Origin: Nesterenkonia sp. LB17
GTDB taxonomy: Bacteria; Actinomycetota; Actinomycetes; Actinomycetales; Micrococcaceae
Reading direction: 5' to 3'
Assembly: GCF_022565915.1 (NCBI RefSeq)
Contig: NZ_JAJOYX010000004.1
Coordinates: 124,001 to 188,000 of the forward strand
Length of the DNA stretch: 64,000 bases
In this document: positions 1-64,000 of the stretch, piece by piece
Numbering within the stretch: the first letter of the stretch is position 1
How the letters are laid out: each line of letters starts with the position of its first letter
Notes under the pieces: model-generated
What the model was told of the DNA's origin: nothing
What the model saw: only the letters and a program-made list of their open reading frames with translations
The model's database searches: none
Made by a program: the position numbers and the translations under genes

Positions 1-141
1 GCCGACCGGATGATGGGTGCCAGGGTCTTGTCAGGCCGACGGATGGACTGCTGAGCGCAAAGAAGACCATCAGCTGGGTCTGAACAGGGGCTATACAGCT
101 GACCTTCTCGACTCGAACGCCGCGTTCCGCCGATGCGCGGC

Positions 142-155
142 GTTTCACGTGAAAC
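142..155. promoter_or_regulatory. parS: parS site 1 (centromere)
   Basis: Perfect 14-bp palindrome GTTTCACGTGAAAC, the conserved ParB-binding centromere core, in the gap just upstream of parB. ParB loads here and spreads as a CTP-dependent clamp; this role is established for the ParB/parS family. Confidence 0.95.
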
Positions 156-202
156 TCCCACCCATTACCCCTCGCTTGGCCCATCCGCACCTGTTTGCTC
201 CG

Positions 203-208
203 TAGAAT
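203..208 (+). promoter_or_regulatory. possible -10 box upstream of parB
   Basis: TAGAAT fits the actinobacterial TANNNT -10 pattern and lies about 58 nt before the parB start. No good -35 is visible at 17 nt. If parA lies just outside the window, parB may also be read through from it. Bases 1-200 otherwise show no gene I recognise apart from parS site 1. Confidence 0.3.
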
Positions 209-266
209 AGATGTCGCCGCCATTCACACTGAGCGGTTCCAGTTCTATCTCCTAGGAGGCTGCCGA

Positions 267-1619
267 ATGGCAGAACGAAAGCGGCGCGGTCTTGGTCGAG
301 GCTTGGGCGCACTGATCAATAGTGACGCTCAGGAAGCGGAAGCAGCCCAGGCAGCCCAGCCGGCTGAGCCGGCTCAGGTCGTCGAACCGGTTCGGGAGAC
401 GGAGGCGACTGAAGACGCGGAATCGGTCGCTCCGAGCGACTCATGGGAACCTGCCCAGCAGGTTTCACGTGAAACGCGCGAGTCGCGCCCCGCTGCTCCT
501 CGCCCCATCGACGTGTTCTTCTCGGCGAAGGCAGACCTCGATAGACAAGTCATCGCCCGGGAATCAGCCACGATCTCCAAGCCAGGCACGACGTCGCGTC
601 GCGCGACGGCTGGTCAGCGGGCACCGATGCCAGATGTGCTGTCCCGAGCGGGTGCCAAGCCTGCCGCCGCGAAGCCTGTTGCAGCCACGGATCCACGCTC
701 GACTGCTGAGCAGCACGTCGGCGAGGAAACGGGTCCCACAGCCGCAGTCGAGACCGCATCTGTGCCGGAGGGGGCCTGGACCAGCTCTGTTTCACGTGAA
801 ACCGGCGGATCTGTCGACGGTGCAGAGTTTCGATCCATCTCGGTCGACGCCATCGTGCCGAACTCGCGTCAGCCGCGCCAGGAATTCGACGAAGAGCACA
901 TGGATGAGTTGATCCACTCCATTCGCGAGATCGGTGTGCTGCAGCCCATCGTGGTGCGTCCGGCGGGTCCTGATCACTTCGAACTGGTCATGGGCGAGAG
1001 ACGCTGGCGAGCCTCGAAGGCCGCAGACCGCGAGACGGTCCCGGCGATTGTCCGGATGACCGCCGACGACGACCTTCTCCGCGACGCTCTTTTAGAGAAT
1101 ATCCACAGATCACAGCTCAATCCTTTGGAGGAAGCAGCTGCATATCGTCAACTTCTCGATGATTTCAACTGTACCCAGGACGAACTTGCCGAGCGCATCG
1201 GCCGGTCTCGCCCGCAGATCAGCAACACCCTTCGGCTGATGAAGCTCCCCCCCGGCGTGCAGCGGCGAGTCGCCGCCGGGGTCCTCTCCGCGGGACATGC
1301 GCGCGCTCTGCTGGGGCTGAAGTCTCAGGAGCAGATGGATCAGCTGGCCGGACGGATCGTGGCGGAGGGACTCTCGGTGCGCGGCACAGAAGAAGCCGTG
1401 ACGCTTGCGCAGCGCGATCTGGGCAGCGGCGATCTCGGCCGTGAGCGGGCGAAGAGTCCGCGGGTGCGCCAGCTGGAGGAGTTCTCCGACGCCCTGACCG
1501 ATCGATTGGACACCCAGGTCAAAATCACCCTGGGGGCGAAGAAGGGCCGGATCGCCATCGACTTCGGCTCCATCGACGATCTGCACCGCTTGATGGAGAT
1601 GATCGGTTCTCGTTCATGA
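267..1619 (+). CDS. parB: ParB chromosome-partitioning protein
   Basis: ParB, a CTP-dependent DNA clamp that binds parS and, with ParA and SMC, segregates the origin region. The protein is 450 aa. It starts with the conserved [13 protein letters not shown] motif (about residues 4-16). A long low-complexity linker (about 20-185) follows, then the ParB/Srx CTPase domain (about 189-280, GERRWRAS near 242), the helix-turn-helix (about 295-330) and a C-terminal dimerisation region. The ATG at 267 is chosen because AGGAGG lies at 254-259 with 7-nt spacing; the frame stays open upstream to 195 but without a ribosome site. The linker is longer than in typical ParB proteins of about 300-380 aa. Two parS sites sit in frame inside it and encode VSRET each time. 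parA is expected upstream but lies outside the window. Confidence 0.97.
462..475. promoter_or_regulatory. parS: parS site 2, inside parB
   Basis: Perfect GTTTCACGTGAAAC inside the parB coding sequence, in the region encoding the disordered linker; it reads VSRET in the parB frame. Confidence 0.95.
789..802. promoter_or_regulatory. parS: parS site 3, inside parB
   Basis: Perfect GTTTCACGTGAAAC, the second parS inside parB, again read as VSRET, just before the CTPase domain. Confidence 0.95.
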
Positions 1620-1645
1620 AGTCCGAGTCTTGATGAGCCGGCCGG

Positions 1646-1659
1646 GTTTCACGTGAAAC
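1646..1659. promoter_or_regulatory. parS: parS site 4
   Basis: Perfect GTTTCACGTGAAAC in the parB-trxA gap. Its last base is the first base of the terminator stem at 1659-1700. Confidence 0.95.
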
Positions 1660-1700
1660 AGGTGGGGCCCGGAACGCTGATGCGTTCCGGGCCCCACCTG
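1659..1700. terminator. Strong hairpin between convergent parB and trxA
   Basis: A perfect 19-bp inverted repeat (1659-1677 with 1682-1700) around a 4-nt loop. It is very GC-rich and lies between two converging genes, so it probably ends transcription in both directions. There is no real T-run, as is common in high-GC actinobacteria. Confidence 0.85.
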
Positions 1701-1727
1701 TTCGGCCTCACGAAGTGCGACGAGCGC

Positions 1728-2054
1728 CTACTTCAGCAGGTCGGCGAATTCCTGCTCCAGGACCTGCTTCGGCTTGGCGCCGATGGAGGACTGGACATGC
1801 TCGCCGCCCTTGAAGGCGTAGACAGCGGGGATCGACGTGATCCCGAACTTCGCGGCGGTGCCTGGGTTCTCATCCACGTTGACCTTGACGACCTCGATCT
1901 TCTCGGGGTTCTCAGCGGCCAGTTCCTCGAGGATCGGGGTCAACATGCGGCAAGGGCCGCACCATTCGGCCCAGAAGTCCACGAGGACCGGCTTATCGGC
2001 CTTCAGGACGTCCTGCTCGAAGCTTGCATCGGTGACGTTCTTGAGATCTGACAT
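1728..2054 (-). CDS. trxA: Thioredoxin
   Basis: Cytosolic thioredoxin of 108 aa that reduces protein disulfides and is recharged by TrxB. The active site WCGPC is at residues 31-35, followed by the cis-Pro region (ITSIPAVYAF, about 72-81). The ATG at 2054 is chosen because AAGGAG precedes it and the product then has the normal thioredoxin length; the open frame runs further upstream but overlaps trxB. It begins 14 nt after the trxB stop, so the two form a trxB-trxA operon, expected to share the SigR/SigH-type promoter before trxB. Confidence 0.97.
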   Translation of the reverse strand: MSDLKNVTDASFEQDVLKADKPVLVDFWAEWCGPCRMLTPILEELAAENPEKIEVVKVNVDENPGTAAKFGITSIPAVYAFKGGEHVQSSIGAKPKQVLEQEFADLLK

Positions 2055-2068
2055 AGAGATCTCCTTCC

Positions 2069-3079
2069 TTAGAGCGGTACAGGTGAGGTGTGAGTCTGGG
2101 GGGAGGGCACTTCGGCCGCGTCGGAGTTCAGCGTGTCCGCGAGCCAGTGCTCGACGTCGAGGGCAGCCACACAGCCAGAACCTGCGGCCGTGATCGCCTG
2201 ACGATAGGTCGGATCGAGGACGTCGCCGGCGGCGAAGACGCCGGGCAGCGAGGTCCTGGAGCTGCGTCCGTCGACCCATGCCGTGCCGTCCTCGGTCAAG
2301 GTGATCTGATCCTTGAAGAGCTCCGTGCGTGGGTCATGACCGATAGCGACGAAGAGACCTGTCACATCCAGGGATGAGGGTGCGCCGGTGGTGGTGTCGC
2401 GAAGGATCAGGCGGCTGACCTTGCCTTCACCTTGGACCTCGGTGACCTCGGTGTTCCAGATGAATTCGATCTTCTCGTTGGCCTTGGCCCGATCGATCAT
2501 GATCTGTGAGGCGCGCAGCTCCTGTCGGCGGTGCAGGACCGTGACCTTGGAGGCGAACTTGGTCAGGAACAGCGCCTCTTCCATGGCGGAATCGCCGCCG
2601 CCGACCACGGCGATGTTCTGATCCCGGAAGAAGAACCCGTCGCATGTCGCGCACCAGCTGACTCCGTGGCCGGAGAGTGCCTTCTCGCCGGGCACGCCCA
2701 GCTCACGGTAGGCCGAGCCGGTGGCGAGCACCACCGCGCGGGAATGCAGCACGTCTCCGGCGCCCGTGGTGATCTGCTTGATCGGCCGGTCCAGGAGAAG
2801 CTCGGTGGCGTCCTCGTGGCGAATGTCGGTTCCGAAGCGTCGGGCCTGTTGTTCCATGTTCATCATGAGGTCCGGGCCCATGATGCCGTCGGGGAAGCCG
2901 GGGAAGTTCTCCACGTCGGTGGTGTTCATCAGCTCCCCTCCGGCGGTCACAGAGCCGGTGAGCATGATGGGCTTGAGGTTTGCGCGAGCCATGTAGACGG
3001 CCGCGGTGTAGCCAGCAGGGCCGGAGCCGATGATGACCACGTCGTGAACCTGGTCAGGGGTCTGTTCAGTCACAATCAC
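2069..3079 (-). CDS. trxB: Thioredoxin-disulfide reductase (NADPH, FAD)
   Basis: Reduces thioredoxin with NADPH through FAD. The 336-aa protein has the N-terminal FAD dinucleotide motif GSGPAG (residues 18-23), the redox motif CATC (Cys143 and Cys146), an NADPH-binding GGGDSA region, and the C-terminal FAD motif ending in the GD of AAGDV. The start is a GTG at 3079; a second in-frame GTG two codons on (3073) has better spacing to the upstream AAGGA and may be the real start. It heads the trxB-trxA operon. Confidence 0.96.
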
Positions 3080-3115
3080 ATGTCCTTAGCAACGGTCGTG
3101 GTGTCTGGAATATTG

Positions 3116-3141
3116 AACATCATCGATGTTCAACCTATTCC
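3116..3141 (-). promoter_or_regulatory. SigR/SigH-type (oxidative stress) promoter of trxBA
   Basis: On the minus strand, GGAAT (3141-3137) is followed by exactly 18 nt and GTT (3118-3116), matching the GGAAT-N18/19-GTT consensus known for actinobacterial SigR (Streptomyces) and SigH (Mycobacterium). trxBA is a classic target of these redox-sensing sigma factors. The element also lies within an inverted repeat (TTGAACATC, 3 nt, GATGTTCAA; 3113-3133). The factor itself is not in the window. Confidence 0.75.
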
Positions 3142-3195
3142 ATCACCCGCCAGCCTACTGGAGCGATGCGCGGGACCCCACTGAGCGGACCGGGG

Positions 3196-5085
3196 TCAGT
3201 CGAGGCTGATCTCGGCCAGTTCGGTGCTGAAGGGGAGTCCAGCGGCGTTGGGGTCGTCCTGACTGGGCAGCTCGGTGATGTTGATGATCACGTAGGCGGC
3301 CTCCCCCTCGGTCTCGACCTCCACGGTCGTCTCGTTCCAGTTCAGGGTGCCGTCGCCGACCTGCTCTGCGCCCTCGAAGCTCGGCGTGTCATTGACCAGG
3401 ACCTCGAAGGATCCCCCGGAGGACCCGCCCTCCTGGGTGAGCGTGACCGCGGAGACCTCTGCGGGCTCCTCGAGTTCAGCCACCAGGCCGACGCCGGAGC
3501 TGAATCCACCGAAATCAGCGGTCGCGAAGGACAGGGTGACCCAGGTGGTGGAGGTGTCCCCGTCGAAGAGATTGGCCAGCTGACCGTCGCGGTCGGCGAT
3601 GAGGTCTGGAGAGTCGGGCACCACGCGGGTGATGTTCGCGATCTCCGGCTCCACTCCGGCGTCTTCGTCAGGGGCGGACTCCTCGGTGGAGCCTTCCTGG
3701 TCACCTTCTGCGTCCCCATTCTCCTCCGCGGGGGCGTCCTCGGTCCCGTCGACCTGATCCTGCCCGGCGGCGGTGTCGGGCGTCTCGCCGCCGCGCAGGT
3801 TCAGGAACACGATCACCGCGGCGACCAGCAGAAGCGCCGCCAGCGCTGCTGCGGTGACCCAGCGGCCGATGCCGGGCTTCTCGTCCTTGAAGTCTGTGTC
3901 GCTGGGCTCTTCGGCCGGCGGACCTGCGGCTGCGCCGGAGACGGCCGCAGCAGGAGGGCCTGCGGACTCGGAGCCGGGGCGCTCGACGCGCGCCGCGCCG
4001 GAAAGGTCCAGCGCAGGAGCGGCCGCTGCGGAGGCCTGCATGGCCGCTTCGTCCTCGACGCGGGGGACGGGTCGAATCAGTCCGGTGAAGGAGACCGAAT
4101 CGCTGAGTCGCCGGGATCTGGGCGGCCCGGGAAGCGGGGCGTGGGCCGGGGCGGGTGGCAGGTCGTAGTCATCGACGAGTGAGTCCGGCGGGTTGTCCAC
4201 GACCTCGTCACCGTCGGGCAGCTCCGAGGCCTGCATCTCCGCGGGCTCGGCGGCAGCGGCTGAGTCGCCGTGCTCGGCGACCCAGGCGGCCTCGTCCTCG
4301 GTGGGCGCACCCGCGGCGGCGCTGGAGTCGTCCGAGACCGTGGACTCGGAGCCTGGGGCGGGGGAAGATGCGGCAGAAGCACCCGAGGCGGCGGGGGCGG
4401 CGGTGTCCCGGGTGCCGGAGAAGTCCTCCTGGGTGTCCGCTGCGGGGTCTGCGCTGGTGACCTCCATGTCGCTGCGCAGGTACGCTGCGGCGGCCGCACG
4501 GCCCTGCTCAGCCTGTCCCTCAGCGACTGCCAGGGCGGCGGCGTCGGTCTCGGTGTTCAGCCGGCGGTTCAGCGAGTCGGAGACCTTGTCCAGGAAGGCG
4601 GGCCGACGCCGGCGGAAGCGTCGGGCGTGATCCTCGGGCCGGTCATCGGTGGAGCCCACATGCAGTCCGGCGTAGTACTCGTCGTCGTCCTCGTAGGTCT
4701 CCGGCTCCATCACGCGGGACTGTCCGAAGAGCTCGGAGCCCAGCGAATCGGTGAAGAAGGGCTCCACATAGGGCGCGGTGTCAGGCACCACCAGATCCAG
4801 CAGGGTGTTTGGATCCACCAGCGAGGAGATCAGGTAGGTCCGCTCCTCGGCCAGGCCGAGATCGAGCACCTGGACGTCGGAGTCGCGGGAGCCCATCGCC
4901 AGTTCGCGCGCGGAGGTGGCCACCTGTTTGGCGTTGGACCGTGAGGCCAGCAGGATGCTGACGTCTCGGTCGAGGACCTCGTCGCTCGCCTGGAAGACGA
5001 TGTCCTGATCAGCTGACGTCACCACGTGATGGGTGATGCGGTACCGCCCACCAACTACATCGCCGACGCCGAAAGGCTGCGCCAC
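3196..5085 (-). CDS. Membrane pseudokinase with extracellular discoidin-like domain (MurJ partner)
   Basis: 629 aa. The N-terminal part (about 1-110) resembles the protein-kinase fold (VVGGRYRITHHV start) but lacks recognisable catalytic kinase motifs. A long acidic/Ala-Pro-rich linker follows, then one transmembrane helix (about 406-429) and an extracellular C-terminal region (about 470-629) resembling the beta-sandwich sugar-binding domain of mycobacterial MviN. In Mycobacterium this pseudokinase and ectodomain are fused to MurJ (Rv3910); here they are a separate gene directly downstream of murJ, 69 nt from it. Probable role: regulation of lipid II flipping through phosphorylation-dependent partners. 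The start is GTG at 5085 with GAGGAGG upstream. Confidence 0.8.
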   Translation of the reverse strand: MAQPFGVGDVVGGRYRITHHVVTSADQDIVFQASDEVLDRDVSILLASRSNAKQVATSARELAMGSRDSDVQVLDLGLAEERTYLISSLVDPNTLLDLVVPDTAPYVEPFFTDSLGSELFGQSRVMEPETYEDDDEYYAGLHVGSTDDRPEDHARRFRRRRPAFLDKVSDSLNRRLNTETDAAALAVAEGQAEQGRAAAAAYLRSDMEVTSADPAADTQEDFSGTRDTAAPAASGASAASSPAPGSESTVSDDSSAAAGAPTEDEAAWVAEHGDSAAAAEPAEMQASELPDGDEVVDNPPDSLVDDYDLPPAPAHAPLPGPPRSRRLSDSVSFTGLIRPVPRVEDEAAMQASAAAAPALDLSGAARVERPGSESAGPPAAAVSGAAAGPPAEEPSDTDFKDEKPGIGRWVTAAALAALLLVAAVIVFLNLRGGETPDTAAGQDQVDGTEDAPAEENGDAEGDQEGSTEESAPDEDAGVEPEIANITRVVPDSPDLIADRDGQLANLFDGDTSTTWVTLSFATADFGGFSSGVGLVAELEEPAEVSAVTLTQEGGSSGGSFEVLVNDTPSFEGAEQVGDGTLNWNETTVEVETEGEAAYVIINITELPSQDDPNAAGLPFSTELAEISLD

Positions 5086-5154
5086 AAGTCCTCCTCGGTC
5101 CGGGAAACATCCTGGCGCCCAACTCAGGCGACCAGCTTCACATCGTGGTCAAGC

Positions 5155-6924
5155 CTACCGGGCCAGGCGGGACAGTGCGGGAACTCGCCTGGCCAGCGGC
5201 GCGATCGCCGCGGTGAACTCATTCACGCGCAGCCAGCGCAGCATCAGCACGAAGACCACCGCCATCACCACACCGACGACGGCGCAGCTGATCACCGCGG
5301 TGAAGATGGAGTCCCAGGCGAAGCCCCAGTCATAGCCGCCGAGCAGCCAGAGGACGGCGGCGCCGGCAAGTCCAGCCACACCCGCGCAGGCTCCGGAGCG
5401 CAGATACGCGCTGAGCACGGAGGCGAAGTCAAAGCCGCCCCAGCGCCGGACCACCAACAGGTGGCAGATCAGGTACTGCAGCATGTGCAGCGCCGTGAAG
5501 AGCCCGATCACCAGGTAGGGGATCTGCTCTTCGGGGATGACCCCGGCCAGGCCGTAGGCGGTGGTCAGCCCCACCACCGCGATGATCGCGTAGATCAACA
5601 TCGGGGTCTTGGCGTCTTCGGCCGAGTAGAAGACCCGCATCAGGTAGAAGCTGGCTGAGCGGAAGGGCATGCCTAAGGCGAGGAGCACCAGCAGCTGCCC
5701 GATGGCCGCGCCGGCGAGGTTGGCGTCGGCCGCGGCGCCGCCGAAGATCCGCCCCAGCGGGCCGGCGAGCACCAGCACCGCCACCATGCAGAACATCACC
5801 GGGATGGCGAAGATCCGCAGCCCCTCGTTGATGATCTCCCGGGCCCTGCCGTAGCGGCCCAGGTCCATGGCGCGGGCCAGCTGGTTGAACAGCACCGTGG
5901 CGATCGAGAGCACGAAGACCGAGTGCGGCAGGATCGCGATCAGCTCCGCGACATTGGCGGCATACTCCCCGGGCACCGAGGCGCCGAGTTCTCCCATCTC
6001 CTCACGGGTGGCCGTCGCACCGGAGATCAGCCGCATGTAGAGCAGGTTGGCGACGTTGCCGATGAGCATCGTCACCAGGGTCCACCCGGCGATCCGGCCC
6101 GTGGAGGCCAGGCCCATGCCCTTGAGTCCGAACTTCGGGCGCAGCCGCAGCCCGAGCCGGGAGAGCGGCCACAGCAGCAGCAGCGCCTGGGCGATGATGC
6201 CCACGGTGTGGCCCGCTGCGAGCCAGATGGTCTGCTGCGCGGTCCACTCGGTGAGCTGATCGTCGCTGGCGGCGTATTGGCCGAAGGTGATGATGAAGCT
6301 CAGGATCACCCCGATGGCGATCAGGTTGTTCAGCACCGGAGCCCACATGTACCAGCCGAAGCGGGCGTTGGCGTTGAGCACCTGGCCGGTGACCGCGTAG
6401 AGCCCGTAGAAGAAGATCTGCGGCAGCGTCCAGATCGCGAAGGCCGTGCCCAGCGCGAGCATCGGTTCGGTCCAGTTGCGGGTCAGCGTGAGGATGATCG
6501 GATATGCAGCCAGGGTGAGCAGCACGGTGAACGCCGCCAGCACGGTGATGGTCAGCGTGAGCAGCCGGGAGGTGTAGTCGGCGCCCCGATCCGAGCGCCG
6601 CGCGGCCTTGATCAGCTGCGGGACCAGGACCACGTTGAACATCCCGCCGGCGAGCAGCAGGTAGACGACGTTGGGGACCGTGTTGGCCTTCTCGAAGACA
6701 TCGCCCACCAGCGTGGTCGAGCCGATCGCCACCGCCAGCAGTGCGGTGCGCACGATGCCGAGCACCCGGGACACCAGCGTTCCGGCTGCCATGATCGCGC
6801 TGGCCCGGGCAAGGCCTTTGGCGGGAAGGTGGCCTTGATCGGCCGTGGGGTCCGGGGTCGAGGGAGTCGAGGGCGGAGGCGGCGGTGGACCGGTTTCGGT
6901 CTGACCGGGGGAAGCGGCAGTCAT
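5155..6924 (-). CDS. murJ: Lipid II flippase MurJ/MviN
   Basis: Polytopic membrane protein of 589 aa in the MOP/MATE superfamily that moves lipid-linked peptidoglycan precursor across the membrane. It begins with a Pro-rich cytoplasmic tail (about 1-35), then has about 14 hydrophobic segments with the MurJ-type features GTLVSRVLGIVR (first helix) and a conserved Arg/Asn-rich loop. The start is ATG at 6924; no clear Shine-Dalgarno is seen. The pseudokinase gene follows in the same direction. The order NUDIX-murJ-pseudokinase-trxBA is typical of actinobacterial origin regions. Confidence 0.93.
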   Translation of the reverse strand: MTAASPGQTETGPPPPPPSTPSTPDPTADQGHLPAKGLARASAIMAAGTLVSRVLGIVRTALLAVAIGSTTLVGDVFEKANTVPNVVYLLLAGGMFNVVLVPQLIKAARRSDRGADYTSRLLTLTITVLAAFTVLLTLAAYPIILTLTRNWTEPMLALGTAFAIWTLPQIFFYGLYAVTGQVLNANARFGWYMWAPVLNNLIAIGVILSFIITFGQYAASDDQLTEWTAQQTIWLAAGHTVGIIAQALLLLWPLSRLGLRLRPKFGLKGMGLASTGRIAGWTLVTMLIGNVANLLYMRLISGATATREEMGELGASVPGEYAANVAELIAILPHSVFVLSIATVLFNQLARAMDLGRYGRAREIINEGLRIFAIPVMFCMVAVLVLAGPLGRIFGGAAADANLAGAAIGQLLVLLALGMPFRSASFYLMRVFYSAEDAKTPMLIYAIIAVVGLTTAYGLAGVIPEEQIPYLVIGLFTALHMLQYLICHLLVVRRWGGFDFASVLSAYLRSGACAGVAGLAGAAVLWLLGGYDWGFAWDSIFTAVISCAVVGVVMAVVFVLMLRWLRVNEFTAAIAPLARRVPALSRLAR

Positions 6925-6945
6925 CGTCAGTGGACTATAGCCGGA

Positions 6946-7500
6946 TCAGCTGGACTGCACAGACTCATCGATCACCGCTCGGGCGAGATTCACGATCCGG
7001 CGCTCATTGGGGAAGGACAGGGTGCGATCCAGCGCGTCCATGCTCACCCAGGCGACGTCGACGGCTTCATGATCGGGATCGTTCTCGATGCTCAGCTCCC
7101 CGCCCACGGCTTCCATCAGGTAGTGGTGCACGGTCTTGTGGACCCGGTGCGAGGGGACGGTGAACCAGTATTCGATGCTGCCCAGGGAGGTCAGGATGGC
7201 GCCCTCGACGCCGGTCTCCTCGGCCACCTCGCGCAGCGCGGCCTCCTCGAAGGTCTCGGTGCCCTCGGGGTGGCCCTTGGGAAGACACCATTCAAGGCGT
7301 CCGCCGCGGTTGTAGCGGGCGATGATGGCGACCTCGAAGCCGTTGGAGGCCGGGCGGATGATCACCCCGCCGGCGCTGACCTCTTCGACCGTCGGAAGGC
7401 TCCCCTGCTGCCGCGTGGTCTGCCGAGCCGGCATGCGCCGGGCACCCATTGACACTGTCAATGGGGTGCGCCGTTCATCGCCGGTCTCCGGTCTGTTCAT
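6946..7500 (-). CDS. NUDIX hydrolase
   Basis: 184-aa hydrolase of nucleoside-diphosphate-linked substrates. The Nudix box is complete at residues 76-98 (G, five residues, E, seven residues, REVAEETGV). It belongs to the family found between pcnB and murJ in actinobacteria; the substrate cannot be read from sequence. The open frame extends upstream into pcnB, but ATG 7500 is chosen: TAGAGT on the minus strand (7513-7508) leaves 7 nt to this ATG, which suggests a leaderless mRNA. It is divergent from pcnB and 21 nt upstream of murJ. Confidence 0.9.
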   Translation of the reverse strand: MNRPETGDERRTPLTVSMGARRMPARQTTRQQGSLPTVEEVSAGGVIIRPASNGFEVAIIARYNRGGRLEWCLPKGHPEGTETFEEAALREVAEETGVEGAILTSLGSIEYWFTVPSHRVHKTVHHYLMEAVGGELSIENDPDHEAVDVAWVSMDALDRTLSFPNERRIVNLARAVIDESVQSS

Positions 7501-7507
7501 ACCGAAC

Positions 7508-7513
7508 ACTCTA
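7508..7513 (-). promoter_or_regulatory. -10 box of leaderless NUDIX gene
   Basis: TAGAGT on the minus strand, 7 nt before ATG 7500, so transcription would begin at or next to the start codon. No strong -35 is visible. Confidence 0.5.
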
Positions 7514-7623
7514 ATCGGAGTGCCGCGAAGATCCCGTCGCGGTGGACTTCGCCGAGCGTGCATGCCGGTGCTGGCGCGGATGCGGGCTTCTGTCGGCGGG
7601 GCATATGGGACACTGTTTCCGCT

Positions 7624-9048
7624 ATGCCTTACCTTCCCTCTGGATTCCCTGACGGCGCCTGGCTGCCCGACGTCGTCGTCGAACTCGGCGAACGCTTCGC
7701 CGCCCGCGGCTTCGAGCTGTCCCTGGTGGGCGGTCCCGTCCGGGACCTCTTCCTGGGCCGGACCTCCCCGGATCTCGACTTCACCACCGCCGCCACCCCG
7801 GATCAGATCATCGAGGCGGTCTCCGGCTGGGCCGAGGCGCACTGGGACATCGGCCGGGACTTCGGAACCATCGGCATCCGCAAGGGTGATGACACCATCG
7901 AGATCACCACCTACCGGGCCGAGGCCTACGACCCGGGCTCGCGCAAGCCGCAGGTCAACTTCGGCACCGACCTGGACGAGGACCTCGTCCGGCGCGACTT
8001 CACGGTCAACGCGATGGCGCTGAAGCTGCCCAGCTTCGAACTGGTGGACCCGCACGGCGGCGTCAAAGACCTGCATCTGAGGCTGCTGCGCACTCCCGCC
8101 ACCCCGCAGGAGTCCTTCTCAGATGACCCGCTGCGGATGATGCGCGCGGCGCGCTTCGCCTCTCAGCTGCGCATGGAGGTCGCCCCTGAGGTGCGCGCGG
8201 CGATGACCGAGATGTCGCAGCGGCTGAGCATCGTCTCTGCGGAGCGGATCCGCGAGGAGCTGGTCAAGCTGATCTGCGGCGCGGACCCGCGCGCCGGGAT
8301 CGACCTGCTGGTGGACTCCGGCCTGGCCGAGATCATGCTCCCCGAGGTGCCCGCGCTGAAGCTCACCGACGATGAGCACCACCGGCACAAGGACGTCTAC
8401 CAGCACTCGCTGCAGGTGCTGGAGCAGGCCTGCGCGCTGGAGACCGGGACTGAAGGCCCGGTGCCCGGCCCGGACTTCGTGCTGCGCTTCGCGGCGCTGA
8501 TGCACGACGTCGGCAAGGCCAAGACCCGGCGGTTCGAACCCGGTGGCGGGGTCAGCTTCCGCCATCACGACGTGGTCGGCGCCAAGCAGACCCGCCGTCG
8601 GATGCAGGAGCTGCGCTTCGACAAGGCCAGCATCGCCGCGGTGAGCCTGCTGGTGGAGCTGCACATGCGCTTCTACGGCTACGGCGATCAGGGGTGGAGC
8701 GACTCGGCGGTGCGCCGCTATGTCACCGACGCCGGAGACCAGCTGCAGCGGCTGCACCGGCTCACCCGATCGGACGTGACCACCAGGAACAAGAAGAAGG
8801 CCGCCCGGCTCGATCATGCCTATGACGATCTCGAAGAGCGGATCGCGCAGCTGGCCGAGCGTGAGCAGCTGGACCGGATCCGTCCGCACCTCGACGGGGA
8901 ACAGATCATGGCCGTGCTGCAGATCCCGCCGGGCCCTGCGGTGGGCCGGGCGTACAAGTTCCTGCTCGAACACCGCATGGAGCACGGGCCGGTGGCCGAG
9001 GCGGAAGCCGTTGACATCCTGAAGGAGTGGGCCTCAGCGGAACTCTGA
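7624..9048 (+). CDS. CCA tRNA nucleotidyltransferase / poly(A) polymerase family
   Basis: Adds the 3'-CCA to tRNA. 474 aa. The class II nucleotidyltransferase head carries GGPVRD (residues 36-41) and the DLD metal-binding pair (50-52). The tRNA-binding helices follow, then an HD phosphohydrolase-type domain with MHDVGK near residue 294. ATG 7624 gives MPYLPSG directly before the domain; the frame stays open upstream to 7558 but overlaps the divergent promoter region. Its end overlaps the convergent GT87 gene by 15 nt. Called pcnB or cca in relatives. Confidence 0.93.
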   Translation: MPYLPSGFPDGAWLPDVVVELGERFAARGFELSLVGGPVRDLFLGRTSPDLDFTTAATPDQIIEAVSGWAEAHWDIGRDFGTIGIRKGDDTIEITTYRAEAYDPGSRKPQVNFGTDLDEDLVRRDFTVNAMALKLPSFELVDPHGGVKDLHLRLLRTPATPQESFSDDPLRMMRAARFASQLRMEVAPEVRAAMTEMSQRLSIVSAERIREELVKLICGADPRAGIDLLVDSGLAEIMLPEVPALKLTDDEHHRHKDVYQHSLQVLEQACALETGTEGPVPGPDFVLRFAALMHDVGKAKTRRFEPGGGVSFRHHDVVGAKQTRRRMQELRFDKASIAAVSLLVELHMRFYGYGDQGWSDSAVRRYVTDAGDQLQRLHRLTRSDVTTRNKKKAARLDHAYDDLEERIAQLAEREQLDRIRPHLDGEQIMAVLQIPPGPAVGRAYKFLLEHRMEHGPVAEAEAVDILKEWASAEL

Positions 9049-10485
9049 GGCCTGGGTCCGGGTCTGTGCCGAGGTCTGCGAGGTTCTCCCGGAGCGTGGG
9101 CCAAGCGGGACCCGCGCGGCACGTCGGACTGGGTCTCGGTCCGGGCGCAGGATGTCAAGCACCACCTGGGCCATCAGGTAGATCGTGGCGCCCATATGGC
9201 CCAGCACCGCAGCGATGTAGAGCGCGGTGTCGAAGGAATGCTGCGGATCGTGATCCCCCACGATGCCCGCCAGGTACATCCACACCGCCCAGAAGTGCAG
9301 CAGCTGGAATCCCTGCCAGACCAGCGCGTCCCGCCACCGCGGCGCCGCCAGGGCGATCAGCGGAATCAGCCAGACCATGAACTGCGGCGAATAGACCTTG
9401 TTGAGCAGCAGGAACGCCGCCACGATCAGGAACAGCAGCTGGACCATGCGAGGGGGATGCTTCGCCCGGAGTCCCAGCACCAGGATGCCCGCGCAGGCGG
9501 CGGCGAAGAGTCCCAGGGAGAATCCCGAGATCGTCTCGGGGCTCGGCCCGGAGCCCCCGCGGCCCTCCGCGATCAGCTGCCAGATGTGCCACGGGGAGGA
9601 ATACCCTGCGCCGCGCTCGACCGAGAGCTCGAAGAACTGGGACCAGGTGGTGAAGCTGAGCACCATCGCGGGAACATTGAGCACCAGCCAGCTGGCCGCC
9701 GCGCCGGCGAGGGCGCGCAGGAAGACGTCGAACCCCAGCCCGGTGTCCCGGCGCAGCACCAGGATCAGCACGGCGCCCAGCATGAAGAGCGGGAAGAGCT
9801 TGAAGGAGACCCCGACGCCGATCATCACCCCGGCGCTGACCCAGGCCTCGCGGTGGAAGGCAAGGATCGCCAGGGCCAGCGCGGTCACCGCCCAGATGTC
9901 CCAGTTGATCCCGATGCCGAAGATGATCGCCGGGGAGAGCGCCACGATCGCGGCATCCCAGGGCCGTGCCCCGGCGGCCTTCATCACCACCAGCACCAGG
10001 ACCAGCCACACCACGGCGGCGGCGGCAAAGCTGAGATCCCAATACAGCAGCGAGGCGCGGTCGGCGGACCAGCCCAGCGCCGCGGTCCCGTCCTGGGCGA
10101 GCAGGAAGCGCGTCGAGGCCGCCAGGACTGCGGCGACCAGACTGGTGAGCACCGGGTACTCGAAGTAGCCCGGGCCGACCAGGGGGCCCCATGGCGCATC
10201 GCTGAGGTCACGCTGGTGGAAGAGCGCACTGATGTCTGAGTAACAGCCCGCGTGGTAGACCTCCGCCCCGCCCCAGCCGTTGATCCGGCAGTACTGGCTG
10301 GTCAGCGCGGAGAGCAGAATCCCGAGCACGGTGAGGCCCAGCAGCACCTGGGCCGGAGAGTTCCGTGGGCGCAGCCGTGTCCCCGCGGGTCCGCCGAAGC
10401 GTTCCGAGAGGTGCCGCAGCAGCGGATCATCCCGGGTCGCAGCGACCGGGGGGCCGTCCTTCGGGGACTGGATCATCGGGTCCAC
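9034..10485 (-). CDS. GT87 (DUF2029) family polyprenyl-phosphate mannosyltransferase-like membrane protein
   Basis: 483-aa polytopic membrane protein with about 10-12 hydrophobic segments. It has the GT87 pattern: an acidic motif after the first helix (YSDIS near residue 88), FEYPVLTS, a NWDIW loop and a SFKLFP segment. GT87 enzymes transfer mannose-type sugars from lipid carriers to envelope glycans; the substrate here is unknown. The GTG at 10485 is chosen because GGAGG lies 5 nt upstream; the ATG three codons later has no suitable ribosome site. It is divergent from ino1 and overlaps the end of the CCA enzyme gene tail-to-tail. Confidence 0.82.
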   Translation of the reverse strand: MDPMIQSPKDGPPVAATRDDPLLRHLSERFGGPAGTRLRPRNSPAQVLLGLTVLGILLSALTSQYCRINGWGGAEVYHAGCYSDISALFHQRDLSDAPWGPLVGPGYFEYPVLTSLVAAVLAASTRFLLAQDGTAALGWSADRASLLYWDLSFAAAAVVWLVLVLVVMKAAGARPWDAAIVALSPAIIFGIGINWDIWAVTALALAILAFHREAWVSAGVMIGVGVSFKLFPLFMLGAVLILVLRRDTGLGFDVFLRALAGAAASWLVLNVPAMVLSFTTWSQFFELSVERGAGYSSPWHIWQLIAEGRGGSGPSPETISGFSLGLFAAACAGILVLGLRAKHPPRMVQLLFLIVAAFLLLNKVYSPQFMVWLIPLIALAAPRWRDALVWQGFQLLHFWAVWMYLAGIVGDHDPQHSFDTALYIAAVLGHMGATIYLMAQVVLDILRPDRDPVRRAARVPLGPRSGRTSQTSAQTRTQASEFR

Positions 10486-10555
10486 GATAACCTCCGACCC
10501 AGACTGGCTATAGGCTTCTCGATCAGAGACACCGTCATGACTGAGATCACCTTCT

Positions 10556-10584
10556 AGCTGCCGGTGGGTCACGCCCACCGAGCT
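10556..10584 (+). promoter_or_regulatory. Hairpin in the ino1 leader
   Basis: CGGTGGG (10562-10568) pairs with CCCACCG (10574-10580) around 5 nt, and AGCT on both sides extends the stem. It ends 11 nt before the ribosome-binding site AAGGAG (10596-10601). It cannot be a terminator for the divergent GT87 gene, so a leader control element or operator for ino1 is possible. Confidence 0.5.
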
Positions 10585-10608
10585 GCAAGACCCGCAAGGA
10601 GAAAACCT

Positions 10609-11694
10609 TTGGCAGAACAACCCATCCGAGTCGCCGTCGTCGGCGTCGGAAACTGTGCGGCATCACTTGTCCAAGGCGTGGAGTACTACAAGGACGCCCC
10701 CGATGATCAGCGGGTCCCCGGGCTGATGCATGTGCGCTTCGGGGAGTATCACGTGCGAGACGTCAGCTTCGTCGCGGCCTTCGACGTGGACGCGAAGAAG
10801 GTCGGACTGGACCTGGCGGAGGCGATCACCGCCTCGCAGAACAACACCATCACCATCGCCGAGGTCCCGGTCACGGGGGTCACCGTGCAGCGCGGTCCGA
10901 CCCTGGACGGGCTGGGGAAGTATTACCGGGAGACCATCGAGGAGTCCGCCGCCGAGCCGGTGGACGTCGTGGCCGCTCTGAAGCAGGCCCAGGCCGACGT
11001 GCTGGTCTGCTATCTGCCCGTGGGCTCCGAGGACGCGGCCCGCTTCTACGCCCAGGCCGCGATCGACGCCGGGGTGGCCTTCGTCAACGCACTGCCGGTG
11101 TTCATCGCCGGCACCCCCGAATGGGCGCAGAGGTTCACCGACGCCGGGGTCCCGATCGTCGGTGACGACATCAAGTCTCAGATCGGTGCGACGATCACGC
11201 ACCGCGAGCTGGCCCACCTGTTCGAGGACCGCGGGGTCCACCTGGACCGCACCTACCAGCTGAACGTTGGCGGAAACATGGACTTCAAGAACATGCTCGA
11301 ACGCGACCGGCTGGAGTCCAAGAAGATCTCCAAGACGCAGGCGGTCACCTCCAACACCTCCGCGCCGCTGGCCGACCGTGATGTCCACATCGGGCCCAGC
11401 GACTACATCCAGTGGCTCGACGACCGGAAATGGGCCTTCATCCGCCTGGAGGGCCGGAACTTCGGCGACGCCCCGGTGTCCATCGAGCTCAAGCTGGAGG
11501 TCTGGGACTCGCCGAACTCCGCCGGGGTGATCATCGACGCGATCCGGGCGGCGAGGATCGGGCTGGACCGCGGGATCGGCGGACCGCTGCTCTCCGCCTC
11601 GAGCTACTTCATGAAGTCCCCGCCGGAGCAGTTCCATGACGACGTCGCCCACGAGAAGGTCGAAGCCTTCATCCGCGGCGAGATCGACCGCTAG
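10609..11694 (+). CDS. ino1: myo-Inositol-1-phosphate synthase
   Basis: Converts glucose-6-phosphate to inositol-1-phosphate (NAD-dependent), feeding phosphatidylinositol and mycothiol. 361 aa. The N-terminal NAD-binding motif VGVGNCA is at residues 11-17. The central part contains [13 protein letters not shown] and the catalytic KSQIGAT region, as in the short actinobacterial Ino1 of about 365 aa. The start is TTG at 10609, with AAGGAG at 10596-10601 and 7-nt spacing; no ATG gives a sensible N-terminus. The adjacent membrane glycosyltransferase fits a role in inositol-linked envelope lipids. Confidence 0.93.
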
Positions 11695-11734
11695 GAACCT
11701 GTCAGCTCGTGTCCCGGCAGGCCTCCGACGGCGA

Positions 11735-12601
11735 TCAGCGGCCGCTGGAGTGGTCTGCGGCATAGGCCGCGAAGATCTCATCCAGGTCCCTGCCGGGGAC
11801 GAAGCTGGGACTCAGCGTGGAGCCCAGCTGGTCCAGCAGTGAGTCGAGCCGGGCTGCGCTGATCCGCACCTCGAGCGAGCCGCTGTCTGCCGCGGCTCGA
11901 CTCAGCGCGAGGGCATAGGGCAGGTGCTGTGAGATCGACACGGCGGCCGAGTCGACCCGGAAGTAGTAGGTCTCGCTGTGCTGGGTGAGGTCCACACAGA
12001 TCTGCGCGATCTGCTCCGAAAACCTGTCGAGCTCGGTCTGGACCGCAGAGGGGGCCAGCGCGGAGAGCTTCTCCAGAAATCCGGATTCTTCCAGCGCGTT
12101 AAGCATCAGTGCTGCCGTCCGGCGCCGGAGCAGCGGCGGATAGATCTGCATGAACCAGGTGAGCGCTCCGGTGAGCAGAGCGAATCCGGTGAGTCCCTGG
12201 ATCGGAGCCACCAGCCGCAGCCACGGCTCCACGGCGACCACATCGCCGAATCCGAGCGTCGCCAGCGAGACCAGCGAGATGTAGAGCGCCTCGGCGAAGG
12301 TCGAGTAGTCGCCGGGGTTCACGCCATCGGCATAGAGGAGCCCGGCAGGGACATGCGGGTAGTAGATCAGCGCCCAGCCCACCCCTTGGATCAGCACCCA
12401 CAGCATGATCACGGCGACCATCGTGCCCGGACCGAGCGCGCAGCTCAGTCGGCGTCTGGTCGCCCGGTCGATCTTCCATGTCGCGGAGAAGACCAGGCTG
12501 CTCAGCGGACCTGACCCGCGGGGGTGCAGAAGCTGGTGAAACATGTCCCAGAGGCCCACCAGGATCACGACGATTCCGGTGATGGTCAGTATGGTGCCCA
12601 A
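11735..12601 (-). CDS. Two-transmembrane potassium-type ion channel
   Basis: 288 aa. Hydrophobic segments lie at about 5-22, 60-80 and 128-152, with a pore loop and selectivity filter TLGFGD at residues 115-120 before the last helix. This is the layout of simple K+ channels of the Ion_trans_2 group. A soluble C-terminal region (about 160-288) is alpha-helical and has no RCK nucleotide-binding signature that I can see. It is convergent with ino1 (40-nt gap) and divergent from the DUF418 gene. GFGD rather than GYGD is a permitted filter variant; ion selectivity is inferred. Confidence 0.8.
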   Translation of the reverse strand: MGTILTITGIVVILVGLWDMFHQLLHPRGSGPLSSLVFSATWKIDRATRRRLSCALGPGTMVAVIMLWVLIQGVGWALIYYPHVPAGLLYADGVNPGDYSTFAEALYISLVSLATLGFGDVVAVEPWLRLVAPIQGLTGFALLTGALTWFMQIYPPLLRRRTAALMLNALEESGFLEKLSALAPSAVQTELDRFSEQIAQICVDLTQHSETYYFRVDSAAVSISQHLPYALALSRAAADSGSLEVRISAARLDSLLDQLGSTLSPSFVPGRDLDEIFAAYAADHSSGR

Positions 12602-12726
12602 AGAAACTCCTGAGACTTGATGGTGTCTGGTGACCCTATAGCCCCACCTCCTCCTCCGGGCCTGCGTGCTCCACCAGAAGGATCGTGTCCAGCGGATTCA
12701 GGTGGGGCGATACGCGCAGGTCCCGG

Positions 12727-12732
12727 TATTTT
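12727..12732 (+). promoter_or_regulatory. -10 box of leaderless DUF418 gene
   Basis: TATTTT followed by six G residues and then the ATG at 12739, so transcription probably starts at the initiation codon. No clear -35. Confidence 0.5.
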
Positions 12733-12738
12733 GGGGGG

Positions 12739-14031
12739 ATGGAGAGACTTCACGCCGTCGACGCGCTGCGCGCCCTGGCCCTGCTGGGGATCCTGTCCGT
12801 CAACATCTGGTATTTCGCCTTTCCGGAGAACCTCACCGGCGGCGGGCGTTCCGCCGGGCTGACCGAGGGCGCCACCGGAGCGGACGCAGGGGCGCTCGCC
12901 GGTGCTGACCAGTGGGTGGCCTTCGCCGCCACGGCGATCTTCGAGGGCAAGTCCTATGTGATCTTCTCCTTCCTCTTCGGACTCTCCTTCGTGCTGCAGT
13001 GGAGCGCCGCGCATCGCGCCGGAGTCAGCGAGGTCTCCCGCTCGCAGCGCCGCTTCACCGCACTGGCGATCCTCGGGGTGCTGCACGGGATCTTCCTCTT
13101 CGTCGGCGACATCCTGCTGGCCTATGCCGTGCTCGGCTTCGCGCTGCTGGGCATGCGCAGGATCAGCACCCGCGCGGCGGTGCTGCTCGCCGCCGCGCTC
13201 TGGGCCGTGGTGGCGCTGGCGATCCTCGGCCTGGGCGCGCTGACCTGGTGGCTGGAGTCTTCCCCGATGATGGACGCCGCCGCGATGAGCCCCGAGGCGA
13301 TGGAGAGCTCCGGACTGATCCTGGCCGGCGAGGAGGCCCGCGGGGCCTATGCCGGCGGGCTGGGCAGCTACCTGGCCTTCCAGCTCAGCGCCTACGCGCT
13401 GGTGGCGCCCTCGATGCTCCTGGTGCAGGGACCGATCGCCTTCGCCGCGTTCCTGCTCGGACTGGTGATCGGACGGGCCCGGATGCTCGAACGCATCATC
13501 GCCGGAGAGATCACGACGACGCGGCTCGTCTCGATCATGCTGCCCGCTCTCGTGGTGGGAGGTGCGCTCAGCGTGACCGCCGCCTGGATGGTCTGGGGCG
13601 GGGACGCGAGCGCCGACGGACTGGGCACCGACACCCTCAGCGCCGGGCTGATCTTCCTCGCCGGACCGATACAGGCCACCGGCTATGTGCTCGCGGCGCT
13701 GCTGATCCTGCGCCACCGGGCATTCGGCTGGCTGGTGCGCGTGCTGGCCCCGGCCGGGCGAATGTCGCTGAGCAACTACCTGGGCCAGTCCCTGGTGCTG
13801 GCGCTGCTCTTCTCCGCGCTGGGCTCGCCGTTGGGCCTGGGACTGGCCGGAGAGCTGAGCGCGAGCCAGGTGGGCGCCGTCGTCGTCGTGCTCTGGCTGG
13901 GACAGCTCGGGCTCTCGCACCTGTGGCTGCGATTCTTCGACCGCGGACCCGTAGAAGCTCCGCTGCGCGCCTGGACCTACGCCGTCACACCGTTTCCCGT
14001 GAAACCGGCGCAGAGTCATCCTTCAGCCTGA
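12739..14031 (+). CDS. DUF418 family membrane protein
   Basis: 430 aa with about 10 hydrophobic segments. It starts with the family hallmark RLHAVDALRALALLGILSVN (residues 3-22) and ends with the conserved DUF418 region (GRMSLSNYLGQS and the tail ending near the double-Pro/Trp segment). Function is unknown; relatives sit in envelope-related or acyltransferase-like families. ATG 12739 is preferred over the upstream in-frame ATG 12685 because of the TATTTT box 6 nt before it and because the family motif starts there. The 3' end contains a near-parS sequence. Confidence 0.85.
   Translation: MERLHAVDALRALALLGILSVNIWYFAFPENLTGGGRSAGLTEGATGADAGALAGADQWVAFAATAIFEGKSYVIFSFLFGLSFVLQWSAAHRAGVSEVSRSQRRFTALAILGVLHGIFLFVGDILLAYAVLGFALLGMRRISTRAAVLLAAALWAVVALAILGLGALTWWLESSPMMDAAAMSPEAMESSGLILAGEEARGAYAGGLGSYLAFQLSAYALVAPSMLLVQGPIAFAAFLLGLVIGRARMLERIIAGEITTTRLVSIMLPALVVGGALSVTAAWMVWGGDASADGLGTDTLSAGLIFLAGPIQATGYVLAALLILRHRAFGWLVRVLAPAGRMSLSNYLGQSLVLALLFSALGSPLGLGLAGELSASQVGAVVVVLWLGQLGLSHLWLRFFDRGPVEAPLRAWTYAVTPFPVKPAQSHPSA
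13992..14005. promoter_or_regulatory. parS-like sequence with one mismatch
   Basis: GTTTCCCGTGAAAC differs from the parS core at one base (A to C, left half). It lies in the 3' end of the DUF418 gene, 12 kb from the perfect sites. It may be a weak or decayed parS. Confidence 0.45.
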
Positions 14032-14053
14032 TGCGCCCCGCACCGCGCGGACC

Positions 14054-14059
14054 TAGCGT
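14054..14059 (+). promoter_or_regulatory. -10 box of leaderless ABC operon
   Basis: TAGCGT then 6 nt and ATG 14066. GGAGG lies in those 6 nt but only 1 nt from the ATG, too close for a normal ribosome site, so a leaderless start is more likely. Confidence 0.5.
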
Positions 14060-14065
14060 GGAGGC

Positions 14066-14977
14066 ATGATCACAGCCAGCGGACTGAGCAAGACCTACGG
14101 TGAGCGAACCGCGGTGGACGGGATCAGCTTCGCGCTGGAGCCGGGCCGGGTCACCGGCTTCCTGGGTCCCAACGGGGCCGGGAAGTCCACCACCATGCGG
14201 CTGGCCATGGGGCTGGACCGCCCCAGCGCCGGGCAGATCACGATCAACGGCAGACCCTTCGCCGAACACCGCTCACCGCTGCGCGAGGTCGGGGCGGTGC
14301 TCGACGCCCGAGCGAGCCATCCGGGGTGGACCGGGGAGCAGCAGCTGCGCATCCTGGCCGCCACCCACGCCATCCCGAAGACCCGGGTCCAGGAGGTCAT
14401 CGAGATGACCGGGCTCAGCTCCGTGGCCTCCCGGCGGATCAAGAGCTACTCCCTGGGGATGAGTCAGCGGCTCGGCATCGCCGCGGCGATGCTGGGAGAC
14501 CCCGGGGTGCTGATCTTCGACGAGCCCATCAACGGTCTGGACCCCGAAGGTGTGCGCTGGGTCCGCCAGCTGGTCCGCCGACTCGCCGCCCAGGGCCGGA
14601 CCGTGTTCATCTCCTCGCACCTGATGTCAGAGATGGCACTGACCGCTGATCACCTCATCGTGCTCGGGCAGGGGCGGATCATCGCCGATCAGCCGCTGGG
14701 GGACTTCATCGACGCCACCGGGGAGACCCGGGTGCTGGTGCGCACCGAGGACTCCCAGGCGCTCATGGCCGCCCTGGCCGGAGCCGGCATCACACTGATC
14801 TCCCAGGATGCCGAGACCTTCGAGGTGCGCGGCATGGATGCCCGAAGCATCGGCCGTCGGGCGCTGGAGCTGGGCGTGGTGCTCCACGAGCTGGCCCCGC
14901 TGCATTCCTCCCTGGAAGAGTCCTATCTCAAGCTGACCGGGGACTACGTCGAACACCGTTCCGGAGGACTCAGATGA
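14066..14977 (+). CDS. ABC-2 type transporter ATP-binding protein
   Basis: 303-aa ATPase of a CcmA/BcrA-like exporter. Walker A is GPNGAGKST (about residues 34-42), the ABC signature is YSLGMSQR (about 130-137), and Walker B is VLIFDEP (about 148-154), with the H-loop in SSHLMSEM. The C-terminal extension (about 215-303) is typical of drug/antibiotic exporters of the BcrA class. Its stop overlaps the permease start by ATGA. The two-component system follows directly, as in bacitracin-type modules. Confidence 0.9.
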   Translation: MITASGLSKTYGERTAVDGISFALEPGRVTGFLGPNGAGKSTTMRLAMGLDRPSAGQITINGRPFAEHRSPLREVGAVLDARASHPGWTGEQQLRILAATHAIPKTRVQEVIEMTGLSSVASRRIKSYSLGMSQRLGIAAAMLGDPGVLIFDEPINGLDPEGVRWVRQLVRRLAAQGRTVFISSHLMSEMALTADHLIVLGQGRIIADQPLGDFIDATGETRVLVRTEDSQALMAALAGAGITLISQDAETFEVRGMDARSIGRRALELGVVLHELAPLHSSLEESYLKLTGDYVEHRSGGLR

Positions 14978-15876
14978 ACCCCAACACCTCCCGCGCCCCG
15001 GGAAGCACCGACCCCGCCACCGAGGACCTTCCGGCTGCAGACGCCGCAGCCGCGGCGCTCGGCTCCGCCGAGGTGAGCTTCTCCCGGGCGCTGCGCGCGG
15101 AATGGCTGAAGCTGACCAGCCTGCGGCTGAACTGGTGGCTCTGCCTGGCCGCCTTCGGGCTGATGATCATCACGCTGATCGCCACCGTCTTCAGCACCCG
15201 CTACCTGCTCTCCGATCCCTCGCTCCAGGGCGCCGGTGCCCAGCTGACCGGACTCGGCCTCTTCGAGAACGCCTTCTCCAGCTTCACCCTGGTCACCCTG
15301 CTGATGGGTGCGCTCGCCGCAGTCGCGATCACCACCGAGCACGCCTCGGGCTCGATCCGGTCCTCGCTGGCCGCAGTGCCGAACCGCACCATGTTCTTCA
15401 CCGCCAAGCTGCTCGCGGTCTGCGGCTTCATCGCCGCGATCACCGCCGCGCTGATGGCGCTGTGCGTCCTGGTCCTGCTGCCGCTCGCCGGCTTCCATGA
15501 CGTGATGCCCCCGCTGCTGGAGCCCGAGCTCTGGTGGATGGTGCTCAGCCACTGGGCGGTGGTGATCATCATCGCCTCGATCGGGTTCGGTCTCGGCGCG
15601 CTGCTGCGCAGCACCGCCGGGGCGGTGGTCGGCTACTGCCTGCTGCTGTTCAGCGGACCGATCATGCTGGGTCTGCTGCTGGCGCTCACGGACGGTGCCC
15701 GCTGGGTCGAGGAGCTGATGCGCTTCGAGATCTTCGCGCTGCAGCGTCAGTTCATCGCCGGCAGCGCCTCGATGGCCACAGACCTGTCGGTGCCCCTGGC
15801 CGGCACGCTGCTGCTGGTCTGGGCCGGCGTGGTCCTGATCCCGGGATGGCTGCTGTTCACCCGACGTGATGCCTGA
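14974..15876 (+). CDS. ABC-2 type transporter permease
   Basis: 300 aa with six predicted membrane segments from about residue 50 onward, after an Ala-rich cytoplasmic N-terminus. It has the ABC-2 permease pattern: EWLKLTSLR before the first helix, SGSIRSSLAAVPNR in the first cytoplasmic loop, and the ATSIGFGLGALLRSTAGAV-type segment around residues 197-215. It overlaps the ATPase gene by 4 nt, so the two products are translationally coupled. Substrate unknown. Confidence 0.88.
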   Translation: MNPNTSRAPGSTDPATEDLPAADAAAAALGSAEVSFSRALRAEWLKLTSLRLNWWLCLAAFGLMIITLIATVFSTRYLLSDPSLQGAGAQLTGLGLFENAFSSFTLVTLLMGALAAVAITTEHASGSIRSSLAAVPNRTMFFTAKLLAVCGFIAAITAALMALCVLVLLPLAGFHDVMPPLLEPELWWMVLSHWAVVIIIASIGFGLGALLRSTAGAVVGYCLLLFSGPIMLGLLLALTDGARWVEELMRFEIFALQRQFIAGSASMATDLSVPLAGTLLLVWAGVVLIPGWLLFTRRDA

Positions 15877-15897
15877 GCCCGGGGTCGCCCGGCTCGG

Positions 15898-15903
15898 TAG
15901 AGT
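15898..15903 (+). promoter_or_regulatory. -10 box of leaderless histidine-kinase gene
   Basis: TAGAGT, then 7 nt and GTG 15911. It gives the two-component pair its own promoter behind the transporter genes. Confidence 0.45.
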
Positions 15904-15910
15904 CGATGCC

Positions 15911-17290
15911 GTGATCACCCCGGCGCTGTCTGAATCCCCCGCAGGGCAGTCGATGCCGCCTGGCTTCGAGGAGCTCGCCATCGTCCGCCGGCGCGGCCTG
16001 CGCGGATGGTTCCGGCGGCATCCGAAGTGGATGAACGCGGTGGTCGTCGGTGTCTATGTGTTGCTGACCCTGTGGGTCTACCCCTACGCGTTCTACGATC
16101 TGGGCAGCGGCGCGCTGTGGCTGCTGAGCGGCTACGTCGTCATCGCGGCGGCCCTGTGCTTCCGCCGCTCCCGCCCGCTCACCGTGCTCGCGGTCGTCGC
16201 CGGGGCCGAGGCGGCGCTGCTGCTCTTCTACCCCTGGCAGGGCGTGCAGATGTTGGGACTGTGCTTCGCCGCCTACGCCGTGGCGCTCCAGCGCGGGCTG
16301 CTGGTGGGGTTGATCACCGGGCTTCCCGCCACCGTGCTGGGCTATCTGTCGTTTCTGCGCATCGACATCTGGACCTCCAGCCACGGGCCCAGCTGGTGGA
16401 TGGAGAACTACTACCATCCGATGGGACTCAGCGAGTTCGAGTCGCTGAGCATCTTGGCGGTCACGATGTTCTTCAGCGTCGGAAGCTCCGCCGGCATCGG
16501 CGCGGCCGTGCGCCGCGGCCGCAGCCACGAGCAGGAGGTCCTGGAGTGGGCCCGACGCAGCCAGCAGCTGGCCCAGGTGGCCGAGCGCAATCGGATCGCC
16601 CGGGAGATGCATGACGTGATCGCCCATTCCCTCTCGGTGATGATCTCCCTGGCCGATGGTGCCCGGATCGTGGCGCGCAAGGATCCGCACCGCGCCGGAG
16701 AGGTCCTGGAGGAGCTCTCCGGGACCGGCCGCACCGCGCTGGGGGACATGCGTCGGGTGATCGGGGTGCTGCGAGAGGGTCAGGACGTCGGGGCCGCCCG
16801 GCGCCCGATCGGAGAATCGCTGGAGGACCTCTACGAGAACTTCCGCCAGGCGGGCCTTCCGCTGACCGTGAGCCTCACCGGACCCTCCCTGCCCGAGGAC
16901 GCCGGCTTCGGCCTCACCGTGCACCGGATCATCCAGGAATCGCTGACCAATGTGCTGCGCTATGGCCGCCAGGTCACCGAGGTGTCGGTGCAGATCGAGC
17001 ACCGCCCCGGCCCGGATCCGGAAGAGGCTCGGCGGCTGCGCGGCGAGGGACTCAGCGCCGCGGACCAGGCCGCGCTGGGGATGCCGGCCGCCGGGCAGGT
17101 GGTGCTCACGATCACCGATGACGGAGTGCACCCCACCCATGGGGAGCGCCGCGAATCGGTGGGCAGCGGGCAGGGAATCCACGGCATGGAGGAGCGCGCC
17201 GGCTTCTACAACGGCTCGGTCTACGCAGGCCCGGCAGCGCGCCGGGGCTGGATGGTGCGCGCGGTGCTGGAACCGCCGCAGAAGGGATGA
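15911..17290 (+). CDS. Sensor histidine kinase, NarL/DesK type
   Basis: 459-aa membrane sensor. About six hydrophobic segments lie in residues 30-190. The HisKA_3 domain carries the phospho-acceptor His234 in EMHDVIAHS, and the HATPase_c domain shows the N-box (QESLTNVLRYG), ITDDG and the GxG segment (SGQGIHGM). The GTG at 15911 is chosen from the TAGAGT box; the frame is open back to 15866 inside the permease gene. The response-regulator gene starts 4 nt after its stop. It probably senses envelope stress or the substrate of the adjoining exporter. Confidence 0.88.
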   Translation: MITPALSESPAGQSMPPGFEELAIVRRRGLRGWFRRHPKWMNAVVVGVYVLLTLWVYPYAFYDLGSGALWLLSGYVVIAAALCFRRSRPLTVLAVVAGAEAALLLFYPWQGVQMLGLCFAAYAVALQRGLLVGLITGLPATVLGYLSFLRIDIWTSSHGPSWWMENYYHPMGLSEFESLSILAVTMFFSVGSSAGIGAAVRRGRSHEQEVLEWARRSQQLAQVAERNRIAREMHDVIAHSLSVMISLADGARIVARKDPHRAGEVLEELSGTGRTALGDMRRVIGVLREGQDVGAARRPIGESLEDLYENFRQAGLPLTVSLTGPSLPEDAGFGLTVHRIIQESLTNVLRYGRQVTEVSVQIEHRPGPDPEEARRLRGEGLSAADQAALGMPAAGQVVLTITDDGVHPTHGERRESVGSGQGIHGMEERAGFYNGSVYAGPAARRGWMVRAVLEPPQKG

Positions 17291-17294
17291 CCAG

Positions 17295-18194
17295 GTGAGA
17301 AACATCGACGACGACGACGCCGCACGCCCACCGCGCACCGAGGCCGCACCGCCCGAGGCGGAGCCCAGGACGGGTCCGCTGAAGGTGATGCTGGTCGATG
17401 ACCAGCACCTGCTGAGGATGGGCTTCCGGCTGATCCTCGAGGGCGAGGAGGAGTTGGAGGTCGTGGCCGAGGCCGCGGACGGGCTCGAGGCGCTGCAGGT
17501 GCTGCAGGCGCTCACCCCGGCGCAACGTCCAGACGTGGTGCTCATGGACGTGCGGATGCCCCGGATGGACGGCATCGAGGCCACCACGAAGGTGGTCGCG
17601 CAGTTCCCGCAGACCCGGGTGATCATCCTGACCACCTTCGACCTGGACGAGTACGCCTTCTCCGGGCTTCAGGCCGGCGCCAGTGCCTTCCTGCTCAAGG
17701 ACGTCACCCCGGAGGACCTGGTCCACGCCGTACGGGTGGTGGCAGAGGGCGACGCGGTGGTGGCCCCGCGGATCACCCAGCGGCTGCTGGAGGTCTATCT
17801 GCGCGGCGGGGCCCCGACCGAACCTGCAGCACCGGAGCGCCCCGGCGCCGGGGCGGCTCGCGGAGCGCGCGGCGGTGCCCGGACTGCCCGGACTGCCCGG
17901 ACTTCCGGGACTGTCGGGGCTGCCGGGGCTGCCGTCAGGCCCCTGCCCGATGGGCGAGCGATCGCTGAGGCGATGGATGACGGAATCCCGCGTGAGCCGC
18001 TGACCCAGCGTGAGACCGAAATGCTCTTCGCCGTCGCGGAGGGCCTCTCCAACGCTGAGATCGCGGCGAAGTTCTTCCTCTCCGAGGCCACGGTCAAGAC
18101 CCACGTGCGCCGGATCCTGACCAAGCTGCAGCTCCGAGACCGGGTGCAGGCAGTGGTCTATGTGTTCCAGACCGGACTCCTCGGGCCGCTCTAG
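17295..18194 (+). CDS. Response regulator, NarL/LuxR type
   Basis: 299 aa. The receiver domain has DDQ near residue 36, the phospho-acceptor Asp85 in LMDVRM, and the conserved Lys in LLKDV. The C-terminal LuxR-type HTH begins LTQRETEML and contains the recognition segment SEATVKTHVRRIL. The GTG start at 17295 has GAAGGGA upstream. Unusual: the linker between the two domains is about 65 aa of Ala/Gly/Arg/Thr/Pro and includes a run of 9-bp DNA repeats (17878-17931). It is partner to the kinase just upstream. Confidence 0.9.
   Translation: MRNIDDDDAARPPRTEAAPPEAEPRTGPLKVMLVDDQHLLRMGFRLILEGEEELEVVAEAADGLEALQVLQALTPAQRPDVVLMDVRMPRMDGIEATTKVVAQFPQTRVIILTTFDLDEYAFSGLQAGASAFLLKDVTPEDLVHAVRVVAEGDAVVAPRITQRLLEVYLRGGAPTEPAAPERPGAGAARGARGGARTARTARTSGTVGAAGAAVRPLPDGRAIAEAMDDGIPREPLTQRETEMLFAVAEGLSNAEIAAKFFLSEATVKTHVRRILTKLQLRDRVQAVVYVFQTGLLGPL
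17878..17931 (+). repeat. 9-bp tandem repeats in response-regulator linker
   Basis: Six consecutive 9-nt units of the form CCCGGACTG with drift (last ones TCGGGGCTG and CCGGGGCTG). In the protein they give the TART/GTVGAAG-type linker. A 9-bp unit keeps the frame, so copy-number change would only lengthen or shorten the linker. Confidence 0.85.
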
Positions 18195-18229
18195 TGCCGC
18201 TCCGGCTCCGCGGAGTCGGGGCCGCTGAT

Positions 18230-18235
18230 TAGGAT
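18230..18235 (+). promoter_or_regulatory. -10 box of leaderless M18 peptidase gene
   Basis: TAGGAT, then 7 nt and ATG 18243. The first in-frame ATG (18234) overlaps this box, so 18243 is the better start. Confidence 0.5.
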
Positions 18236-18242
18236 GGCGGGC

Positions 18243-19562
18243 ATGACAGCACAAGAGCTCATCGAAGATCTGGCCGCCTACGTGAGCGCCTCGCCCTCGT
18301 CGTATCACGCGGCGGCCGTGGCGGCGCAGCGCCTGGTCAGCGCCGGATTCACGCAGCTGGGCGAGCATCAGGACTGGCCCACCGAGCCGGGTCGCCATGT
18401 GGTGGTCCGTGACGGCGCCGTGCTGGCCTGGGTGGTGCCCACCGGCGCCGCACCCACCACCCCGCTGCGGATCCTCGGTGCGCACACCGATTCCCCCGGG
18501 TTCAAGCTCAAGCCCAAGTCCACGCTGATCAGCAATGGCTGGCTGCAGGCCGGCGTCGAGGTCTACGGCGGACCGCTGCTGAACTCCTGGCTGGACCGTG
18601 AGCTTTGCCTGGCCGGGCGCCTGGTCACCCGTGACGGGGCCACTCACCTGGCGGCCACCGGCCCGGTCGCCCGGATCCCGCAGCTGGCCATCCACCTGGA
18701 CCGTCAGGTCAACGAGGGGCTGAAGCTGGGCAAGCAGGCGCACACCAGCCCGATCCTGGGGCTCGCCGGCTCCACCGAGCAGGCCGCGGCCGCCGACGTG
18801 CTGGCCCTGCTGGCGGAGTCCGCCGGGGTGGACCCCGCCCAGGTGGACGGCTACGACGTGGTGCTCGCCGACGCCCAGGCGCCGGCGACCTTCGGTGCGG
18901 CACAGGAGTTCCTCGCCTCGAGCCGACTCGACAACCTCTCCTCGGTCCACGCCGGGCTCAGCGCCCTGATCGGGACCGCCGAGGAGGCCGAGACCGGTGC
19001 GGTCATTCCGATGCTCGCCGCCTTCGACCACGAGGAGCTGGGCTCGGCGTCGCGCTCCGGTGCGGCCGGGCCGTTCCTGGAAGAGGTGCTGGGCCGGATC
19101 TATGAGGGGCTCGGCCGTGCGGCGGGCCAGCCCGGCGCCACCGCCACCCAGCGGGCGCAGGCGCTGAGCGCCTCCTGGCATCTCTCCAGCGACGCCGGAC
19201 ACGCGGTGCACCCGAACTACTCCGAACGCCATGACCCGGCGAACCGCCCGCTGCCCAACGGCGGTCCGCTGCTGAAGATCAACGCCAACCAGCGCTACAC
19301 CACCGACGCCCCGGGGGCGGCGATGTGGGCCCAGGTCTGCCGCGCCGCGGGCGTCCCCACCCAGGAGTTCGTCTCCAACAACGACCTCCCCTGCGGCTCC
19401 ACCATCGGCCCGATCACCGCCACCCGGCTGGGGATCCGCACCGTCGACGTCGGGATCGCGCTGCTCTCGATGCACTCGGCCCGGGAGATGTGCGGGGTCG
19501 AGGACGTCGAGCATCTGCGGGACGCGGTGGCGAGCTTCTTCACCACCGAGCTGAACAGCTGA
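18243..19562 (+). CDS. M18 family aspartyl aminopeptidase
   Basis: 439-aa cytosolic zinc aminopeptidase releasing N-terminal acidic residues. M18 signatures are visible: GAHTDSPGFKLKP (first metal His, about residues 79-91), the D in SRLDNLSS, FDHEELGS (the catalytic Glu pair), DAGHAVHPNY, and the C-terminal SMHSAREMCG with the last metal His. The length matches the family (about 420-440 aa). It stands alone, with its own TANNNT box. Confidence 0.93.
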   Translation: MTAQELIEDLAAYVSASPSSYHAAAVAAQRLVSAGFTQLGEHQDWPTEPGRHVVVRDGAVLAWVVPTGAAPTTPLRILGAHTDSPGFKLKPKSTLISNGWLQAGVEVYGGPLLNSWLDRELCLAGRLVTRDGATHLAATGPVARIPQLAIHLDRQVNEGLKLGKQAHTSPILGLAGSTEQAAAADVLALLAESAGVDPAQVDGYDVVLADAQAPATFGAAQEFLASSRLDNLSSVHAGLSALIGTAEEAETGAVIPMLAAFDHEELGSASRSGAAGPFLEEVLGRIYEGLGRAAGQPGATATQRAQALSASWHLSSDAGHAVHPNYSERHDPANRPLPNGGPLLKINANQRYTTDAPGAAMWAQVCRAAGVPTQEFVSNNDLPCGSTIGPITATRLGIRTVDVGIALLSMHSAREMCGVEDVEHLRDAVASFFTTELNS

Positions 19563-19631
19563 GCTCGCCCTCGACCCCACACGCGATCTCCACAGCTGAA
19601 CAGGCCCGTTCGTCACGCTGGCGCAAAGCCG

Positions 19632-19774
19632 GTATCATGATGCAGGTTGTCTGACCTGGTTTCATCCTGCCCTCATGCCGAGGGTCGGACGGACGGGCTC
19701 AGATGCAGATGCAGATAGACCCTCCTGTTACGGAAATCCCGTGACCGCAAGGCCAAAGGAGGTGGGTTAACACA
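19632..19774 (+). promoter_or_regulatory. Promoter and leader of the rpsF operon
   Basis: TATCAT at 19632-19637 is a plausible -10. The following 5' leader of about 130 nt is unusually long for this genome and can fold (GAGGGTC 19680-19686 with GACCCTC 19718-19724; further local stems near 19729-19745). Known rpsF leaders in other bacteria bind the S6:S18 dimer; whether this one has that motif cannot be settled by eye. Confidence 0.4.
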
Positions 19775-20074
19775 ATGCGTCACTATGAACTGATGGTGCT
19801 CGTCGACCCCGAGGTTGACGAGCGCACCGTGGAACCGACTCTCGGCAAGTACATGGAGGTCGTCAAGAAGGACGGCGGCACCGTGGACAACGTCGATGTC
19901 TGGGGCCGTCGCCGCCTGGCTTATGAGATTCAGAAGAAGACGGAAGCGGTCTACGCCGTCGTCAACTTCCACTCGACTCCCGACGCCGCCGCCGAGCTCG
20001 ACCGACTGCTGCGCCTGAACGAGACGATCATGCGCACCAAGATCACCCGCCCCGAGGAACAGAAGATCGAATAA
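19775..20074 (+). CDS. rpsF: 30S ribosomal protein S6
   Basis: 99 aa, normal length for S6. It starts [17 protein letters not shown], with the central [20 protein letters not shown] segment. It binds 16S rRNA with S18. A strong AAAGGAGG ribosome site lies upstream. First gene of rpsF-ssb-rpsR-rplI. Confidence 0.98.
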
Positions 20075-20130
20075 TCCTCCAGGTGGTCCATCCACCTGTC
20101 AGGGCGAACCAGCAACCAAGGAGCACTTCC

Positions 20131-20727
20131 ATGGCCGGCGAGACCATCATCACCGTTGTAGGCAACCTGACGGCAGATCCAGAGCTCCGCTTCACCCCTT
20201 CGGGTGCCGCGGTCTCCAACTTTGCCATCGCGTCTACGCCGCGGTTCTTCGACCGTCAAGCAAACGAGTGGAAGGACGGAGAGACTCTCTTCGTCCGCTG
20301 TTCCCTGTGGCGTGAAGCCGCAGAGAACGCCGCTGAGTCACTCACCAAGGGCACCCGCGTGATCGCGCAGGGCCGCCTGAAGGCTCGGTCGTTCCAGACC
20401 AAGGAGGGGGAGAACCGCACCTCCTGGGAGCTCGACGTCGATGAGATCGGTCCCTCGCTGCGCTTTGCGACTGCCAGCGTCCAGCGTTCGAGCGGCGGCC
20501 AAGGCGGCCGTCCGAGCGGCGGAGGCGGCTTCGGCGGAGGCAACACCGGCGGCAACGCCGGCGCGGCCTCCGGCGGCGGCTTCGGTGGAGGAGGCTCCGG
20601 CGGCGGCGCGTCATCCGGCGGCTCCGGCGGGTGGAGCAACGACTCCGCTCCGCAGGATCCGTGGGGCGGCCAGCCCTCCGGCGGCGGAAGCTGGGGCACC
20701 CCTGACAACAACGAGCCACCGTTCTGA
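20131..20727 (+). CDS. ssb: Single-stranded DNA-binding protein
   Basis: 198 aa. An OB fold occupies about residues 1-115 ([39 protein letters not shown]), followed by a Gly-rich linker with GGGFGGG-like repeats and the acidic/aromatic tip DNNEPPF that recruits replication and repair partners. ATG 20131 has AAGGAG at 20118-20123 with 7-nt spacing. It lies between rpsF and rpsR as in most actinobacteria, coupling replication and ribosome supply. Confidence 0.98.
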
Positions 20728-20841
20728 GCCTGAGAAGCGCCACGCGCTCCTCAAGCCCGCGAACAGCGGCTTGAACTCACACACTATTCACCATCCCGCA
20801 TCCCACAGGTGCGGGCTCCGAGAATGAAAAGGAGCACCACG

Positions 20842-21081
20842 ATGGCAAAGGCTGAACTCAAGAAGCCAAAGCCCAAGGCGAACCCGCTGAAGGCTGCTGA
20901 CATCACGGTCATCGACTACAAGGACACCGCTCTGCTGCGGAAGTTCATTTCCGACCGAGGCAAGATCCGCGCACGCCGGGTGACCGGCGTGACTGTCCAG
21001 GAGCAGCGAAAGATCGCCCAGGCGATCAAGAACGCTCGCGAAGTCGCACTGCTGCCGTACGCCGGCGCAGGCCGCGGCTGA
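20842..21081 (+). CDS. rpsR: 30S ribosomal protein S18
   Basis: 79 aa. It has the S18 core [25 protein letters not shown] and the [19 protein letters not shown] ending. ATG 20842 follows an AAAAGGAG site at 20827-20834; the upstream in-frame ATGs lack a site and would add non-family residues. The N-terminus has no CxxC zinc motif, so this is the zinc-independent form. Confidence 0.97.
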
Positions 21082-21114
21082 TCCAGGACTGACTGGGAAG
21101 GAAAGGAACAACCC

Positions 21115-21567
21115 ATGGCAAAGCTCATCCTGACTCAGGAAGTGACCGGTCTCGGCGCCTCCGGAGATGTGGTCGACGTCAAAAGCGGCTACGCACGCAA
21201 CTATCTGTTGCCGCGTGGCTTCGCAATGGCCTGGACCAAGGGCGGCGAAAAGGATGTGGAGCGCCTGCGCTCCGCTCGCAAGGCTCGCGAGATCGCAACG
21301 GTCGAGGAAGCACAGGCAGTGGCCACCAAGCTGCAGTCTGCCCCCGTGAAGATCACCGTGAAGACCGGCGACTCCGGTCGCCTGTTCGGAACCGTCGGTT
21401 CCGCACAGATCGCCGATGCAGTCGAGGCCTCCGGCCTGGGCTCCATCGACAAGCGCACCGTCGAGATCCCCGCACGCATCAAGGCAGTCGGCAACTACAA
21501 GGCGACTGTCCGCCTGCACGCTGATGTCTCAGCGACCCTCGACCTTCAGGTCGTCGGCTCGAAGTAA
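21115..21567 (+). CDS. rplI: 50S ribosomal protein L9
   Basis: 150 aa with the L9 N-terminal domain ([35 protein letters not shown]), a long central helix and the C-terminal rRNA-binding domain ([16 protein letters not shown]). Last gene of the operon, followed by a terminator hairpin at 21606-21645. Confidence 0.98.
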
Positions 21568-21605
21568 GCAGCACGCAGCACCCCAGCCGTTCGCGGCTGA
21601 GACCT

Positions 21606-21645
21606 GAGAAAGCCTCGGACTCCTTCAGGAGGCCGGGGCTTTCTC
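21606..21645 (+). terminator. Terminator of the rpsF-ssb-rpsR-rplI operon
   Basis: A 13-bp stem (21606-21618 with 21633-21645, one G-U pair) whose right arm ends in CTTTCTC, 38 nt after the rplI stop. The rest of the gap to 21789 holds an AT-richer stretch near 21712-21740 that may carry the promoter of the next gene. Confidence 0.8.
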
Positions 21646-21789
21646 GCGCCGCGGGCGCATTCTCCGAAGGTTGGCGGGCCTCCGGAGCGGGGAATGCCGA
21701 ATGGCGGGTGCCGGTTATGGTTGATGTCGTACAAATTTCAATCAGTGGCCGGCACGGCAGGGTCACCCAGGACGGCGCAGGGAGCAGCC

Positions 21790-22911
21790 ATGCAGTTCGG
21801 CGTATTCAGCATCGGCGACATGACACCGGATCCGACCACCGGTCGGGTCCCCACCGAGCACGAGCGCATCAACTCGCTGGTGGCCATCGCCAGACGCGCC
21901 GAAGACGTCGGACTCGACGTCTTCGCGGTCGGCCAGCACCACAACCCGCCCTTCGTGGCGCCGGCCAACCCGCCGATCCTCATGGCCTACCTGGCGGCGC
22001 AGACGCACCGGATCCAGCTCTCCACGGCGACCACGCTGATCACCACCACCGATCCGGTGCGCATCGCCGAGGACTACGCCTTTGCCCAGCATCTTGCCCA
22101 GGGGCGGGTCGACCTGACCCTGGGACGTGGGAACACCGGCCCGGTCTACCCCTGGTTCGGCAAGGACATCCGCGCAGGGATCCCGCTGGCGGTGGAGAAC
22201 TACGCGCTGCTGCACCGGCTCTGGCGTGAGACCGAGGTCGACTTCTCCGGGCGCTTCCGCACTCCGCTGCAGGGATTCACCTCCACGCCGCGTCCCCTCG
22301 ACGACATCCCGCCCTTCGTCTGGCACGGGTCCATCCGATCCCCGGAGATCGCGGAGCAGGCGGCATACTACGGGGACGGCTTCTTCCACAACAACATCTT
22401 CTGGAACAAGGAGCACACCGGGCGGATGATCGACCTCTACCGCTCCCGCTACGCGCACTACGGCCACGGGCCCGCCGAGCAGGCCATCGTGGGACTCGGC
22501 GGTCAGGTCTTCATGCGCCGGAACTCCCAGGATGCGATCCGCGAGTTCCGGCCCTACTTCGACCGGGCGCCGGTCTACGGCGGCGGTTCCTCGCTGGAGG
22601 ACTTCAGCGCGCAGACCCCGCTGACCGTGGGCACCCCCGACCAGGTCATCGAGCGCACGCTGAGCTTCCGCGACTACGCCGGGGACTATCAGCGTCAGCT
22701 CTTCCTCATCGACCACGCCGGTCTGCCGCTGAAGACCGTGCTGGAGCAGATCGACCTGCTGGGGGAGGAGGTCGTCCCGGTCCTGCGACGAGAGGTGGCC
22801 GCCCGCGCCCCGCAGAGCACCCCTGAGGCGCCTACGCACGCGGTGCTGGCCCGACGGCGCGCTGAAGGCCGAGACCCCGTCCCAGGAGGCGGCAGAGGGG
22901 CCGCCGCCTGA
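21790..22911 (+). CDS. LLM class flavin-dependent oxidoreductase
   Basis: 373-aa F420/FMN-dependent luciferase-like monooxygenase fold. It starts MQFGVFSIGDMTPD and contains AEDVGLDVFAVGQHHNPPFVAP (about 34-55), the STATTLITTTDPVRIAEDYA barrel strand, and GRVDLTLGRGNTGPVYPWFG, which are features of the alkanal monooxygenase group. Substrate unknown. ATG 21790 has GGGAG upstream at 5 nt. It stands alone; the gene convergent to it is glutaminase. Confidence 0.88.
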   Translation: MQFGVFSIGDMTPDPTTGRVPTEHERINSLVAIARRAEDVGLDVFAVGQHHNPPFVAPANPPILMAYLAAQTHRIQLSTATTLITTTDPVRIAEDYAFAQHLAQGRVDLTLGRGNTGPVYPWFGKDIRAGIPLAVENYALLHRLWRETEVDFSGRFRTPLQGFTSTPRPLDDIPPFVWHGSIRSPEIAEQAAYYGDGFFHNNIFWNKEHTGRMIDLYRSRYAHYGHGPAEQAIVGLGGQVFMRRNSQDAIREFRPYFDRAPVYGGGSSLEDFSAQTPLTVGTPDQVIERTLSFRDYAGDYQRQLFLIDHAGLPLKTVLEQIDLLGEEVVPVLRREVAARAPQSTPEAPTHAVLARRRAEGRDPVPGGGRGAAA

Positions 22912-22923
22912 CCCTGGGCCGAG

Positions 22924-22975
22924 CCCGAGAACTCGGGGTGGCCGGCGGCGGCTGAGCCTGAAGATTCAGCTCAGC
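22924..22975. terminator. Two hairpins between convergent LLM gene and glsA
   Basis: CCCGAG-AA-CTCGGG (22924-22937) is followed by a longer bulged stem 22951-22975, which overlaps the glsA stop codon. Their placement between convergent genes suggests bidirectional termination. Confidence 0.65.
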
Positions 22976-23981
22976 TGCGGCGTTCCAGTTCCTCGATGAC
23001 GTTGATCCGCTCATTGCTCATCAGATGCAGCGAGAGCTCGTTGGAGAGGTGCTGGAACATCGCCACGCCCTGGACGCTGCTGCCCTCGTCATTGAGCCGC
23101 GGCGCGAAGGAGGCGATCCCGACCTGGCCGGGGAGCACCCCGATGATGCCGCCGGAGATCCCTGACTTCGCCGGAATGCCGATCTGGGTCAGCCAGCGTC
23201 CCGAAGCGTCGTACATGCCGCAGGTCGCCATGATCCCCAAGGTGGTGCGGGCAGATTCGGCCGAGACCACGCGCTGACCGTTCTCCGGGTTGATTCCGTT
23301 GTTCGCCAGCGTGGCGGCCATCCGGGCGATGTCCTTGACGTTGACCAGGATCGAGCACTGGTCGATGTATCCGCGGACGGCTTCATCGGGCTCGGTGTCC
23401 AGCGAGCCGTGGGACTTCAGCATGTGGGCGATCGCCATATTGCGGTATGCCGTGGAGTACTCCTCCTCCGCCGCGTCCCAGTCGATCTCGAGTGCGCGTC
23501 CGGCGAAGGCCGACATGCCGTCGAGGATCCGGGTGGTCCGGCTGCGCACCTCTGAGGTGCGCGACGCGCTGTCCCGGCCACCGGGATGCTCCTCATGGCT
23601 GGTGTGGTCCACCAGGTGGTGCGTCGCGATGGCCCCGGCGTTGATCATCGGATTCAGCGGGCGCCCGGTGCCGCCTTCGAGGGAGAGCTCGTTGAAGGCC
23701 TCCCCGGAGGGCTCCATGCCGACCATCTCGCGTACCCGGTCCAGGCCGATGTCATCCAGCGCGAGGGCATAGACGAAGGGTTTGGAGATCGACTGGATGG
23801 TGAACAGGTGCTCGTCGTCGCCGGCGGAGCATTCCTGGCCGTCTGCGGTCGCCAGGGCCAGCGCCTGCAGGTTCTCATCGGCGTCGCGCAGCCGGGGGAT
23901 ATAGGCGGCAAGCTTGCCGCTGACATCCGCACTGGACTCCTTGAGGACCTCGCGGAGGTACGTGTTGATCGATTCTTGCAC
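22971..23981 (-). CDS. glsA: Glutaminase A
   Basis: Hydrolyses glutamine to glutamate and ammonia. 336 aa, serine-dependent beta-lactamase-like fold. The catalytic SISKPF motif is near residue 64, the NPMINAGAI motif at about 110-118, the conserved YRNMAIAH segment follows, and the Gly-rich KSGISGGIIGVLPG motif lies at about 275-288. The start is GTG at 23981 with GAGGAG upstream. Family length is about 310 aa. No operon partner. Confidence 0.95.
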   Translation of the reverse strand: MQESINTYLREVLKESSADVSGKLAAYIPRLRDADENLQALALATADGQECSAGDDEHLFTIQSISKPFVYALALDDIGLDRVREMVGMEPSGEAFNELSLEGGTGRPLNPMINAGAIATHHLVDHTSHEEHPGGRDSASRTSEVRSRTTRILDGMSAFAGRALEIDWDAAEEEYSTAYRNMAIAHMLKSHGSLDTEPDEAVRGYIDQCSILVNVKDIARMAATLANNGINPENGQRVVSAESARTTLGIMATCGMYDASGRWLTQIGIPAKSGISGGIIGVLPGQVGIASFAPRLNDEGSSVQGVAMFQHLSNELSLHLMSNERINVIEELERRS

Positions 23982-24059
23982 CGGGTGGCTCCTCGGGGGT
24001 TGGTCTCCCCACGCTACCCGCTGGGAGCTGGGGATCTGCTGGACGGGTTCTCACCAGGG

Positions 24060-24347
24060 TGTGGACAACTTGTGGAAAACAGGGCGACGGAGGGGCCATA
24101 CACCTAACGGCGGGGTTACGGCAAGGCGACGGAATGGTGGAAAAACTGGTATCTCTATTCCTGCGTGCACAGGTGAGTTGCTACAAAACTGCACCTCAGT
24201 GGAGATATCTACGGGTTATCCAACTGTTATCCACAGCTTCCTGCACATGTTGTGCACAAGACACGCCGCATAGTCCACATTTACTCCACAGGCAACAGCA
24301 TTTCGCTCTATTGCCCCTGCCGGGCTCGGGACCTAAAGTGTGGAAAG
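24060..24347. promoter_or_regulatory. Intergenic cluster of DnaA-box-like sequences
   Basis: In the 680-nt gene-free stretch 23982-24661, the AT-richer part carries one perfect DnaA box TTATCCACA (24227-24235) and near-matches TGTGGACAA (24060-24068), TGTGGAAAA (24071-24079) and TGTGGAAAG (24339-24347), plus TGCACA/TGTGCA symmetry near 24243-24257. It lies 3 kb before dnaB. It could be a DnaA-regulated or DnaA-titrating site. It is unlikely to be oriC itself because no dnaA or dnaN gene adjoins it. Bases 24350-24590 show no gene. Confidence 0.5.
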
Positions 24348-24590
24348 TCCCTCGGACGTGAATATTGGCTGGGCCCCGCCCAGCGCGCATTCACGCGGCG
24401 CCGCACTCAGCGGCGGGAGCGGAGACACGGGGCCGGGAAGCGTTTCGCCGGCCGTCCCGTGGTCGACGTGTCCGAGGCCTCGGAGAATCCGAGGAGATCC
24501 TGGTCCCCGCACCTCTGCGCTCCGCTGCAGGAGGCCGAGCGGCAGGATCTGAAGGCACATCGGGTCGCCGGGAGACCGGCCAAGGGAAGG

Positions 24591-24617
24591 GGATCACGCG
24601 CTCATGGCTCGTGATCC
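24591..24617 (-). terminator. Possible terminator of the alpha/beta hydrolase gene
   Basis: GGATCACG (24591-24598) pairs perfectly with CGTGATCC (24610-24617); it lies 45 nt past the stop of the minus-strand hydrolase gene. Confidence 0.5.
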
Positions 24618-24661
24618 TGCTGCGTCCCCCGGCGATCCGATCTCCGCCACAGGCCTGGGCC

Positions 24662-25444
24662 TCACACGGGGTGTGCGGCGATGAACCGTGACACCCGGCG
24701 CGGCCAGGTGCCCAGCTCCTCCGGGGTCTCGGCGATCTGCAGCTGCGAGTTCGGGATCAGCTGGTGCAGCTTCTCAGCGGTGGAGACCGGGTGTGCGTAG
24801 TCATCCACCCAGGCCAGGAGCAGCGTGGGAACCGAGAGCTCGCCGATCTGCTCAGCACCGGGAAGATCGCTGACCCCGGCCCCGCGAAAGATCGAGGGCA
24901 GCAGCTCCTGGCTGACTGCCGGGACGCGCTCCTTCGGCCGGTCCGCCAGGGCGGGCGGCGGAAGCACCTGTCGGCCCACCCGCACGAAGGCCCCGATCCC
25001 GTGATCCTCCACCAGTTCGGCCGACTTCTGGTAGGTCGCCGCCTGCCCGGCACGGGTGGCCCACGCCGTGGGGGGCACCATCAGGGTCAGCGTGGCAAAA
25101 CGGTCGGGATCGCGCAGCGCGGCATAGAGCAGCGTCGCGGCGCCCATCGAGGGTCCCGCGGCGTGCACCTTCTGTCCGGGGGCGAGCTCATCGAGCAGCT
25201 CGAGCAGGTCATCGGCGAGCCGCGGCCAGACATAGTCCTCAGGCACGGCGCGCCCGGTGGAGGAGCCGTGTCCCCGCGCGTCGTAGCGAAGGACTCGGCA
25301 GTCTTCGAGGCTGAGCGTCATGTCCAGACCGGCGCGCTGCTCGCGCGAGGCACAAGAGGTCAGCCCGTGCAGCTGGACGAAGATCGGACCGTCGCCGGAG
25401 ATCTGATAGGCGAGCTTCGCCCCGGCTGTCTGGAAAAGCCCCAC
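24662..25444 (-). CDS. Alpha/beta hydrolase
   Basis: 260-aa serine hydrolase. The oxyanion region is VQLHGLTSC (about 22-31), RYDARGHGSS (about 53-62) precedes it in the fold order, the nucleophile elbow is GPSMGA (Ser about 98), and the Asp and His of the triad probably lie in LAWVDD and the C-terminal helix. The family is close to 3-oxoadipate enol-lactonase-like esterases; the substrate is unknown. The catalytic His is not obvious in the usual GH position (the tail reads ETPEELGTWPRR), so enzyme activity is not certain. The start is GTG at 25444 with AGGAG upstream. Confidence 0.82.
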   Translation of the reverse strand: MGLFQTAGAKLAYQISGDGPIFVQLHGLTSCASREQRAGLDMTLSLEDCRVLRYDARGHGSSTGRAVPEDYVWPRLADDLLELLDELAPGQKVHAAGPSMGAATLLYAALRDPDRFATLTLMVPPTAWATRAGQAATYQKSAELVEDHGIGAFVRVGRQVLPPPALADRPKERVPAVSQELLPSIFRGAGVSDLPGAEQIGELSVPTLLLAWVDDYAHPVSTAEKLHQLIPNSQLQIAETPEELGTWPRRVSRFIAAHPV

Positions 25445-25515
25445 GGTCTTCGACTCCTGAGTCTCAGGTGAACAACAAGTTGCGCTGGAAACATCCAGGC
25501 GAACTGAACGCCATC

Positions 25516-25521
25516 TACACT
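25516..25521 (+). promoter_or_regulatory. -10 box of leaderless condensation-protein/dnaB unit
   Basis: TACACT, then 7 nt and ATG 25529. Confidence 0.5.
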
Positions 25522-25528
25522 ACGCCGT

Positions 25529-27094
25529 ATGCGCTTGACCAATGTGGCACAGATGCACGCCAGGCCCGGACGTCTGTCCAGCTACTCGGTGGTGGCCCAG
25601 CTCGCCGTCGACGATGCGGCGAGGCGGACCTCCGACGTCGGCTTCGGGGCGGGACTCCCGGGGGCCGGGGTGCCGGCCGCCGATCCCCCCGGCGGGCTCC
25701 CGGTGTCGTTCGACCAGAACCGCCATGTCAGCTTCGGGTCCAGACCCGGATCCTGGATGGCGGTGTCCTTCCAGCTCGACGGTCCGGCTTCCCTGGACGA
25801 GATCGCCGCCGCCTGGCAGGTGGTGATCCAGCGCCACGGGACGCTGCGCACGGTCTTCGACTGGCGGCCCGAACATTCCCCGCGCCGCAGTGACACGCAT
25901 CACTCCAACACCGGGCCTGGCGGAGATTCCGGCGGACCGGTCAGTGACCTGCTGCTGCGCGAGGTCGCGATGCTGCCCGGCACCTGGGAGCAGCTCTCTG
26001 CTCCCGAGCGGCCGCGCCGCCCGATCAGCTTCAGCGTGGATCGCGGTGCGGCGCTGAAGACCGCACACCTGGCCGCGCCGAGCGACCAGCTCAACGCGGC
26101 GGAGGTCAAGGCCGCCCTGCGCGCTCATTTCGACGCCGTCTGCGATCCATTCGGCACGCCGTCGCACCGGCTCTGCGTGATCGACGACGGTGAATCCGCG
26201 GCTGTGCGGGACACCGCCGGGTCACCACAGATCGTCATCGGCTCCGACCACGCCCACGTCGACGCCTGGTCCCTGCTGGTGCTGGTGCGGGACTTCAACG
26301 CCGTCCTGAACAACCTGCGGGCCGGCCGTCCCGCGGCACATGAGCTCCCGGTGCCGGAGTCCTTCGCGGCGCACACCACGGCGATGGAGGCCAAGCCGTT
26401 TCCCCCAGAGGAGATCGTCACCCGGTGGCGAGAAATCCTGGAGGCCGGAGGTGGAGTGATGCCGACCTTCCCGCTGCCGCTGGGGGATATCTCGCTGCCG
26501 GTGAGTGAGAAGGTCGAGGTCCGCGACGTGCTGGACTCCGCGGAGCTCAACAAGCTCGAGGCCCATGCCAGGGAAGAGGGGGTCAGGCTGATCGCCGTCG
26601 CGGTCTCGGTGATGACCCGGATCTTCCGCGAGCTGGGCGACCAGCCGCTGCGCACGGTCTTCCCGGTGCACAGCCGCGATGAGCCGCGCTGGTTCGACTC
26701 GGTGGGCTGGTTCATCACCAATGCGGTCCTGGAGAACGAAGACGACAGCCTGCGCGGCAGCTATCAGGCGGTCAAGGAGGCGATCCGGCTGGGCTCGCAT
26801 CCGATGGCACCGATCATGCGGCCCTACGGCGGGATGCCCGCCGAGCCGGGGATGTTCGCGATGAGCTGGCTGGATCATCGCCGACTGCCGATCAATGTGG
26901 ACGAGGCGCTCAATGCTCAGCACGTCTCCGCGGTGGTCCAGACCGACGGGGTGATGATCTGGTTCGTGGTCAACGAGACAGGACTGCATCTGCGCTGCCG
27001 CTATCCCGATACTCCACAGGCTCGCGAGACGATGCGCACCTGGCTGGATGCGGTGGTCGAAGGACTGCGTGCACCGAGTATCGTGGAGGGGTGA
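25529..27094 (+). CDS. Condensation-domain (CoA-dependent acyltransferase fold) protein
   Basis: 521-aa stand-alone protein of the NRPS condensation/PapA acyltransferase superfamily. The active-site HHxxxDG equivalent reads D-H-A-H-V-D-A at residues 240-246, so the catalytic His241 and Asp245 are kept. Other family marks are the LDEIAAAWQVVIQRHGTLRT segment (about 91-110) and the late FPVHSRDEPRWFDSVGWFI region (DFGW-loop equivalent). No adenylation or carrier domain is nearby, so substrate and product are unknown. The 3' end overlaps the dnaB start by GTGA, which suggests one transcript. It may make an acyl ester or amide of an envelope compound. Confidence 0.8.
   Translation: MRLTNVAQMHARPGRLSSYSVVAQLAVDDAARRTSDVGFGAGLPGAGVPAADPPGGLPVSFDQNRHVSFGSRPGSWMAVSFQLDGPASLDEIAAAWQVVIQRHGTLRTVFDWRPEHSPRRSDTHHSNTGPGGDSGGPVSDLLLREVAMLPGTWEQLSAPERPRRPISFSVDRGAALKTAHLAAPSDQLNAAEVKAALRAHFDAVCDPFGTPSHRLCVIDDGESAAVRDTAGSPQIVIGSDHAHVDAWSLLVLVRDFNAVLNNLRAGRPAAHELPVPESFAAHTTAMEAKPFPPEEIVTRWREILEAGGGVMPTFPLPLGDISLPVSEKVEVRDVLDSAELNKLEAHAREEGVRLIAVAVSVMTRIFRELGDQPLRTVFPVHSRDEPRWFDSVGWFITNAVLENEDDSLRGSYQAVKEAIRLGSHPMAPIMRPYGGMPAEPGMFAMSWLDHRRLPINVDEALNAQHVSAVVQTDGVMIWFVVNETGLHLRCRYPDTPQARETMRTWLDAVVEGLRAPSIVEG
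27079..27084 (+). promoter_or_regulatory. Possible internal -10 box for dnaB
   Basis: TATCGT, then 6 nt and GTG 27091. The same bases include GGAGG, so dnaB could start from a leaderless internal promoter or by reinitiation from the upstream gene. Confidence 0.35.
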
Positions 27095-28452
27095 CTACCG
27101 AGCTCTACAACACCGGATCCCCCGCAGGGGTGGACTCCCGCACGCCCCCGCAGGACATGGTGGCGGAGCAGTCAGTGCTCGGCGGCATGATGCTCTCCAA
27201 GGACGCCATCGCCGACGTCGTGGAGGTCCTGCGCGGCTCGGACTTCTACCGACCCGCGCATGAGCTGATCTACGACGCGATCATCGATCTCTACGGCCGC
27301 GGCGAGCCCGCCGACGTGGTCACCATCTCGGATCACCTGACCAAGCGCGGCGAACTTCAGCGCATCGGCGGCCCGGCGTACCTGCACAACCTGGCCCAGT
27401 CGGTGCCCACCGCGGCGAACGCCGGCTTCTACGCGGAGATCGTGCGCGAGCGCGCCATCCTGCGCCGACTCGTCGACGCCGGCACCAAGATCGTCCAGCT
27501 CGGACACACCGCCGACGGTGAGGTCGAGGGCATCGTCAACCAGGCGCAGTCTGAGATCTACAACGTGGCGGAGAACCGGCAGAGCGAGGACTATGTCTCA
27601 CTCTCCGAGATCCTGGGCCCCACGATCGACGAGATCGAGACCAACTCCGCCCACGACGGGGGACTCACCGGCATCCCCACCGGGTTCCGCGAACTCGATG
27701 ACCTGACCCATGGCTTCCACGGCGGACAGATGATCATCATCGCCGCTCGTCCGGCCATGGGTAAGTCCACCCTGGCGCTGGACTTCGCCCGCGCCGCCGC
27801 GGTGAACAACAAGATGACCGCAGCCTTCTTCTCCCTGGAGATGGGGCGCAACGAGATCGCGATGCGTCTGCTCTCCGCAGAGTCCCGGATCCTGTTCTCC
27901 GACCTGCGCAAGGGCAATATCCGTGATGAGGACTGGGAGAAGATGTCCGAGGCGGTGGACCGGCTCAATGACGTGCCGCTGTTCATCGATGACTCCCCGA
28001 ACATGTCGCTGATGGAGATCCGGGCCAAGTGCCGCCGGCTCAAGCAGCGTCACAACCTCAAGCTCGTGGTGCTGGACTATCTGCAGCTGCTCTCCTCGGG
28101 CAAACGTGTCGAGTCGCGCCAGCAGGAGGTCAGCGAGTTCTCCCGTACCTTGAAGCTGCTAGCCAAGGAGCTTGATGTCCCGATCATCGCCCTCTCCCAG
28201 CTGAACCGCGGGTCCGAGTCCCGTCCGGACAAGAAGCCGCAGGTCTCCGATCTGCGTGAATCCGGTTCGATCGAGCAGGATGCGGACATGGTCATGCTGC
28301 TGCACCGCCCTGAGGTCTATGACAAGGAGACCGAGCGCGCCGGCGAGGCCGACATCATCGTGGCGAAGAACCGTAACGGTCCCACCCGGGACATCACGGT
28401 GGCGTTCCAGGGCCACTATGCCCGCTTCCAGGACATGGCCCGCGACTTCTAG
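27091..28452 (+). CDS. dnaB: Replicative DNA helicase DnaB
   Basis: Hexameric 5'-3' helicase that unwinds the fork and recruits primase. 453 aa, with the N-terminal DnaB domain (PPQDMVAEQSVLGGMMLS, about 12-29) and the RecA-like C-terminal domain. Walker A is ARPAMGKST (about 219-227), Walker B is LVVLDYLQL, and RESGSIEQDADMVMLLHRPE is the typical DnaB end. No intein is present, although DnaB is a frequent intein host. The start is GTG at 27091, overlapping the stop of the condensation gene. Confidence 0.97.
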   Translation: MTTELYNTGSPAGVDSRTPPQDMVAEQSVLGGMMLSKDAIADVVEVLRGSDFYRPAHELIYDAIIDLYGRGEPADVVTISDHLTKRGELQRIGGPAYLHNLAQSVPTAANAGFYAEIVRERAILRRLVDAGTKIVQLGHTADGEVEGIVNQAQSEIYNVAENRQSEDYVSLSEILGPTIDEIETNSAHDGGLTGIPTGFRELDDLTHGFHGGQMIIIAARPAMGKSTLALDFARAAAVNNKMTAAFFSLEMGRNEIAMRLLSAESRILFSDLRKGNIRDEDWEKMSEAVDRLNDVPLFIDDSPNMSLMEIRAKCRRLKQRHNLKLVVLDYLQLLSSGKRVESRQQEVSEFSRTLKLLAKELDVPIIALSQLNRGSESRPDKKPQVSDLRESGSIEQDADMVMLLHRPEVYDKETERAGEADIIVAKNRNGPTRDITVAFQGHYARFQDMARDF

Positions 28453-29423
28453 CGGTACTGCGAGGCCTCGAGCTGTGCGGCGTCGGTGGTCTCCATCTCC
28501 GTGATGAAGCTCCAGGCGTCTGGCCGGGACCCATCGACGTCGGTCAGCTCATAGTGCTGAGCCAGCTCGAAGGAACTGGTCGACCTGGTGTTCCACCCGG
28601 CCCGCGCCGGGTCTGCGGCCAGGGCCGTGATGCCGCGGGCGAGCATCGCCGGGGTCTCAGAGATGACGAACTCATACGGCGGCACCACCTCGGTCTTCCC
28701 GCGGTTGGCCTCTGCGGCGGCGCGCCAGGTCTGCTCGGTCACCCCGAAACCGTCGAGCATCATCTCTGAACGCAGCCAGCCGGGGGAGACCGAGACGGCC
28801 GTCCCGCCATGGGGCGCCAGCTCATGGCCCTGGGCGAAAGCCAGTCGATCCACTGCGGTCTTGGTCAGGTCGAGGAAGGCGTTCTCCCGGAAGTGGGAGG
28901 CGTTGTAGCGGCGGGTCCCGTCGGTGACCTCCACCACCAGGCCGCCGGGATTGCGGATGAGCAGCGGCAGGGCGCTGTGGCTGGTGTTCAAATGAGTGGT
29001 GAATCCGGTGTCGAAGAGCTTCTTCCCCGCCGCGAGGTCGTAGTCCCACAGCGCCTTGCCGAACTCCACATAGGCTTCCCCGCCGATGTCATTGACCAGG
29101 ATGTCCAGACGCCCGTGATTCTCGTCGATCCGCGCGATCAGGGCGCGGACCGCCTCGATCTCGAGGTGATCCACGATCACCGGATGCGCCGTCCCGCCGG
29201 CGTCGGAGATCAGCCGCGCAGTCTCCTCCACGGTCTCGGAACGGCCGTAGTCAGACGGCGCCTCTGGGGACGAGCGGCCGGTGCAGTAGAGAACGGCCCC
29301 GGCGCCGGCGAGCTCACGAGCGATTGCGCGTCCGGCGCCACGAGTGGCCCCGGTGACCAGCGCGACCCGCCCGGAGAGGTCGAACCGTGGGGATGCAGCA
29401 GCCGATGTGGATCGTGCGGACAT
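28449..29423 (-). CDS. Short-chain dehydrogenase/reductase family protein with altered active site
   Basis: 324 aa, DHRS1-like SDR. The nucleotide-binding motif TGATRGAG is at residues 24-31. The usual NNAG is replaced by NDIGG (111-115), and the catalytic YxxxK is not intact: Lys188 is present but the residue four positions before it is Leu184 instead of Tyr. The SPGW segment after the active site is kept. Dehydrogenase activity is therefore doubtful or uses another residue. Its end overlaps the dnaB stop by 4 nt, convergent. Confidence 0.82.
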   Translation of the reverse strand: MSARSTSAAASPRFDLSGRVALVTGATRGAGRAIARELAGAGAVLYCTGRSSPEAPSDYGRSETVEETARLISDAGGTAHPVIVDHLEIEAVRALIARIDENHGRLDILVNDIGGEAYVEFGKALWDYDLAAGKKLFDTGFTTHLNTSHSALPLLIRNPGGLVVEVTDGTRRYNASHFRENAFLDLTKTAVDRLAFAQGHELAPHGGTAVSVSPGWLRSEMMLDGFGVTEQTWRAAAEANRGKTEVVPPYEFVISETPAMLARGITALAADPARAGWNTRSTSSFELAQHYELTDVDGSRPDAWSFITEMETTDAAQLEASQYR

Positions 29424-29516
29424 GACGGGCCTCCCGGAGAAGTGATCTGGTGACTTTCAGGGTCTCAGGGATTCCCGAGATTCTCCGCCGAGGGTTCTGC
29501 TGACTCGGACGAGGAT

Positions 29517-30155
29517 TCAGAAGGAGCCGAGGATGACGTCGATGAAGGTGAATCCCAGCGTGCCGTAGAGCAGTCCGATCCACAGTGAATGGGTCAGGGA
29601 CTTCCAGAACTGGCCGGTGGCGATGAGCAGTCCGAAGGCGGCCGGGGTGCAGGCCATCGCGTAGCCGCCCACCAACATCCAGAGGCCGGTGAACTCACCC
29701 AGGGCCAGCATGTAGAAGCCCACCCCGATGGTCCAGATCATGGTGAACTCGAAGAGCAGCGCGGCGATGACCACGGTGACGACCACTGCCCAGAGATACC
29801 GGCCCCAGTCCCCGGCGATGCGCCGCAGGGCGCTGGGCTGCTTCCGCTGTGCGGACGCGGACCGGGTCCTGCCGGTTGACCGGGGGCCGCGGTTGGGCCT
29901 CGGGCTGCCGTTGGGTCGGGTGCTGCGGGAGCCGGACTTCCCCGAGGGCCGAGACGGAGCACGGGATGACCCGCCGCGCGAGCCCGCACTGCGCGAGCTC
30001 ACACCGTTTCGCGAGGCTGTGCCGGCCCGTGATCCTTTGCCGGCCCGGGGAGCGGGAGAGGAGGGTCGTCGCGCCGTCGTCGCGCTCTTCTTCCTGGTCG
30101 GAACCGAGGATCTGCCGACAGGCTTCTTGGCCGCGGACTTCTTGCTGGTGCTCAC
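29517..30155 (-). CDS. Membrane protein with long basic N-terminal tail
   Basis: 212 aa, not recognised. Residues 1-105 are rich in Ser, Arg, Lys, Gly and Pro with many SR/GS pairs, likely disordered and able to bind nucleic acid or phosphate. The remaining part has four hydrophobic segments from about 115 to the end (WGRYLWAVVVTVVIAALLF, then three more). The GTG start at 30155 has TACGCT 8 nt upstream (leaderless type). Confidence 0.72.
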   Translation of the reverse strand: MSTSKKSAAKKPVGRSSVPTRKKSATTARRPSSPAPRAGKGSRAGTASRNGVSSRSAGSRGGSSRAPSRPSGKSGSRSTRPNGSPRPNRGPRSTGRTRSASAQRKQPSALRRIAGDWGRYLWAVVVTVVIAALLFEFTMIWTIGVGFYMLALGEFTGLWMLVGGYAMACTPAAFGLLIATGQFWKSLTHSLWIGLLYGTLGFTFIDVILGSF

Positions 30156-30261
30156 AGCCTGTCAGCGTACCGGCAGTCAGGCGTGACCAGGGGACTCTCC
30201 GAAGCGGCGAGGTGAATCCACCGGGATCCTCGGGGATTCACAGCGGCTGCCCGGCGCTGGG

Positions 30262-30444
30262 TCAGATGCCGCCGAGGTAGGGCAGGACCAGGAGAAAGAC
30301 GATCACCCCGATGCCGACGCCCAAGGTGATCGCTACGGTGGCGTCGGAATTGGACCGTCCGAGTTCAGGGGCGCGCGCGGATGCGGGTTCGGGGGCCGGG
30401 TGATCCAGCTCCCGGTGAGTGGGACGTGCGGGATGAGATGACAT
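30262..30444 (-). CDS. Small single-pass membrane protein
   Basis: 60 aa. A charged, Pro-rich N-terminus is followed by one hydrophobic helix (about 36-58, ATVAITLGVGIGVIVFLLVL). GAGGTG 7 nt before ATG 30444 supports it as a real gene. No family recognised. Gaps on both sides (30156-30261, 30445-30568) show no other gene. Confidence 0.55.
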   Translation of the reverse strand: MSSHPARPTHRELDHPAPEPASARAPELGRSNSDATVAITLGVGIGVIVFLLVLPYLGGI

Positions 30445-30568
30445 TCGTGCACCTCGCTTGGCAGAGCCGTACCGGGTGGATGGGAAATGCGTCCTGACCT
30501 GGAGTCTAGGAAGTATCTCTGAAAATGAGCTGGGCAGGAGGTAAACCCTGGCCGGGCAGCGCCGGAGC

Positions 30569-31228
30569 TCAGTGCAGCAGGCCGGCGGGCACCTGGAGAT
30601 CGGGTCCCTGGTGCAGCGACTCGGTGATGAGCAGGTCCACGGCTCGCGCGGCCTGCGCGCGGCTCACCGGAGATCCCGCGCGGGACAGATCCGGGACATG
30701 GACGAAGCCGGCGGGCACGGATGCCGGGGCCGCGTGCAGCAGCGTATAGAGCAGGCTGTTGCACACGAAGCTGCCCGCGCTGAGCGAGAGCGCCACGGGG
30801 ATTCCTGCGCCGCTGATCGCGGCGTGGGCGGCCTTGAGCCGCAGGGTGGCGAACAAGGCCGGAGGCCCGCCCGGCACGACGGGCTCCTCGGTGGGCTGAT
30901 GCCCGGCGTTATCCGGTATCCGGGCGTCGCGCAGATTCAGGCCGACCCGCTCCAGCCGCACCGCCTCCGTGCCGGCTGCCAGGCCCACGGAGATCACCAG
31001 GTCCGGTGCGGCGACGGCCATCTGTTCGAGCAGGAGCTCGGCGCTGACGTGGAACTCCACCGGCAGCAGCGCCGTGCGCACCGTGACGTCGCCGTGGACC
31101 TCCTGGGCCCGCAGAGCGCCTCGCCCAGCGGCCTCGGAGAGCTCGGCGACCACGTCCCAGGAGGGGTTGTGGTCCATCCCGGCGAAGGGCTCGAAACCGG
31201 TCAGCAGCACCGTGCGCGTGGAGTTCAT
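30569..31228 (-). CDS. pcp: Pyroglutamyl-peptidase I
   Basis: Cysteine peptidase (C15) removing N-terminal pyroglutamate. 219 aa counted from ATG 31228. GFEPFAG is at residues 11-17, GTEAVRLERVGLN includes the active-site Glu region (about 86-98), catalytic Cys156 is in AGSFVCNSLLY, and the His is at about 177 in GFVHVPD. A GTG three codons upstream (31237) is an alternative start; neither has a good ribosome site, suggesting coupling to galK, which ends 61 nt upstream in the same direction. Confidence 0.92.
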   Translation of the reverse strand: MNSTRTVLLTGFEPFAGMDHNPSWDVVAELSEAAGRGALRAQEVHGDVTVRTALLPVEFHVSAELLLEQMAVAAPDLVISVGLAAGTEAVRLERVGLNLRDARIPDNAGHQPTEEPVVPGGPPALFATLRLKAAHAAISGAGIPVALSLSAGSFVCNSLLYTLLHAAPASVPAGFVHVPDLSRAGSPVSRAQAARAVDLLITESLHQGPDLQVPAGLLH

Positions 31229-31289
31229 CGGGCGCACGGATCAGCGGCGCGACCGGCGATTCCGGTGCCGCGGGCGGTCTGGGGCGAGG

Positions 31290-32636
31290 TCACAGCGCCT
31301 GGGCCGCGGCGGAGGGTGCGACGTCGAGCAGCCGGATGCGGCGGCTGATGCGCTCCAGCGCCGCGGTGAGCTTGGGGATCGCCGCGGGGGTGATCAGCAC
31401 CAGCACCGAGCCGCCGAAGCCACCGCCGATCAGCCGGGCGCCTTCGGCGCCCTGGGCCAGCGCGGTCTCCACCACGAGGTCGGCGATGTCGAAGGAGACC
31501 TCCGCGTCGTCGCGCATGCTCATATGTCCGGCAGTGAGGATGTCTCCGACCGTGGAGGCGATGTGACGCACGCCGTAGGCCTCCCCCGAGAGCAGGTGAT
31601 GCAGCTTCTCGGATCGCACCATCTCGGTCAGGGCATGGTGAAGCCGACGCCGGCAGGCCTCGACGCTGCGACCGTCGAGGGTCTCCAGCTGTTCCGCGAG
31701 CCGATCGAACTCCTCGAGCACGTGGGAGACATCGGCCTTGCGCGGCTGCTCGGGCAGCGCATCACGGAGCCGGTCGAGACCCAGCAGGCGCGTCGCGGCC
31801 TCGGCGTCTGCCCGACGATCCCCGAACTGGCCGTCGGCAAGCCGATGCGCCTCTCCGGTGTCCACCGCGATCAGTCGGTAGCCGCGCAGGATGCAGCCGA
31901 TGTCCAGCGGGGTGACGCTGAAGTCCCGGCAGTCCAGCGAGAGCACCTTGCCCGGGCGGGCGCGCATCGCAGCGGTCTGATCGAGGCCTCCGGTGCCGGC
32001 GCCGACGACCTCCACCTCGGCCCGCACGCAGGCGGCGGCCAGGTCCTTGCGGTTCTCCCGGGTCAGCGCGGCGTTGAGATCCTGCAGAGGATTGTCCTGG
32101 CCGAACGGAGTGCCCAGAGCGAGGAACGCGAGGATCGAGGCACATTCAAGGGCAGCCGAGGAGGAGAGCCCTCCGCCGATGGGCAGCGTGGACACCACCA
32201 GCAGATCGGCGCCGAAGTCCGCATCGACCGCAAATGCCGGCTGGGACCTGCCCAGTTCGCGCAGCGCCCAGAGCACCCCGGAGACGTAGTGGCTCCAATG
32301 CCCCGAAACATCCTGTCCGGAGGCGGCCGCGGCGGGTCCGATCTGGTCCGGGGTCACCGTGGTGATCCCGTCGTCGAGTGATGCGTCCAGCGTGCGCAGC
32401 CGAAGCTGGCCGTCGGTGCGCGGAGCCGCGGCGACGTAGGTGCCGTGGGCCAGGGCCATCGGCAGGCAGCGGCCGGCGTGGAAATCGATGTGCTCGCCGT
32501 TGAGATTGGCTCGGCCCGGGGCGAACCAGGTACCAGAAGCTGCCCGGCCATACTCCTGCTGGAAGCGGCTGACCAGGTCAGATTGGATCTCTTGTGGCTC
32601 GCCAGGGGCAAGCCAGACGGCATCGGTAGTTCGCAC
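31290..32636 (-). CDS. galK: Galactokinase
   Basis: Phosphorylates galactose at C1 (Leloir pathway). 448 aa, GHMP kinase. The galactokinase signature appears as GRANLNGEHIDFHAG (41-55; the usual form is GRVNLIGEHTDYNGG), the ATP-binding loop is LPIGGGLSSSAALE (about 150-163), and GGGFGGSVLVL lies near the C-terminus. The galactokinase signature is somewhat divergent, so another sugar is possible. The start is GTG at 32636. No galT or galE is beside it. GGTGTTCCAT occurs twice just upstream (32637-32646 and 32667-32676), perhaps an operator. Confidence 0.88.
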   Translation of the reverse strand: MRTTDAVWLAPGEPQEIQSDLVSRFQQEYGRAASGTWFAPGRANLNGEHIDFHAGRCLPMALAHGTYVAAAPRTDGQLRLRTLDASLDDGITTVTPDQIGPAAAASGQDVSGHWSHYVSGVLWALRELGRSQPAFAVDADFGADLLVVSTLPIGGGLSSSAALECASILAFLALGTPFGQDNPLQDLNAALTRENRKDLAAACVRAEVEVVGAGTGGLDQTAAMRARPGKVLSLDCRDFSVTPLDIGCILRGYRLIAVDTGEAHRLADGQFGDRRADAEAATRLLGLDRLRDALPEQPRKADVSHVLEEFDRLAEQLETLDGRSVEACRRRLHHALTEMVRSEKLHHLLSGEAYGVRHIASTVGDILTAGHMSMRDDAEVSFDIADLVVETALAQGAEGARLIGGGFGGSVLVLITPAAIPKLTAALERISRRIRLLDVAPSAAAQAL

Positions 32637-32674
32637 GGTGTTCCATTGTGCCAGTAACAGTGGCTTGGTGTTCC

Positions 32675-32815
32675 ATGGGGATGACCGGCGGTGCCGCGGA
32701 TTCGCCGCGGCAGCCGGAGGCGATCGCGGAGAAGGCCCACGCCTTCTGCCCCTGTTCCAAGGCCGCCCGCGGCAACACCAAGGTCGAGGTCACCGTCACC
32801 GTCACCGACGACTGA
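32675..32815 (+). pseudogene. C-terminal remnant of an Ohr/OsmC-type peroxidase
   Basis: A 46-codon frame ends in AHAFCPCSKAARGNTKVEVTV, which matches the last 35 residues of organic-hydroperoxide resistance proteins (AHxxCPYSxAxRGN then alternating V/T strand), including the second redox Cys. The other roughly 100 residues of Ohr, with the first Cys, are absent, and no frame upstream supplies them. I read it as a decayed gene; a small expressed protein cannot be excluded. Confidence 0.65.
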
Positions 32816-32906
32816 CGCCCTGCGCCTGGAGCGGAAACTCTGGGCTTATTGATTCAATATTGAAATACTCGACTTCGAACCCGGTCATCAGGATGAGGAG
32901 ACGGCG

Positions 32907-34157
32907 ATGAGCACCACCGAGCGCGAGCCCCAGGAACAGGTCTGCATCAACGGGCCCTACACCTTCGAGGGTCTGCGTGACGGTGTGACCCGCGCCCAGG
33001 ACGGAGTCGAGCTGCTCGAGCCGCGCACGGTCCCGCTGGGCGGTCCGCGGGCGATGACCGTGCGCCGCACCCTGCCGCAGCGAGCCCGCTCACTCGTCGG
33101 GGCATGGTGCTTCCTTGACTTCTACGGCCCCGACGATCTCACCGAGGCCACGCCCATGCGGGTGCCGCGGCATCCGCACACCGGGCTGGCCACCGTCTCC
33201 TGGCTCTTCGAAGGCCGGATCGACCACATGGACTCCGCCGGAAACTGGGCCACCGTGCGCCCCGGCGAAGTGGCGCTGATGAACGCCGGCAGCGGGATCA
33301 GCCATTCGGAGTACTCCTCTGCGGACACCGCAGTCCTGCACGGTGCCCAGCTCTGGTACGCCTTCCCCGATGCGCATCGATTCGTGGAGCCGTCGCTGGA
33401 GACCCATCGCCCGGAGCCGGTCCAAGGGCCGGGCTGGGAGGCTCAGGTGTTCCTCGGTGAGCTGCTGGGCCGGCGCTCGCCGGTGAAGACCTATATCCCG
33501 CTGACCGGGGCCCAGCTGCGGCTCGAGCCCGGCACGGTGCTTCAGATCGAGGTCCCCGCGGCCCACGAGCACGGACTGCTGCGGATCTCTGGCGCGGTCC
33601 GGCTGAACGGCGCCCTGGTGGGGGAGGATCATCTGGCGGTGACCGAGGTCGGGGCCACCACGCTGCGGGTGGAGGCCCTGGACGAGCCGGTCCTGGCCCT
33701 GCTCATCGGCGGAGAACCCCTGGGCGAGCAGATCGTGATGTGGTGGAACTTCGTCGGGCGCAGCCACGAGGAGATCGCGGCCTTCCGCAGCGCCTACCAG
33801 GCCGAGATGGGCTTCGAGCCACCGGCGGAGGGTTCACCGCTGCGCGACCAGGTGGGTGCGGCTGAACACGCTCCCGACGGCGACGACACAGGGGGCGACG
33901 CAGGTGACGACAGAGGCGGCGCCACGGAGGGCGGCACCACTGAACGGGCGGCCCGCGCCGATGGTTCGGAGCACCAGATCCCGGTTCCCGCCGGGGCGCT
34001 GGGGAACCCGGTGCACGGGAGGCTCCGCGATGCGCTGGCCGAGGCCCACTACGACGACGGCCGGATGTTCCCGCAGTTCGGGGACTTTCCACCCGGTCAG
34101 GCCGCGCCGCTGCCGGCCCCGGAGCTGCCCAACACGCGGATGAAGCCGCGCGGCTGA
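32907..34157 (+). CDS. Pirin family protein
   Basis: 416-aa cupin-fold protein with two barrel domains. The N-terminal pirin domain has the metal site RHPHTGLATVSW (about residues 90-101), DSAGNWATVRPGEVALMNAGSGISHSE (about 110-136), and the second part GEPLGEQIVMWWNFVGRS, typical of pirins. A disordered acidic stretch (about 315-350) and a C-terminal tail are longer than in most family members (about 280-320 aa). Pirins are iron proteins with quercetinase-like or regulatory roles; the function here is not determined. Confidence 0.87.
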   Translation: MSTTEREPQEQVCINGPYTFEGLRDGVTRAQDGVELLEPRTVPLGGPRAMTVRRTLPQRARSLVGAWCFLDFYGPDDLTEATPMRVPRHPHTGLATVSWLFEGRIDHMDSAGNWATVRPGEVALMNAGSGISHSEYSSADTAVLHGAQLWYAFPDAHRFVEPSLETHRPEPVQGPGWEAQVFLGELLGRRSPVKTYIPLTGAQLRLEPGTVLQIEVPAAHEHGLLRISGAVRLNGALVGEDHLAVTEVGATTLRVEALDEPVLALLIGGEPLGEQIVMWWNFVGRSHEEIAAFRSAYQAEMGFEPPAEGSPLRDQVGAAEHAPDGDDTGGDAGDDRGGATEGGTTERAARADGSEHQIPVPAGALGNPVHGRLRDALAEAHYDDGRMFPQFGDFPPGQAAPLPAPELPNTRMKPRG

Positions 34158-34255
34158 ACCGGCAGGCTCAGGCGCGACAGGGTCTATCGAGCGCCATCTG
34201 CTGGCGGCGCAGACGCGCCCGAGAGGCCCAGGCCGGGAGGCGGCTCAGCACGCAC

Positions 34256-34588
34256 ATGGTGAACATCGTCGACCGCGAGGCTGTGGACGAGCTTCCCGGA
34301 CTCATCACTCAGGCCCATGGGCCCGTGGACGGGCTGATCAATGTGGCCGGGATCATCCAGCCCTCCGTCCCCGTGGAGGACCTCGACCTCGAGGTCATCG
34401 AACGCGTCTTGGACGTGAACTTCTGGGGCACTCTGCACATGGTCAAGGCCTTCCTGCCCGGGCTCAAGGCCCGCCCCGAGAAGGGGGATCGCGATGATCG
34501 CCAAGAAGATGAATCACCTCGTGGTGGAGGGGTCCGTGAAGGCCGGCGTCTGAACCAGACAGCTCGGTCGGGGCTCTCGCCGCTGTGA
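34256..34588 (+). pseudogene. Central fragment of a short-chain dehydrogenase
   Basis: Codons from 34256 to about 34480 match the middle of an SDR (VDGLINVAGIIQPSVPVEDL, with NVAG replacing NNAG, then VLDVNFWGTLHMVKAFLP). There is no N-terminal nucleotide-binding motif upstream and no YxxxK or C-terminal domain downstream; after 34480 the frame reads unrelated Arg-rich sequence. It is a truncated gene remnant, with 98 nt of unassigned sequence before it. Confidence 0.7.
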
Positions 34589-34646
34589 AAGACTTGGGCT
34601 CGCCGACGCAGTGATGCAGCACCAGGACCAGCGAGCAGGAGGCTCA

Positions 34647-35039
34647 GTGAGCCAAGACCCCTTGAGCGAGGATCCACCGCGGGGACGACTGAGCTCTCGC
34701 CTGCTGGCACACGGCCAGGAGCCAGACCCACGCTTCACCCTCGCCAACGAACGCACCTTCCTGGCCTGGATCCGCACCGCCCTGGCGTTCCTCGCCGGAG
34801 GCGTGGCTGTGGAGGCCTTCGCCGCCGATGTGTTCGCCGATCCCTACCGCACCGTGGTCTCGGTGCTGACGATCAGCGTGGGACTGCTGATCAGCGTGGG
34901 CGCGGCGATGCGCTGGCTCAACGTGGAGCGCAGCATGCGTCTGGGGCATCCGCTGCCGATGCCGCTGATCATCCCGCTGCTGAGCTTCGCCTCCGGGGTC
35001 GCCATGGCTGTGGTCATCGTGCTGGTGGTGCTGGACTGA
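34647..35039 (+). CDS. DUF202 (YidH-like) membrane protein
   Basis: 130 aa. The DUF202 mark FTLANERTFLAWIRTALAF (about 30-48) is followed by three hydrophobic helices. Function unknown. The GTG start at 34647 is chosen because AGGAGG (34637-34642) precedes it; an in-frame ATG at 34611 has no site. Its stop overlaps the next DUF202 gene by one base (TGATG). Confidence 0.83.
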   Translation: MSQDPLSEDPPRGRLSSRLLAHGQEPDPRFTLANERTFLAWIRTALAFLAGGVAVEAFAADVFADPYRTVVSVLTISVGLLISVGAAMRWLNVERSMRLGHPLPMPLIIPLLSFASGVAMAVVIVLVVLD

Positions 35040-35365
35040 TGTCCCCGGCGGCGCCGATGCACGCGGATCCGGGCCTGCAGCCCGAGCGCACGGTGCTCTC
35101 CTGGGGCCGGACGATGATGCTCTTCGCGCTGGTCGGAGCGGTCTTCCTGCGCTGGCTGCCGCACTACGGGTTCTGGACCGTGGGGTTGACGCTGAGCTGC
35201 GCCGTCGTCGCCGGCGCCATCTACCTCACCCAGCGGCGGCGGTATTCGCGGCAGTCCCGGGGCATCGCGGCGGAGCGGGTGGAGGCGGACGTGCCGGCGG
35301 TGCTGGTCACGACGCTGGCCGTTGTGGTGCTCGGCATCCTGGGCCTCCTCGCGGTGCTGGCCTGA
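35039..35365 (+). CDS. DUF202 membrane protein, second copy
   Basis: 108 aa. It has the DUF202 motif LQPERTVLSWGRTMMLF (about 13-29) and three hydrophobic segments. It shares a one-base overlap with the first DUF202 gene, so the pair is probably translated in step and may form a hetero-oligomer. DUF202 pairs of one longer and one shorter protein are common in actinobacteria. Confidence 0.82.
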   Translation: MSPAAPMHADPGLQPERTVLSWGRTMMLFALVGAVFLRWLPHYGFWTVGLTLSCAVVAGAIYLTQRRRYSRQSRGIAAERVEADVPAVLVTTLAVVVLGILGLLAVLA

Positions 35366-35486
35366 GCCGGACGCCTGACCTGGACCTTCATCGTCGGCCT
35401 GAACTCCAGCTGAGTACAGGCTGGTCCCGGCGTTGGGCTGCGCGTGCTACGTTTCGCGCTCGACTACCAATGAGGAGGTCCTTGCC

Positions 35487-36317
35487 TTGTCGATGAAGAT
35501 GATCACCACAGGTTTCGCCCTGGCCGGCGTGCTGGCCCTGGCCGCATGCAGTGATGCACCCGCCGCAGAGAACGACGACGCGAGCGCGCAGGAGCAGAGC
35601 GCCGAAGCGGGCGCCGAGAGCCCGGAGCAGGGCGCCGACGGCGAGCAGCCCGAGCTGCCTGAGGCTGACACCTCTGACGTTCCGGAGGTCGTGGCCGAGG
35701 TCAACGGCGAAGAGATCACCGGCGAGGACTTCACCGTGCTCTATGAGTCCCAGTTCCAGCAGATGGCGATGGAGTCCCAGATGACCGGCGAGGAGCCGGA
35801 CCAGGATCAGCTCAAGGAGCAGACCCTGGAATCGATGATCGGCAACGAGCTTCTGCTCCAGGACGCCGAGGACGAGGGCTACGAGGCCTCCGAGGAGGAG
35901 ATCGACGCGCTCATCGCCGACGCCGCCGAGACCGCAGGCATGGGCTCCTCCGAAGAGTTCATCGAGGCCTATGAAGAGCAGGGCATGGACGAGGAGCAGC
36001 TGACCGAGGACGCCGAGAGCCAGGTCCTGATCAACCAGGTGCTCGCGCAGCTGGAGGTCCCGGAGCCCTCAGAGGAGGAGCTCCGCGAGACCTATGACGA
36101 GGCCGTCGCCGCCCAGGAAGGCGCAGAAGGCGCTGAGGGTGCTGAAGGTGCCGAGGGTGAGGAAGCGGCCGAGGGTGAGGAAGCGGCCGAGATCCCACCT
36201 TTCGACGAGGTGCGCGATGACCTCGAGGCGGACGCCACCGATCAGGCCCGCAATGAGGCAGCCTTGGACCATGTCGAAGATCTCCGCGCCGAGGCAGACG
36301 TCCAGACACACCTGTGA
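35487..36317 (+). CDS. SurA N-terminal domain lipoprotein (chaperone-like)
   Basis: 276-aa secreted lipoprotein. The signal peptide ends in the lipobox LAAC (lipidated Cys21). An acidic linker follows, then a SurA/trigger-type helical domain (about 68-215: VAEVNGEEITGEDF, LESMIGNELLLQDAEDEGY, EEEIDALI). The PPIase domain usual in SurA/PrsA is absent; instead there is an EGAEGAEG/EEAAEGEEAAE repeat and a helical tail. The start is TTG at 35487, 7 nt from GAGGAGGT (35472-35479); the ATG at 35493 is 13 nt away. It probably helps fold or hold exported proteins outside the membrane. Confidence 0.8.
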   Translation: MSMKMITTGFALAGVLALAACSDAPAAENDDASAQEQSAEAGAESPEQGADGEQPELPEADTSDVPEVVAEVNGEEITGEDFTVLYESQFQQMAMESQMTGEEPDQDQLKEQTLESMIGNELLLQDAEDEGYEASEEEIDALIADAAETAGMGSSEEFIEAYEEQGMDEEQLTEDAESQVLINQVLAQLEVPEPSEEELRETYDEAVAAQEGAEGAEGAEGAEGEEAAEGEEAAEIPPFDEVRDDLEADATDQARNEAALDHVEDLRAEADVQTHL

Positions 36318-36338
36318 TCTGAGCGGGACGCCGCCTGC

Positions 36339-36354
36339 AGGCGCACCTGCGCCT
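36339..36354. terminator. Small hairpin between convergent lipoprotein and glycerate-kinase genes
   Basis: AGGCGCA and TGCGCCT pair around two bases, between two converging stops. Weak but well placed. Confidence 0.4.
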
Positions 36355-36370
36355 CAGCGAAGACGGGGTC

Positions 36371-37540
36371 TCACGAAAGGCTGTGACTCAGCAGCCCGCA
36401 GGCCTGGGCCGCCGTGTCTTCGATCAGCTCCGGTGCTCGGCGCAGCAGATCCTGCAGCGAGGCCGCGCCCGGGGCGATCGAGAACGCGGCCGTCAGCCCC
36501 GCGGCGCGGCACTGCTCCGCGCTGAGCTGGACTGCGCCGGCGATCACCAGCACCGCCGCGTTGTGCGGGGCATAGCCGCGCACCGCCTGGACCACCTTCC
36601 CGTCGAGGGACTGTGCGTCCAGGGAGCCTTCTCCGGTGATGATCAGATCGGCCCGGGCGAGGGTCTCCTGCAGGTCCAGCGCCTCGGCCACCATCTGTGC
36701 GCCGGGAAGGACCTCGGCACCGAGCAGCACGGCCAGGCACACCGGCGTTCCGCCGGCGGCGCCGAAGCCAGGGGTCTCGCGCAGCCGCTGAGGCTCCGCG
36801 CCGCTCATCTCGCCCAGCACCTGGGCGAGGTGGCTCAGGCCGGCGTCCAGGAGGCCGACCTCCGCTGCCGTCGCGCCCTTCTGGGGCCCGAACACCGTCG
36901 CGGCCCCGCGCTCGCCGGTCAGCGGGTTCTCCACGTCCACGGCGATCCGCCAGCCCACCTGGCTCGCCCTGGGGTCCAGCCCGCTGAGGTCCACGGCGCT
37001 GATCTTCCCCAGGCCCGCACCGCCGGGAGCCACCGGGGCTCCAGCGGCGTCGAGGAATTCGGCGCCCAGAGCGCGCAGCAGCCCCGTGCCGCCGTCGGTG
37101 CTCGCCGATCCGCCGATGCAGAGCAGGATCTCGGTACAGGCAGGATCGGCCAGCAGTTCCCGAGCGATGAGCCCGACCCCGAAGGTGTCGGCCCGCAGCG
37201 GCTGCAGCCCCACGTCGGAGACCTGCGGGAGCCCGTTGCCCTGGGCCGCCTCGATCACTCCGGTGCGTCCGTCGGCGGAGCGTCCATACTGCGCGGTCGC
37301 CGGTCGACCCAGCGCGTCACGGACCTCCACGGTCTCCGGCGCGCGCCCCCACGCGGCGAGCAGCGCCTCCAAGGTGCCCTCGCCGCCGTCGGCGAAGGGC
37401 AGCTCGAGGATCTGCGCGTCGGGGAAGACCTGGCGGGCACCGCGGCCCATCGCCGCGGCGGCCTGCGCCGCGCTGACGGAGCCCTTGAAGGAGTCGGGGA
37501 CGCAGACGATGCGCTGCACGGCAGGCACGGTGGAACTCAT
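36371..37540 (-). CDS. Glycerate kinase
   Basis: Phosphorylates glycerate to 2- or 3-phosphoglycerate in glyoxylate/glycerate metabolism. 389 aa, GarK/GlxK family: CVPDSFKGSVSAAQAAAAMGRG (about 12-33), ELPFADGGEGTLEAL (about 46-60), LLCIGGSASTDGGTGLL (about 150-167), and DLIITGEGSLDAQSLDGKV near the end. Length is normal. The universal stress gene lies 30 nt upstream in the same direction, so they may share a transcript. Confidence 0.92.
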   Translation of the reverse strand: MSSTVPAVQRIVCVPDSFKGSVSAAQAAAAMGRGARQVFPDAQILELPFADGGEGTLEALLAAWGRAPETVEVRDALGRPATAQYGRSADGRTGVIEAAQGNGLPQVSDVGLQPLRADTFGVGLIARELLADPACTEILLCIGGSASTDGGTGLLRALGAEFLDAAGAPVAPGGAGLGKISAVDLSGLDPRASQVGWRIAVDVENPLTGERGAATVFGPQKGATAAEVGLLDAGLSHLAQVLGEMSGAEPQRLRETPGFGAAGGTPVCLAVLLGAEVLPGAQMVAEALDLQETLARADLIITGEGSLDAQSLDGKVVQAVRGYAPHNAAVLVIAGAVQLSAEQCRAAGLTAAFSIAPGAASLQDLLRRAPELIEDTAAQACGLLSHSLS

Positions 37541-37570
37541 GGCGTGCTGATCTGTGCTGGTCCGCCGTTC

Positions 37571-37999
37571 TCAGTCGCCATACGTATTGGCGATGTAGAC
37601 GTCGCAGCCTGCGGTGTGGGACACCGAATTCGCCACGCTGCCCAGAACGCGACGGGCGCCGCGCATGCGCTGATTGCCCACCACGATCAGCTGCGCGCCG
37701 GCCTTCTCTGCGTAGTCGATGAGCGCCTCCGCGGGCTTGCCCTGAGCTGACCCCGCGCTGATCTTCAACCCCGGAGTGCGCAGACCCCGGACCACCTGCT
37801 CGGCGATGTAGAGCGCGTTGTCGGTGCCCGAGACCACCCACTGGTCCGAGCCGCTGTTCACGTGCTCGATGGTGGCATCGGTGTGTGCGGACACGACGTG
37901 CAGCGCGACATCGAGCTTCAGCGCGAGATCGCGGGCCTTCTGGGCAGCGCGCTGGGCTGTCGGACTTCCGTCCACACCGACGACGATCGGACCTGCCAT
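37571..37999 (-). CDS. Universal stress protein (UspA family)
   Basis: 142-aa single Usp domain. IVVGVDGSPTAQRAA opens the Rossmann-like fold and the ATP-binding motif GNQRMRGARRVLGS is complete (G-x2-RG-x-GS type), so it is an ATP-binding Usp. Such proteins help cells under starvation and oxidative stress. ATG 37999 has GAAGGAGA upstream. Confidence 0.92.
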   Translation of the reverse strand: MAGPIVVGVDGSPTAQRAAQKARDLALKLDVALHVVSAHTDATIEHVNSGSDQWVVSGTDNALYIAEQVVRGLRTPGLKISAGSAQGKPAEALIDYAEKAGAQLIVVGNQRMRGARRVLGSVANSVSHTAGCDVYIANTYGD

Positions 38000-38150
38000 G
38001 ATGTTCTCCTTCTACGAATGGTGAGCGTGACCACGGATCAGCGTACTGGAGCCTCGTTCCGAGCAGGGAGCGTCGACTGGACGTGGGGCGGGTCGACCCG
38101 GTGCGCGGATGTGGCAGGATCATCTCGAGCAGGGGGAGAGGAGCCGCTGG

Positions 38151-39179
38151 GTGAACGGGGCGAAGCGCAAAGGTGCCAGGCGGCCTTCGATGATCGACGT
38201 CGCCAAGCATGCCGGTGTCTCGCACCAGACCGTCTCCCGCGTGCTCAACGCCCCGGAGACGGTGCACCCGGACACCCGGGAGCGGATCGAACGTTCCATG
38301 CAGGCCCTGGGGTACCGGCGCAACAGCCAGGCCCGGGCGCTGAAGACCCAGAGCACCGGGCTGATCGGCGTGGTCAGCCAGGGCGACACCGACTTCGGGC
38401 CCACCCGGATGACCTGGGCCATCGAGAACGCGGCACGGCAGCGCGGCTACGCCACCGCGCTCAGCGTGGTCCGCGATCAGCGCGCCGAGACGGTGGACTC
38501 CACGCTGGACTTCTTCCTCAGCCACGGGATCGAGGGGATCGTGGTGATCACCCCGGTGCCGGCCCTGGCCGAGGCGGCCAAGCAGCTCTCCACCCGGGTC
38601 CCGCTGGTGCTGGTCACCTCCGGGCTGTGGCCCGCCGGGAACATGAACGTCGCCGGCATCGACCAGGAACTCGGCGCGCGCCGCGCCACCCAGCACCTGA
38701 TCGATCGCGGGCACAAGTCGATCGCGCATATCGCCGGACCCATGGACTGGTTCGACGCCCGCGGTCGCGTGGTCGGGTGGCGGCAGGCGCTCGCCGTCGC
38801 GGATCTCAGCGCACCACGGATGATCCGGTCCGCCGGCTGGACAGCGGAGGCCGGCTACGACGCCGCCCAGCAGCTCTTCAGCGAGGCTCGACTGCCCGAC
38901 GCGATCTTCGCCTCCAACGACTTCATCGCGCTGGGCCTGATCCGCGCGCTGGCCGAGCGCGGGCTCTCGGTGCCGGGGGACATCTCGGTGGTCGGGTTCG
39001 ACGACGTCGACGCCGCCGGGTACTTCTCGCCGCCGCTGACCACGGTGCGCCAGCCCTTCGAAGAAGCCGGACGTGCGGCCCTGGAGCTGCTCCTCGACGT
39101 CAGCGACGGGCTGACCCACGTGCCGAACTTCATCTCCCCGGAGCTGATCACGCGCGGCTCGACCGCCTTCCGCGACTGA
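38151..39179 (+). CDS. LacI-family repressor (probable AraR-type)
   Basis: 342 aa. The N-terminal HTH is IDVAKHAGVSHQTVSRVLN (about 15-33) with the hinge helix NSQARALKTQ (about 63-72), followed by a periplasmic-binding-like sensor domain (GIEGIVVITP, NVAGIDQELGARRATQHLIDRGH, FASNDFIALGLIRAL). It lies directly upstream of araBDA in the same direction, and the operator at 39216-39231 sits between them, so it most likely represses the arabinose genes and is released by arabinose or a phosphorylated intermediate. GTG 38151 is chosen over ATG 38109 because a GGAGAGGAG stretch precedes it; this is not certain. Confidence 0.88.
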   Translation: MNGAKRKGARRPSMIDVAKHAGVSHQTVSRVLNAPETVHPDTRERIERSMQALGYRRNSQARALKTQSTGLIGVVSQGDTDFGPTRMTWAIENAARQRGYATALSVVRDQRAETVDSTLDFFLSHGIEGIVVITPVPALAEAAKQLSTRVPLVLVTSGLWPAGNMNVAGIDQELGARRATQHLIDRGHKSIAHIAGPMDWFDARGRVVGWRQALAVADLSAPRMIRSAGWTAEAGYDAAQQLFSEARLPDAIFASNDFIALGLIRALAERGLSVPGDISVVGFDDVDAAGYFSPPLTTVRQPFEEAGRAALELLLDVSDGLTHVPNFISPELITRGSTAFRD

Positions 39180-39200
39180 AATAAAAATTTTGAGAAGGTC

Positions 39201-39231
39201 TTGACGCGCAAGGCGATGTTAACGTTAACAT
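39201..39231 (+). promoter_or_regulatory. araBDA promoter with LacI-type operator
   Basis: TTGACG (39201-39206) is a good -35. A perfect 16-bp palindrome ATGTTAACGTTAACAT (39216-39231) overlaps the -10 position (TAACAT, 39226-39231). Centre CG and AT-rich arms are typical of LacI-family operators, so repressor binding would block RNA polymerase. Confidence 0.75.
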
Positions 39232-39330
39232 TGCTGAGACGTAGATCACGTGACTCAGGTCATGTTCACGTGCAGCTCGCGGCCATGCCCGGCCCGGAGC
39301 CAGATCCAGTGCAAGGAAGAACGGTGTTCC

Positions 39331-41010
39331 ATGTCTGCTGCGGACGCGGTCGTCATCGGTGTCGACTACGGCACGCTCTCGGGACGGGCCCTGGTGGTCC
39401 GGGTCAGCGACGGCGCAGAGCTCGGCTCCGCCGTTCATGACTACGGCCACGCGGTCATGGACAGCCGACTCACCGCGCACCGCGGGGAGCCGCTGCCCCC
39501 GGAATGGGCGCTGCAGGTGCCCGGTGACTACGTCGACGTGCTGAAGACCGCGGTGCCTGAGGCGCTGCGCCAGGCCGGGGTCGCGGCCGAGAAGGTCATC
39601 GGCATCGCCACCGACTTCACCGCCTGCACCATGGTGCCCACCACGACCGAGGGCACCCCGCTGAGCGAGCTGCCCGAGTACGCCGACCGGCCCCACGCCT
39701 ACGTGAAGCTCTGGAAGCACCACGCCGCCCAGGCCCAGGCCGACCGGATCAATGAGCTGGCCCATTCTCGCGGGGAATCCTGGATCCGACGCTACGGCGG
39801 ATTCATCTCCTCCGAATGGGAGTTCGCCAAGGGTCTGCAGGTCCTCGAGGAGGACCCCGAGATCTACGCAGCGATGGACCACTGGGTGGAAGCCGCCGAC
39901 TGGATCGTCTGGCAGCTGACCGGGGAATACGTGCGCAATGCCTGCACCGCCGGCTACAAGGGCATCTACCAGGACGGGACCTACCCGGACGCCGGCTTCC
40001 TCGCCGCCCTGAACCCGGAGTTCTCCGGCTTCGTGGCAGAGAAGCTCGACCACCGCATCGGCCAGCTCGGCGAGCGTGCCGGTGGGCTGAGCGCCACCGC
40101 GGCGGAGTGGACCGGGCTGCCCGAGGGCATCGCCGTCGCCGTCGGGAATGTGGACGCCCACGTCACTGCTCCGGCCGCCGACGCTGTGGCGCCCGGGCAG
40201 ATGGTCGCGATCATGGGCACCTCCACCTGTCACGTGATGAACGGAGACCACCTGGCCGAGGTGCCGGGCATGTGCGGCGCCGTCCACGGCGGCATCACCG
40301 ACGGGCTCTGGGGCTATGAGGCAGGACAGTCCGGCGTCGGCGACATCTTCGCCTGGTACGTGGAGAACCAGGTGCCGGGAAGTGTCAGCGCCGAGGCCGA
40401 GACCCGCGGCTTGAGCGTCCACGAGCTGCTCACCGAGAAGGCTGCGGCCCAGCCGGTCGGCGCCCATGGACTGGTCGCCCTGGACTGGCATTCGGGCAAC
40501 CGCTCGGTGCTGGTGGATCACGAGCTCTCCGGGCTGGTGCTCGGCCAGACCCTGGCCACCAAGCCTGAGGACGGCTACCGCGCCCTGCTGGAGTCCACCG
40601 CCTTCGGCACCCGCACCATCATCGAGGCATTCAACGCTTCCGGCGTCCCGGTGACCGAGCTCGTCGTCGCCGGGGGACTGCTGCGCAACTCCTTCCTGAT
40701 GCAGCTCTACGCCGACATCACCGGGCTTCCGATCTCGACCATCGTCTCCACCCAGGGGCCCGCGCTGGGCTCGGCCATCCACGCCGCGGTCGCCGCGGGC
40801 GCCTACCCGGACGCCTCCGCCGCCGGCGCCGTCATGGGCGGCCGCCGAAAGAACGCCTACACCCCGCAGCCGGAGGCGGCCGCCGCATATGACGAGCTCT
40901 ACGCCGAATACCGCGCGCTGCACGACCACTTCGGCCGCGGCGGCAACGACGTGATGCGCCGGCTCAAGGCCATCCGGCGCCGGGCACACCACCAGGAGGT
41001 CAGCGCATGA
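39331..41010 (+). CDS. araB: Ribulokinase
   Basis: Phosphorylates L-ribulose, second step of L-arabinose use. 559 aa, FGGY carbohydrate kinase: GVDYGTLSGRALVV (about 10-23), FTACTMVP, the long YIKLWKHHAAQAQADR-type araB stretch (here YVKLWKHHA), GTSTCHVMNG in the ATP domain, and AGGLLRNSFLMQLYAD near the C-terminus. The E. coli protein is 566 aa. ATG 39331 is the start with AAGGAAG upstream; the open frame runs from 39250. It overlaps araD by ATGA. Confidence 0.96.
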   Translation: MSAADAVVIGVDYGTLSGRALVVRVSDGAELGSAVHDYGHAVMDSRLTAHRGEPLPPEWALQVPGDYVDVLKTAVPEALRQAGVAAEKVIGIATDFTACTMVPTTTEGTPLSELPEYADRPHAYVKLWKHHAAQAQADRINELAHSRGESWIRRYGGFISSEWEFAKGLQVLEEDPEIYAAMDHWVEAADWIVWQLTGEYVRNACTAGYKGIYQDGTYPDAGFLAALNPEFSGFVAEKLDHRIGQLGERAGGLSATAAEWTGLPEGIAVAVGNVDAHVTAPAADAVAPGQMVAIMGTSTCHVMNGDHLAEVPGMCGAVHGGITDGLWGYEAGQSGVGDIFAWYVENQVPGSVSAEAETRGLSVHELLTEKAAAQPVGAHGLVALDWHSGNRSVLVDHELSGLVLGQTLATKPEDGYRALLESTAFGTRTIIEAFNASGVPVTELVVAGGLLRNSFLMQLYADITGLPISTIVSTQGPALGSAIHAAVAAGAYPDASAAGAVMGGRRKNAYTPQPEAAAAYDELYAEYRALHDHFGRGGNDVMRRLKAIRRRAHHQEVSA

Positions 41011-41780
41011 ACGCCCTGCATCTGAACGCCTTCTCGGCCTCGGCCAGGGAGGCCATCGCTTCAGCCCGGGAGACCGTGGCCGGCCTGCATGCCGAGCTGC
41101 CCCGCAATGACCTGGTGGCCTGGACCGCGGGCAACGTCTCGGCACGGGTGGACCTCTCTGAAGAGGCCGAAGAGCTCGCCGCCCACGCCTCGGAGCACGT
41201 CTCAGGTGAGACCTCGGGACTCTTCGTGATCAAACCCTCCGGGGTCAGCTATGACGAGCTGAGCCCGGGGAACATGGTGGTCTGCACTCTGGACGGGGTC
41301 AAGGTCGACGACGACACCTCCATCGGGCTCAGCCCCTCCTCCGACACCGCCGCCCACGCCTATGTGTACCGGCACATGCCCCACATCGGCGGGGTGGTCC
41401 ACACCCATTCCCCCTATGCGACCTCCTGGGCCGCCCGGGGCGAAGCGATCCCGTGCGTGCTGACCATGATGGCCGATGAGTTCGGCGGAGACGTCCCCGT
41501 CGGGCCCTTCGCACTGATCGGGGACGACTCCATCGGCCGCGGCATCGTGGAGACCCTCCAGGCCTCCCGGTCGAAGGCGGTGCTGATGGACCGCCACGGT
41601 CCCTTCACCATCGGCGGTGATGCCAAGGAAGCGGTGAAGGCGGCGGTGCTCTGTGAAGAGGTCGCGCGCACCGTGCACCTCGCCCGCGCCTACGGGGAGC
41701 CGCAGCGGATCGCCCAGCACCAGATCGACGCGCTCTACGCGCGGTATCAGAACGTCTATGGACAGAAGGACCACGCATGA
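41007..41780 (+). CDS. araD: L-ribulose-5-phosphate 4-epimerase
   Basis: Converts L-ribulose-5-phosphate to D-xylulose-5-phosphate. 257 aa, class II aldolase fold. TAGNVSARV is in the substrate loop, [11 protein letters not shown] follows, and the zinc site is [10 protein letters not shown] with a third His farther on. Starts and stops overlap its neighbours by 4 nt on both sides, showing translational coupling in araBDA. Somewhat longer than the E. coli enzyme (231 aa) because of the insertion around residues 50-72. Confidence 0.95.
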
Positions 41781-43303
41781 GCTTCCACACCCCGGCTTCC
41801 TCGCCTTTCGAGGGCAGGTCCATCTGGTTCCTCACCGGCTCCCAGGGCCTCTACGGGCCCGAGACCCTGGATCAGGTCGCCGAGCAGTCCCAGCAGGTCA
41901 CCGCCGCCCTCGACGGCGCGGACCAGATCCCGGTGGAGATCGTGTGGAAGCCGGTGCTCACCGAGCGCGACGCGATCCGCACCGCCGCGTTGGCGGCCAA
42001 CGCCGATGAGAACTGCCTCGGGGTGATCGTGTGGATGCACACCTTCTCCCCGGCGAAGATGTGGATCGCCGGGCTCGAGGCGCTGGCCAAGCCGCTGCTG
42101 CACTTCCATACCCAGGCGAACATGGCGCTGCCCTGGGGGCAGATCGACATGGACTTCATGAACCTGAACCAGGCCGCCCACGGGGACCGCGAGTTCGGCT
42201 ACATCGCGACCCGCACCGGGGTGCGTCGGAAGACCGTGGTCGGACACAGCACCGACCCCCGGGTCCAGACCGAGGTGGGCACCTGGGCGCGCGCCGCCGC
42301 CGGGTGGAACGCGCTTCAGAACATGCGGGTGTGCCGGTTCGGGGACAACATGCGCAACGTCGCGGTCACCGAGGGGGACAAGACCGAGGCCGAGATCCGG
42401 CTGGGCACCTCGATCAACACCTGGGCGGTCAACGACCTGGTGACACGCGTCGAGGCCGTGTCCGAAGAAGAGGTGCAGGCGCTGCTGGCCGAGTATGACG
42501 CCCACTACGACGTCGCCGCTGAACTCCAGGCCGGCGGTGAGCGTCGGGAGTCGCTGGCCTACGCGGCCCGCCAGGAGGCCGGGATGCGCTCCTTCCTCCA
42601 AGAGGGCGGGTTCTCCGCGTTCACCACCAACTTCGAAGACCTCGGCGGGCTGCGCCAGCTTCCCGGGCTGGCCGTGCAGCGGCTGATGTCGGCCGGCTAC
42701 GGCTTCGGCGCGGAGGGGGACTGGAAGACCGCCCTGCTGGTCCGCGCGGCGAAGGTCATGGGGCACGGTCTGCCCGGGGGCGCCTCGCTGATGGAGGACT
42801 ACACCTACGAGATGACCCCGGGGAAGGAGAAGATCCTCGGTGCGCACATGCTCGAGATCTGCCCCTCGCTGACCACGTCGACCCCGCGGATCGAGATCCA
42901 CCCGCTGGGCATCGGGGGCCGAGAGGACCCGGTGCGGATGGTCTTCGACACCGATCCAGGCGAGGGCGTCGTCGTCGCCATGTCTGATCTGCGCGAACGC
43001 TTCCGGCTCACCGCGAACCTGGTGGACCTGGTTCCCCCGGACGAGCCGCTGCCGAATCTTCCGGTGGCCCGTGCGGTGTGGGAGCCGCGTCCAGATTTCG
43101 CGACCTCTGCGACCTGCTGGCTCACCGCCGGGGCTGCGCACCACACGGTGCTCTCCACCGGCGCCGGAGTCCAGGCCTTCGAGGATCTGGCCGAGATCGC
43201 TGGGATGGAGCTGGCGATCATCGATGCGGCCACCACCGCCCGCGGGTTCGCCAAAGAGCTGCGCTTCAATGCCGCCTACCACCGACTTGCGCAGGGACTC
43301 TAG
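41777..43303 (+). CDS. araA: L-arabinose isomerase
   Basis: Isomerises L-arabinose to L-ribulose, first step of the pathway. 508 aa, normal length. It starts with [22 protein letters not shown], then [29 protein letters not shown], and the Mn-binding/catalytic Glu and His residues in the C-terminal half ([14 protein letters not shown]). Third gene of araB-araD-araA, overlapping araD by ATGA. Confidence 0.97.
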
Positions 43304-43381
43304 CCCCGCGCGCACATGACCCACTCATTCGCACCACGTGTCTACCGCAGGGGCAGGCACGAAACCCAGGAGGAAAAAATC

Positions 43382-44542
43382 ATGCAGAACCGATCAATGA
43401 AGATGCTGGGCGTCTCGGCCGCCCTGGTTTTGGGTCTCACCGCATGTGCGGGAGGCGGCGCTGGCAGTGAAGGCGGAGACGACACCGGCGGCGGAGACGC
43501 CGCACCCGAGGACATGACAGTCGGCGTGTCGATGCCGACGCAGACCTATGAGCGCTGGCTCAACGACGGCGCGGCCGTGGAGGACGGCCTGGAAGAGCTC
43601 GGCTACAACGCGGACCTGCAGTACGCCGACGACGACATCCCCACCCAGCAGCAGCAGATCGACCAGATGATCACCCAGGACATGGACGCGCTGATCATCG
43701 CCTCCATCGACGGCTCGGCGCTGACCAGCCAGCTCGACGCCGCCGATGCCGCGGGGATCCCGGTGATCTCCTACGACCGACTGCTCACCAACAGCGAGAA
43801 CGTCGACTTCTACGTCACCTTCGACAACTTCGCCGTGGGCCAGGAGCAGGCCAATGCGCTGCTCTACGGCCTCGGAATCCTGGATGAGGACTTCGAGCCC
43901 GCCGAGGACGCCCCGGAGGAGACGCTGAACGTTGAGCTCTTCGCCGGCTCCCTCGATGACAACAACGCGCGGTTCTTCTGGGACGGCGCGATGGACGTGC
44001 TCGAGCCCTATATCGAGGATGAGACCATCGCTGTTCCCTCGGGTCAGACCACGATCGACCAGGCGGCCACCCAGCGCTGGGAGCAGGAGACCGCCCAGGA
44101 GCGCATGGAGAACCTGCTCACGAGCACCTACCGCGGTGAGGAGGAGCTGCACGGCGTGCTCTCCCCGGCGGATCCGCTCTCCCGCGGCATCATCAACGCC
44201 CTGCGCAGCGACGGGCTGGGAGACACCATCGAAGACGGTCTGCCGATCGTGACCGGTCAGGACGCCGAGATCGCCACGGTCTCGCTGATCGCCGAAGGCG
44301 TGCAGCACTCCACCATCTTCAAGGACACCCGCCTGCTCGCCGAGCAGGCCGTCAACGCGGCGGACACCTTCCTCAACGGGGAAGAGCCCGAGGCCAATGA
44401 CACCGAGAGCTACGACAACGGCTCCGCCGTCATCCCCTCCTACCTGCTGCCGGTGGAGATGATCCTGCAGGAGAACTACGAGGAGATCCTCGTGGACTCC
44501 GAGTACTACACCGAGGAGCAGGTCGAGTCCGGCCAGCAGTGA
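43382..44542 (+). CDS. Sugar ABC transporter substrate-binding lipoprotein (ChvE-like, CUT2)
   Basis: 386 aa. The lipoprotein signal peptide has its lipobox ending at Cys22 (LTAC). The mature part is a periplasmic-binding-protein-1-like sugar receptor: VGVSMPTQTYERWLNDG, DQMITQDMDALIIASIDGSAL, VISYDRLLTNSENVDFYVTFDN, and GQDAEIATVSLIAEGVQHSTIFKDTRLLA. This pattern matches the multiple monosaccharide receptor (ChvE/MmsE) taking up arabinose, xylose or galactose. AGGAGG lies upstream of ATG 43382. It is 78 nt after araA, so it probably shares the arabinose transcript. Confidence 0.93.
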   Translation: MQNRSMKMLGVSAALVLGLTACAGGGAGSEGGDDTGGGDAAPEDMTVGVSMPTQTYERWLNDGAAVEDGLEELGYNADLQYADDDIPTQQQQIDQMITQDMDALIIASIDGSALTSQLDAADAAGIPVISYDRLLTNSENVDFYVTFDNFAVGQEQANALLYGLGILDEDFEPAEDAPEETLNVELFAGSLDDNNARFFWDGAMDVLEPYIEDETIAVPSGQTTIDQAATQRWEQETAQERMENLLTSTYRGEEELHGVLSPADPLSRGIINALRSDGLGDTIEDGLPIVTGQDAEIATVSLIAEGVQHSTIFKDTRLLAEQAVNAADTFLNGEEPEANDTESYDNGSAVIPSYLLPVEMILQENYEEILVDSEYYTEEQVESGQQ

Positions 44543-44602
44543 CCCTGATGTGGCGCTGAGCCCGATCTACCACTGAGCTGAGCACCGCTCAGCAGTCTCA
44601 CC

Positions 44603-44636
44603 GGTCGGGTCCGGGGTGGAAGCCCCGGGCCCGACC
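44603..44636 (+). terminator. Attenuating hairpin between receptor and ATPase genes
   Basis: A 14-bp stem (44603-44616 with 44623-44636, one G-U pair) with loop of 6 and a short T-rich end, plus a 7-bp hairpin just before it (44577-44593). Placed after the receptor gene, it would let the binding protein be made in excess of the membrane components. Confidence 0.7.
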
Positions 44637-44662
44637 TTCTGCAGAGGTCCTAAGGAGGGCCC

Positions 44663-46204
44663 ATGAACGAGAACATCCTCGAGATGCGCTCCATCACCAA
44701 GACGTTCCCAGGGGTGGTGGCGCTGGACGACGTGAACCTTCAGGTGCGTCGGGGGGAGATCCACGCGGTCTGTGGCGAGAACGGCGCAGGAAAGTCCACC
44801 CTGATGAAGGTGCTCTCCGGGGTCCACCCGGCGGGGACCTACGAGGGCGAGATCCACTTCGAGTCCAAACAGGTGAGCTTCTCCTCGCTCAACGAGTCCG
44901 AGGCTCTCGGCATCGTCATCATCCACCAGGAGCTCGCGCTGGTGCCGCATCTCTCCGTGGCGGAGAACATCTTCCTGGGCAACGAGAAGAGCCGCGCAGG
45001 AATCATCAACTGGCACGAGGTCAATCTGGAGGCTGCGGCCCTGCTGGACAAGGTCGGTCTGCGTGAGAACCCGGTCACCCCTGTGGGCCACCTCGGCGTG
45101 GGCAAGCAGCAGCTGGTGGAGATCGCCAAGGCACTGAGCAAGAACGTCAAGCTGCTGATCCTCGACGAGCCCACGGCGGCATTGAACGACGATGACTCCG
45201 CCCACCTGCTCGGTCTCATCCGAGATCTGCGGGAGGAAGGTGTCACCTGCATCATCATCTCGCACAAGCTCGGCGAGATCGCGGCGGTGGCCGACTCCAC
45301 CACCGTGATCCGTGATGGCAGCACCGTGGAGACCATCGACATGGCCGAAGCCACTCGCAACGGTGAGGATCTCACTCGCCGGATCATCCGCGGCATGGTC
45401 GGCCGGGACATGGAGAACATGTACCCGGGGCGCGATGTGACGCTGGGCGAGGAGGTCTTTCGAGTGGAGGACTGGCACGTCAGCCACCCGACGCAGCGGG
45501 AACGCAAGGTCGTCGACGGTGCCTCGCTGAACGTCCGCGCCGGGGAGGTCGTCGGCATCGCCGGCCTCATGGGCGCCGGCCGCACCGAGCTGGCGATGAG
45601 CGTCTTCGGGAAGTCCTACGGGCGCGACATCAGCGGCACCGTCTATATGCACAAGAAGCCGGTCAAGGTGGACAGCGTCGCGGACGCGATCAAGGCGGGC
45701 ATCGCCTACGTCAGCGAGGATCGCAAGCGCTACGGGCTCAACCTGATCGATGACATTCGCCGCAATATCACCGCGGCGGCGCTGAAGCGGGTCGCCCCGC
45801 GAGGGTGGATCAACGACAACGAGGAGATCGCGGTCGCCGAGCGCTACCGCACCTCGATGAACATCAAGGCACCGACGGTCATGTCGGTCATCGGCAAGCT
45901 CTCCGGAGGCAACCAGCAGAAGGTGGTGCTGAGCAAGTGGCTCTACACCGAGCCCGAGCTGCTGATCCTGGACGAGCCGACCCGAGGCATCGACGTCGGC
46001 GCGAAGTACGAGATCTATTCGATCATCAACAAACTGGCTGCCTCGGGGAAGGCGATCATCGTCATCTCCTCAGAGCTGCCCGAGGTGCTGGGCATGTGTG
46101 ACCGCGTCTACACGCTGTCCGCAGGCCGCATCACCGGGCAGCTTCCCGTGGAAGACGCCACCCAGGAGCGCCTCATGGAGCTCATGACTATGGAGAGGGA
46201 CTGA
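44663..46204 (+). CDS. Multiple-sugar ABC transporter ATP-binding protein (two ABC domains)
   Basis: 513-aa duplicated ATPase of the CUT2 type (GguA/MmsA). First domain: Walker [10 protein letters not shown], signature [15 protein letters not shown], Walker [12 protein letters not shown]. Second domain: a degenerate Walker A ([10 protein letters not shown]) but intact [15 protein letters not shown] and [14 protein letters not shown], the usual CUT2 asymmetry. It couples to the permease 3 nt downstream and the receptor upstream. Substrates likely arabinose and related sugars. Confidence 0.95.
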
Positions 46205-46207
46205 GGC

Positions 46208-47389
46208 ATGACCGGTACATCTAATCTCATCGAGCTCATGACGCGGAATCTGCGTCAGAGCGGCATCTACATCGCCTTCGTGTTCATCGTCCTGCTCTTC
46301 ACGGTGCTCACCGGTGGCACGCTGCTGAGCCCTGGGAACATCACGAACCTTGTGCTGCAGTACTCGTACATCCTGATCCTGGCGATCGGCATGGTGATGA
46401 TCATCGTCGCCGGTCACATCGACCTCTCCGTAGGTTCGGTGGTGGCGCTCACCGGGGCGGTGGCCGCCGTCGTCGTGATCCGTGAGGGAATGCCCTGGTG
46501 GGTCGGCATCATCGCCGCACTCATCACCGGTGTCCTGGTGGGCATCTGGCAGGGCTTCTGGGTGGCGATCGTGGGGATCCCGGCGTTCATCGTGACCCTG
46601 GCCGGCATGCTGATCTTCCGCGGGCTCGCCATGCAGGTGCTGGACAACGTCTCGCTCTCCCCGTTCCCCAACGAGTACCGGCAGATCTCCGGCGGCTTCC
46701 TCAACGGCCTGCTCGGTGGTCCCGGCTATGACGTGTTCACCCTGCTGATCTTCGCGCTGGCAGCAGTCGGCTTCGGTGTCCAGCAGTGGCGGGTGCGGAT
46801 GCGCAAGCTCGAGTACAAGCAGCCTGTGGAGGCGCTGTGGCTCTTCGCCGTGAAGGTGCTCCTGGTGACTGCTGTGATCATGGCCTTCGGCTGGCAGCTG
46901 GCCAATGCGCGCGGCATGCCGATCGTGCTGATCCTGCTCGCCGCACTGGTGCTGATCTACGGATTCGTCACCCAGCGCACCGTCTTCGGGCGCCACATCT
47001 ACGCCATGGGCGGCAACCTCGAGGCCGCCAAGCTCTCCGGCGTGAAGACCAAGCGGGTGAACTTCATGCTCTTCGTCAACATGGGCGTGCTGGCGGCCAT
47101 CGCCGGCATCGTCTACTCGGCGCGGTCCAACTCGGCGCAGCCGGCGGCTGGCAACATGTTCGAGCTCGACGCGATCGCTGCGGCGTTCATCGGCGGCGCG
47201 GCGGTCACCGGCGGCGTCGGCAAGGTCCAGGGCGCCATCATCGGCGGCCTGATCATGGCCGTGATGTCCAACGGCATGCAGATCCTGGGGATCGACCAGT
47301 CCACCCAGAACGTCGTCCGCGGCGTGGTGCTGGTGCTGGCCGTGGCCTTCGATGTCTGGAGCAAGAAGCGGTCATCTGTGAGCAACTGA
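46208..47389 (+). CDS. Multiple-sugar ABC transporter permease
   Basis: 393 aa (GguB/MmsB type) with about ten hydrophobic segments. It has the CUT2 features: ILAIGMVMIIVAGHIDLSVGSVVALTGAVAA (about 57-88), FIVTLAGMLIFRGLAM, RHIYAMGGNLEAAKLSGVKT (EAA-like loop), and AAFIGGAAVTGGVGKVQGAIIGGLIMAVMSNGM near the end. It begins 3 nt after the ATPase stop. Operon end. Confidence 0.95.
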   Translation: MTGTSNLIELMTRNLRQSGIYIAFVFIVLLFTVLTGGTLLSPGNITNLVLQYSYILILAIGMVMIIVAGHIDLSVGSVVALTGAVAAVVVIREGMPWWVGIIAALITGVLVGIWQGFWVAIVGIPAFIVTLAGMLIFRGLAMQVLDNVSLSPFPNEYRQISGGFLNGLLGGPGYDVFTLLIFALAAVGFGVQQWRVRMRKLEYKQPVEALWLFAVKVLLVTAVIMAFGWQLANARGMPIVLILLAALVLIYGFVTQRTVFGRHIYAMGGNLEAAKLSGVKTKRVNFMLFVNMGVLAAIAGIVYSARSNSAQPAAGNMFELDAIAAAFIGGAAVTGGVGKVQGAIIGGLIMAVMSNGMQILGIDQSTQNVVRGVVLVLAVAFDVWSKKRSSVSN

Positions 47390-47419
47390 CGCCGCTCGGA
47401 GGTAGACCCGGTGAGGCCA

Positions 47420-47562
47420 TCGAGTGTGGGGGGGGGGGGGGGGGGGGGGGCGGGGCGGGGGGGGGGGGGCCCCCGCGCACCCAACGGCGCGGCAGGGGGG
47501 GGGGGGACGAGGGCCGGTTCCCCGGCGGTGCTGGCGGCCCCCCCCCCCCCCCCCACACTCGA
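47420..47562. other. Poly-G/poly-C tract within an inverted repeat (probable assembly scar over a hairpin)
   Basis: TCGAGTGTG (47420-47428) runs straight into 23 G residues (47428-47450), then nearly pure G with single C until 47469. A 12-G run is at 47495-47506, and a 17-C run (47538-47554) ends in CACACTCGA (47554-47562), the exact reverse complement of the left arm. Nothing else in the window looks like this. The gap 47390-47619 has no gene; a real terminator hairpin probably lies here under miscalled bases. Confidence 0.75.
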
Positions 47563-47619
47563 CGGCGACTGGGCGAGGTTCCTCACTGTGACGCCGCCTG
47601 CTTCTGGAAGTATGAGGGA

Positions 47620-49845
47620 ATGAACATCGATTCCGCACGGCACACATCGGTAGTAGTCAGCGGTTGGGCCCCGGTGGACGAGCGGCGACTCTTCCTCGGC
47701 GAGGGTGCGCGCTTCCTGGAGACCGGCATCAGCCCGGTCCCGCAGCAGGAGCAGCCGGGCACCGCCCAGCACCCCTTCGTGCTTGTCGACATCATGGACG
47801 GCTGCCTGTACTCCACCTCGGCCGAACCCGGCGCCGGACTGACCCTGCAGGGGCGTGTCCAGGAGCCGCTCGGCGCGGTGGCCCCGGTGCGTCAGCACAG
47901 CTGCGCCCCCGACGGCCGCTGGGTCGCCGCGCTCGGCAAGGGCCTGGCCCTGCTGGACCGCTCAGCCACCGGTGAGCTGGAGGTCGTCGAAACGCTGGGT
48001 GAACCTGCCGCGGACCGGTCCTCGGTGCCGCTGCGGATGAACGACGCCGTCGCCGACCCGCACGGCCGCTTCTGGGCCGGCGCCATGGCCTATGACGGCG
48101 AGGCCGGGCAGGGCTTCCTGCTGCGCCTGGACCCCGATGGGTCCATCCACATCGTGCTCGAGGACCTGGCCATCCCCAACGGACCGGCCTTCAGCGCCGA
48201 CGGCAAGACCATGTACCTCTCCGACACCCCCACCGGGTGGATCCGCCGCTACCGGGTGGACATCTCCACCGGTGAGCTCGACGCCGGCGAGGACTTCATC
48301 CACATCAGCGAGGGCGGCCCCGACGGGATGACCGTCGACGCCGAGGACTGCCTCTGGTCCGCCGTCTGGGGCGCCTCCGCCCTGCACCGCTACTCCGCGG
48401 AGGGGGAGCTGCTCGAACGGATCCCGGTCCCGGTGCGGCAGCCCACCAGCATCGCGCTCAGCGCGGCACCGCCGTACCGGGTGATGGTCACCTCCGCCAC
48501 CGAAGGCCTGGAAAAACCCGCCGACCACGACGGCCGAGTGATCACCGCCGAGGTCAGCGTGGCAGGCCGCCCCGCAGTCAGCCATCTGCGCAGCTCCGCG
48601 CAGGAACCCCAGGTCAACTGGGCCGGGAACCTGACGTACTCCGCGGCCCGGTTGGAACGTCCACGCTCCCTGGAGGAGCTTGCCCCTCTGGTCGCTGAGT
48701 CCGCACAGGTCAAGGCCTTGGGCAGCCGGCACAGCTTCAGCTCCGTGGCAGACACCACCGGCACCCTGATCGAGCTCACTGCCATGCCGCGGATCTTCAC
48801 CCTGGACGCGCAGGCGCGCACCGTCACCTTCGACGCGGCCACCCGCTACGGAGACCTCGCCGCCGCGCTGCAGGCCGAGGGATGGGCACTGCCGAACATG
48901 GCCTCGCTGCCGCACATCACCGTGGCAGGTTCGGTGGCCACCGGCACGCACGGTTCCGGTGACCGCAACCCCCCGCTGGCCTCCTCGGTGCGCAGCCTGG
49001 ACCTGGTCCTCGCCGACGGCAGCGTGCACACCTTCAGCCGCGGCGACGCAGACTTCGACGGCGCGGTGGTCAGCCTCGGTGCCCTGGGCGTGGTCACCAC
49101 GCTGACCCTCGACGTCGTCCCCAGCTTTGAGGTGCGCCAGGACATCTATGACGGGGTCAGCTGGGAGGGCGTGCTGGAGAACTTCGAGGAGCTGACCAAG
49201 GCGGCCTACAGCGTGAGCCTGTTCACCCGCTGGGCCGGGGAGGACTTCGGACTGGTCTGGATGAAGTCCACCGAAGAGCCTCCGGCGGAGGTGCTCGGCG
49301 TCGCCGCCCGGCGCGAGGACATCGGGCTGGCCGGAGGCCCCCCGGAGTTCGCCACCGAGCAGGGTGGGCGGTGGGGCAGCTGGGACCAGCGCCTCCCGCA
49401 CTTCCGGCTGGACTTCACCCCCAGCAACGGCGATGAGCTGCAGAGCGAGTACCTGCTTCCACGCGAGCACGCCGTGGAGGGGCTGCGCAGGATGCGCGCC
49501 CTCGCCGCGGAGATCGAGCCGCTGCTGCTGATCAGCGAGATCCGCACGATGACAGCCGATGAGCAGTGGATGAGCGGCGCCTCAGGCCGGGAGACCGTCG
49601 GGTTCCACTTCACCTGGCTCCAGCGTGAAGCGGAGGTGGCCGCGCTGCTGCCACGCCTGGAGGAGCAGCTGCTGCCGCTCGGAGCCCGGCCGCACTGGGG
49701 CAAACGCTTCGCCACCACCGACATCGCCAGCTTCTACCCGCGGGTCGGGGACTTCACGCGCCTGGCTGAGAGGCTCGACCCGCAGGGCACGTTCCGCAAT
49801 GCGTTCCTGAACGAGCTGCTCTTCGGCTCGGAGCCGCGCAGCTAG
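47620..49845 (+). CDS. Fusion of SMP-30/gluconolactonase domain and alditol/aldonolactone oxidase
   Basis: 741 aa with no stop between two enzymes. Residues about 1-315 are a six-bladed SMP-30/lactonase (LFLGEGARF, LRMNDAVADPHGRFWAGAMAYD, IPNGPAFSADGKTMYLSDT, EGGPDGMTVDAEDCLWSAVWG). Residues about 325-741 are a VAO-type FAD oxidase similar to alditol oxidase/D-arabinono-1,4-lactone oxidase: NWAGNLTYSA, then LGSRHSFSS with His371 at the covalent-FAD position, AGSVATGTHGSG, and C-terminal ARPHWGKRF. ATG 47620 is used; an extended open frame from 46786 runs through the permease gene in another frame and is not real. It follows the arabinose/ABC genes, so it may act on pentose lactones or polyols. 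Confidence 0.82.
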   Translation: MNIDSARHTSVVVSGWAPVDERRLFLGEGARFLETGISPVPQQEQPGTAQHPFVLVDIMDGCLYSTSAEPGAGLTLQGRVQEPLGAVAPVRQHSCAPDGRWVAALGKGLALLDRSATGELEVVETLGEPAADRSSVPLRMNDAVADPHGRFWAGAMAYDGEAGQGFLLRLDPDGSIHIVLEDLAIPNGPAFSADGKTMYLSDTPTGWIRRYRVDISTGELDAGEDFIHISEGGPDGMTVDAEDCLWSAVWGASALHRYSAEGELLERIPVPVRQPTSIALSAAPPYRVMVTSATEGLEKPADHDGRVITAEVSVAGRPAVSHLRSSAQEPQVNWAGNLTYSAARLERPRSLEELAPLVAESAQVKALGSRHSFSSVADTTGTLIELTAMPRIFTLDAQARTVTFDAATRYGDLAAALQAEGWALPNMASLPHITVAGSVATGTHGSGDRNPPLASSVRSLDLVLADGSVHTFSRGDADFDGAVVSLGALGVVTTLTLDVVPSFEVRQDIYDGVSWEGVLENFEELTKAAYSVSLFTRWAGEDFGLVWMKSTEEPPAEVLGVAARREDIGLAGGPPEFATEQGGRWGSWDQRLPHFRLDFTPSNGDELQSEYLLPREHAVEGLRRMRALAAEIEPLLLISEIRTMTADEQWMSGASGRETVGFHFTWLQREAEVAALLPRLEEQLLPLGARPHWGKRFATTDIASFYPRVGDFTRLAERLDPQGTFRNAFLNELLFGSEPRS

Positions 49846-49909
49846 GACATCACCGACCGCAGGGCACCAGCCAACCAGGGCGTCGCCGACGCCGGAGAGT
49901 GAGACGCAC

Positions 49910-50413
49910 ATGTGGTTCGATACGTGGTCAGACCTGGGCCGGGTGCTGCTGATCGGCATGGCCGCCTACGCGGTGCTGATCCTGGTGATCCGCCTGTCGG
50001 GGAAGCGGACGCTGAGCCAGCTCAATGCCTTCGACTTCATCGTCACGGTGGCTCTCGGCTCCGTGCTGGCGACCATCCTGCTCAGCAGCGACGTCTCCTG
50101 GTCCGAAGGTGCGCTGGCGCTGGTTCTGCTCGCGAGTCTGCAGTTCGTCCTTGCCTGGATCTCTGCCCGAGCCCCGAAGTTCCGGACGCTCATCACGGCC
50201 CGTCCCGCCGTGGTGTTCCACGAGGGGCAGATGCAGCAGGAACAGCTGCGCCGGAACCGGCTCTCGGCCTCGGAGGTGCACCAGGCCATTCGCAGCAGCG
50301 GCTCGGGAGACCTGAGCAGCATCGCCGCCGTCGTGCTCGAGACCAACGGCACGCTCAGTGTGATCTCGACGCAGAACATCGGTGACAGCTCAGCCCTGAG
50401 CGACCTCGACTGA
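49910..50413 (+). CDS. DUF421 (YetF-like) membrane protein
   Basis: 167 aa. Three N-terminal hydrophobic helices are followed by the soluble DUF421 domain: VIRLSGKRTLSQLNAFDFIVTVALGSVLATILLS (about 26-59), RPAVVFHEGQMQQEQLRRNRLSASEVHQAIRSSGSGDLSSIAAVVLETNGTLSVI. Function unknown; YetF-type proteins are membrane-anchored. A 21-bp copy of its stop region follows at 50427-50447. Confidence 0.87.
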   Translation: MWFDTWSDLGRVLLIGMAAYAVLILVIRLSGKRTLSQLNAFDFIVTVALGSVLATILLSSDVSWSEGALALVLLASLQFVLAWISARAPKFRTLITARPAVVFHEGQMQQEQLRRNRLSASEVHQAIRSSGSGDLSSIAAVVLETNGTLSVISTQNIGDSSALSDLD

Positions 50414-50447
50414 GCACCCTCGCCTGAGCGACCTTGACTGAGCACCC
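50399..50447 (+). repeat. Tandem copy of the DUF421 stop-codon region
   Basis: The 21 nt at 50399-50419, which include the TGA stop, recur at 50427-50447 with a single C to T change; the spacing unit is 28 nt. Confidence 0.85.
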
Positions 50448-50452
50448 GCGCG

Positions 50453-50500
50453 GAACCTCCGGGTCGAAGCACCCGGGCCGAGCCGGGCCCCCGGAGGTTC
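50453..50500 (+). terminator. Terminator after the DUF421 gene
   Basis: GAACCTCCGGG (50453-50463) pairs perfectly with CCCGGAGGTTC (50490-50500). The inner bases (50472-50489) can form a second GC stem. Confidence 0.75.
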
Positions 50501-50574
50501 AAATGGCATTCGTTGCGCGGTGACGCAGAGCGCGCCTGAAGACGGAGGGATCACATGCAGTCGCCGCCGAGGAG

Positions 50575-50807
50575 CCCGGTTGACCGAGTCGACCGAAGTT
50601 CACCAGCCCAGCTCGCGGCCTGCCGGCCGCCCCGATCGAGGTCCACAGCACCGAAGGCTCGATCGCGGTCCCACGCTCGGCCGCGCCCTGGGTCTGCATG
50701 TGCTCGAAGTGATGGCCGGGGTGTTCACCGCCGCCGAGACCGAAGCACCGGTGAGCATCGCCTCCCGGGCGGATCGCCCGAGTGCGGTCCCGCTGGATCC
50801 TCGATGA
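50575..50807 (+). pseudogene. Frameshifted C-terminal remnant of a Gfo/Idh/MocA oxidoreductase
   Basis: Two short matches lie in different frames. One frame around 50635-50670 reads IEVHSTEGSIAV, resembling the end strand of Gfo/Idh/MocA enzymes. After a shift at 50671-50678, the frame from 50679 reads GRALGLHVLEVMAGVFTAAETEAPVSI and stops at 50807, matching their last helix. No NAD-binding half is present upstream. The remaining gap 50808-50954 shows no gene. Confidence 0.6.
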
Positions 50808-50954
50808 GCGGGTGTCGTACTGAGGGGGGTCACCTGTAGATGACCAGGTGGTGGGCTTCTGGCCGGTTCGGTGGCATCGTGAGAGCCAAGTACGACATCA
50901 GATGCGCGTCATCACGTACCGCCCACAGTCCTGAGACCGGCCTAGGAGCATTCA

Positions 50955-52190
50955 ATGGTTCAGCGTCAACTGCCCAAGCCGCGCGACATCGCGCCGCTGA
51001 TGAAGTTCAAGAAGTTCGACTTCAACGCCTCCCGCCGACGGCTCGCCGCAGCGCTGACCATCGAGGATCTGCACAAGATCGCCAAGCGGCGCACCCCGAA
51101 GGCCGCATTCGACTACACCGACGGCGCCGCCGAAGGCGAGTTCTCGCTGACCCGGGCGCGGGAGGCGTTCCAGGACATCGAGTTCAACCCTTCGATCCTG
51201 CGCGATGTCTCGCAGGTCGACACCTCCTGTGAGATCTTCGGCGGGACCTCCGCGCTGCCCTTCGGGATCGCCCCGACCGGGTTCACCCGGCTGATGCAGA
51301 CCGAGGGCGAGATCGCCGGGGCCACCGCGGCCGGGGCGGCGGGGATCCCGTTCACCCTCTCCACGCTGGGCACCACGTCCATCGAGGCGGTCAAGGAGGC
51401 GAACCCGCACGGACGCAACTGGTTCCAGCTCTATGTGATGAAGGACCGCGAGATCTCCTATGACCTCACCGAACGCGCTGGCAAGGCCGGGTTCGACACG
51501 CTGTTCTTCACCGTGGACACCCCGGTGGCCGGGGCCCGGCTCCGGGACAAGCGCAACGGGTTCTCGATCCCGCCGCAGCTGAGCCTGGGCACCGTTCTCA
51601 ACGCGATCCCGCGGCCCTGGTGGTGGTATGACTTCCTGACCACCCCGCCGCTGGAGTTCGCCTCGCTGACCTCCACCGGGGGCACGGTGGGGGAGATGCT
51701 GGACAAGGCGATGGACCCCTCGATCAGCTTCGATGACCTGAAGATCATCCGGGACCTGTTCCCGGGCAAGCTGGTGGTCAAGGGGGTCCAGAACGTCGAA
51801 GACGCGAAGAAGCTCGCGGGCCTCGGGGCGGATGGGATCGTGCTCTCGAACCACGGCGGCCGGCAGCTGGACCGAGCCCCGGTGCCGTTCCACCTGTTGC
51901 CCGAGGTGGTGCGTGAGGTCGGGGAGGATCTCGAGGTGACCATCGATACCGGGATCATGAACGGCGCGGACATCGTGGCCTCGATCGCTTTGGGCGCGAA
52001 GTTCACCCTGATCGGGCGGGCGTATCTCTACGGACTGATGGCCGGTGGTCGGGCCGGGGTGGATCGGACGATCGAGATCCTGGCTGATCAGGTCGAGCGC
52101 ACCATGAAGCTGCTGGAGGTGCCGAACCTCGCGGAGCTCCAGCCCAAGCACGTGACCCAGCTCGAACGCCTGGTCCCCCGCGCCCGCTGA
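50955..52190 (+). CDS. FMN-dependent alpha-hydroxy-acid oxidase/dehydrogenase (LldD-like)
   Basis: 411 aa. Oxidises L-lactate, glycolate or mandelate-type acids. The TIM-barrel FMN signatures are complete: [17 protein letters not shown] (about 97-113), [60 protein letters not shown] with catalytic His300, and a C-terminal [33 protein letters not shown] 50955 has AGGAG upstream. It stands alone; the substrate cannot be fixed between lactate and related 2-hydroxy acids. Confidence 0.92.
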
Positions 52191-52205
52191 TGCTGCCCAC
52201 CCTTC

Positions 52206-52264
52206 CCGGGTGGTTGAGTTCTCCGGTGGTTATGTTGTGACCGGATTACTCAACCGCCCGGGAG
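52206..52264. repeat. Palindromic repeat, copy 1
   Basis: An imperfect inverted repeat begins CCCGGGTGGTTGAGTTCTCC and ends CTCAACCGCCCGGG. It is related to the element at 53350-53413 but inverted relative to it. The two bracket the surface-protein gene. Confidence 0.7.
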
Positions 52265-52273
52265 GAGTGGGGC

Positions 52274-53233
52274 TCAGCGCTTGGACTTGCGGTACCCGGC
52301 GGACCGGGCGGCGGCTTCGGTTGCGAAGCACTCCTCGGGCTTGGTCCGGGTGTAGTAGGCCCCGCTGGGCACGTGGTAGATCCCGGAGTCCGCGTTGCCC
52401 TTGACCGGGTAGCCCTTCGGGCAGTGGAAGGTCGAGGACGTGATCTGCACGCTGGTCGCCTTCTTCACCGCCGCGGTCGACGCCGAGGTACGGGTCAGCG
52501 TGGTGTGCCCGGACTTCTTGCCGGTCACCCGCACCGAGAGCTTCTTGCCCTGGTGGGCGTTGGCGACCGTATAGGTTCGGCTGGTCGCCCCCTTGATCGA
52601 GGTGCCGTCGGCGCGCCACTGGTAGGAGAACGACGTCGAGGGCGTCCAGGTCCCGACGCTGGCCGAGACGGTCTTCCCGGTGACGGCCGAGCCGGTCACC
52701 CGAGGGGCGGAGGATCGCGCCACCTTCAACGTGGCCGCCGAGGTCTTCGACGCCGTGGCGTATCCGGAGAGCTTTCCGGTCACCTGCACGGTGATCCGTT
52801 TTCCCTGCTGCGCGGCGCTCGGGGTGAAGGTGCTTCGCGTCGCGCCGCTGATCGCCCTGCCCTCGGCATGCCAGCGGTAGCTCAGCGAGGTCCCGCTGGT
52901 CCAGGCGCCCGGCCTCGTGATGAGCTTCTTGCCCACGGCGGCCGCACCGGAGATCGCAGGAGTGGGAGCCCGCAGGGTCTTCGCCGCTGGGCGGCTCGTG
53001 GTGGGCGCGACGGCGGGCGCGACGGCGGGCGCGGCTGAGAACGCGGCTGAGATCATCGACGACGCCGGGGCCCCGGTCACCTGGACCGCTGCCGGCGCGG
53101 AGGCGCTGAGCACGGAGTGGGTGAGCTGCGTCGTCGTCGCTGGGGGCGGCGCGGAGGCGCCGATCAGAGTGGCGGCCAATACGGTGGTGGTCAGGACCGT
53201 GGTGATGGTCCGCCAATGCTGGGAGGTCCCCAT
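52274..53233 (-). CDS. Exported Ig-like repeat protein with C-terminal sunset domain
   Basis: 319 aa. The signal peptide-like N-terminus (hydrophobic about 9-28) is followed by an Ala/Pro/Thr-rich stretch (about 30-95), two bacterial Ig-like repeats (about 95-175 and 178-255; each with G-W-SYxW and GKxxxVxVTGxxxGy patterns) and a C-terminal sunset-type domain (about 262-319: FHCPKGYPVKGN, IYHVPSGAYYTRTKPEECFAT, AAARSAGYRKS). Such proteins are secreted and probably surface-located; the substrate is unknown. ATG 53233 is the most likely start. It is flanked by two inverted palindromic repeats. Confidence 0.83.
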   Translation of the reverse strand: MGTSQHWRTITTVLTTTVLAATLIGASAPPPATTTQLTHSVLSASAPAAVQVTGAPASSMISAAFSAAPAVAPAVAPTTSRPAAKTLRAPTPAISGAAAVGKKLITRPGAWTSGTSLSYRWHAEGRAISGATRSTFTPSAAQQGKRITVQVTGKLSGYATASKTSAATLKVARSSAPRVTGSAVTGKTVSASVGTWTPSTSFSYQWRADGTSIKGATSRTYTVANAHQGKKLSVRVTGKKSGHTTLTRTSASTAAVKKATSVQITSSTFHCPKGYPVKGNADSGIYHVPSGAYYTRTKPEECFATEAAARSAGYRKSKR

Positions 53234-53349
53234 GGCATTCGTCTCCAGTGTGAGGCGTCCACTGCGCGGAACGGGGCGGCACCAGGATCTGCTCCTGAAC
53301 AGAGTGATCATATAGTCAAACAAGCCGATATCCACCCGCCCGTGGACCC

Positions 53350-53413
53350 CAATCCCTCCCGGCTGGTTGAGTTTTCTGGCGGGAACGTATCCACCGGAGA
53401 ACTCAACCACCCA
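53350..53413. repeat. Palindromic repeat, copy 2 (inverted)
   Basis: CTGGTTGAGTTTTCTGG, a spacer, then CCGGAGAACTCAACCACC. Its reverse complement shares at least the first 18 bases GGTTGAGTTCTCCGGTGG with copy 1. Confidence 0.7.
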
Positions 53414-53543
53414 GGATGGTGGGGCGGGCGGGGTTCTAGGCCGGTGTCGCAGGGCTTCACGACCCTGCCAGGAACCGCGTTTCATGCGACCATGGACAAG
53501 GTCTGATACTCCACACATTTCGAGAGTGAGGCGGGAGCACCGC

Positions 53544-54359
53544 ATGGTGAATGCACCCCTGCACATCATCACCCTGGTCAAATGGGTCCCCGATGCCCAG
53601 CTGGAGCGCCGGTACGACGCCGAGGGGCGCATCGACCGCTCCGAGGGCGTGCTCAGCGAACTGGATGAATACCCGCTGGAGGCCGCGCTGCAGCTGCGCG
53701 AGGCCGCCCAGGACCGTGAGGTCCGGGTCACCGCGCTGACCATGGGCCCCGCCGGATCCAGCACCGCCGTGAAGAAGGCCCTGCAGATCGGCGCCGACGA
53801 CGCCTACCAGCTCACCGACGAGGCCCTGATCGGGGCAGACATCTGGGCCAGCTCCGTGGCGCTGAAGGCCGCCGTTGAGGCCGTCGCGGGAGCCGGCGAG
53901 TTCGACTCCGGCGAGCCCGAGTACCTGGTGCTCACCGGCATGGCCTCCGAGGAGGGTGAGTCCGGCGCGATCCCCGCCCAGCTGGCTGAACGTCTTGGCG
54001 CCCACGTGGTCACCTACGCCACCAGCCTGGAGCTGGCGCCGGACCGGCTGCTCGTCACCCGCTCCGGCGGCACCGAGTCGCAGAAGGTCGCGGTGCGGAT
54101 GCCCGCCGTCGTCTCGGTCACCGATCAGGCCAACGACCCGCGCTACCCCAACTTCAAGGCCATCATGGCGGCGAAGAAGAAGCCGCTGACCCGATGGAAC
54201 CTCGCCGACATCGGGCTGCGCCCCGAGGAGGTCACCGCGAAGGTCCGCGTGCTGACCACCACGGCGCGCCCGCCGCGCACAGCGGGAGAGATCATCATCG
54301 ATGAAGGGGACGCCGGCCTGAAGGTCGTCGAATTCCTGGCGAAGGAGCGTCTGTTGTGA
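53544..54359 (+). CDS. etfB: Electron transfer flavoprotein beta subunit
   Basis: 271 aa. With EtfA it shuttles electrons from acyl-CoA dehydrogenases to the respiratory chain. It contains ITLVKWVPDAQLERRYDAEG near the N-terminus, the ALTMGPAGSSTAVKKALQIGADDAYQLTDEALIGAD stretch, and ASEEGESGAIPAQLAERLGAHVVTYA. ATG 53544 has GGGAG upstream; an open frame from 53367 precedes it. Its stop overlaps the etfA GTG start by GTGA. Confidence 0.94.
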   Translation: MVNAPLHIITLVKWVPDAQLERRYDAEGRIDRSEGVLSELDEYPLEAALQLREAAQDREVRVTALTMGPAGSSTAVKKALQIGADDAYQLTDEALIGADIWASSVALKAAVEAVAGAGEFDSGEPEYLVLTGMASEEGESGAIPAQLAERLGAHVVTYATSLELAPDRLLVTRSGGTESQKVAVRMPAVVSVTDQANDPRYPNFKAIMAAKKKPLTRWNLADIGLRPEEVTAKVRVLTTTARPPRTAGEIIIDEGDAGLKVVEFLAKERLL

Positions 54360-55315
54360 GCAATGTCCTGGTCTTCTTCGATGAGCTCGGCGACGCGCTG
54401 AGCCCGGCACAGCGCGAGCTGATCGCCCAGGCGCAGTCGCTGGGCGATGTCCATGTGGCCGTCGGCGCCTACCAGGGGGATCCCACCCCGGCGCTGGCGA
54501 TCAGCGACATCGGCGAGGTCTACTTCGCCGAGAGCAGCCTGCCCGCCCCCGAGGTCGCCGTGGTGGACCTGCTCGAGACCGCCGTCGCCGAATGCGGCGC
54601 CGAGGTCATCCTGGGCTCCTCCACCGCAGACATCACCGACGCCCTGGCCCGACTCGCCGTCCGGCTGGACACCGGGATCATCTGCGGCGTCGGGGCGCTC
54701 AACGGCGAGCTGGTCGCCACGAAGTCAGAGCTGGCCGGCTCCTACACCACGATGTCGCAGCTCATCCCCGCCCCGGGCCGGCCGCTGGTCGCGACCTTCA
54801 AGCCGAACAACCTCGACCCGCAGCGCGTCGACGCGCTCCTGCACGCCGGGGATCAGCCCGACGGCACGGTGCTGCCGGTGCGGCCCTCCGTCGGCGGCGT
54901 CGAGATCCTCGAACGCACCGCTCTGAGCGTCTCCGCACGCCCCGCCCTGGCCGAGGCGCGCGTGGTCGTCGCCGGCGGCCGCGGCGTCGAAGGTGACTTC
55001 ACCGCGTTGGAGGAGCTCGCGGACGAGCTCGGCGCGGGACTGGGCGCCTCTCGCGCAGCCACCGACGCCGGCTGGATCGAACACGCCGCCCAGGTGGGCC
55101 AGACCGGGGTCACCGTCTCCCCGCAGCTCTACATCTCCGCAGGCATCTCCGGGGCGATCCAGCAGCGCGCCGGCATGCAGACCGCGGGCACCATCGTGGC
55201 GATCAACAAGGATGAGGACGCCCCGGTCTTCGAGATCGCCGACTTCGGCGTGGTGGGGGACCTGCATGATGTCATCCCGCAGATGATCGAGGAGCTGCGC
55301 CGGCGCAGGGGATGA
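54356..55315 (+). CDS. etfA: Electron transfer flavoprotein alpha subunit
   Basis: 319 aa. The C-terminal FAD domain is clear: GSYTTMSQLIPAPGRPLVATFKPN and LYISAGISGAIQQRAGMQTAGTIVAINKDEDAPVFEIADFGVVGDLHDVIPQM. GTG start at 54356, coupled to etfB by a 4-nt overlap. Confidence 0.94.
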   Translation: MSNVLVFFDELGDALSPAQRELIAQAQSLGDVHVAVGAYQGDPTPALAISDIGEVYFAESSLPAPEVAVVDLLETAVAECGAEVILGSSTADITDALARLAVRLDTGIICGVGALNGELVATKSELAGSYTTMSQLIPAPGRPLVATFKPNNLDPQRVDALLHAGDQPDGTVLPVRPSVGGVEILERTALSVSARPALAEARVVVAGGRGVEGDFTALEELADELGAGLGASRAATDAGWIEHAAQVGQTGVTVSPQLYISAGISGAIQQRAGMQTAGTIVAINKDEDAPVFEIADFGVVGDLHDVIPQMIEELRRRRG

Positions 55316-55404
55316 CCCCGCGCGGCCGCACCGCAGCAGAGCCGGCCTCACGGGAGTCCCGGCACGCCCACGCTCACCACGCCGATCACGCTCGGAGAAG
55401 AAAC

Positions 55405-56319
55405 ATGCCTCACCCCACCAAGGCTCGCTTCGCGCTGGGCCCCGCCCTGATGTTCTGCCCGGCCAGTCGCCCCGAGTTCTTCGTGAAGGCCGCCGGGTCT
55501 GCTGACGCCGTGATCATCGATCTCGAGGATGCCGTGATCTCCGGGGAGAAGGACATCGCCCGGAACAACATGGTGCAGGCGCTGAACTGGGGAGACCAGT
55601 CTCTCGACCCGCGGCGGACCCTGGTGCGGGTCAACGCGCCGGCCTCGGGTGAGCTGGAGGAGGACCTGCGCGCGATCTCCGGCACCGAGATCAGCCATGT
55701 GGTCATCGCCAAGGCCGAACGGACCGAGGTCCTCGACCAGGTCGCCGCAGCGCTGCCCGGCGTCGGGCTGATCCCGCAGATCGAGACCCCGGTGGGGGTG
55801 CTCAACGACCTGGCCCTGGCCCAGCACCCGGCCACCGTGGCGCTGCTCTGGGGGACCGAGGACCTGATCGCCGGCATCGGCGGGACCACCTCGCGCAACA
55901 ACGACGGCTCGCAGCGCGAGATCATCCGCTTCACCCGCAACCGGCTGCTGCTCACCGCCGGCGCCGTGGGGGTGCCGATCATCGACGCCGTCTTCACCCG
56001 GGTCCCTGACCTGCAGCGCCTGGCCGTGGAGACCGAGGACGCCTGCGCCTCCGGGTTCATCGGCAAGGCCTGCATCCACCCCAAGCAGATCGCCCCGATC
56101 CGCAAGGCCTATACGCCCACCGCCAGCGACCTGGAATGGGCCAAAGGCGTCATCGCCGCCTTCGAGAACGCCGCCGGACTGGCGCCCGGCGCCGGACATC
56201 GGGCGGACCCGGAGCTCGCCGGCGCGTTCAGCTTCCGCGGTGAGATGATCGACATGCCGGTGATCATCCAGGTCCAGCGCATCCTCACCCGCTTCGAGTC
56301 CATCGGCAAAGTCGCCTGA
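55405..56319 (+). CDS. HpcH/HpaI aldolase/CoA ester lyase (CitE-like)
   Basis: 304 aa. A CitE-type enzyme that cleaves (3S)-malyl-, citramalyl- or citryl-CoA-like thioesters. Visible motifs: RFALGPALMFCPASRPEFFVKAAGSADAVIIDLEDAV (residues about 7-43, Mg-binding Glu in LEDAV), LVRVNAP, GLIPQIETPVGVLN (about 128-141), and ASGFIGKACIHPKQIAPI near the end. ATG 55405 has GGAGAAG 7 nt upstream. Between etfA and an acyl-CoA dehydrogenase, it suggests a CoA-ester breakdown pathway. Confidence 0.9.
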   Translation: MPHPTKARFALGPALMFCPASRPEFFVKAAGSADAVIIDLEDAVISGEKDIARNNMVQALNWGDQSLDPRRTLVRVNAPASGELEEDLRAISGTEISHVVIAKAERTEVLDQVAAALPGVGLIPQIETPVGVLNDLALAQHPATVALLWGTEDLIAGIGGTTSRNNDGSQREIIRFTRNRLLLTAGAVGVPIIDAVFTRVPDLQRLAVETEDACASGFIGKACIHPKQIAPIRKAYTPTASDLEWAKGVIAAFENAAGLAPGAGHRADPELAGAFSFRGEMIDMPVIIQVQRILTRFESIGKVA

Positions 56320-56403
56320 GCCTCGCCGCACCGCACCGCCTCGCCAGCTCGCCTGAGTCTCAGCGCAGGCTCCCCGCACCGCCCGAAAGGTGACCCGCCC
56401 ACG

Positions 56404-57570
56404 ATGTTTGCAGGTTTCTACGAGGAGATCCACGAGGAGTTCCGCGAGGTGGTGCGCGAATTCGTCGCCCGCGAGGTCACCCCGCATCACCAGGGCTGGG
56501 AGTCCGCGCACATGATCGACCGCTCGCTGTGGCTCGCCGCCGCGGAGAACGGGCTGCTGGGGCTCGCTGTGGACGAGGAGCACGGGGGCATGGGGCTCGG
56601 CGACTACCGGTTCCGGATGATCCTCGATGAGGAGCTGGCCCGCGCCGACGCGCTCGCGGTTTCGCTGGCCCTCCACCTCCACGACGACTGGGTGCTCCCG
56701 GCGCTGCTGAAGTTCGGCTCCGCCGATCAGCAGGCGGCCTGGCTGCCCCGCTTCATGGACGGATCCTTCGTCTCCTCGGTGGCGTTCACCGAGCCCGGCG
56801 CCGGATCAGACCTGCGCGCGGTGCGCACCAAGGCAGTCAAGAACGACGACGGCGGCTGGACCCTCGACGGGCAGAAGACCTTCATCGGCAACGGGATCTC
56901 CGGCGACGGCGCCCTGGTGCTGGCCCGCACCGACGGCTCCGATGTCCGCCAGCGCGGGACCGAGAGCTCCTTCAGCCTGTTCCTGGTCGAGAAGCAGGAC
57001 AACCCCGGATACCAGCCCGGACGCCAGCTCGAGAAGATGGGGCTCAAGGCCTCCGACACCGCCGAGCTGTTCTTCGCCGGGGTGCAGATCCCCGCGGCGA
57101 ACCTGATCGGTGAAGCGGGCCGGGGGCTGCAGCACGCCAAGGCGATCCTGCCCCAGGGCCGGCTCGGCATCGCCACCTCAGCCGCGGTGATCACCGCCGA
57201 GGTGCTGCGCCAGACCCGCGGCTACGTCGCAGAGCGGCAGACCTTCGGCCAGCCGGTGAGCGAATACCAGCACACCCGGTTCCAGCTCGCCGAGCTGCAG
57301 GTGGGACTCGAAGCCACCCAGCGCTATGTCGCCGCGGCCGTGGCGGACTTCAATGCCGGAGAGCTGGACCTGATCAACGCGTCGAAGGCGAAGCTCTGGG
57401 CCAGCGAGCAGGCCAAGACAGCGGTGGATGCGTGCCTGCAGCTCCACGGCGGCTACGGCTACATCCTGGACTACCCGGTGGCGCAGGCCTACCTCGCGGT
57501 GCGGCTGCTCACGATCTTCGGCGGGACCAGCGAGATCCTCAAGGAGACCATCGCCGCAGAGCTGCGCTGA
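56404..57570 (+). CDS. Acyl-CoA dehydrogenase, catalytic glutamate not found at usual positions
   Basis: 388 aa, long-chain/FadE type. The N-terminal helices, FAD strand VAFTEPGAGSDLRA (about 125-138), the GQKTFIGNGI loop and a C-terminal YGYILDYPVAQAYLAVRLLTIFGGTSEIL are intact. In LCAD the catalytic base is the Glu in LPQERL; here the motif is LPQGRL (Gly252). In MCAD it is the Glu in IYEGT; here it is IFGGT (Gly373). So both classical sites are Gly. It may use another residue, be inactive, or have a partner. Next to etfBA and CitE-like lyase. Confidence 0.88.
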   Translation: MFAGFYEEIHEEFREVVREFVAREVTPHHQGWESAHMIDRSLWLAAAENGLLGLAVDEEHGGMGLGDYRFRMILDEELARADALAVSLALHLHDDWVLPALLKFGSADQQAAWLPRFMDGSFVSSVAFTEPGAGSDLRAVRTKAVKNDDGGWTLDGQKTFIGNGISGDGALVLARTDGSDVRQRGTESSFSLFLVEKQDNPGYQPGRQLEKMGLKASDTAELFFAGVQIPAANLIGEAGRGLQHAKAILPQGRLGIATSAAVITAEVLRQTRGYVAERQTFGQPVSEYQHTRFQLAELQVGLEATQRYVAAAVADFNAGELDLINASKAKLWASEQAKTAVDACLQLHGGYGYILDYPVAQAYLAVRLLTIFGGTSEILKETIAAELR

Positions 57571-57615
57571 CTCAGAACCGCACTGACTCAGAACCGCGGT
57601 GACCCAGAACCGTGC
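57568..57615 (+). repeat. Three 16-bp tandem units after the acyl-CoA dehydrogenase stop
   Basis: Units at 57568-57583, 57584-57599 and 57600-57615 of form TGACTCAGAACCGCAC with drift. The first begins with the TGA stop codon of the gene. Confidence 0.85.
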
Positions 57616-57618
57616 TGA

Positions 57619-58092
57619 TCAGCCCAGCATCCGGGTCATGAACACGCTGTTCGGATCCGGCACGTAGCTGCCAAACGGCGGGCACTCGGTGAACCCGTGC
57701 CGCCGGTAGAGCCTGCGCGCGGCGGCGAAATAGTCCTCCACGCCGGTCTCCAGGCTCAGCCTGGCGTAGCCGCGAGCACTCGCCACGCTCACCAGATGCT
57801 CCACCATCGTGTCGGCCACGCCCCGCCCGCGCGCCGCGGCGCAGGTGCGCATCGTCTTGATCTCCCCGTGCGCGGGATCCAGCTCCTTGAGCGCGGCGCA
57901 CCCGGCAAGCACCTCCTCGGGGTCGAACCACGCGCTCCAGAACGTCATCCCGGGCCCGGTCAGGGCATCGAGGTCCAGCGCATGGATGCTCTCCGGCGGG
58001 GAGGTGGCATGCATATCGCGCAGGTGCTCGGCGATGAGCTCCCGCACAGCCGGATGATCCAGGGTCCCCTCGGTGATGCGCATGCTCGACAT
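57619..58092 (-). CDS. GNAT family N-acetyltransferase
   Basis: 157 aa. The GNAT fold has AALKELDPAHGEIKTMRTCAAARGRGVADTMVEHLVSVASARGYARLSLETG; the acetyl-CoA loop is R-G-R-G-V-A (about 93-98). The C-terminal half ends in ARRLYRRHGFTECPPFGSY. Substrate unknown; resembles YsnE-type N-acetyltransferases. The start may be MSSMRI at 58092 or the Met three codons later. Confidence 0.88.
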   Translation of the reverse strand: MSSMRITEGTLDHPAVRELIAEHLRDMHATSPPESIHALDLDALTGPGMTFWSAWFDPEEVLAGCAALKELDPAHGEIKTMRTCAAARGRGVADTMVEHLVSVASARGYARLSLETGVEDYFAAARRLYRRHGFTECPPFGSYVPDPNSVFMTRMLG

Positions 58093-58185
58093 TCTGCCAC
58101 CGGTGGCTTCGCAGACTAGTCTGACTTGCGTTCCATGCGCAGGTCAGCGCCTGGGACCTGGAGCACAGCAGCAGAACGGAACAGC

Positions 58186-59565
58186 ATGAGCACAGCAGCA
58201 CCCACGGCCACGCAGCGACGCCGAGGCTCCACCCTGATCTATCTCTTCGGCGCCCTCGGCGGACTGAACTGGGGCTATGACACCGGAGTGATCTCCGCGG
58301 CGCTGGTATACCTGCGCCGGGACTTCGAGCTCAGCAGCTGGGCTGAAGGCGGGATCGTCACCGGCCTGATGGTCGGCGCCGCCATCGGCGCCTGCCTCGG
58401 CGGTCAGCTCTCCGACCGCTACGGCAGACGAGCCGTGCTGCTGGTCACCGCTGCGCTGTTCCTGATCGCCCCGCTGGGCATGGCCTTCGCACCCAACGCT
58501 GAGGTGCTGTTCGCCGCCCGGCTCGTGGTCGGGCTGGGCACCGGTCTGGCCGCCGTCGTACTCCCGGTGTATCTCTCCGAGATCGCTCCGGCGCGGATCC
58601 GCGGACGAGTCACCGCCTCCTATGTGCTGGCGATCGTGATCGGTCAGTTCCTCGGGTTCGTCGTCGGAGTGGCCTTCGCCCCGGTGGAGTCCTGGCGCTG
58701 GATGCTGGGACTCTCGGTGATCCCCTCGGTGCTCTTCGCGCTGGGGCTGACCGTGGTGCGCGAGACCCCGCGCTGGCTGGTCCACCGCGGCCGGGAGGCC
58801 GAGGCCGAAACGATGCTGCTGCGCGACCGCACTCCCGAGGAGGCCCGCCGGGAACTCGGTGAGATCCACGAGGTCCATGAGGCGGAGAAGCGCGACGGCG
58901 TCTCAGGCCTGCGCGCGCTGCGCCGCCCCTGGGTGCTCTCGATCCTCGGGGTGGGGTTCGGGCTGGGGGTCTATCAGCAGGTCATGGGCATCAACGCGGT
59001 GCTCTACTACGCGCCCACCACGCTGCAGAACGTCGGCTTCTCCGATGAGGGAGCGATCGGCTCCAACCTGATCATCGGTGCGCTCAACATCGCCGCGGTC
59101 TGGGTCGCGATCACCTACACCGACCGCTGGGGGCGCCGCCCGATGCTGCTGGTCGGCGCGCTGGGCACCTCGCTGGCGCTCGCGGTGCTCGCCGTGGTGA
59201 ACCTGGTCATGCCGGCTCCCGACGGACTCGGCGCGCTGGGCATCGCCACCCTGTCCTGCCTGGCGGTGTTCATCTTCATGTTCCAGGTCAGCTGGGGCGC
59301 CCTGGTCTGGGTGGTGCTCGGGGAGATCTTCCCGCTGGGCGTGCGCGCGGCCGCGATGGGCGTGGTGACCACCGCGCACTGGCTGGCCAACGGCCTGGTC
59401 TCGCTGCTGTTCCCCACGGCGCTCGCCGCCTTCGGGGTGGGCTGGATCTTCGCCGGGTTCGCCGTCATCTGCTTCACCGCCTTCATCTTCACCTGGAAGA
59501 AGGTCCCCGAGACCAAGGAGCGCACGCTGGAGCAGATCGAGACCGCGTTCCGTCGAGCGGGCTGA
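58186..59565 (+). CDS. MFS sugar porter (sugar/H+ symporter family)
   Basis: 459 aa, twelve predicted helices. It has the sugar porter signatures: GYDTGVISAALVYLRRDF in helix 1, the loop 2-3 signature GQLSDRYGRRAVLL (about 86-99), VYLSEIAPARIRGRV (about 128-142), PRWLVHRGR, and GVYQQVMGINAVLYYAPTTLQ in helix 7. ATG 58186 is chosen for MSTAAPTATQ. It may import a monosaccharide, polyol or related compound; it ends 192 nt before the maleylacetate-reductase gene and may or may not belong to that cluster. Confidence 0.9.
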   Translation: MSTAAPTATQRRRGSTLIYLFGALGGLNWGYDTGVISAALVYLRRDFELSSWAEGGIVTGLMVGAAIGACLGGQLSDRYGRRAVLLVTAALFLIAPLGMAFAPNAEVLFAARLVVGLGTGLAAVVLPVYLSEIAPARIRGRVTASYVLAIVIGQFLGFVVGVAFAPVESWRWMLGLSVIPSVLFALGLTVVRETPRWLVHRGREAEAETMLLRDRTPEEARRELGEIHEVHEAEKRDGVSGLRALRRPWVLSILGVGFGLGVYQQVMGINAVLYYAPTTLQNVGFSDEGAIGSNLIIGALNIAAVWVAITYTDRWGRRPMLLVGALGTSLALAVLAVVNLVMPAPDGLGALGIATLSCLAVFIFMFQVSWGALVWVVLGEIFPLGVRAAAMGVVTTAHWLANGLVSLLFPTALAAFGVGWIFAGFAVICFTAFIFTWKKVPETKERTLEQIETAFRRAG

Positions 59566-59646
59566 ACGGTGCAGGAAACGGTCAGGGTGATCGGCGCTGA
59601 CCAGGACTGAAGGCAATCAACACCACTGCCTCGAACCGGCAAACCC

Positions 59647-59698
59647 TTGACAGTCGATGTGGTTCCCGCCACATAATGGCCCTCGGACAGCTGTCCGA
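59647..59698 (+). promoter_or_regulatory. Promoter and 16-bp palindromic operator of the ring-cleavage cluster
   Basis: TTGACA (59647-59652) and CATAAT (59672-59677; 19-nt spacer) form a near-consensus promoter. The perfect palindrome TCGGACAGCTGTCCGA (59683-59698) lies directly after the -10, so a repressor there would block initiation. The regulator is not in the window. Confidence 0.7.
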
Positions 59699-59757
59699 AG
59701 TTTGCGGCGCCCTCACAGCGTCTGCAGTCCTGACGCCGCCGCGGGAGAAGAGACCAC

Positions 59758-60927
59758 ATGACCATGAGCTTCAGCCACCATACGCTGGGTCAGCGGGTGC
59801 ACTTCGGCGCCGGGAACCTGGCCGCCGATGTGCGCAGCGAGACGAAGCGGATGGGCGCCCAGCAGATTCTGCTCATCGCCTCGGGCAGCGCCGAGGTCGC
59901 CGCCGACGCGCTCCATGCCACGCTGCGTATCGCCCACCGGCTCGACGGCGCCCGTCAGCACGTCCCGGTGGAGGACGTGGAGCGGGCCTGCGACGCCGCG
60001 ACACAGGCCCAGGCCGATGTGATCCTCTGCGTCGGCGGCGGCTCCGCCATCGGGCTCGGCAAGGCGGTCGCCCTGAAGACCCGCGCCCCGATCATCGCGG
60101 TGCCCACCACCTACGCCGGCTCGGAGGCGACCAATATCTGGGGCGTCACCGAGGCCGGGGTCAAGGCCACCGGCACCGACGACGTGGTCCTGCCCCGAAG
60201 CGTGGTCTACGACGTCGAGCTGGTCCGTGATCTTCCGGCCGAGCTGGCCAGCGCCTCCGGGATGAATGCGCTGGCCCATTGCATCGACTCCTTCTGGGCC
60301 CCCCGCGCGGATCCGTTGAACAGCCTCTGGTCCGCAGAAGCCATCCGCGCCCTGAATCGGGGGATGGCGCAGCTCGCCGAGGGGTCGATCCACAGCCCCG
60401 AGGGGAGCCAGCAGCTCCAGTACGGCGCGTATCTCGCCGCCACGGCCTTCGCCTCAGCGGGCTCAGGCCTGCACCACAAGATCTGCCACGTGCTGGGGGG
60501 ATCCTTCGGCCTGCCCCACGCCCAGACCCACGCCGTGATGCTGCCCTACGTGCTCGCGTTCAACCTGCCGTCAGCACCTGAGGCTGGGGAGCGCATCGCG
60601 GCGGCGCTCGGTGTCGCGGACCCGACCGCCGGACTGGAACGGCTGCGCAGCAGGGTCGACGCCCCGCGTGCGCTGCGCGAACACGGACTGAAGGAAGCGG
60701 ACCTTGGACGTGCTGCGGAGCTGATCCTCGGCGTCGTCCCGGCGAGCAACCCGCGCGCGATGACTCCAGACGACGCCGTCCGGCTGATCCGCGCCGCGTG
60801 GGCCGGCGATGATCCCGCCACGCTGGCCGGGCCCTCCCAGCGCGACGACGACGCCAGATCACTCCATTCCCAGATCAACTCAGTCCCAGATCGCAGCGGT
60901 CACCTCCATGGAAGGGCATCATCATGA
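59758..60927 (+). CDS. Maleylacetate reductase
   Basis: Iron-type alcohol dehydrogenase family, reduces maleylacetate to 3-oxoadipate. 389 aa. Motifs: VHFGAGNLAADV (about 13-24), VGGGSAIGLGKAVAL (about 95-109), VPTTYAGSEATNIWGVTE, MNALAHCIDSFW, and GLHHKICHVLGGSFGLPHAQTHAVMLPYV with the metal His residues. ATG 59758 or 59764. It overlaps the dioxygenase gene by ATGA. Confidence 0.93.
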   Translation: MTMSFSHHTLGQRVHFGAGNLAADVRSETKRMGAQQILLIASGSAEVAADALHATLRIAHRLDGARQHVPVEDVERACDAATQAQADVILCVGGGSAIGLGKAVALKTRAPIIAVPTTYAGSEATNIWGVTEAGVKATGTDDVVLPRSVVYDVELVRDLPAELASASGMNALAHCIDSFWAPRADPLNSLWSAEAIRALNRGMAQLAEGSIHSPEGSQQLQYGAYLAATAFASAGSGLHHKICHVLGGSFGLPHAQTHAVMLPYVLAFNLPSAPEAGERIAAALGVADPTAGLERLRSRVDAPRALREHGLKEADLGRAAELILGVVPASNPRAMTPDDAVRLIRAAWAGDDPATLAGPSQRDDDARSLHSQINSVPDRSGHLHGRASS

Positions 60928-61883
60928 CGTATCTGCTCGGCTCCCACCACGTGACGCTCTCCGTCGGCAGGGCGCAGGAGGATGTGGACTTCCACACCAA
61001 GGTCTTAGGCATGCGCTTCATCAAGAAGACGGTGCTCTACGACGGCTCCATCCCGATCTACCACCTCTATTACTCCAACGCCGACGGCGACCCCTCCGCC
61101 GTGGTCACCACCTTCCCCTGGGCGCAGCAGGGCCGCTTCGGCACCCGCGGCACCAACCAGGCCCGCGAGGTGATGCTCGCGGTGCCCGCCGGCTCGATGG
61201 ACTTCTGGGCGCAGCGACTGAGCTCCATGCAGATCGAACACCAGCAGTCGGAGCTCTTCGGCGAGCGGCGCCTGGCGTTCAACCACCCCTGTGGGCTCGA
61301 ATACGTGCTCGTGGGCGTCCACGGCGACTCCCGCGTGGGCCACCCCGGCCACGGGGTGCCGCCGGAGCACGCGGTGCACGGGATCCACGGCATGGGCATC
61401 CACGTCTATGACCAGGACCGGATGGTGGACTTCGCCAAGGACGTGTTCTTCCTCGGCGGGGAGATCGCCGAAGCCGGCGACGTCGCCCGGTTCAAGGTCG
61501 GCTCCGATGAGTTCGGCAACTGGGTGGAGCTGCGCGGCAATCGCACCGATGATCAGGGCACCTGGCGCTTCGCGGCAGGAACTTATCACCACTTCGCCTG
61601 GAACTTCGACACCCTGGAGAACCAGGAGGCCTCGAAGTTCGAGATCGAGGGCGCCGGCTACACCGACATCTCCGAGCTGAAGGACCGCACCTACTTCAAG
61701 TCCCACTACGTGCGCACACCCGGTGGGGCGCTGTTCGAGCTCGCGGTCACCCACGCCGACGGCGGCTGGGACTGCGACGAGTCCCCCGAGGAGCTGGGCC
61801 GGAAGTTCATGCTGCCCGCGCAGTTCGAGCACGAGCGCGAGCACATCATGTCCCAGCTCGAGCCGCTGCGCGTGGACGACTGA
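60924..61883 (+). CDS. Ring-cleaving dioxygenase, VOC family (hydroquinone 1,2-dioxygenase type, MhqO/LinE-like)
   Basis: 319 aa of two VOC modules. It has the MhqO/LinE/PcpA group features: GSHHVTLSVGRAQEDVDFHTKVLGMRFIKKTV, TTFPWA(Q)QGRFGTRGTNQARE, and TYHHFAWNFDT (metal His) with an FELAVT metal Glu. This group opens hydroquinones between C1 and C2 to acylated maleylacetates, feeding the upstream maleylacetate reductase. The natural substrate is inferred from family and neighbours. Confidence 0.88.
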   Translation: MTYLLGSHHVTLSVGRAQEDVDFHTKVLGMRFIKKTVLYDGSIPIYHLYYSNADGDPSAVVTTFPWAQQGRFGTRGTNQAREVMLAVPAGSMDFWAQRLSSMQIEHQQSELFGERRLAFNHPCGLEYVLVGVHGDSRVGHPGHGVPPEHAVHGIHGMGIHVYDQDRMVDFAKDVFFLGGEIAEAGDVARFKVGSDEFGNWVELRGNRTDDQGTWRFAAGTYHHFAWNFDTLENQEASKFEIEGAGYTDISELKDRTYFKSHYVRTPGGALFELAVTHADGGWDCDESPEELGRKFMLPAQFEHEREHIMSQLEPLRVDD

Positions 61884-61889
61884 TCCGCC

Positions 61890-62537
61890 GTGGCCACCCA
61901 TGACCAGATGAACCTCGTGCACCACGGCGTCGCCGCCGAGGCCGCACGGCTGGTGGTGTACGGGGTCCACGGCCGCACCCAGAGCCCGCAGCTCTTCATC
62001 GACCTCGCCGCGCGCCTGTCACTGGAGGGCATCTGCTGGTGGCTGCCGACGGCGGCTGAGCACTCCTGGTACCCGGGGAGGTTCATGGAACCCCGCGAGT
62101 CCAATCAGCCGCAGCTGGACCAGGCACTGGGGGTGCTGGAGGCTCAGCTCGCCGAACTCCTCCAGGCACGCGGCGCAGGCGGCGCCCCGGTGATCGTCTT
62201 CGGCTTCTCCCAGGGCGCCTGCCTGCTGGCCGAGCACCTCCTCACGGTCCAGCCGGCGGTGGACGGCGCCCTGCTGCACACCGGCGGATATCTGGGCCCC
62301 CGGCCGCGCAGCTTCACCCGGGCGGCAGCACCTGGGCTGAGCGGGCTCGCGGTGGAGCTCTTCTGCGCCGATGAGGATCCCTGGGTGCCGCTGCACCGGG
62401 TGAAGGACACCGCCGCGGCGTTCGAGGGACTGGTCGGGGTGACCACGCTGAACGTCTACCGCGACGAGGAGCATCACATCACCGACGACGCCGCCGCCCG
62501 GATCCGCGAATACCTCCGCCGGCACGCACGGGACTGA
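61890..62537 (+). CDS. Carboxylesterase/phospholipase family protein (MhqD-like)
   Basis: 215 aa alpha/beta hydrolase. It has VYGVHGRTQSPQLFIDLAARL, the WWLPTAAEHSWYPGRFMEP segment, the nucleophile FGFSQGACLL, and an ADEDPWVPLHRV Asp region with HHITDD His near the end. MhqD-type esterases accompany MhqO dioxygenases in quinone response. It starts with GTG at 61890, 6 nt after the dioxygenase stop, or ATG at 61908. Confidence 0.88.
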   Translation: MATHDQMNLVHHGVAAEAARLVVYGVHGRTQSPQLFIDLAARLSLEGICWWLPTAAEHSWYPGRFMEPRESNQPQLDQALGVLEAQLAELLQARGAGGAPVIVFGFSQGACLLAEHLLTVQPAVDGALLHTGGYLGPRPRSFTRAAAPGLSGLAVELFCADEDPWVPLHRVKDTAAAFEGLVGVTTLNVYRDEEHHITDDAAARIREYLRRHARD

Positions 62538-62551
62538 GCAGCGCCGCTGCG

Positions 62552-63532
62552 TCAGCTCAGCTCGTGCGCCAGGCGTTGGATCGCTGCCCGGCCCACCAGG
62601 TCGCCGGAGAGCAGCGGCAGCGTGTCCACCGGGACCCCGGGGAGCAGCTCGGTCAGCGAGTCGAGGTGGCGCTGTTCCTGCTGCCGCCGCTGGGCCAGGT
62701 ACTCCCCGGCGTCGGTGGGGGAGAGGCGGTTGACCACCAGCCCGCCGACGTCGACGCCGGCCTCACGCAGCTGTGCGCAGAGCTCCGTGGACTCCAGCAC
62801 CGGAAGTCGCTCGGGGGTCAGCACGATCACGAAGCTGCAGGCCCTGGGGTTGGCGAGGACCTCGCGCATCATCTCGAAGCGCGCCTTGCGGCGGGTCAGC
62901 ACCTGCCGGATCCGCTGGTCGCGATTCGTCGGAGAGGTCTTCGCCGGGTCGTCGTCACCGTCGAGGACCCGCACCGCCGCGCCGAAGCGCTCGGCCTTGC
63001 TGCGCCGGGTCAGCAGGCCCGACATCCAGGTGGACATGATCTTTGGCAGTGCCATCAGCCGGGCTGTGTGGCCGGAGGGGGCGGTGTCGAACACGATGAG
63101 GTCGTGGGAGTCCAGGCCGTACTCGATGAGCACCGCGATCCGCTCCAGGATGGCTGATTCATGGGTGCCCGGTGAGTGGGCGGAGAGCTTCAGGTGAGCG
63201 GCCACCTGGGGGTGGAGGTGTTCGGGCATGAAGTCCCGCAGGTTGGCTCCGACCTCTGCCAGGTGCTCATCGATGGTGCGCTGGGGATCGATCTCGACGC
63301 CGCGCAGCACTCCGCCGCTGGCGTCATCGCGGTAGAGCTCCACCGGGTCATCACCCACGGCCTGGTCCCACAGGTGGCCCAGGTTGTGCGCGGGGTCGGT
63401 GGAGACCAGCAGCACCCGCCTGCCGGCGGTGGCCTGGTGCAGCGCCGCTGCCGAGGCGGTGACGGTCTTGCCGACTCCGCCCTTGCCGCCGAGAAAGATC
63501 ACGCGGCGTCGTTCAATCAGGTCCAGCAGCAT
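62552..63532 (-). CDS. ArsA/GET3 family ATPase
   Basis: 326 aa. ATPase of the ArsA/TRC40 family. The P-loop is [11 protein letters not shown] (about residues 14-24) with the intradimer Lys, switch I is STDPAHN (about 44-50), and switch II is [15 protein letters not shown]. The Get3-type C-terminal region is reduced and there is no CxxC zinc motif. It may chaperone membrane proteins or export metalloids. It starts 15 nt after the cory-CC-star stop; AAAGGAC forms its ribosome site. Confidence 0.9.
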
Positions 63533-63547
63533 CTGTACCGAGTCCTT

Positions 63548-63757
63548 TCAGCAGCAGCCGAGTCCGTCCATCGGGGAGTGGTCCAGTCCCTGACGGGTGT
63601 GCCATTCATGCATCCGGTCCAGCATCTCGGGCAGCAGCTCCAGCGTCATCCCGGAGGCGGGGTTCGGCAGGCCCAGCGCCTCGGAGAGCACCAGCATCAT
63701 GAACAGGTCTTCCTCATCGCGCTTGGCGCGGGCGAAGACCCGCCGGTAGGGGGCCAC
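63548..63757 (-). CDS. Cory-CC-star family small protein (start uncertain)
   Basis: Minus-strand protein ending in a Cys-Cys pair before the stop. The body (FARAKRDEEDLFMMLVLSEALGLPNP, then DHSPMDGLGCC) is the cory-CC-star family, found beside ArsA-like ATPases. A frame open upstream to about 63886 encodes SLWKRFNAGLHEFYVAPYRRVF, resembling the conserved start of the family, but contains no ATG, GTG or TTG before the GTG at 63757. The protein is therefore given from 63757 (69 aa), although the true start may be earlier (for example CTG 63796 or another unusual codon). It forms an operon with the ArsA-family ATPase gene. Confidence 0.72.
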   Translation of the reverse strand: MAPYRRVFARAKRDEEDLFMMLVLSEALGLPNPASGMTLELLPEMLDRMHEWHTRQGLDHSPMDGLGCC

Positions 63758-63907
63758 GTAGAACTCGTGGAGTCCGGCGTTGAACCGCTTCCACAGACTT
63801 GCCGGCTCGGTGGCACGGGGGTCATGGGCGCGGGGATCCTGTCCGGCTGAGCTTGTGACGGTGTCCCCCTTCCTCGCATGACTGGGTCATCTCGTGTGAG
63901 GCACCTC

Positions 63908-64000
63908 ATGTTACGCGAGAGCAGCCGAGACGTGCCGAGGCCCTTGACGAGGCAGGCCTGCCGGACGACACTGACTTTAGCGGACACTCGTCCGCCCGAT
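63908..64000. promoter_or_regulatory. Divergent promoter region at the right edge
   Basis: On the minus strand TAACAT (63913-63908) is a possible -10 for the cory/arsA operon. On the plus strand TTGACG (63944-63949), then 17 nt and GACACT (63967-63972), could start a gene beyond the window. A 12-bp palindrome GGCAGGCCTGCC (63951-63962) lies in its spacer. Confidence 0.35.

Follow-up and report, generated by a model that had tools for sequence, protein, structure and literature searches.

Nesterenkonia sp. LB17 encodes, beside its arabinose genes, a protein in which an SMP-30 lactonase and an AldO-type alditol oxidase are joined in a single chain. The window, which is the whole 64,000-nucleotide stretch of DNA that was analysed, comes from a genome of 2.82 Mb, and the frame at 47620-49845 on the plus strand is uninterrupted, its translation comprising 741 residues plus a stop codon with zero internal stops. 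We tentatively favour, at not quite an even chance, the reading that this is a real bifunctional enzyme made from two joined neighbour genes, which would oxidize C1 of an arabinose-configured substrate and open the lactone on the same chain. The parts of the fusion gene are as follows:

47620..49845, plus strand, SMP-30 lactonase–AldO-type alditol oxidase fusion, 741 residues (translation, Pfam, phmmer, relatives)
47620..48549, plus strand, SMP-30/gluconolactonase half (PF08450; residues invariant in five fusions)
48550..48612, plus strand, linker, derived from the 3′ end of the lactonase gene plus the 5′ end of the oxidase gene (alignment with the tandem genes of sister species)
48613..49842, plus strand, AldO-type oxidase half (phmmer match to 2vfr and residue mapping)

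The lactonase half occupies residues ~23-310 and the oxidase half residues ~332-738. In Pfam, SGL (PF08450) matches residues 52-293 (E 1e-54; 185.9 bits against a cut-off of 26.3), while FAD_binding_4 and ALO match residues 347-472 (4e-22) and 608-732 (1.5e-15), respectively. In phmmer searches, the closest solved protein to the oxidase half is the Streptomyces coelicolor alditol/xylitol oxidase AldO (PDB 2vfr, EC 1.1.3.41), which aligns with residues 332-736 (E 7e-120, 405 bits) and thus matches the whole half; AldO is a single protein, whereas here the AldO-type part is the C-terminal half of an arabinose-linked fusion. Galactonolactone dehydrogenases (at most 75 bits) and DprE1 rank far below, and the TIGR01678 sugar-lactone-oxidase model gives 138 bits on the fusion, under its cut-off of 397. 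The original prediction, made from the DNA letters, correctly placed the two enzymes in one 741-residue chain, but its alternative label for the second one, aldonolactone oxidase, is ruled out by these scores.

The same scores bear on a role in ascorbate-analogue synthesis, in which the SMP-30 half would form a lactone from an aldonate and pass it to the oxidase half for oxidation. Regucalcin followed by gulonolactone oxidase catalyses the final two reactions of vitamin C synthesis in animals (PMC9233358), and the oxidase half does contain an ALO domain. The animal enzymes belong to the same two protein families and act in consecutive steps, but they are separate proteins, with the lactonase working in the reverse direction and the oxidase drawn from another subfamily. 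Given the far greater similarity of the oxidase half to AldO than to galactonolactone dehydrogenases, this role is highly improbable.

Residue mapping on 2vfr identifies H371 as the covalent-FAD histidine, as had been anticipated. Specifically, the FAD histidine is kept together with the active-site residues, S429, E640, R642, H663, T665 and K695 of the fusion corresponding to AldO S106, E320, R322, H343, T345 and K375. In the lactonase half, E28, R139, N141, N187 and D235 are present in all five known fusions; from the SMP-30 family we take E28, N187 and D235 to be putative metal ligands and R139 and N141 to be putative substrate residues. The propeller, these ligands and these substrate residues are common to SMP-30 aldonolactonases (Caulobacter xylonolactonase 7plb, regucalcin and gluconolactonase), from which the fusion differs in being joined to an oxidase and in that its nearest kin found are solo lactonases of Nesterenkonia galactose clusters. 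All recognized catalytic residues are retained in both halves. In the AlphaFold model of the fusion, the propeller is good and the oxidase half is poor (mean pLDDT 56.6, pTM 0.46, 10 close sequences).

The same single frame is found in four further Nesterenkonia genomes (N. sandarakina, N. aurantiaca, Nesterenkonia sp. E16_10 and G019, the last a genome assembled in two contigs), whose fusions are 87-91% identical to that of the window, and the fusion is therefore not a sequencing artefact; a frame error or missed stop is ruled out by the identical frame in five assemblies. All five fusions are exactly 741 residues long, and the alignment is gapless across those members of the five species included in it. 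In four other species (G024, which is Nesterenkonia sp. Act20, G026, G012 and G009), the same genes stand in the same order and orientation, in the same ara-type neighbourhood, as an adjacent tandem pair encoding two proteins instead of one. At the tandem junction, the lactonase stop codon precedes a short spacer, after which come a GGAAGGAA-type ribosome site and the GTG start of the oxidase. At the fused junction, the lactonase end (...AGRPAVSH) continues straight into the oxidase start (...QEPQ.NWAGNLTY), and the stop, spacer and start have therefore been lost.

In a maximum-likelihood tree of the oxidase half, the fused proteins form one clade (100/99) that is sister to the tandem proteins (99/98) and nested in stand-alone oxidases; the lactonase tree is mostly unresolved. 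Beyond the fused and tandem clade, oxidase carriers have no lactonase adjoining the oxidase, an arrangement that counts against the favoured reading. Comparison of these genomes shows the fusion to be a clade-specific join of two adjacent co-oriented genes with loss of the intervening stop, spacer and start. The simplest order of events would be a solo oxidase, then a tandem pair, then the fusion; fission in the sister clade, instead of fusion, is less likely.

Such a history also invites a near-neutral explanation, according to which a small deletion fused two neighbours and both enzymes keep working with neither channelling nor a common substrate. The genes are still separate in the sister species, the junction shows nothing more than the removal of stop, spacer and start, and the fusion is limited to one clade, all of which would be expected from such an accident. 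Against it, the length is kept to the residue in five species, and the linker, with a dN/dS of 0.24 over only 22 codons, is not freely evolving; we consider the near-neutral join unlikely. Mean pairwise dN/dS among the fused genes is 0.20 for the lactonase and 0.14 for the oxidase, so both halves are maintained by purifying selection.

The fusion follows a complete arabinose module (LacI-araB-araD-araA-ChvE/GguA/GguB), in agreement with the araBDA-ABC neighbourhood originally described for it. The features of the module are:

38109..39179, plus strand, LacI-family regulator, probable arabinose repressor of AraR-like type (Pfam LacI and Peripla_BP_3; also before araB in L037, L038 and L039)
39216..39231, no strand, palindrome ATGTTAACGTTAACAT upstream of araB, predicted as the likely operator of the LacI-family regulator (exact match)
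39250..41010, plus strand, araB, ribulokinase (open frame; the genome's gene caller starts at 39331; TIGR01234, 786 bits, above cut-off)
41007..41780, plus strand, araD, L-ribulose-5-phosphate 4-epimerase (NF005123, above cut-off)
41777..43303, plus strand, araA, L-arabinose isomerase (NF002795, 781 bits, above cut-off)
43316..44542, plus strand, ChvE-type multiple monosaccharide substrate-binding protein (gene caller start 43397; NF040907, above cut-off)
44663..46204, plus strand, GguA, ABC transporter ATPase (NF040905, above cut-off)
46208..47389, plus strand, GguB, ABC transporter permease (NF040906, above cut-off)
47416..47566, no strand, hairpin site with its inside replaced by poly-G/poly-C runs, likely an artefact (arms CGAGTGTG/CACACTCG remain)

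Across 30 Nesterenkonia genomes, the oxidase (at least 46% identity) is present in 18 of the 21 that bear araA and in 0 of the 9 that lack it (Fisher p about 1.5e-5, kinship ignored), and in most carriers it lies no more than about 10 kb from ara genes or an ara-type importer. In G022 and G008, an oxidase without a lactonase is placed between the LacI gene and araB. We regard the link of the oxidase to arabinose, as read from these genomes, as real. In the ara-linked oxidases of G022 and G008 (L017 and L018, about 1501-2790), the FAD histidine sits in the sequence RHCF, and the EIRT motif, which holds the AldO Glu-Arg pair, is missing; the specificity of these oxidases is possibly altered.

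The palindrome ATGTTAACGTTAACAT, for which 0.01 chance matches are expected per window when as many as 3 mismatches are allowed, is of a type kept upstream of araB in relatives, and its 12-nt core GTTAACGTTAAC occurs only once in the whole source genome. A variant of it lies directly 5′ of the oxidase in G005. A search of the window and the source genome found no operator of the LacI-family regulator immediately before the fusion. Between gguB and the fusion, the spacer carries long G and C runs at about 47427-47554, outside the coding frame. Three relatives have at the same place a clean hairpin (-56 to -60 kcal/mol, z -6 to -10). Its outer arms, CGAGTGTG and CACACTCG, are still present in the window. 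Because the relatives have ordinary hairpin sequence there, the runs look artefactual, most likely a base-calling, sequencing or assembly artefact inside the hairpin. The hairpin arm is locus-specific except for one extra half-site in G020. That the fusion is without its own operator and sits behind a strong hairpin leaves any co-regulation with ara conjectural, which counts against the favoured reading.

From the retained residues and the neighbourhood, we infer the substrate, the order of the steps and any channelling: most likely, the protein oxidizes L-arabinitol or L-arabinose and then opens the resulting lactone. In particular, the covalent-FAD half would use O2 to oxidize an arabinose-configured substrate at C1, with release of H2O2, and could thereby convert L-arabinitol to L-arabinose, cyclic L-arabinose to L-arabinonolactone, or both. 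The metal-dependent propeller half would then hydrolyse L-arabinonolactone to L-arabonate. Arabinose leaving the oxidase step could enter AraA-AraB-AraD, and L-arabonate may end in excretion. The characterized AldO acts on alditols, and its textbook reaction is not the conversion of an aldose into a free lactone by oxidation at C1. AldO converts alditols to aldoses, and over-oxidation to acids is possible (PMC4513209). This over-oxidation proceeds via the aldehyde hydrate directly to the acid (PMC4513209), in which case the lactonase would have no work, a point against the favoured reading.

The alditol-to-aldose chemistry of AldO (PMC4513209) also accommodates an oxidase that only feeds the isomerase route, supplying AraA-AraB-AraD with L-arabinose made from L-arabinitol, while the lactonase clears over-oxidation lactone and no separate oxidative pathway exists. 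Consistent with this alternative, a complete araBDA set and transporter lie upstream of the fusion, solo oxidases sit beside ara genes without any lactonase, and an arabonate dehydratase was not found in the source genome. Minor clean-up would nevertheless be a weak reason to recruit, keep and fuse a lactonase under purifying selection, and we give this explanation a modest chance of being right.

Known aldopentonate dehydratases belong to the IlvD/EDD or enolase superfamily (PMC9795676). A query for an enolase-family (MR/MLE) galactonate-type dehydratase gave zero matches in the source genome, which encodes one IlvD/EDD protein. This protein is presumably IlvD, and L-arabonate is therefore left with no known onward path. 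Neither a full Weimberg nor a full De Ley-Doudoroff route was found in the source genome, and the second, oxidative pentose route of the original prediction is not supported as a complete route; the lactonase half, a member of the SMP-30 family, is a candidate for the pentonolactonase step of the Weimberg/Dahms routes. Whether one chain would take L-arabinitol or L-arabinose to L-arabonate via a channelled lactone, driven by oxygen and without NAD(P)+, is rather doubtful. If true, non-phosphorylative arabinose metabolism would here begin with an oxidase, unlike in Weimberg-type pathways, where a dehydrogenase is paired with a lactonase.

The nearest stand-alone lactonases (62-63% identity) are found in G025 and G002, in clusters that also encode a dehydrogenase of the SDR family, an MR/MLE dehydratase, an aldolase of the KDPG type, a PfkB kinase and an alpha-galactosidase of family GH36. 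Their gene content suggests a De Ley-Doudoroff-like galactose route, and clusters of this kind lie at L048:9729-17909 and L054:9961-18026 in two Nesterenkonia species. L-arabinose and D-galactose have the same configuration at C2-C4. Related dehydrogenases and dehydratases of oxidative pathways take both the L-arabinose and the D-galactose series (PMC9795676). A galactonolactonase is for these two reasons a plausible source of an L-arabinonolactonase. In the lactonase gene of G017 (L059:9868-10881), the translation holds a run of unknown residues.

The true substrate might instead be galactose-configured (galactitol, D-galactose or D-galactonolactone), the ara neighbourhood being incidental or a matter of shared stereochemistry. 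Galactitol is an AldO substrate (PMC4513209), and the nearest solo lactonases do lie in a galactose-type cluster with an alpha-galactosidase. The oxidase half, however, tracks araA across the genus, and the dehydratase of the galactose cluster is absent from the source genome, making a galactose-configured substrate quite unlikely.

On present sampling, the fusion is restricted to one Nesterenkonia clade. The family (295 genomes), the phylum (396 sampled genomes) and 72,556 plasmid records were searched for the domain pair, and no second fusion was found outside the clade; because scoring in the family and phylum surveys was confined to the top two or three candidates of each genome, a remote second fusion could have escaped. 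The original prediction knew of no described fusion of this pair, and none was found in the literature searched, whose coverage leaves out most subscription journals, nor did the genomes sampled yield a second case. The fusion thus appears undescribed, while both halves are known kinds of enzyme. With solo, tandem and fused states coexisting in one genus, it offers a clear case of two neighbour genes becoming one protein. No physiological role of AldO oxidases is named in the literature searched, and their tie to arabinose genes opens the question of the natural substrate to direct testing. Such a natural oxidase-lactonase could also serve sugar-acid production without a nicotinamide cofactor.

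Downstream of the pair, the tandem and fused relatives examined carry two Gfo/Idh/MocA oxidoreductases, ThuA and an ABC importer, with a GH51-type arabinofuranosidase in most. The ThuA and GH51 arabinofuranosidase genes are absent from the source genome, which has kept the fusion, and dependence of the fusion on GH51 or on the Gfo/Idh/MocA-ThuA-Gfo/Idh/MocA trio is therefore ruled out. The trio lies close to the oxidase in several Nesterenkonia (for example L037:13014-16017). Between gguB and the tandem pair, two ABC substrate-binding proteins flank a GH106-type alpha-L-rhamnosidase (L045:3941-9492 and L046:3996-9592; family assignment tested in L045 only), and similar-sized genes occupy the gguB-to-pair position in G019 (L044). 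Directly 3′ of the fusion, 49910-50413 encodes a DUF421/YetF-type membrane protein, which most of the species with tandem or fused genes also retain.
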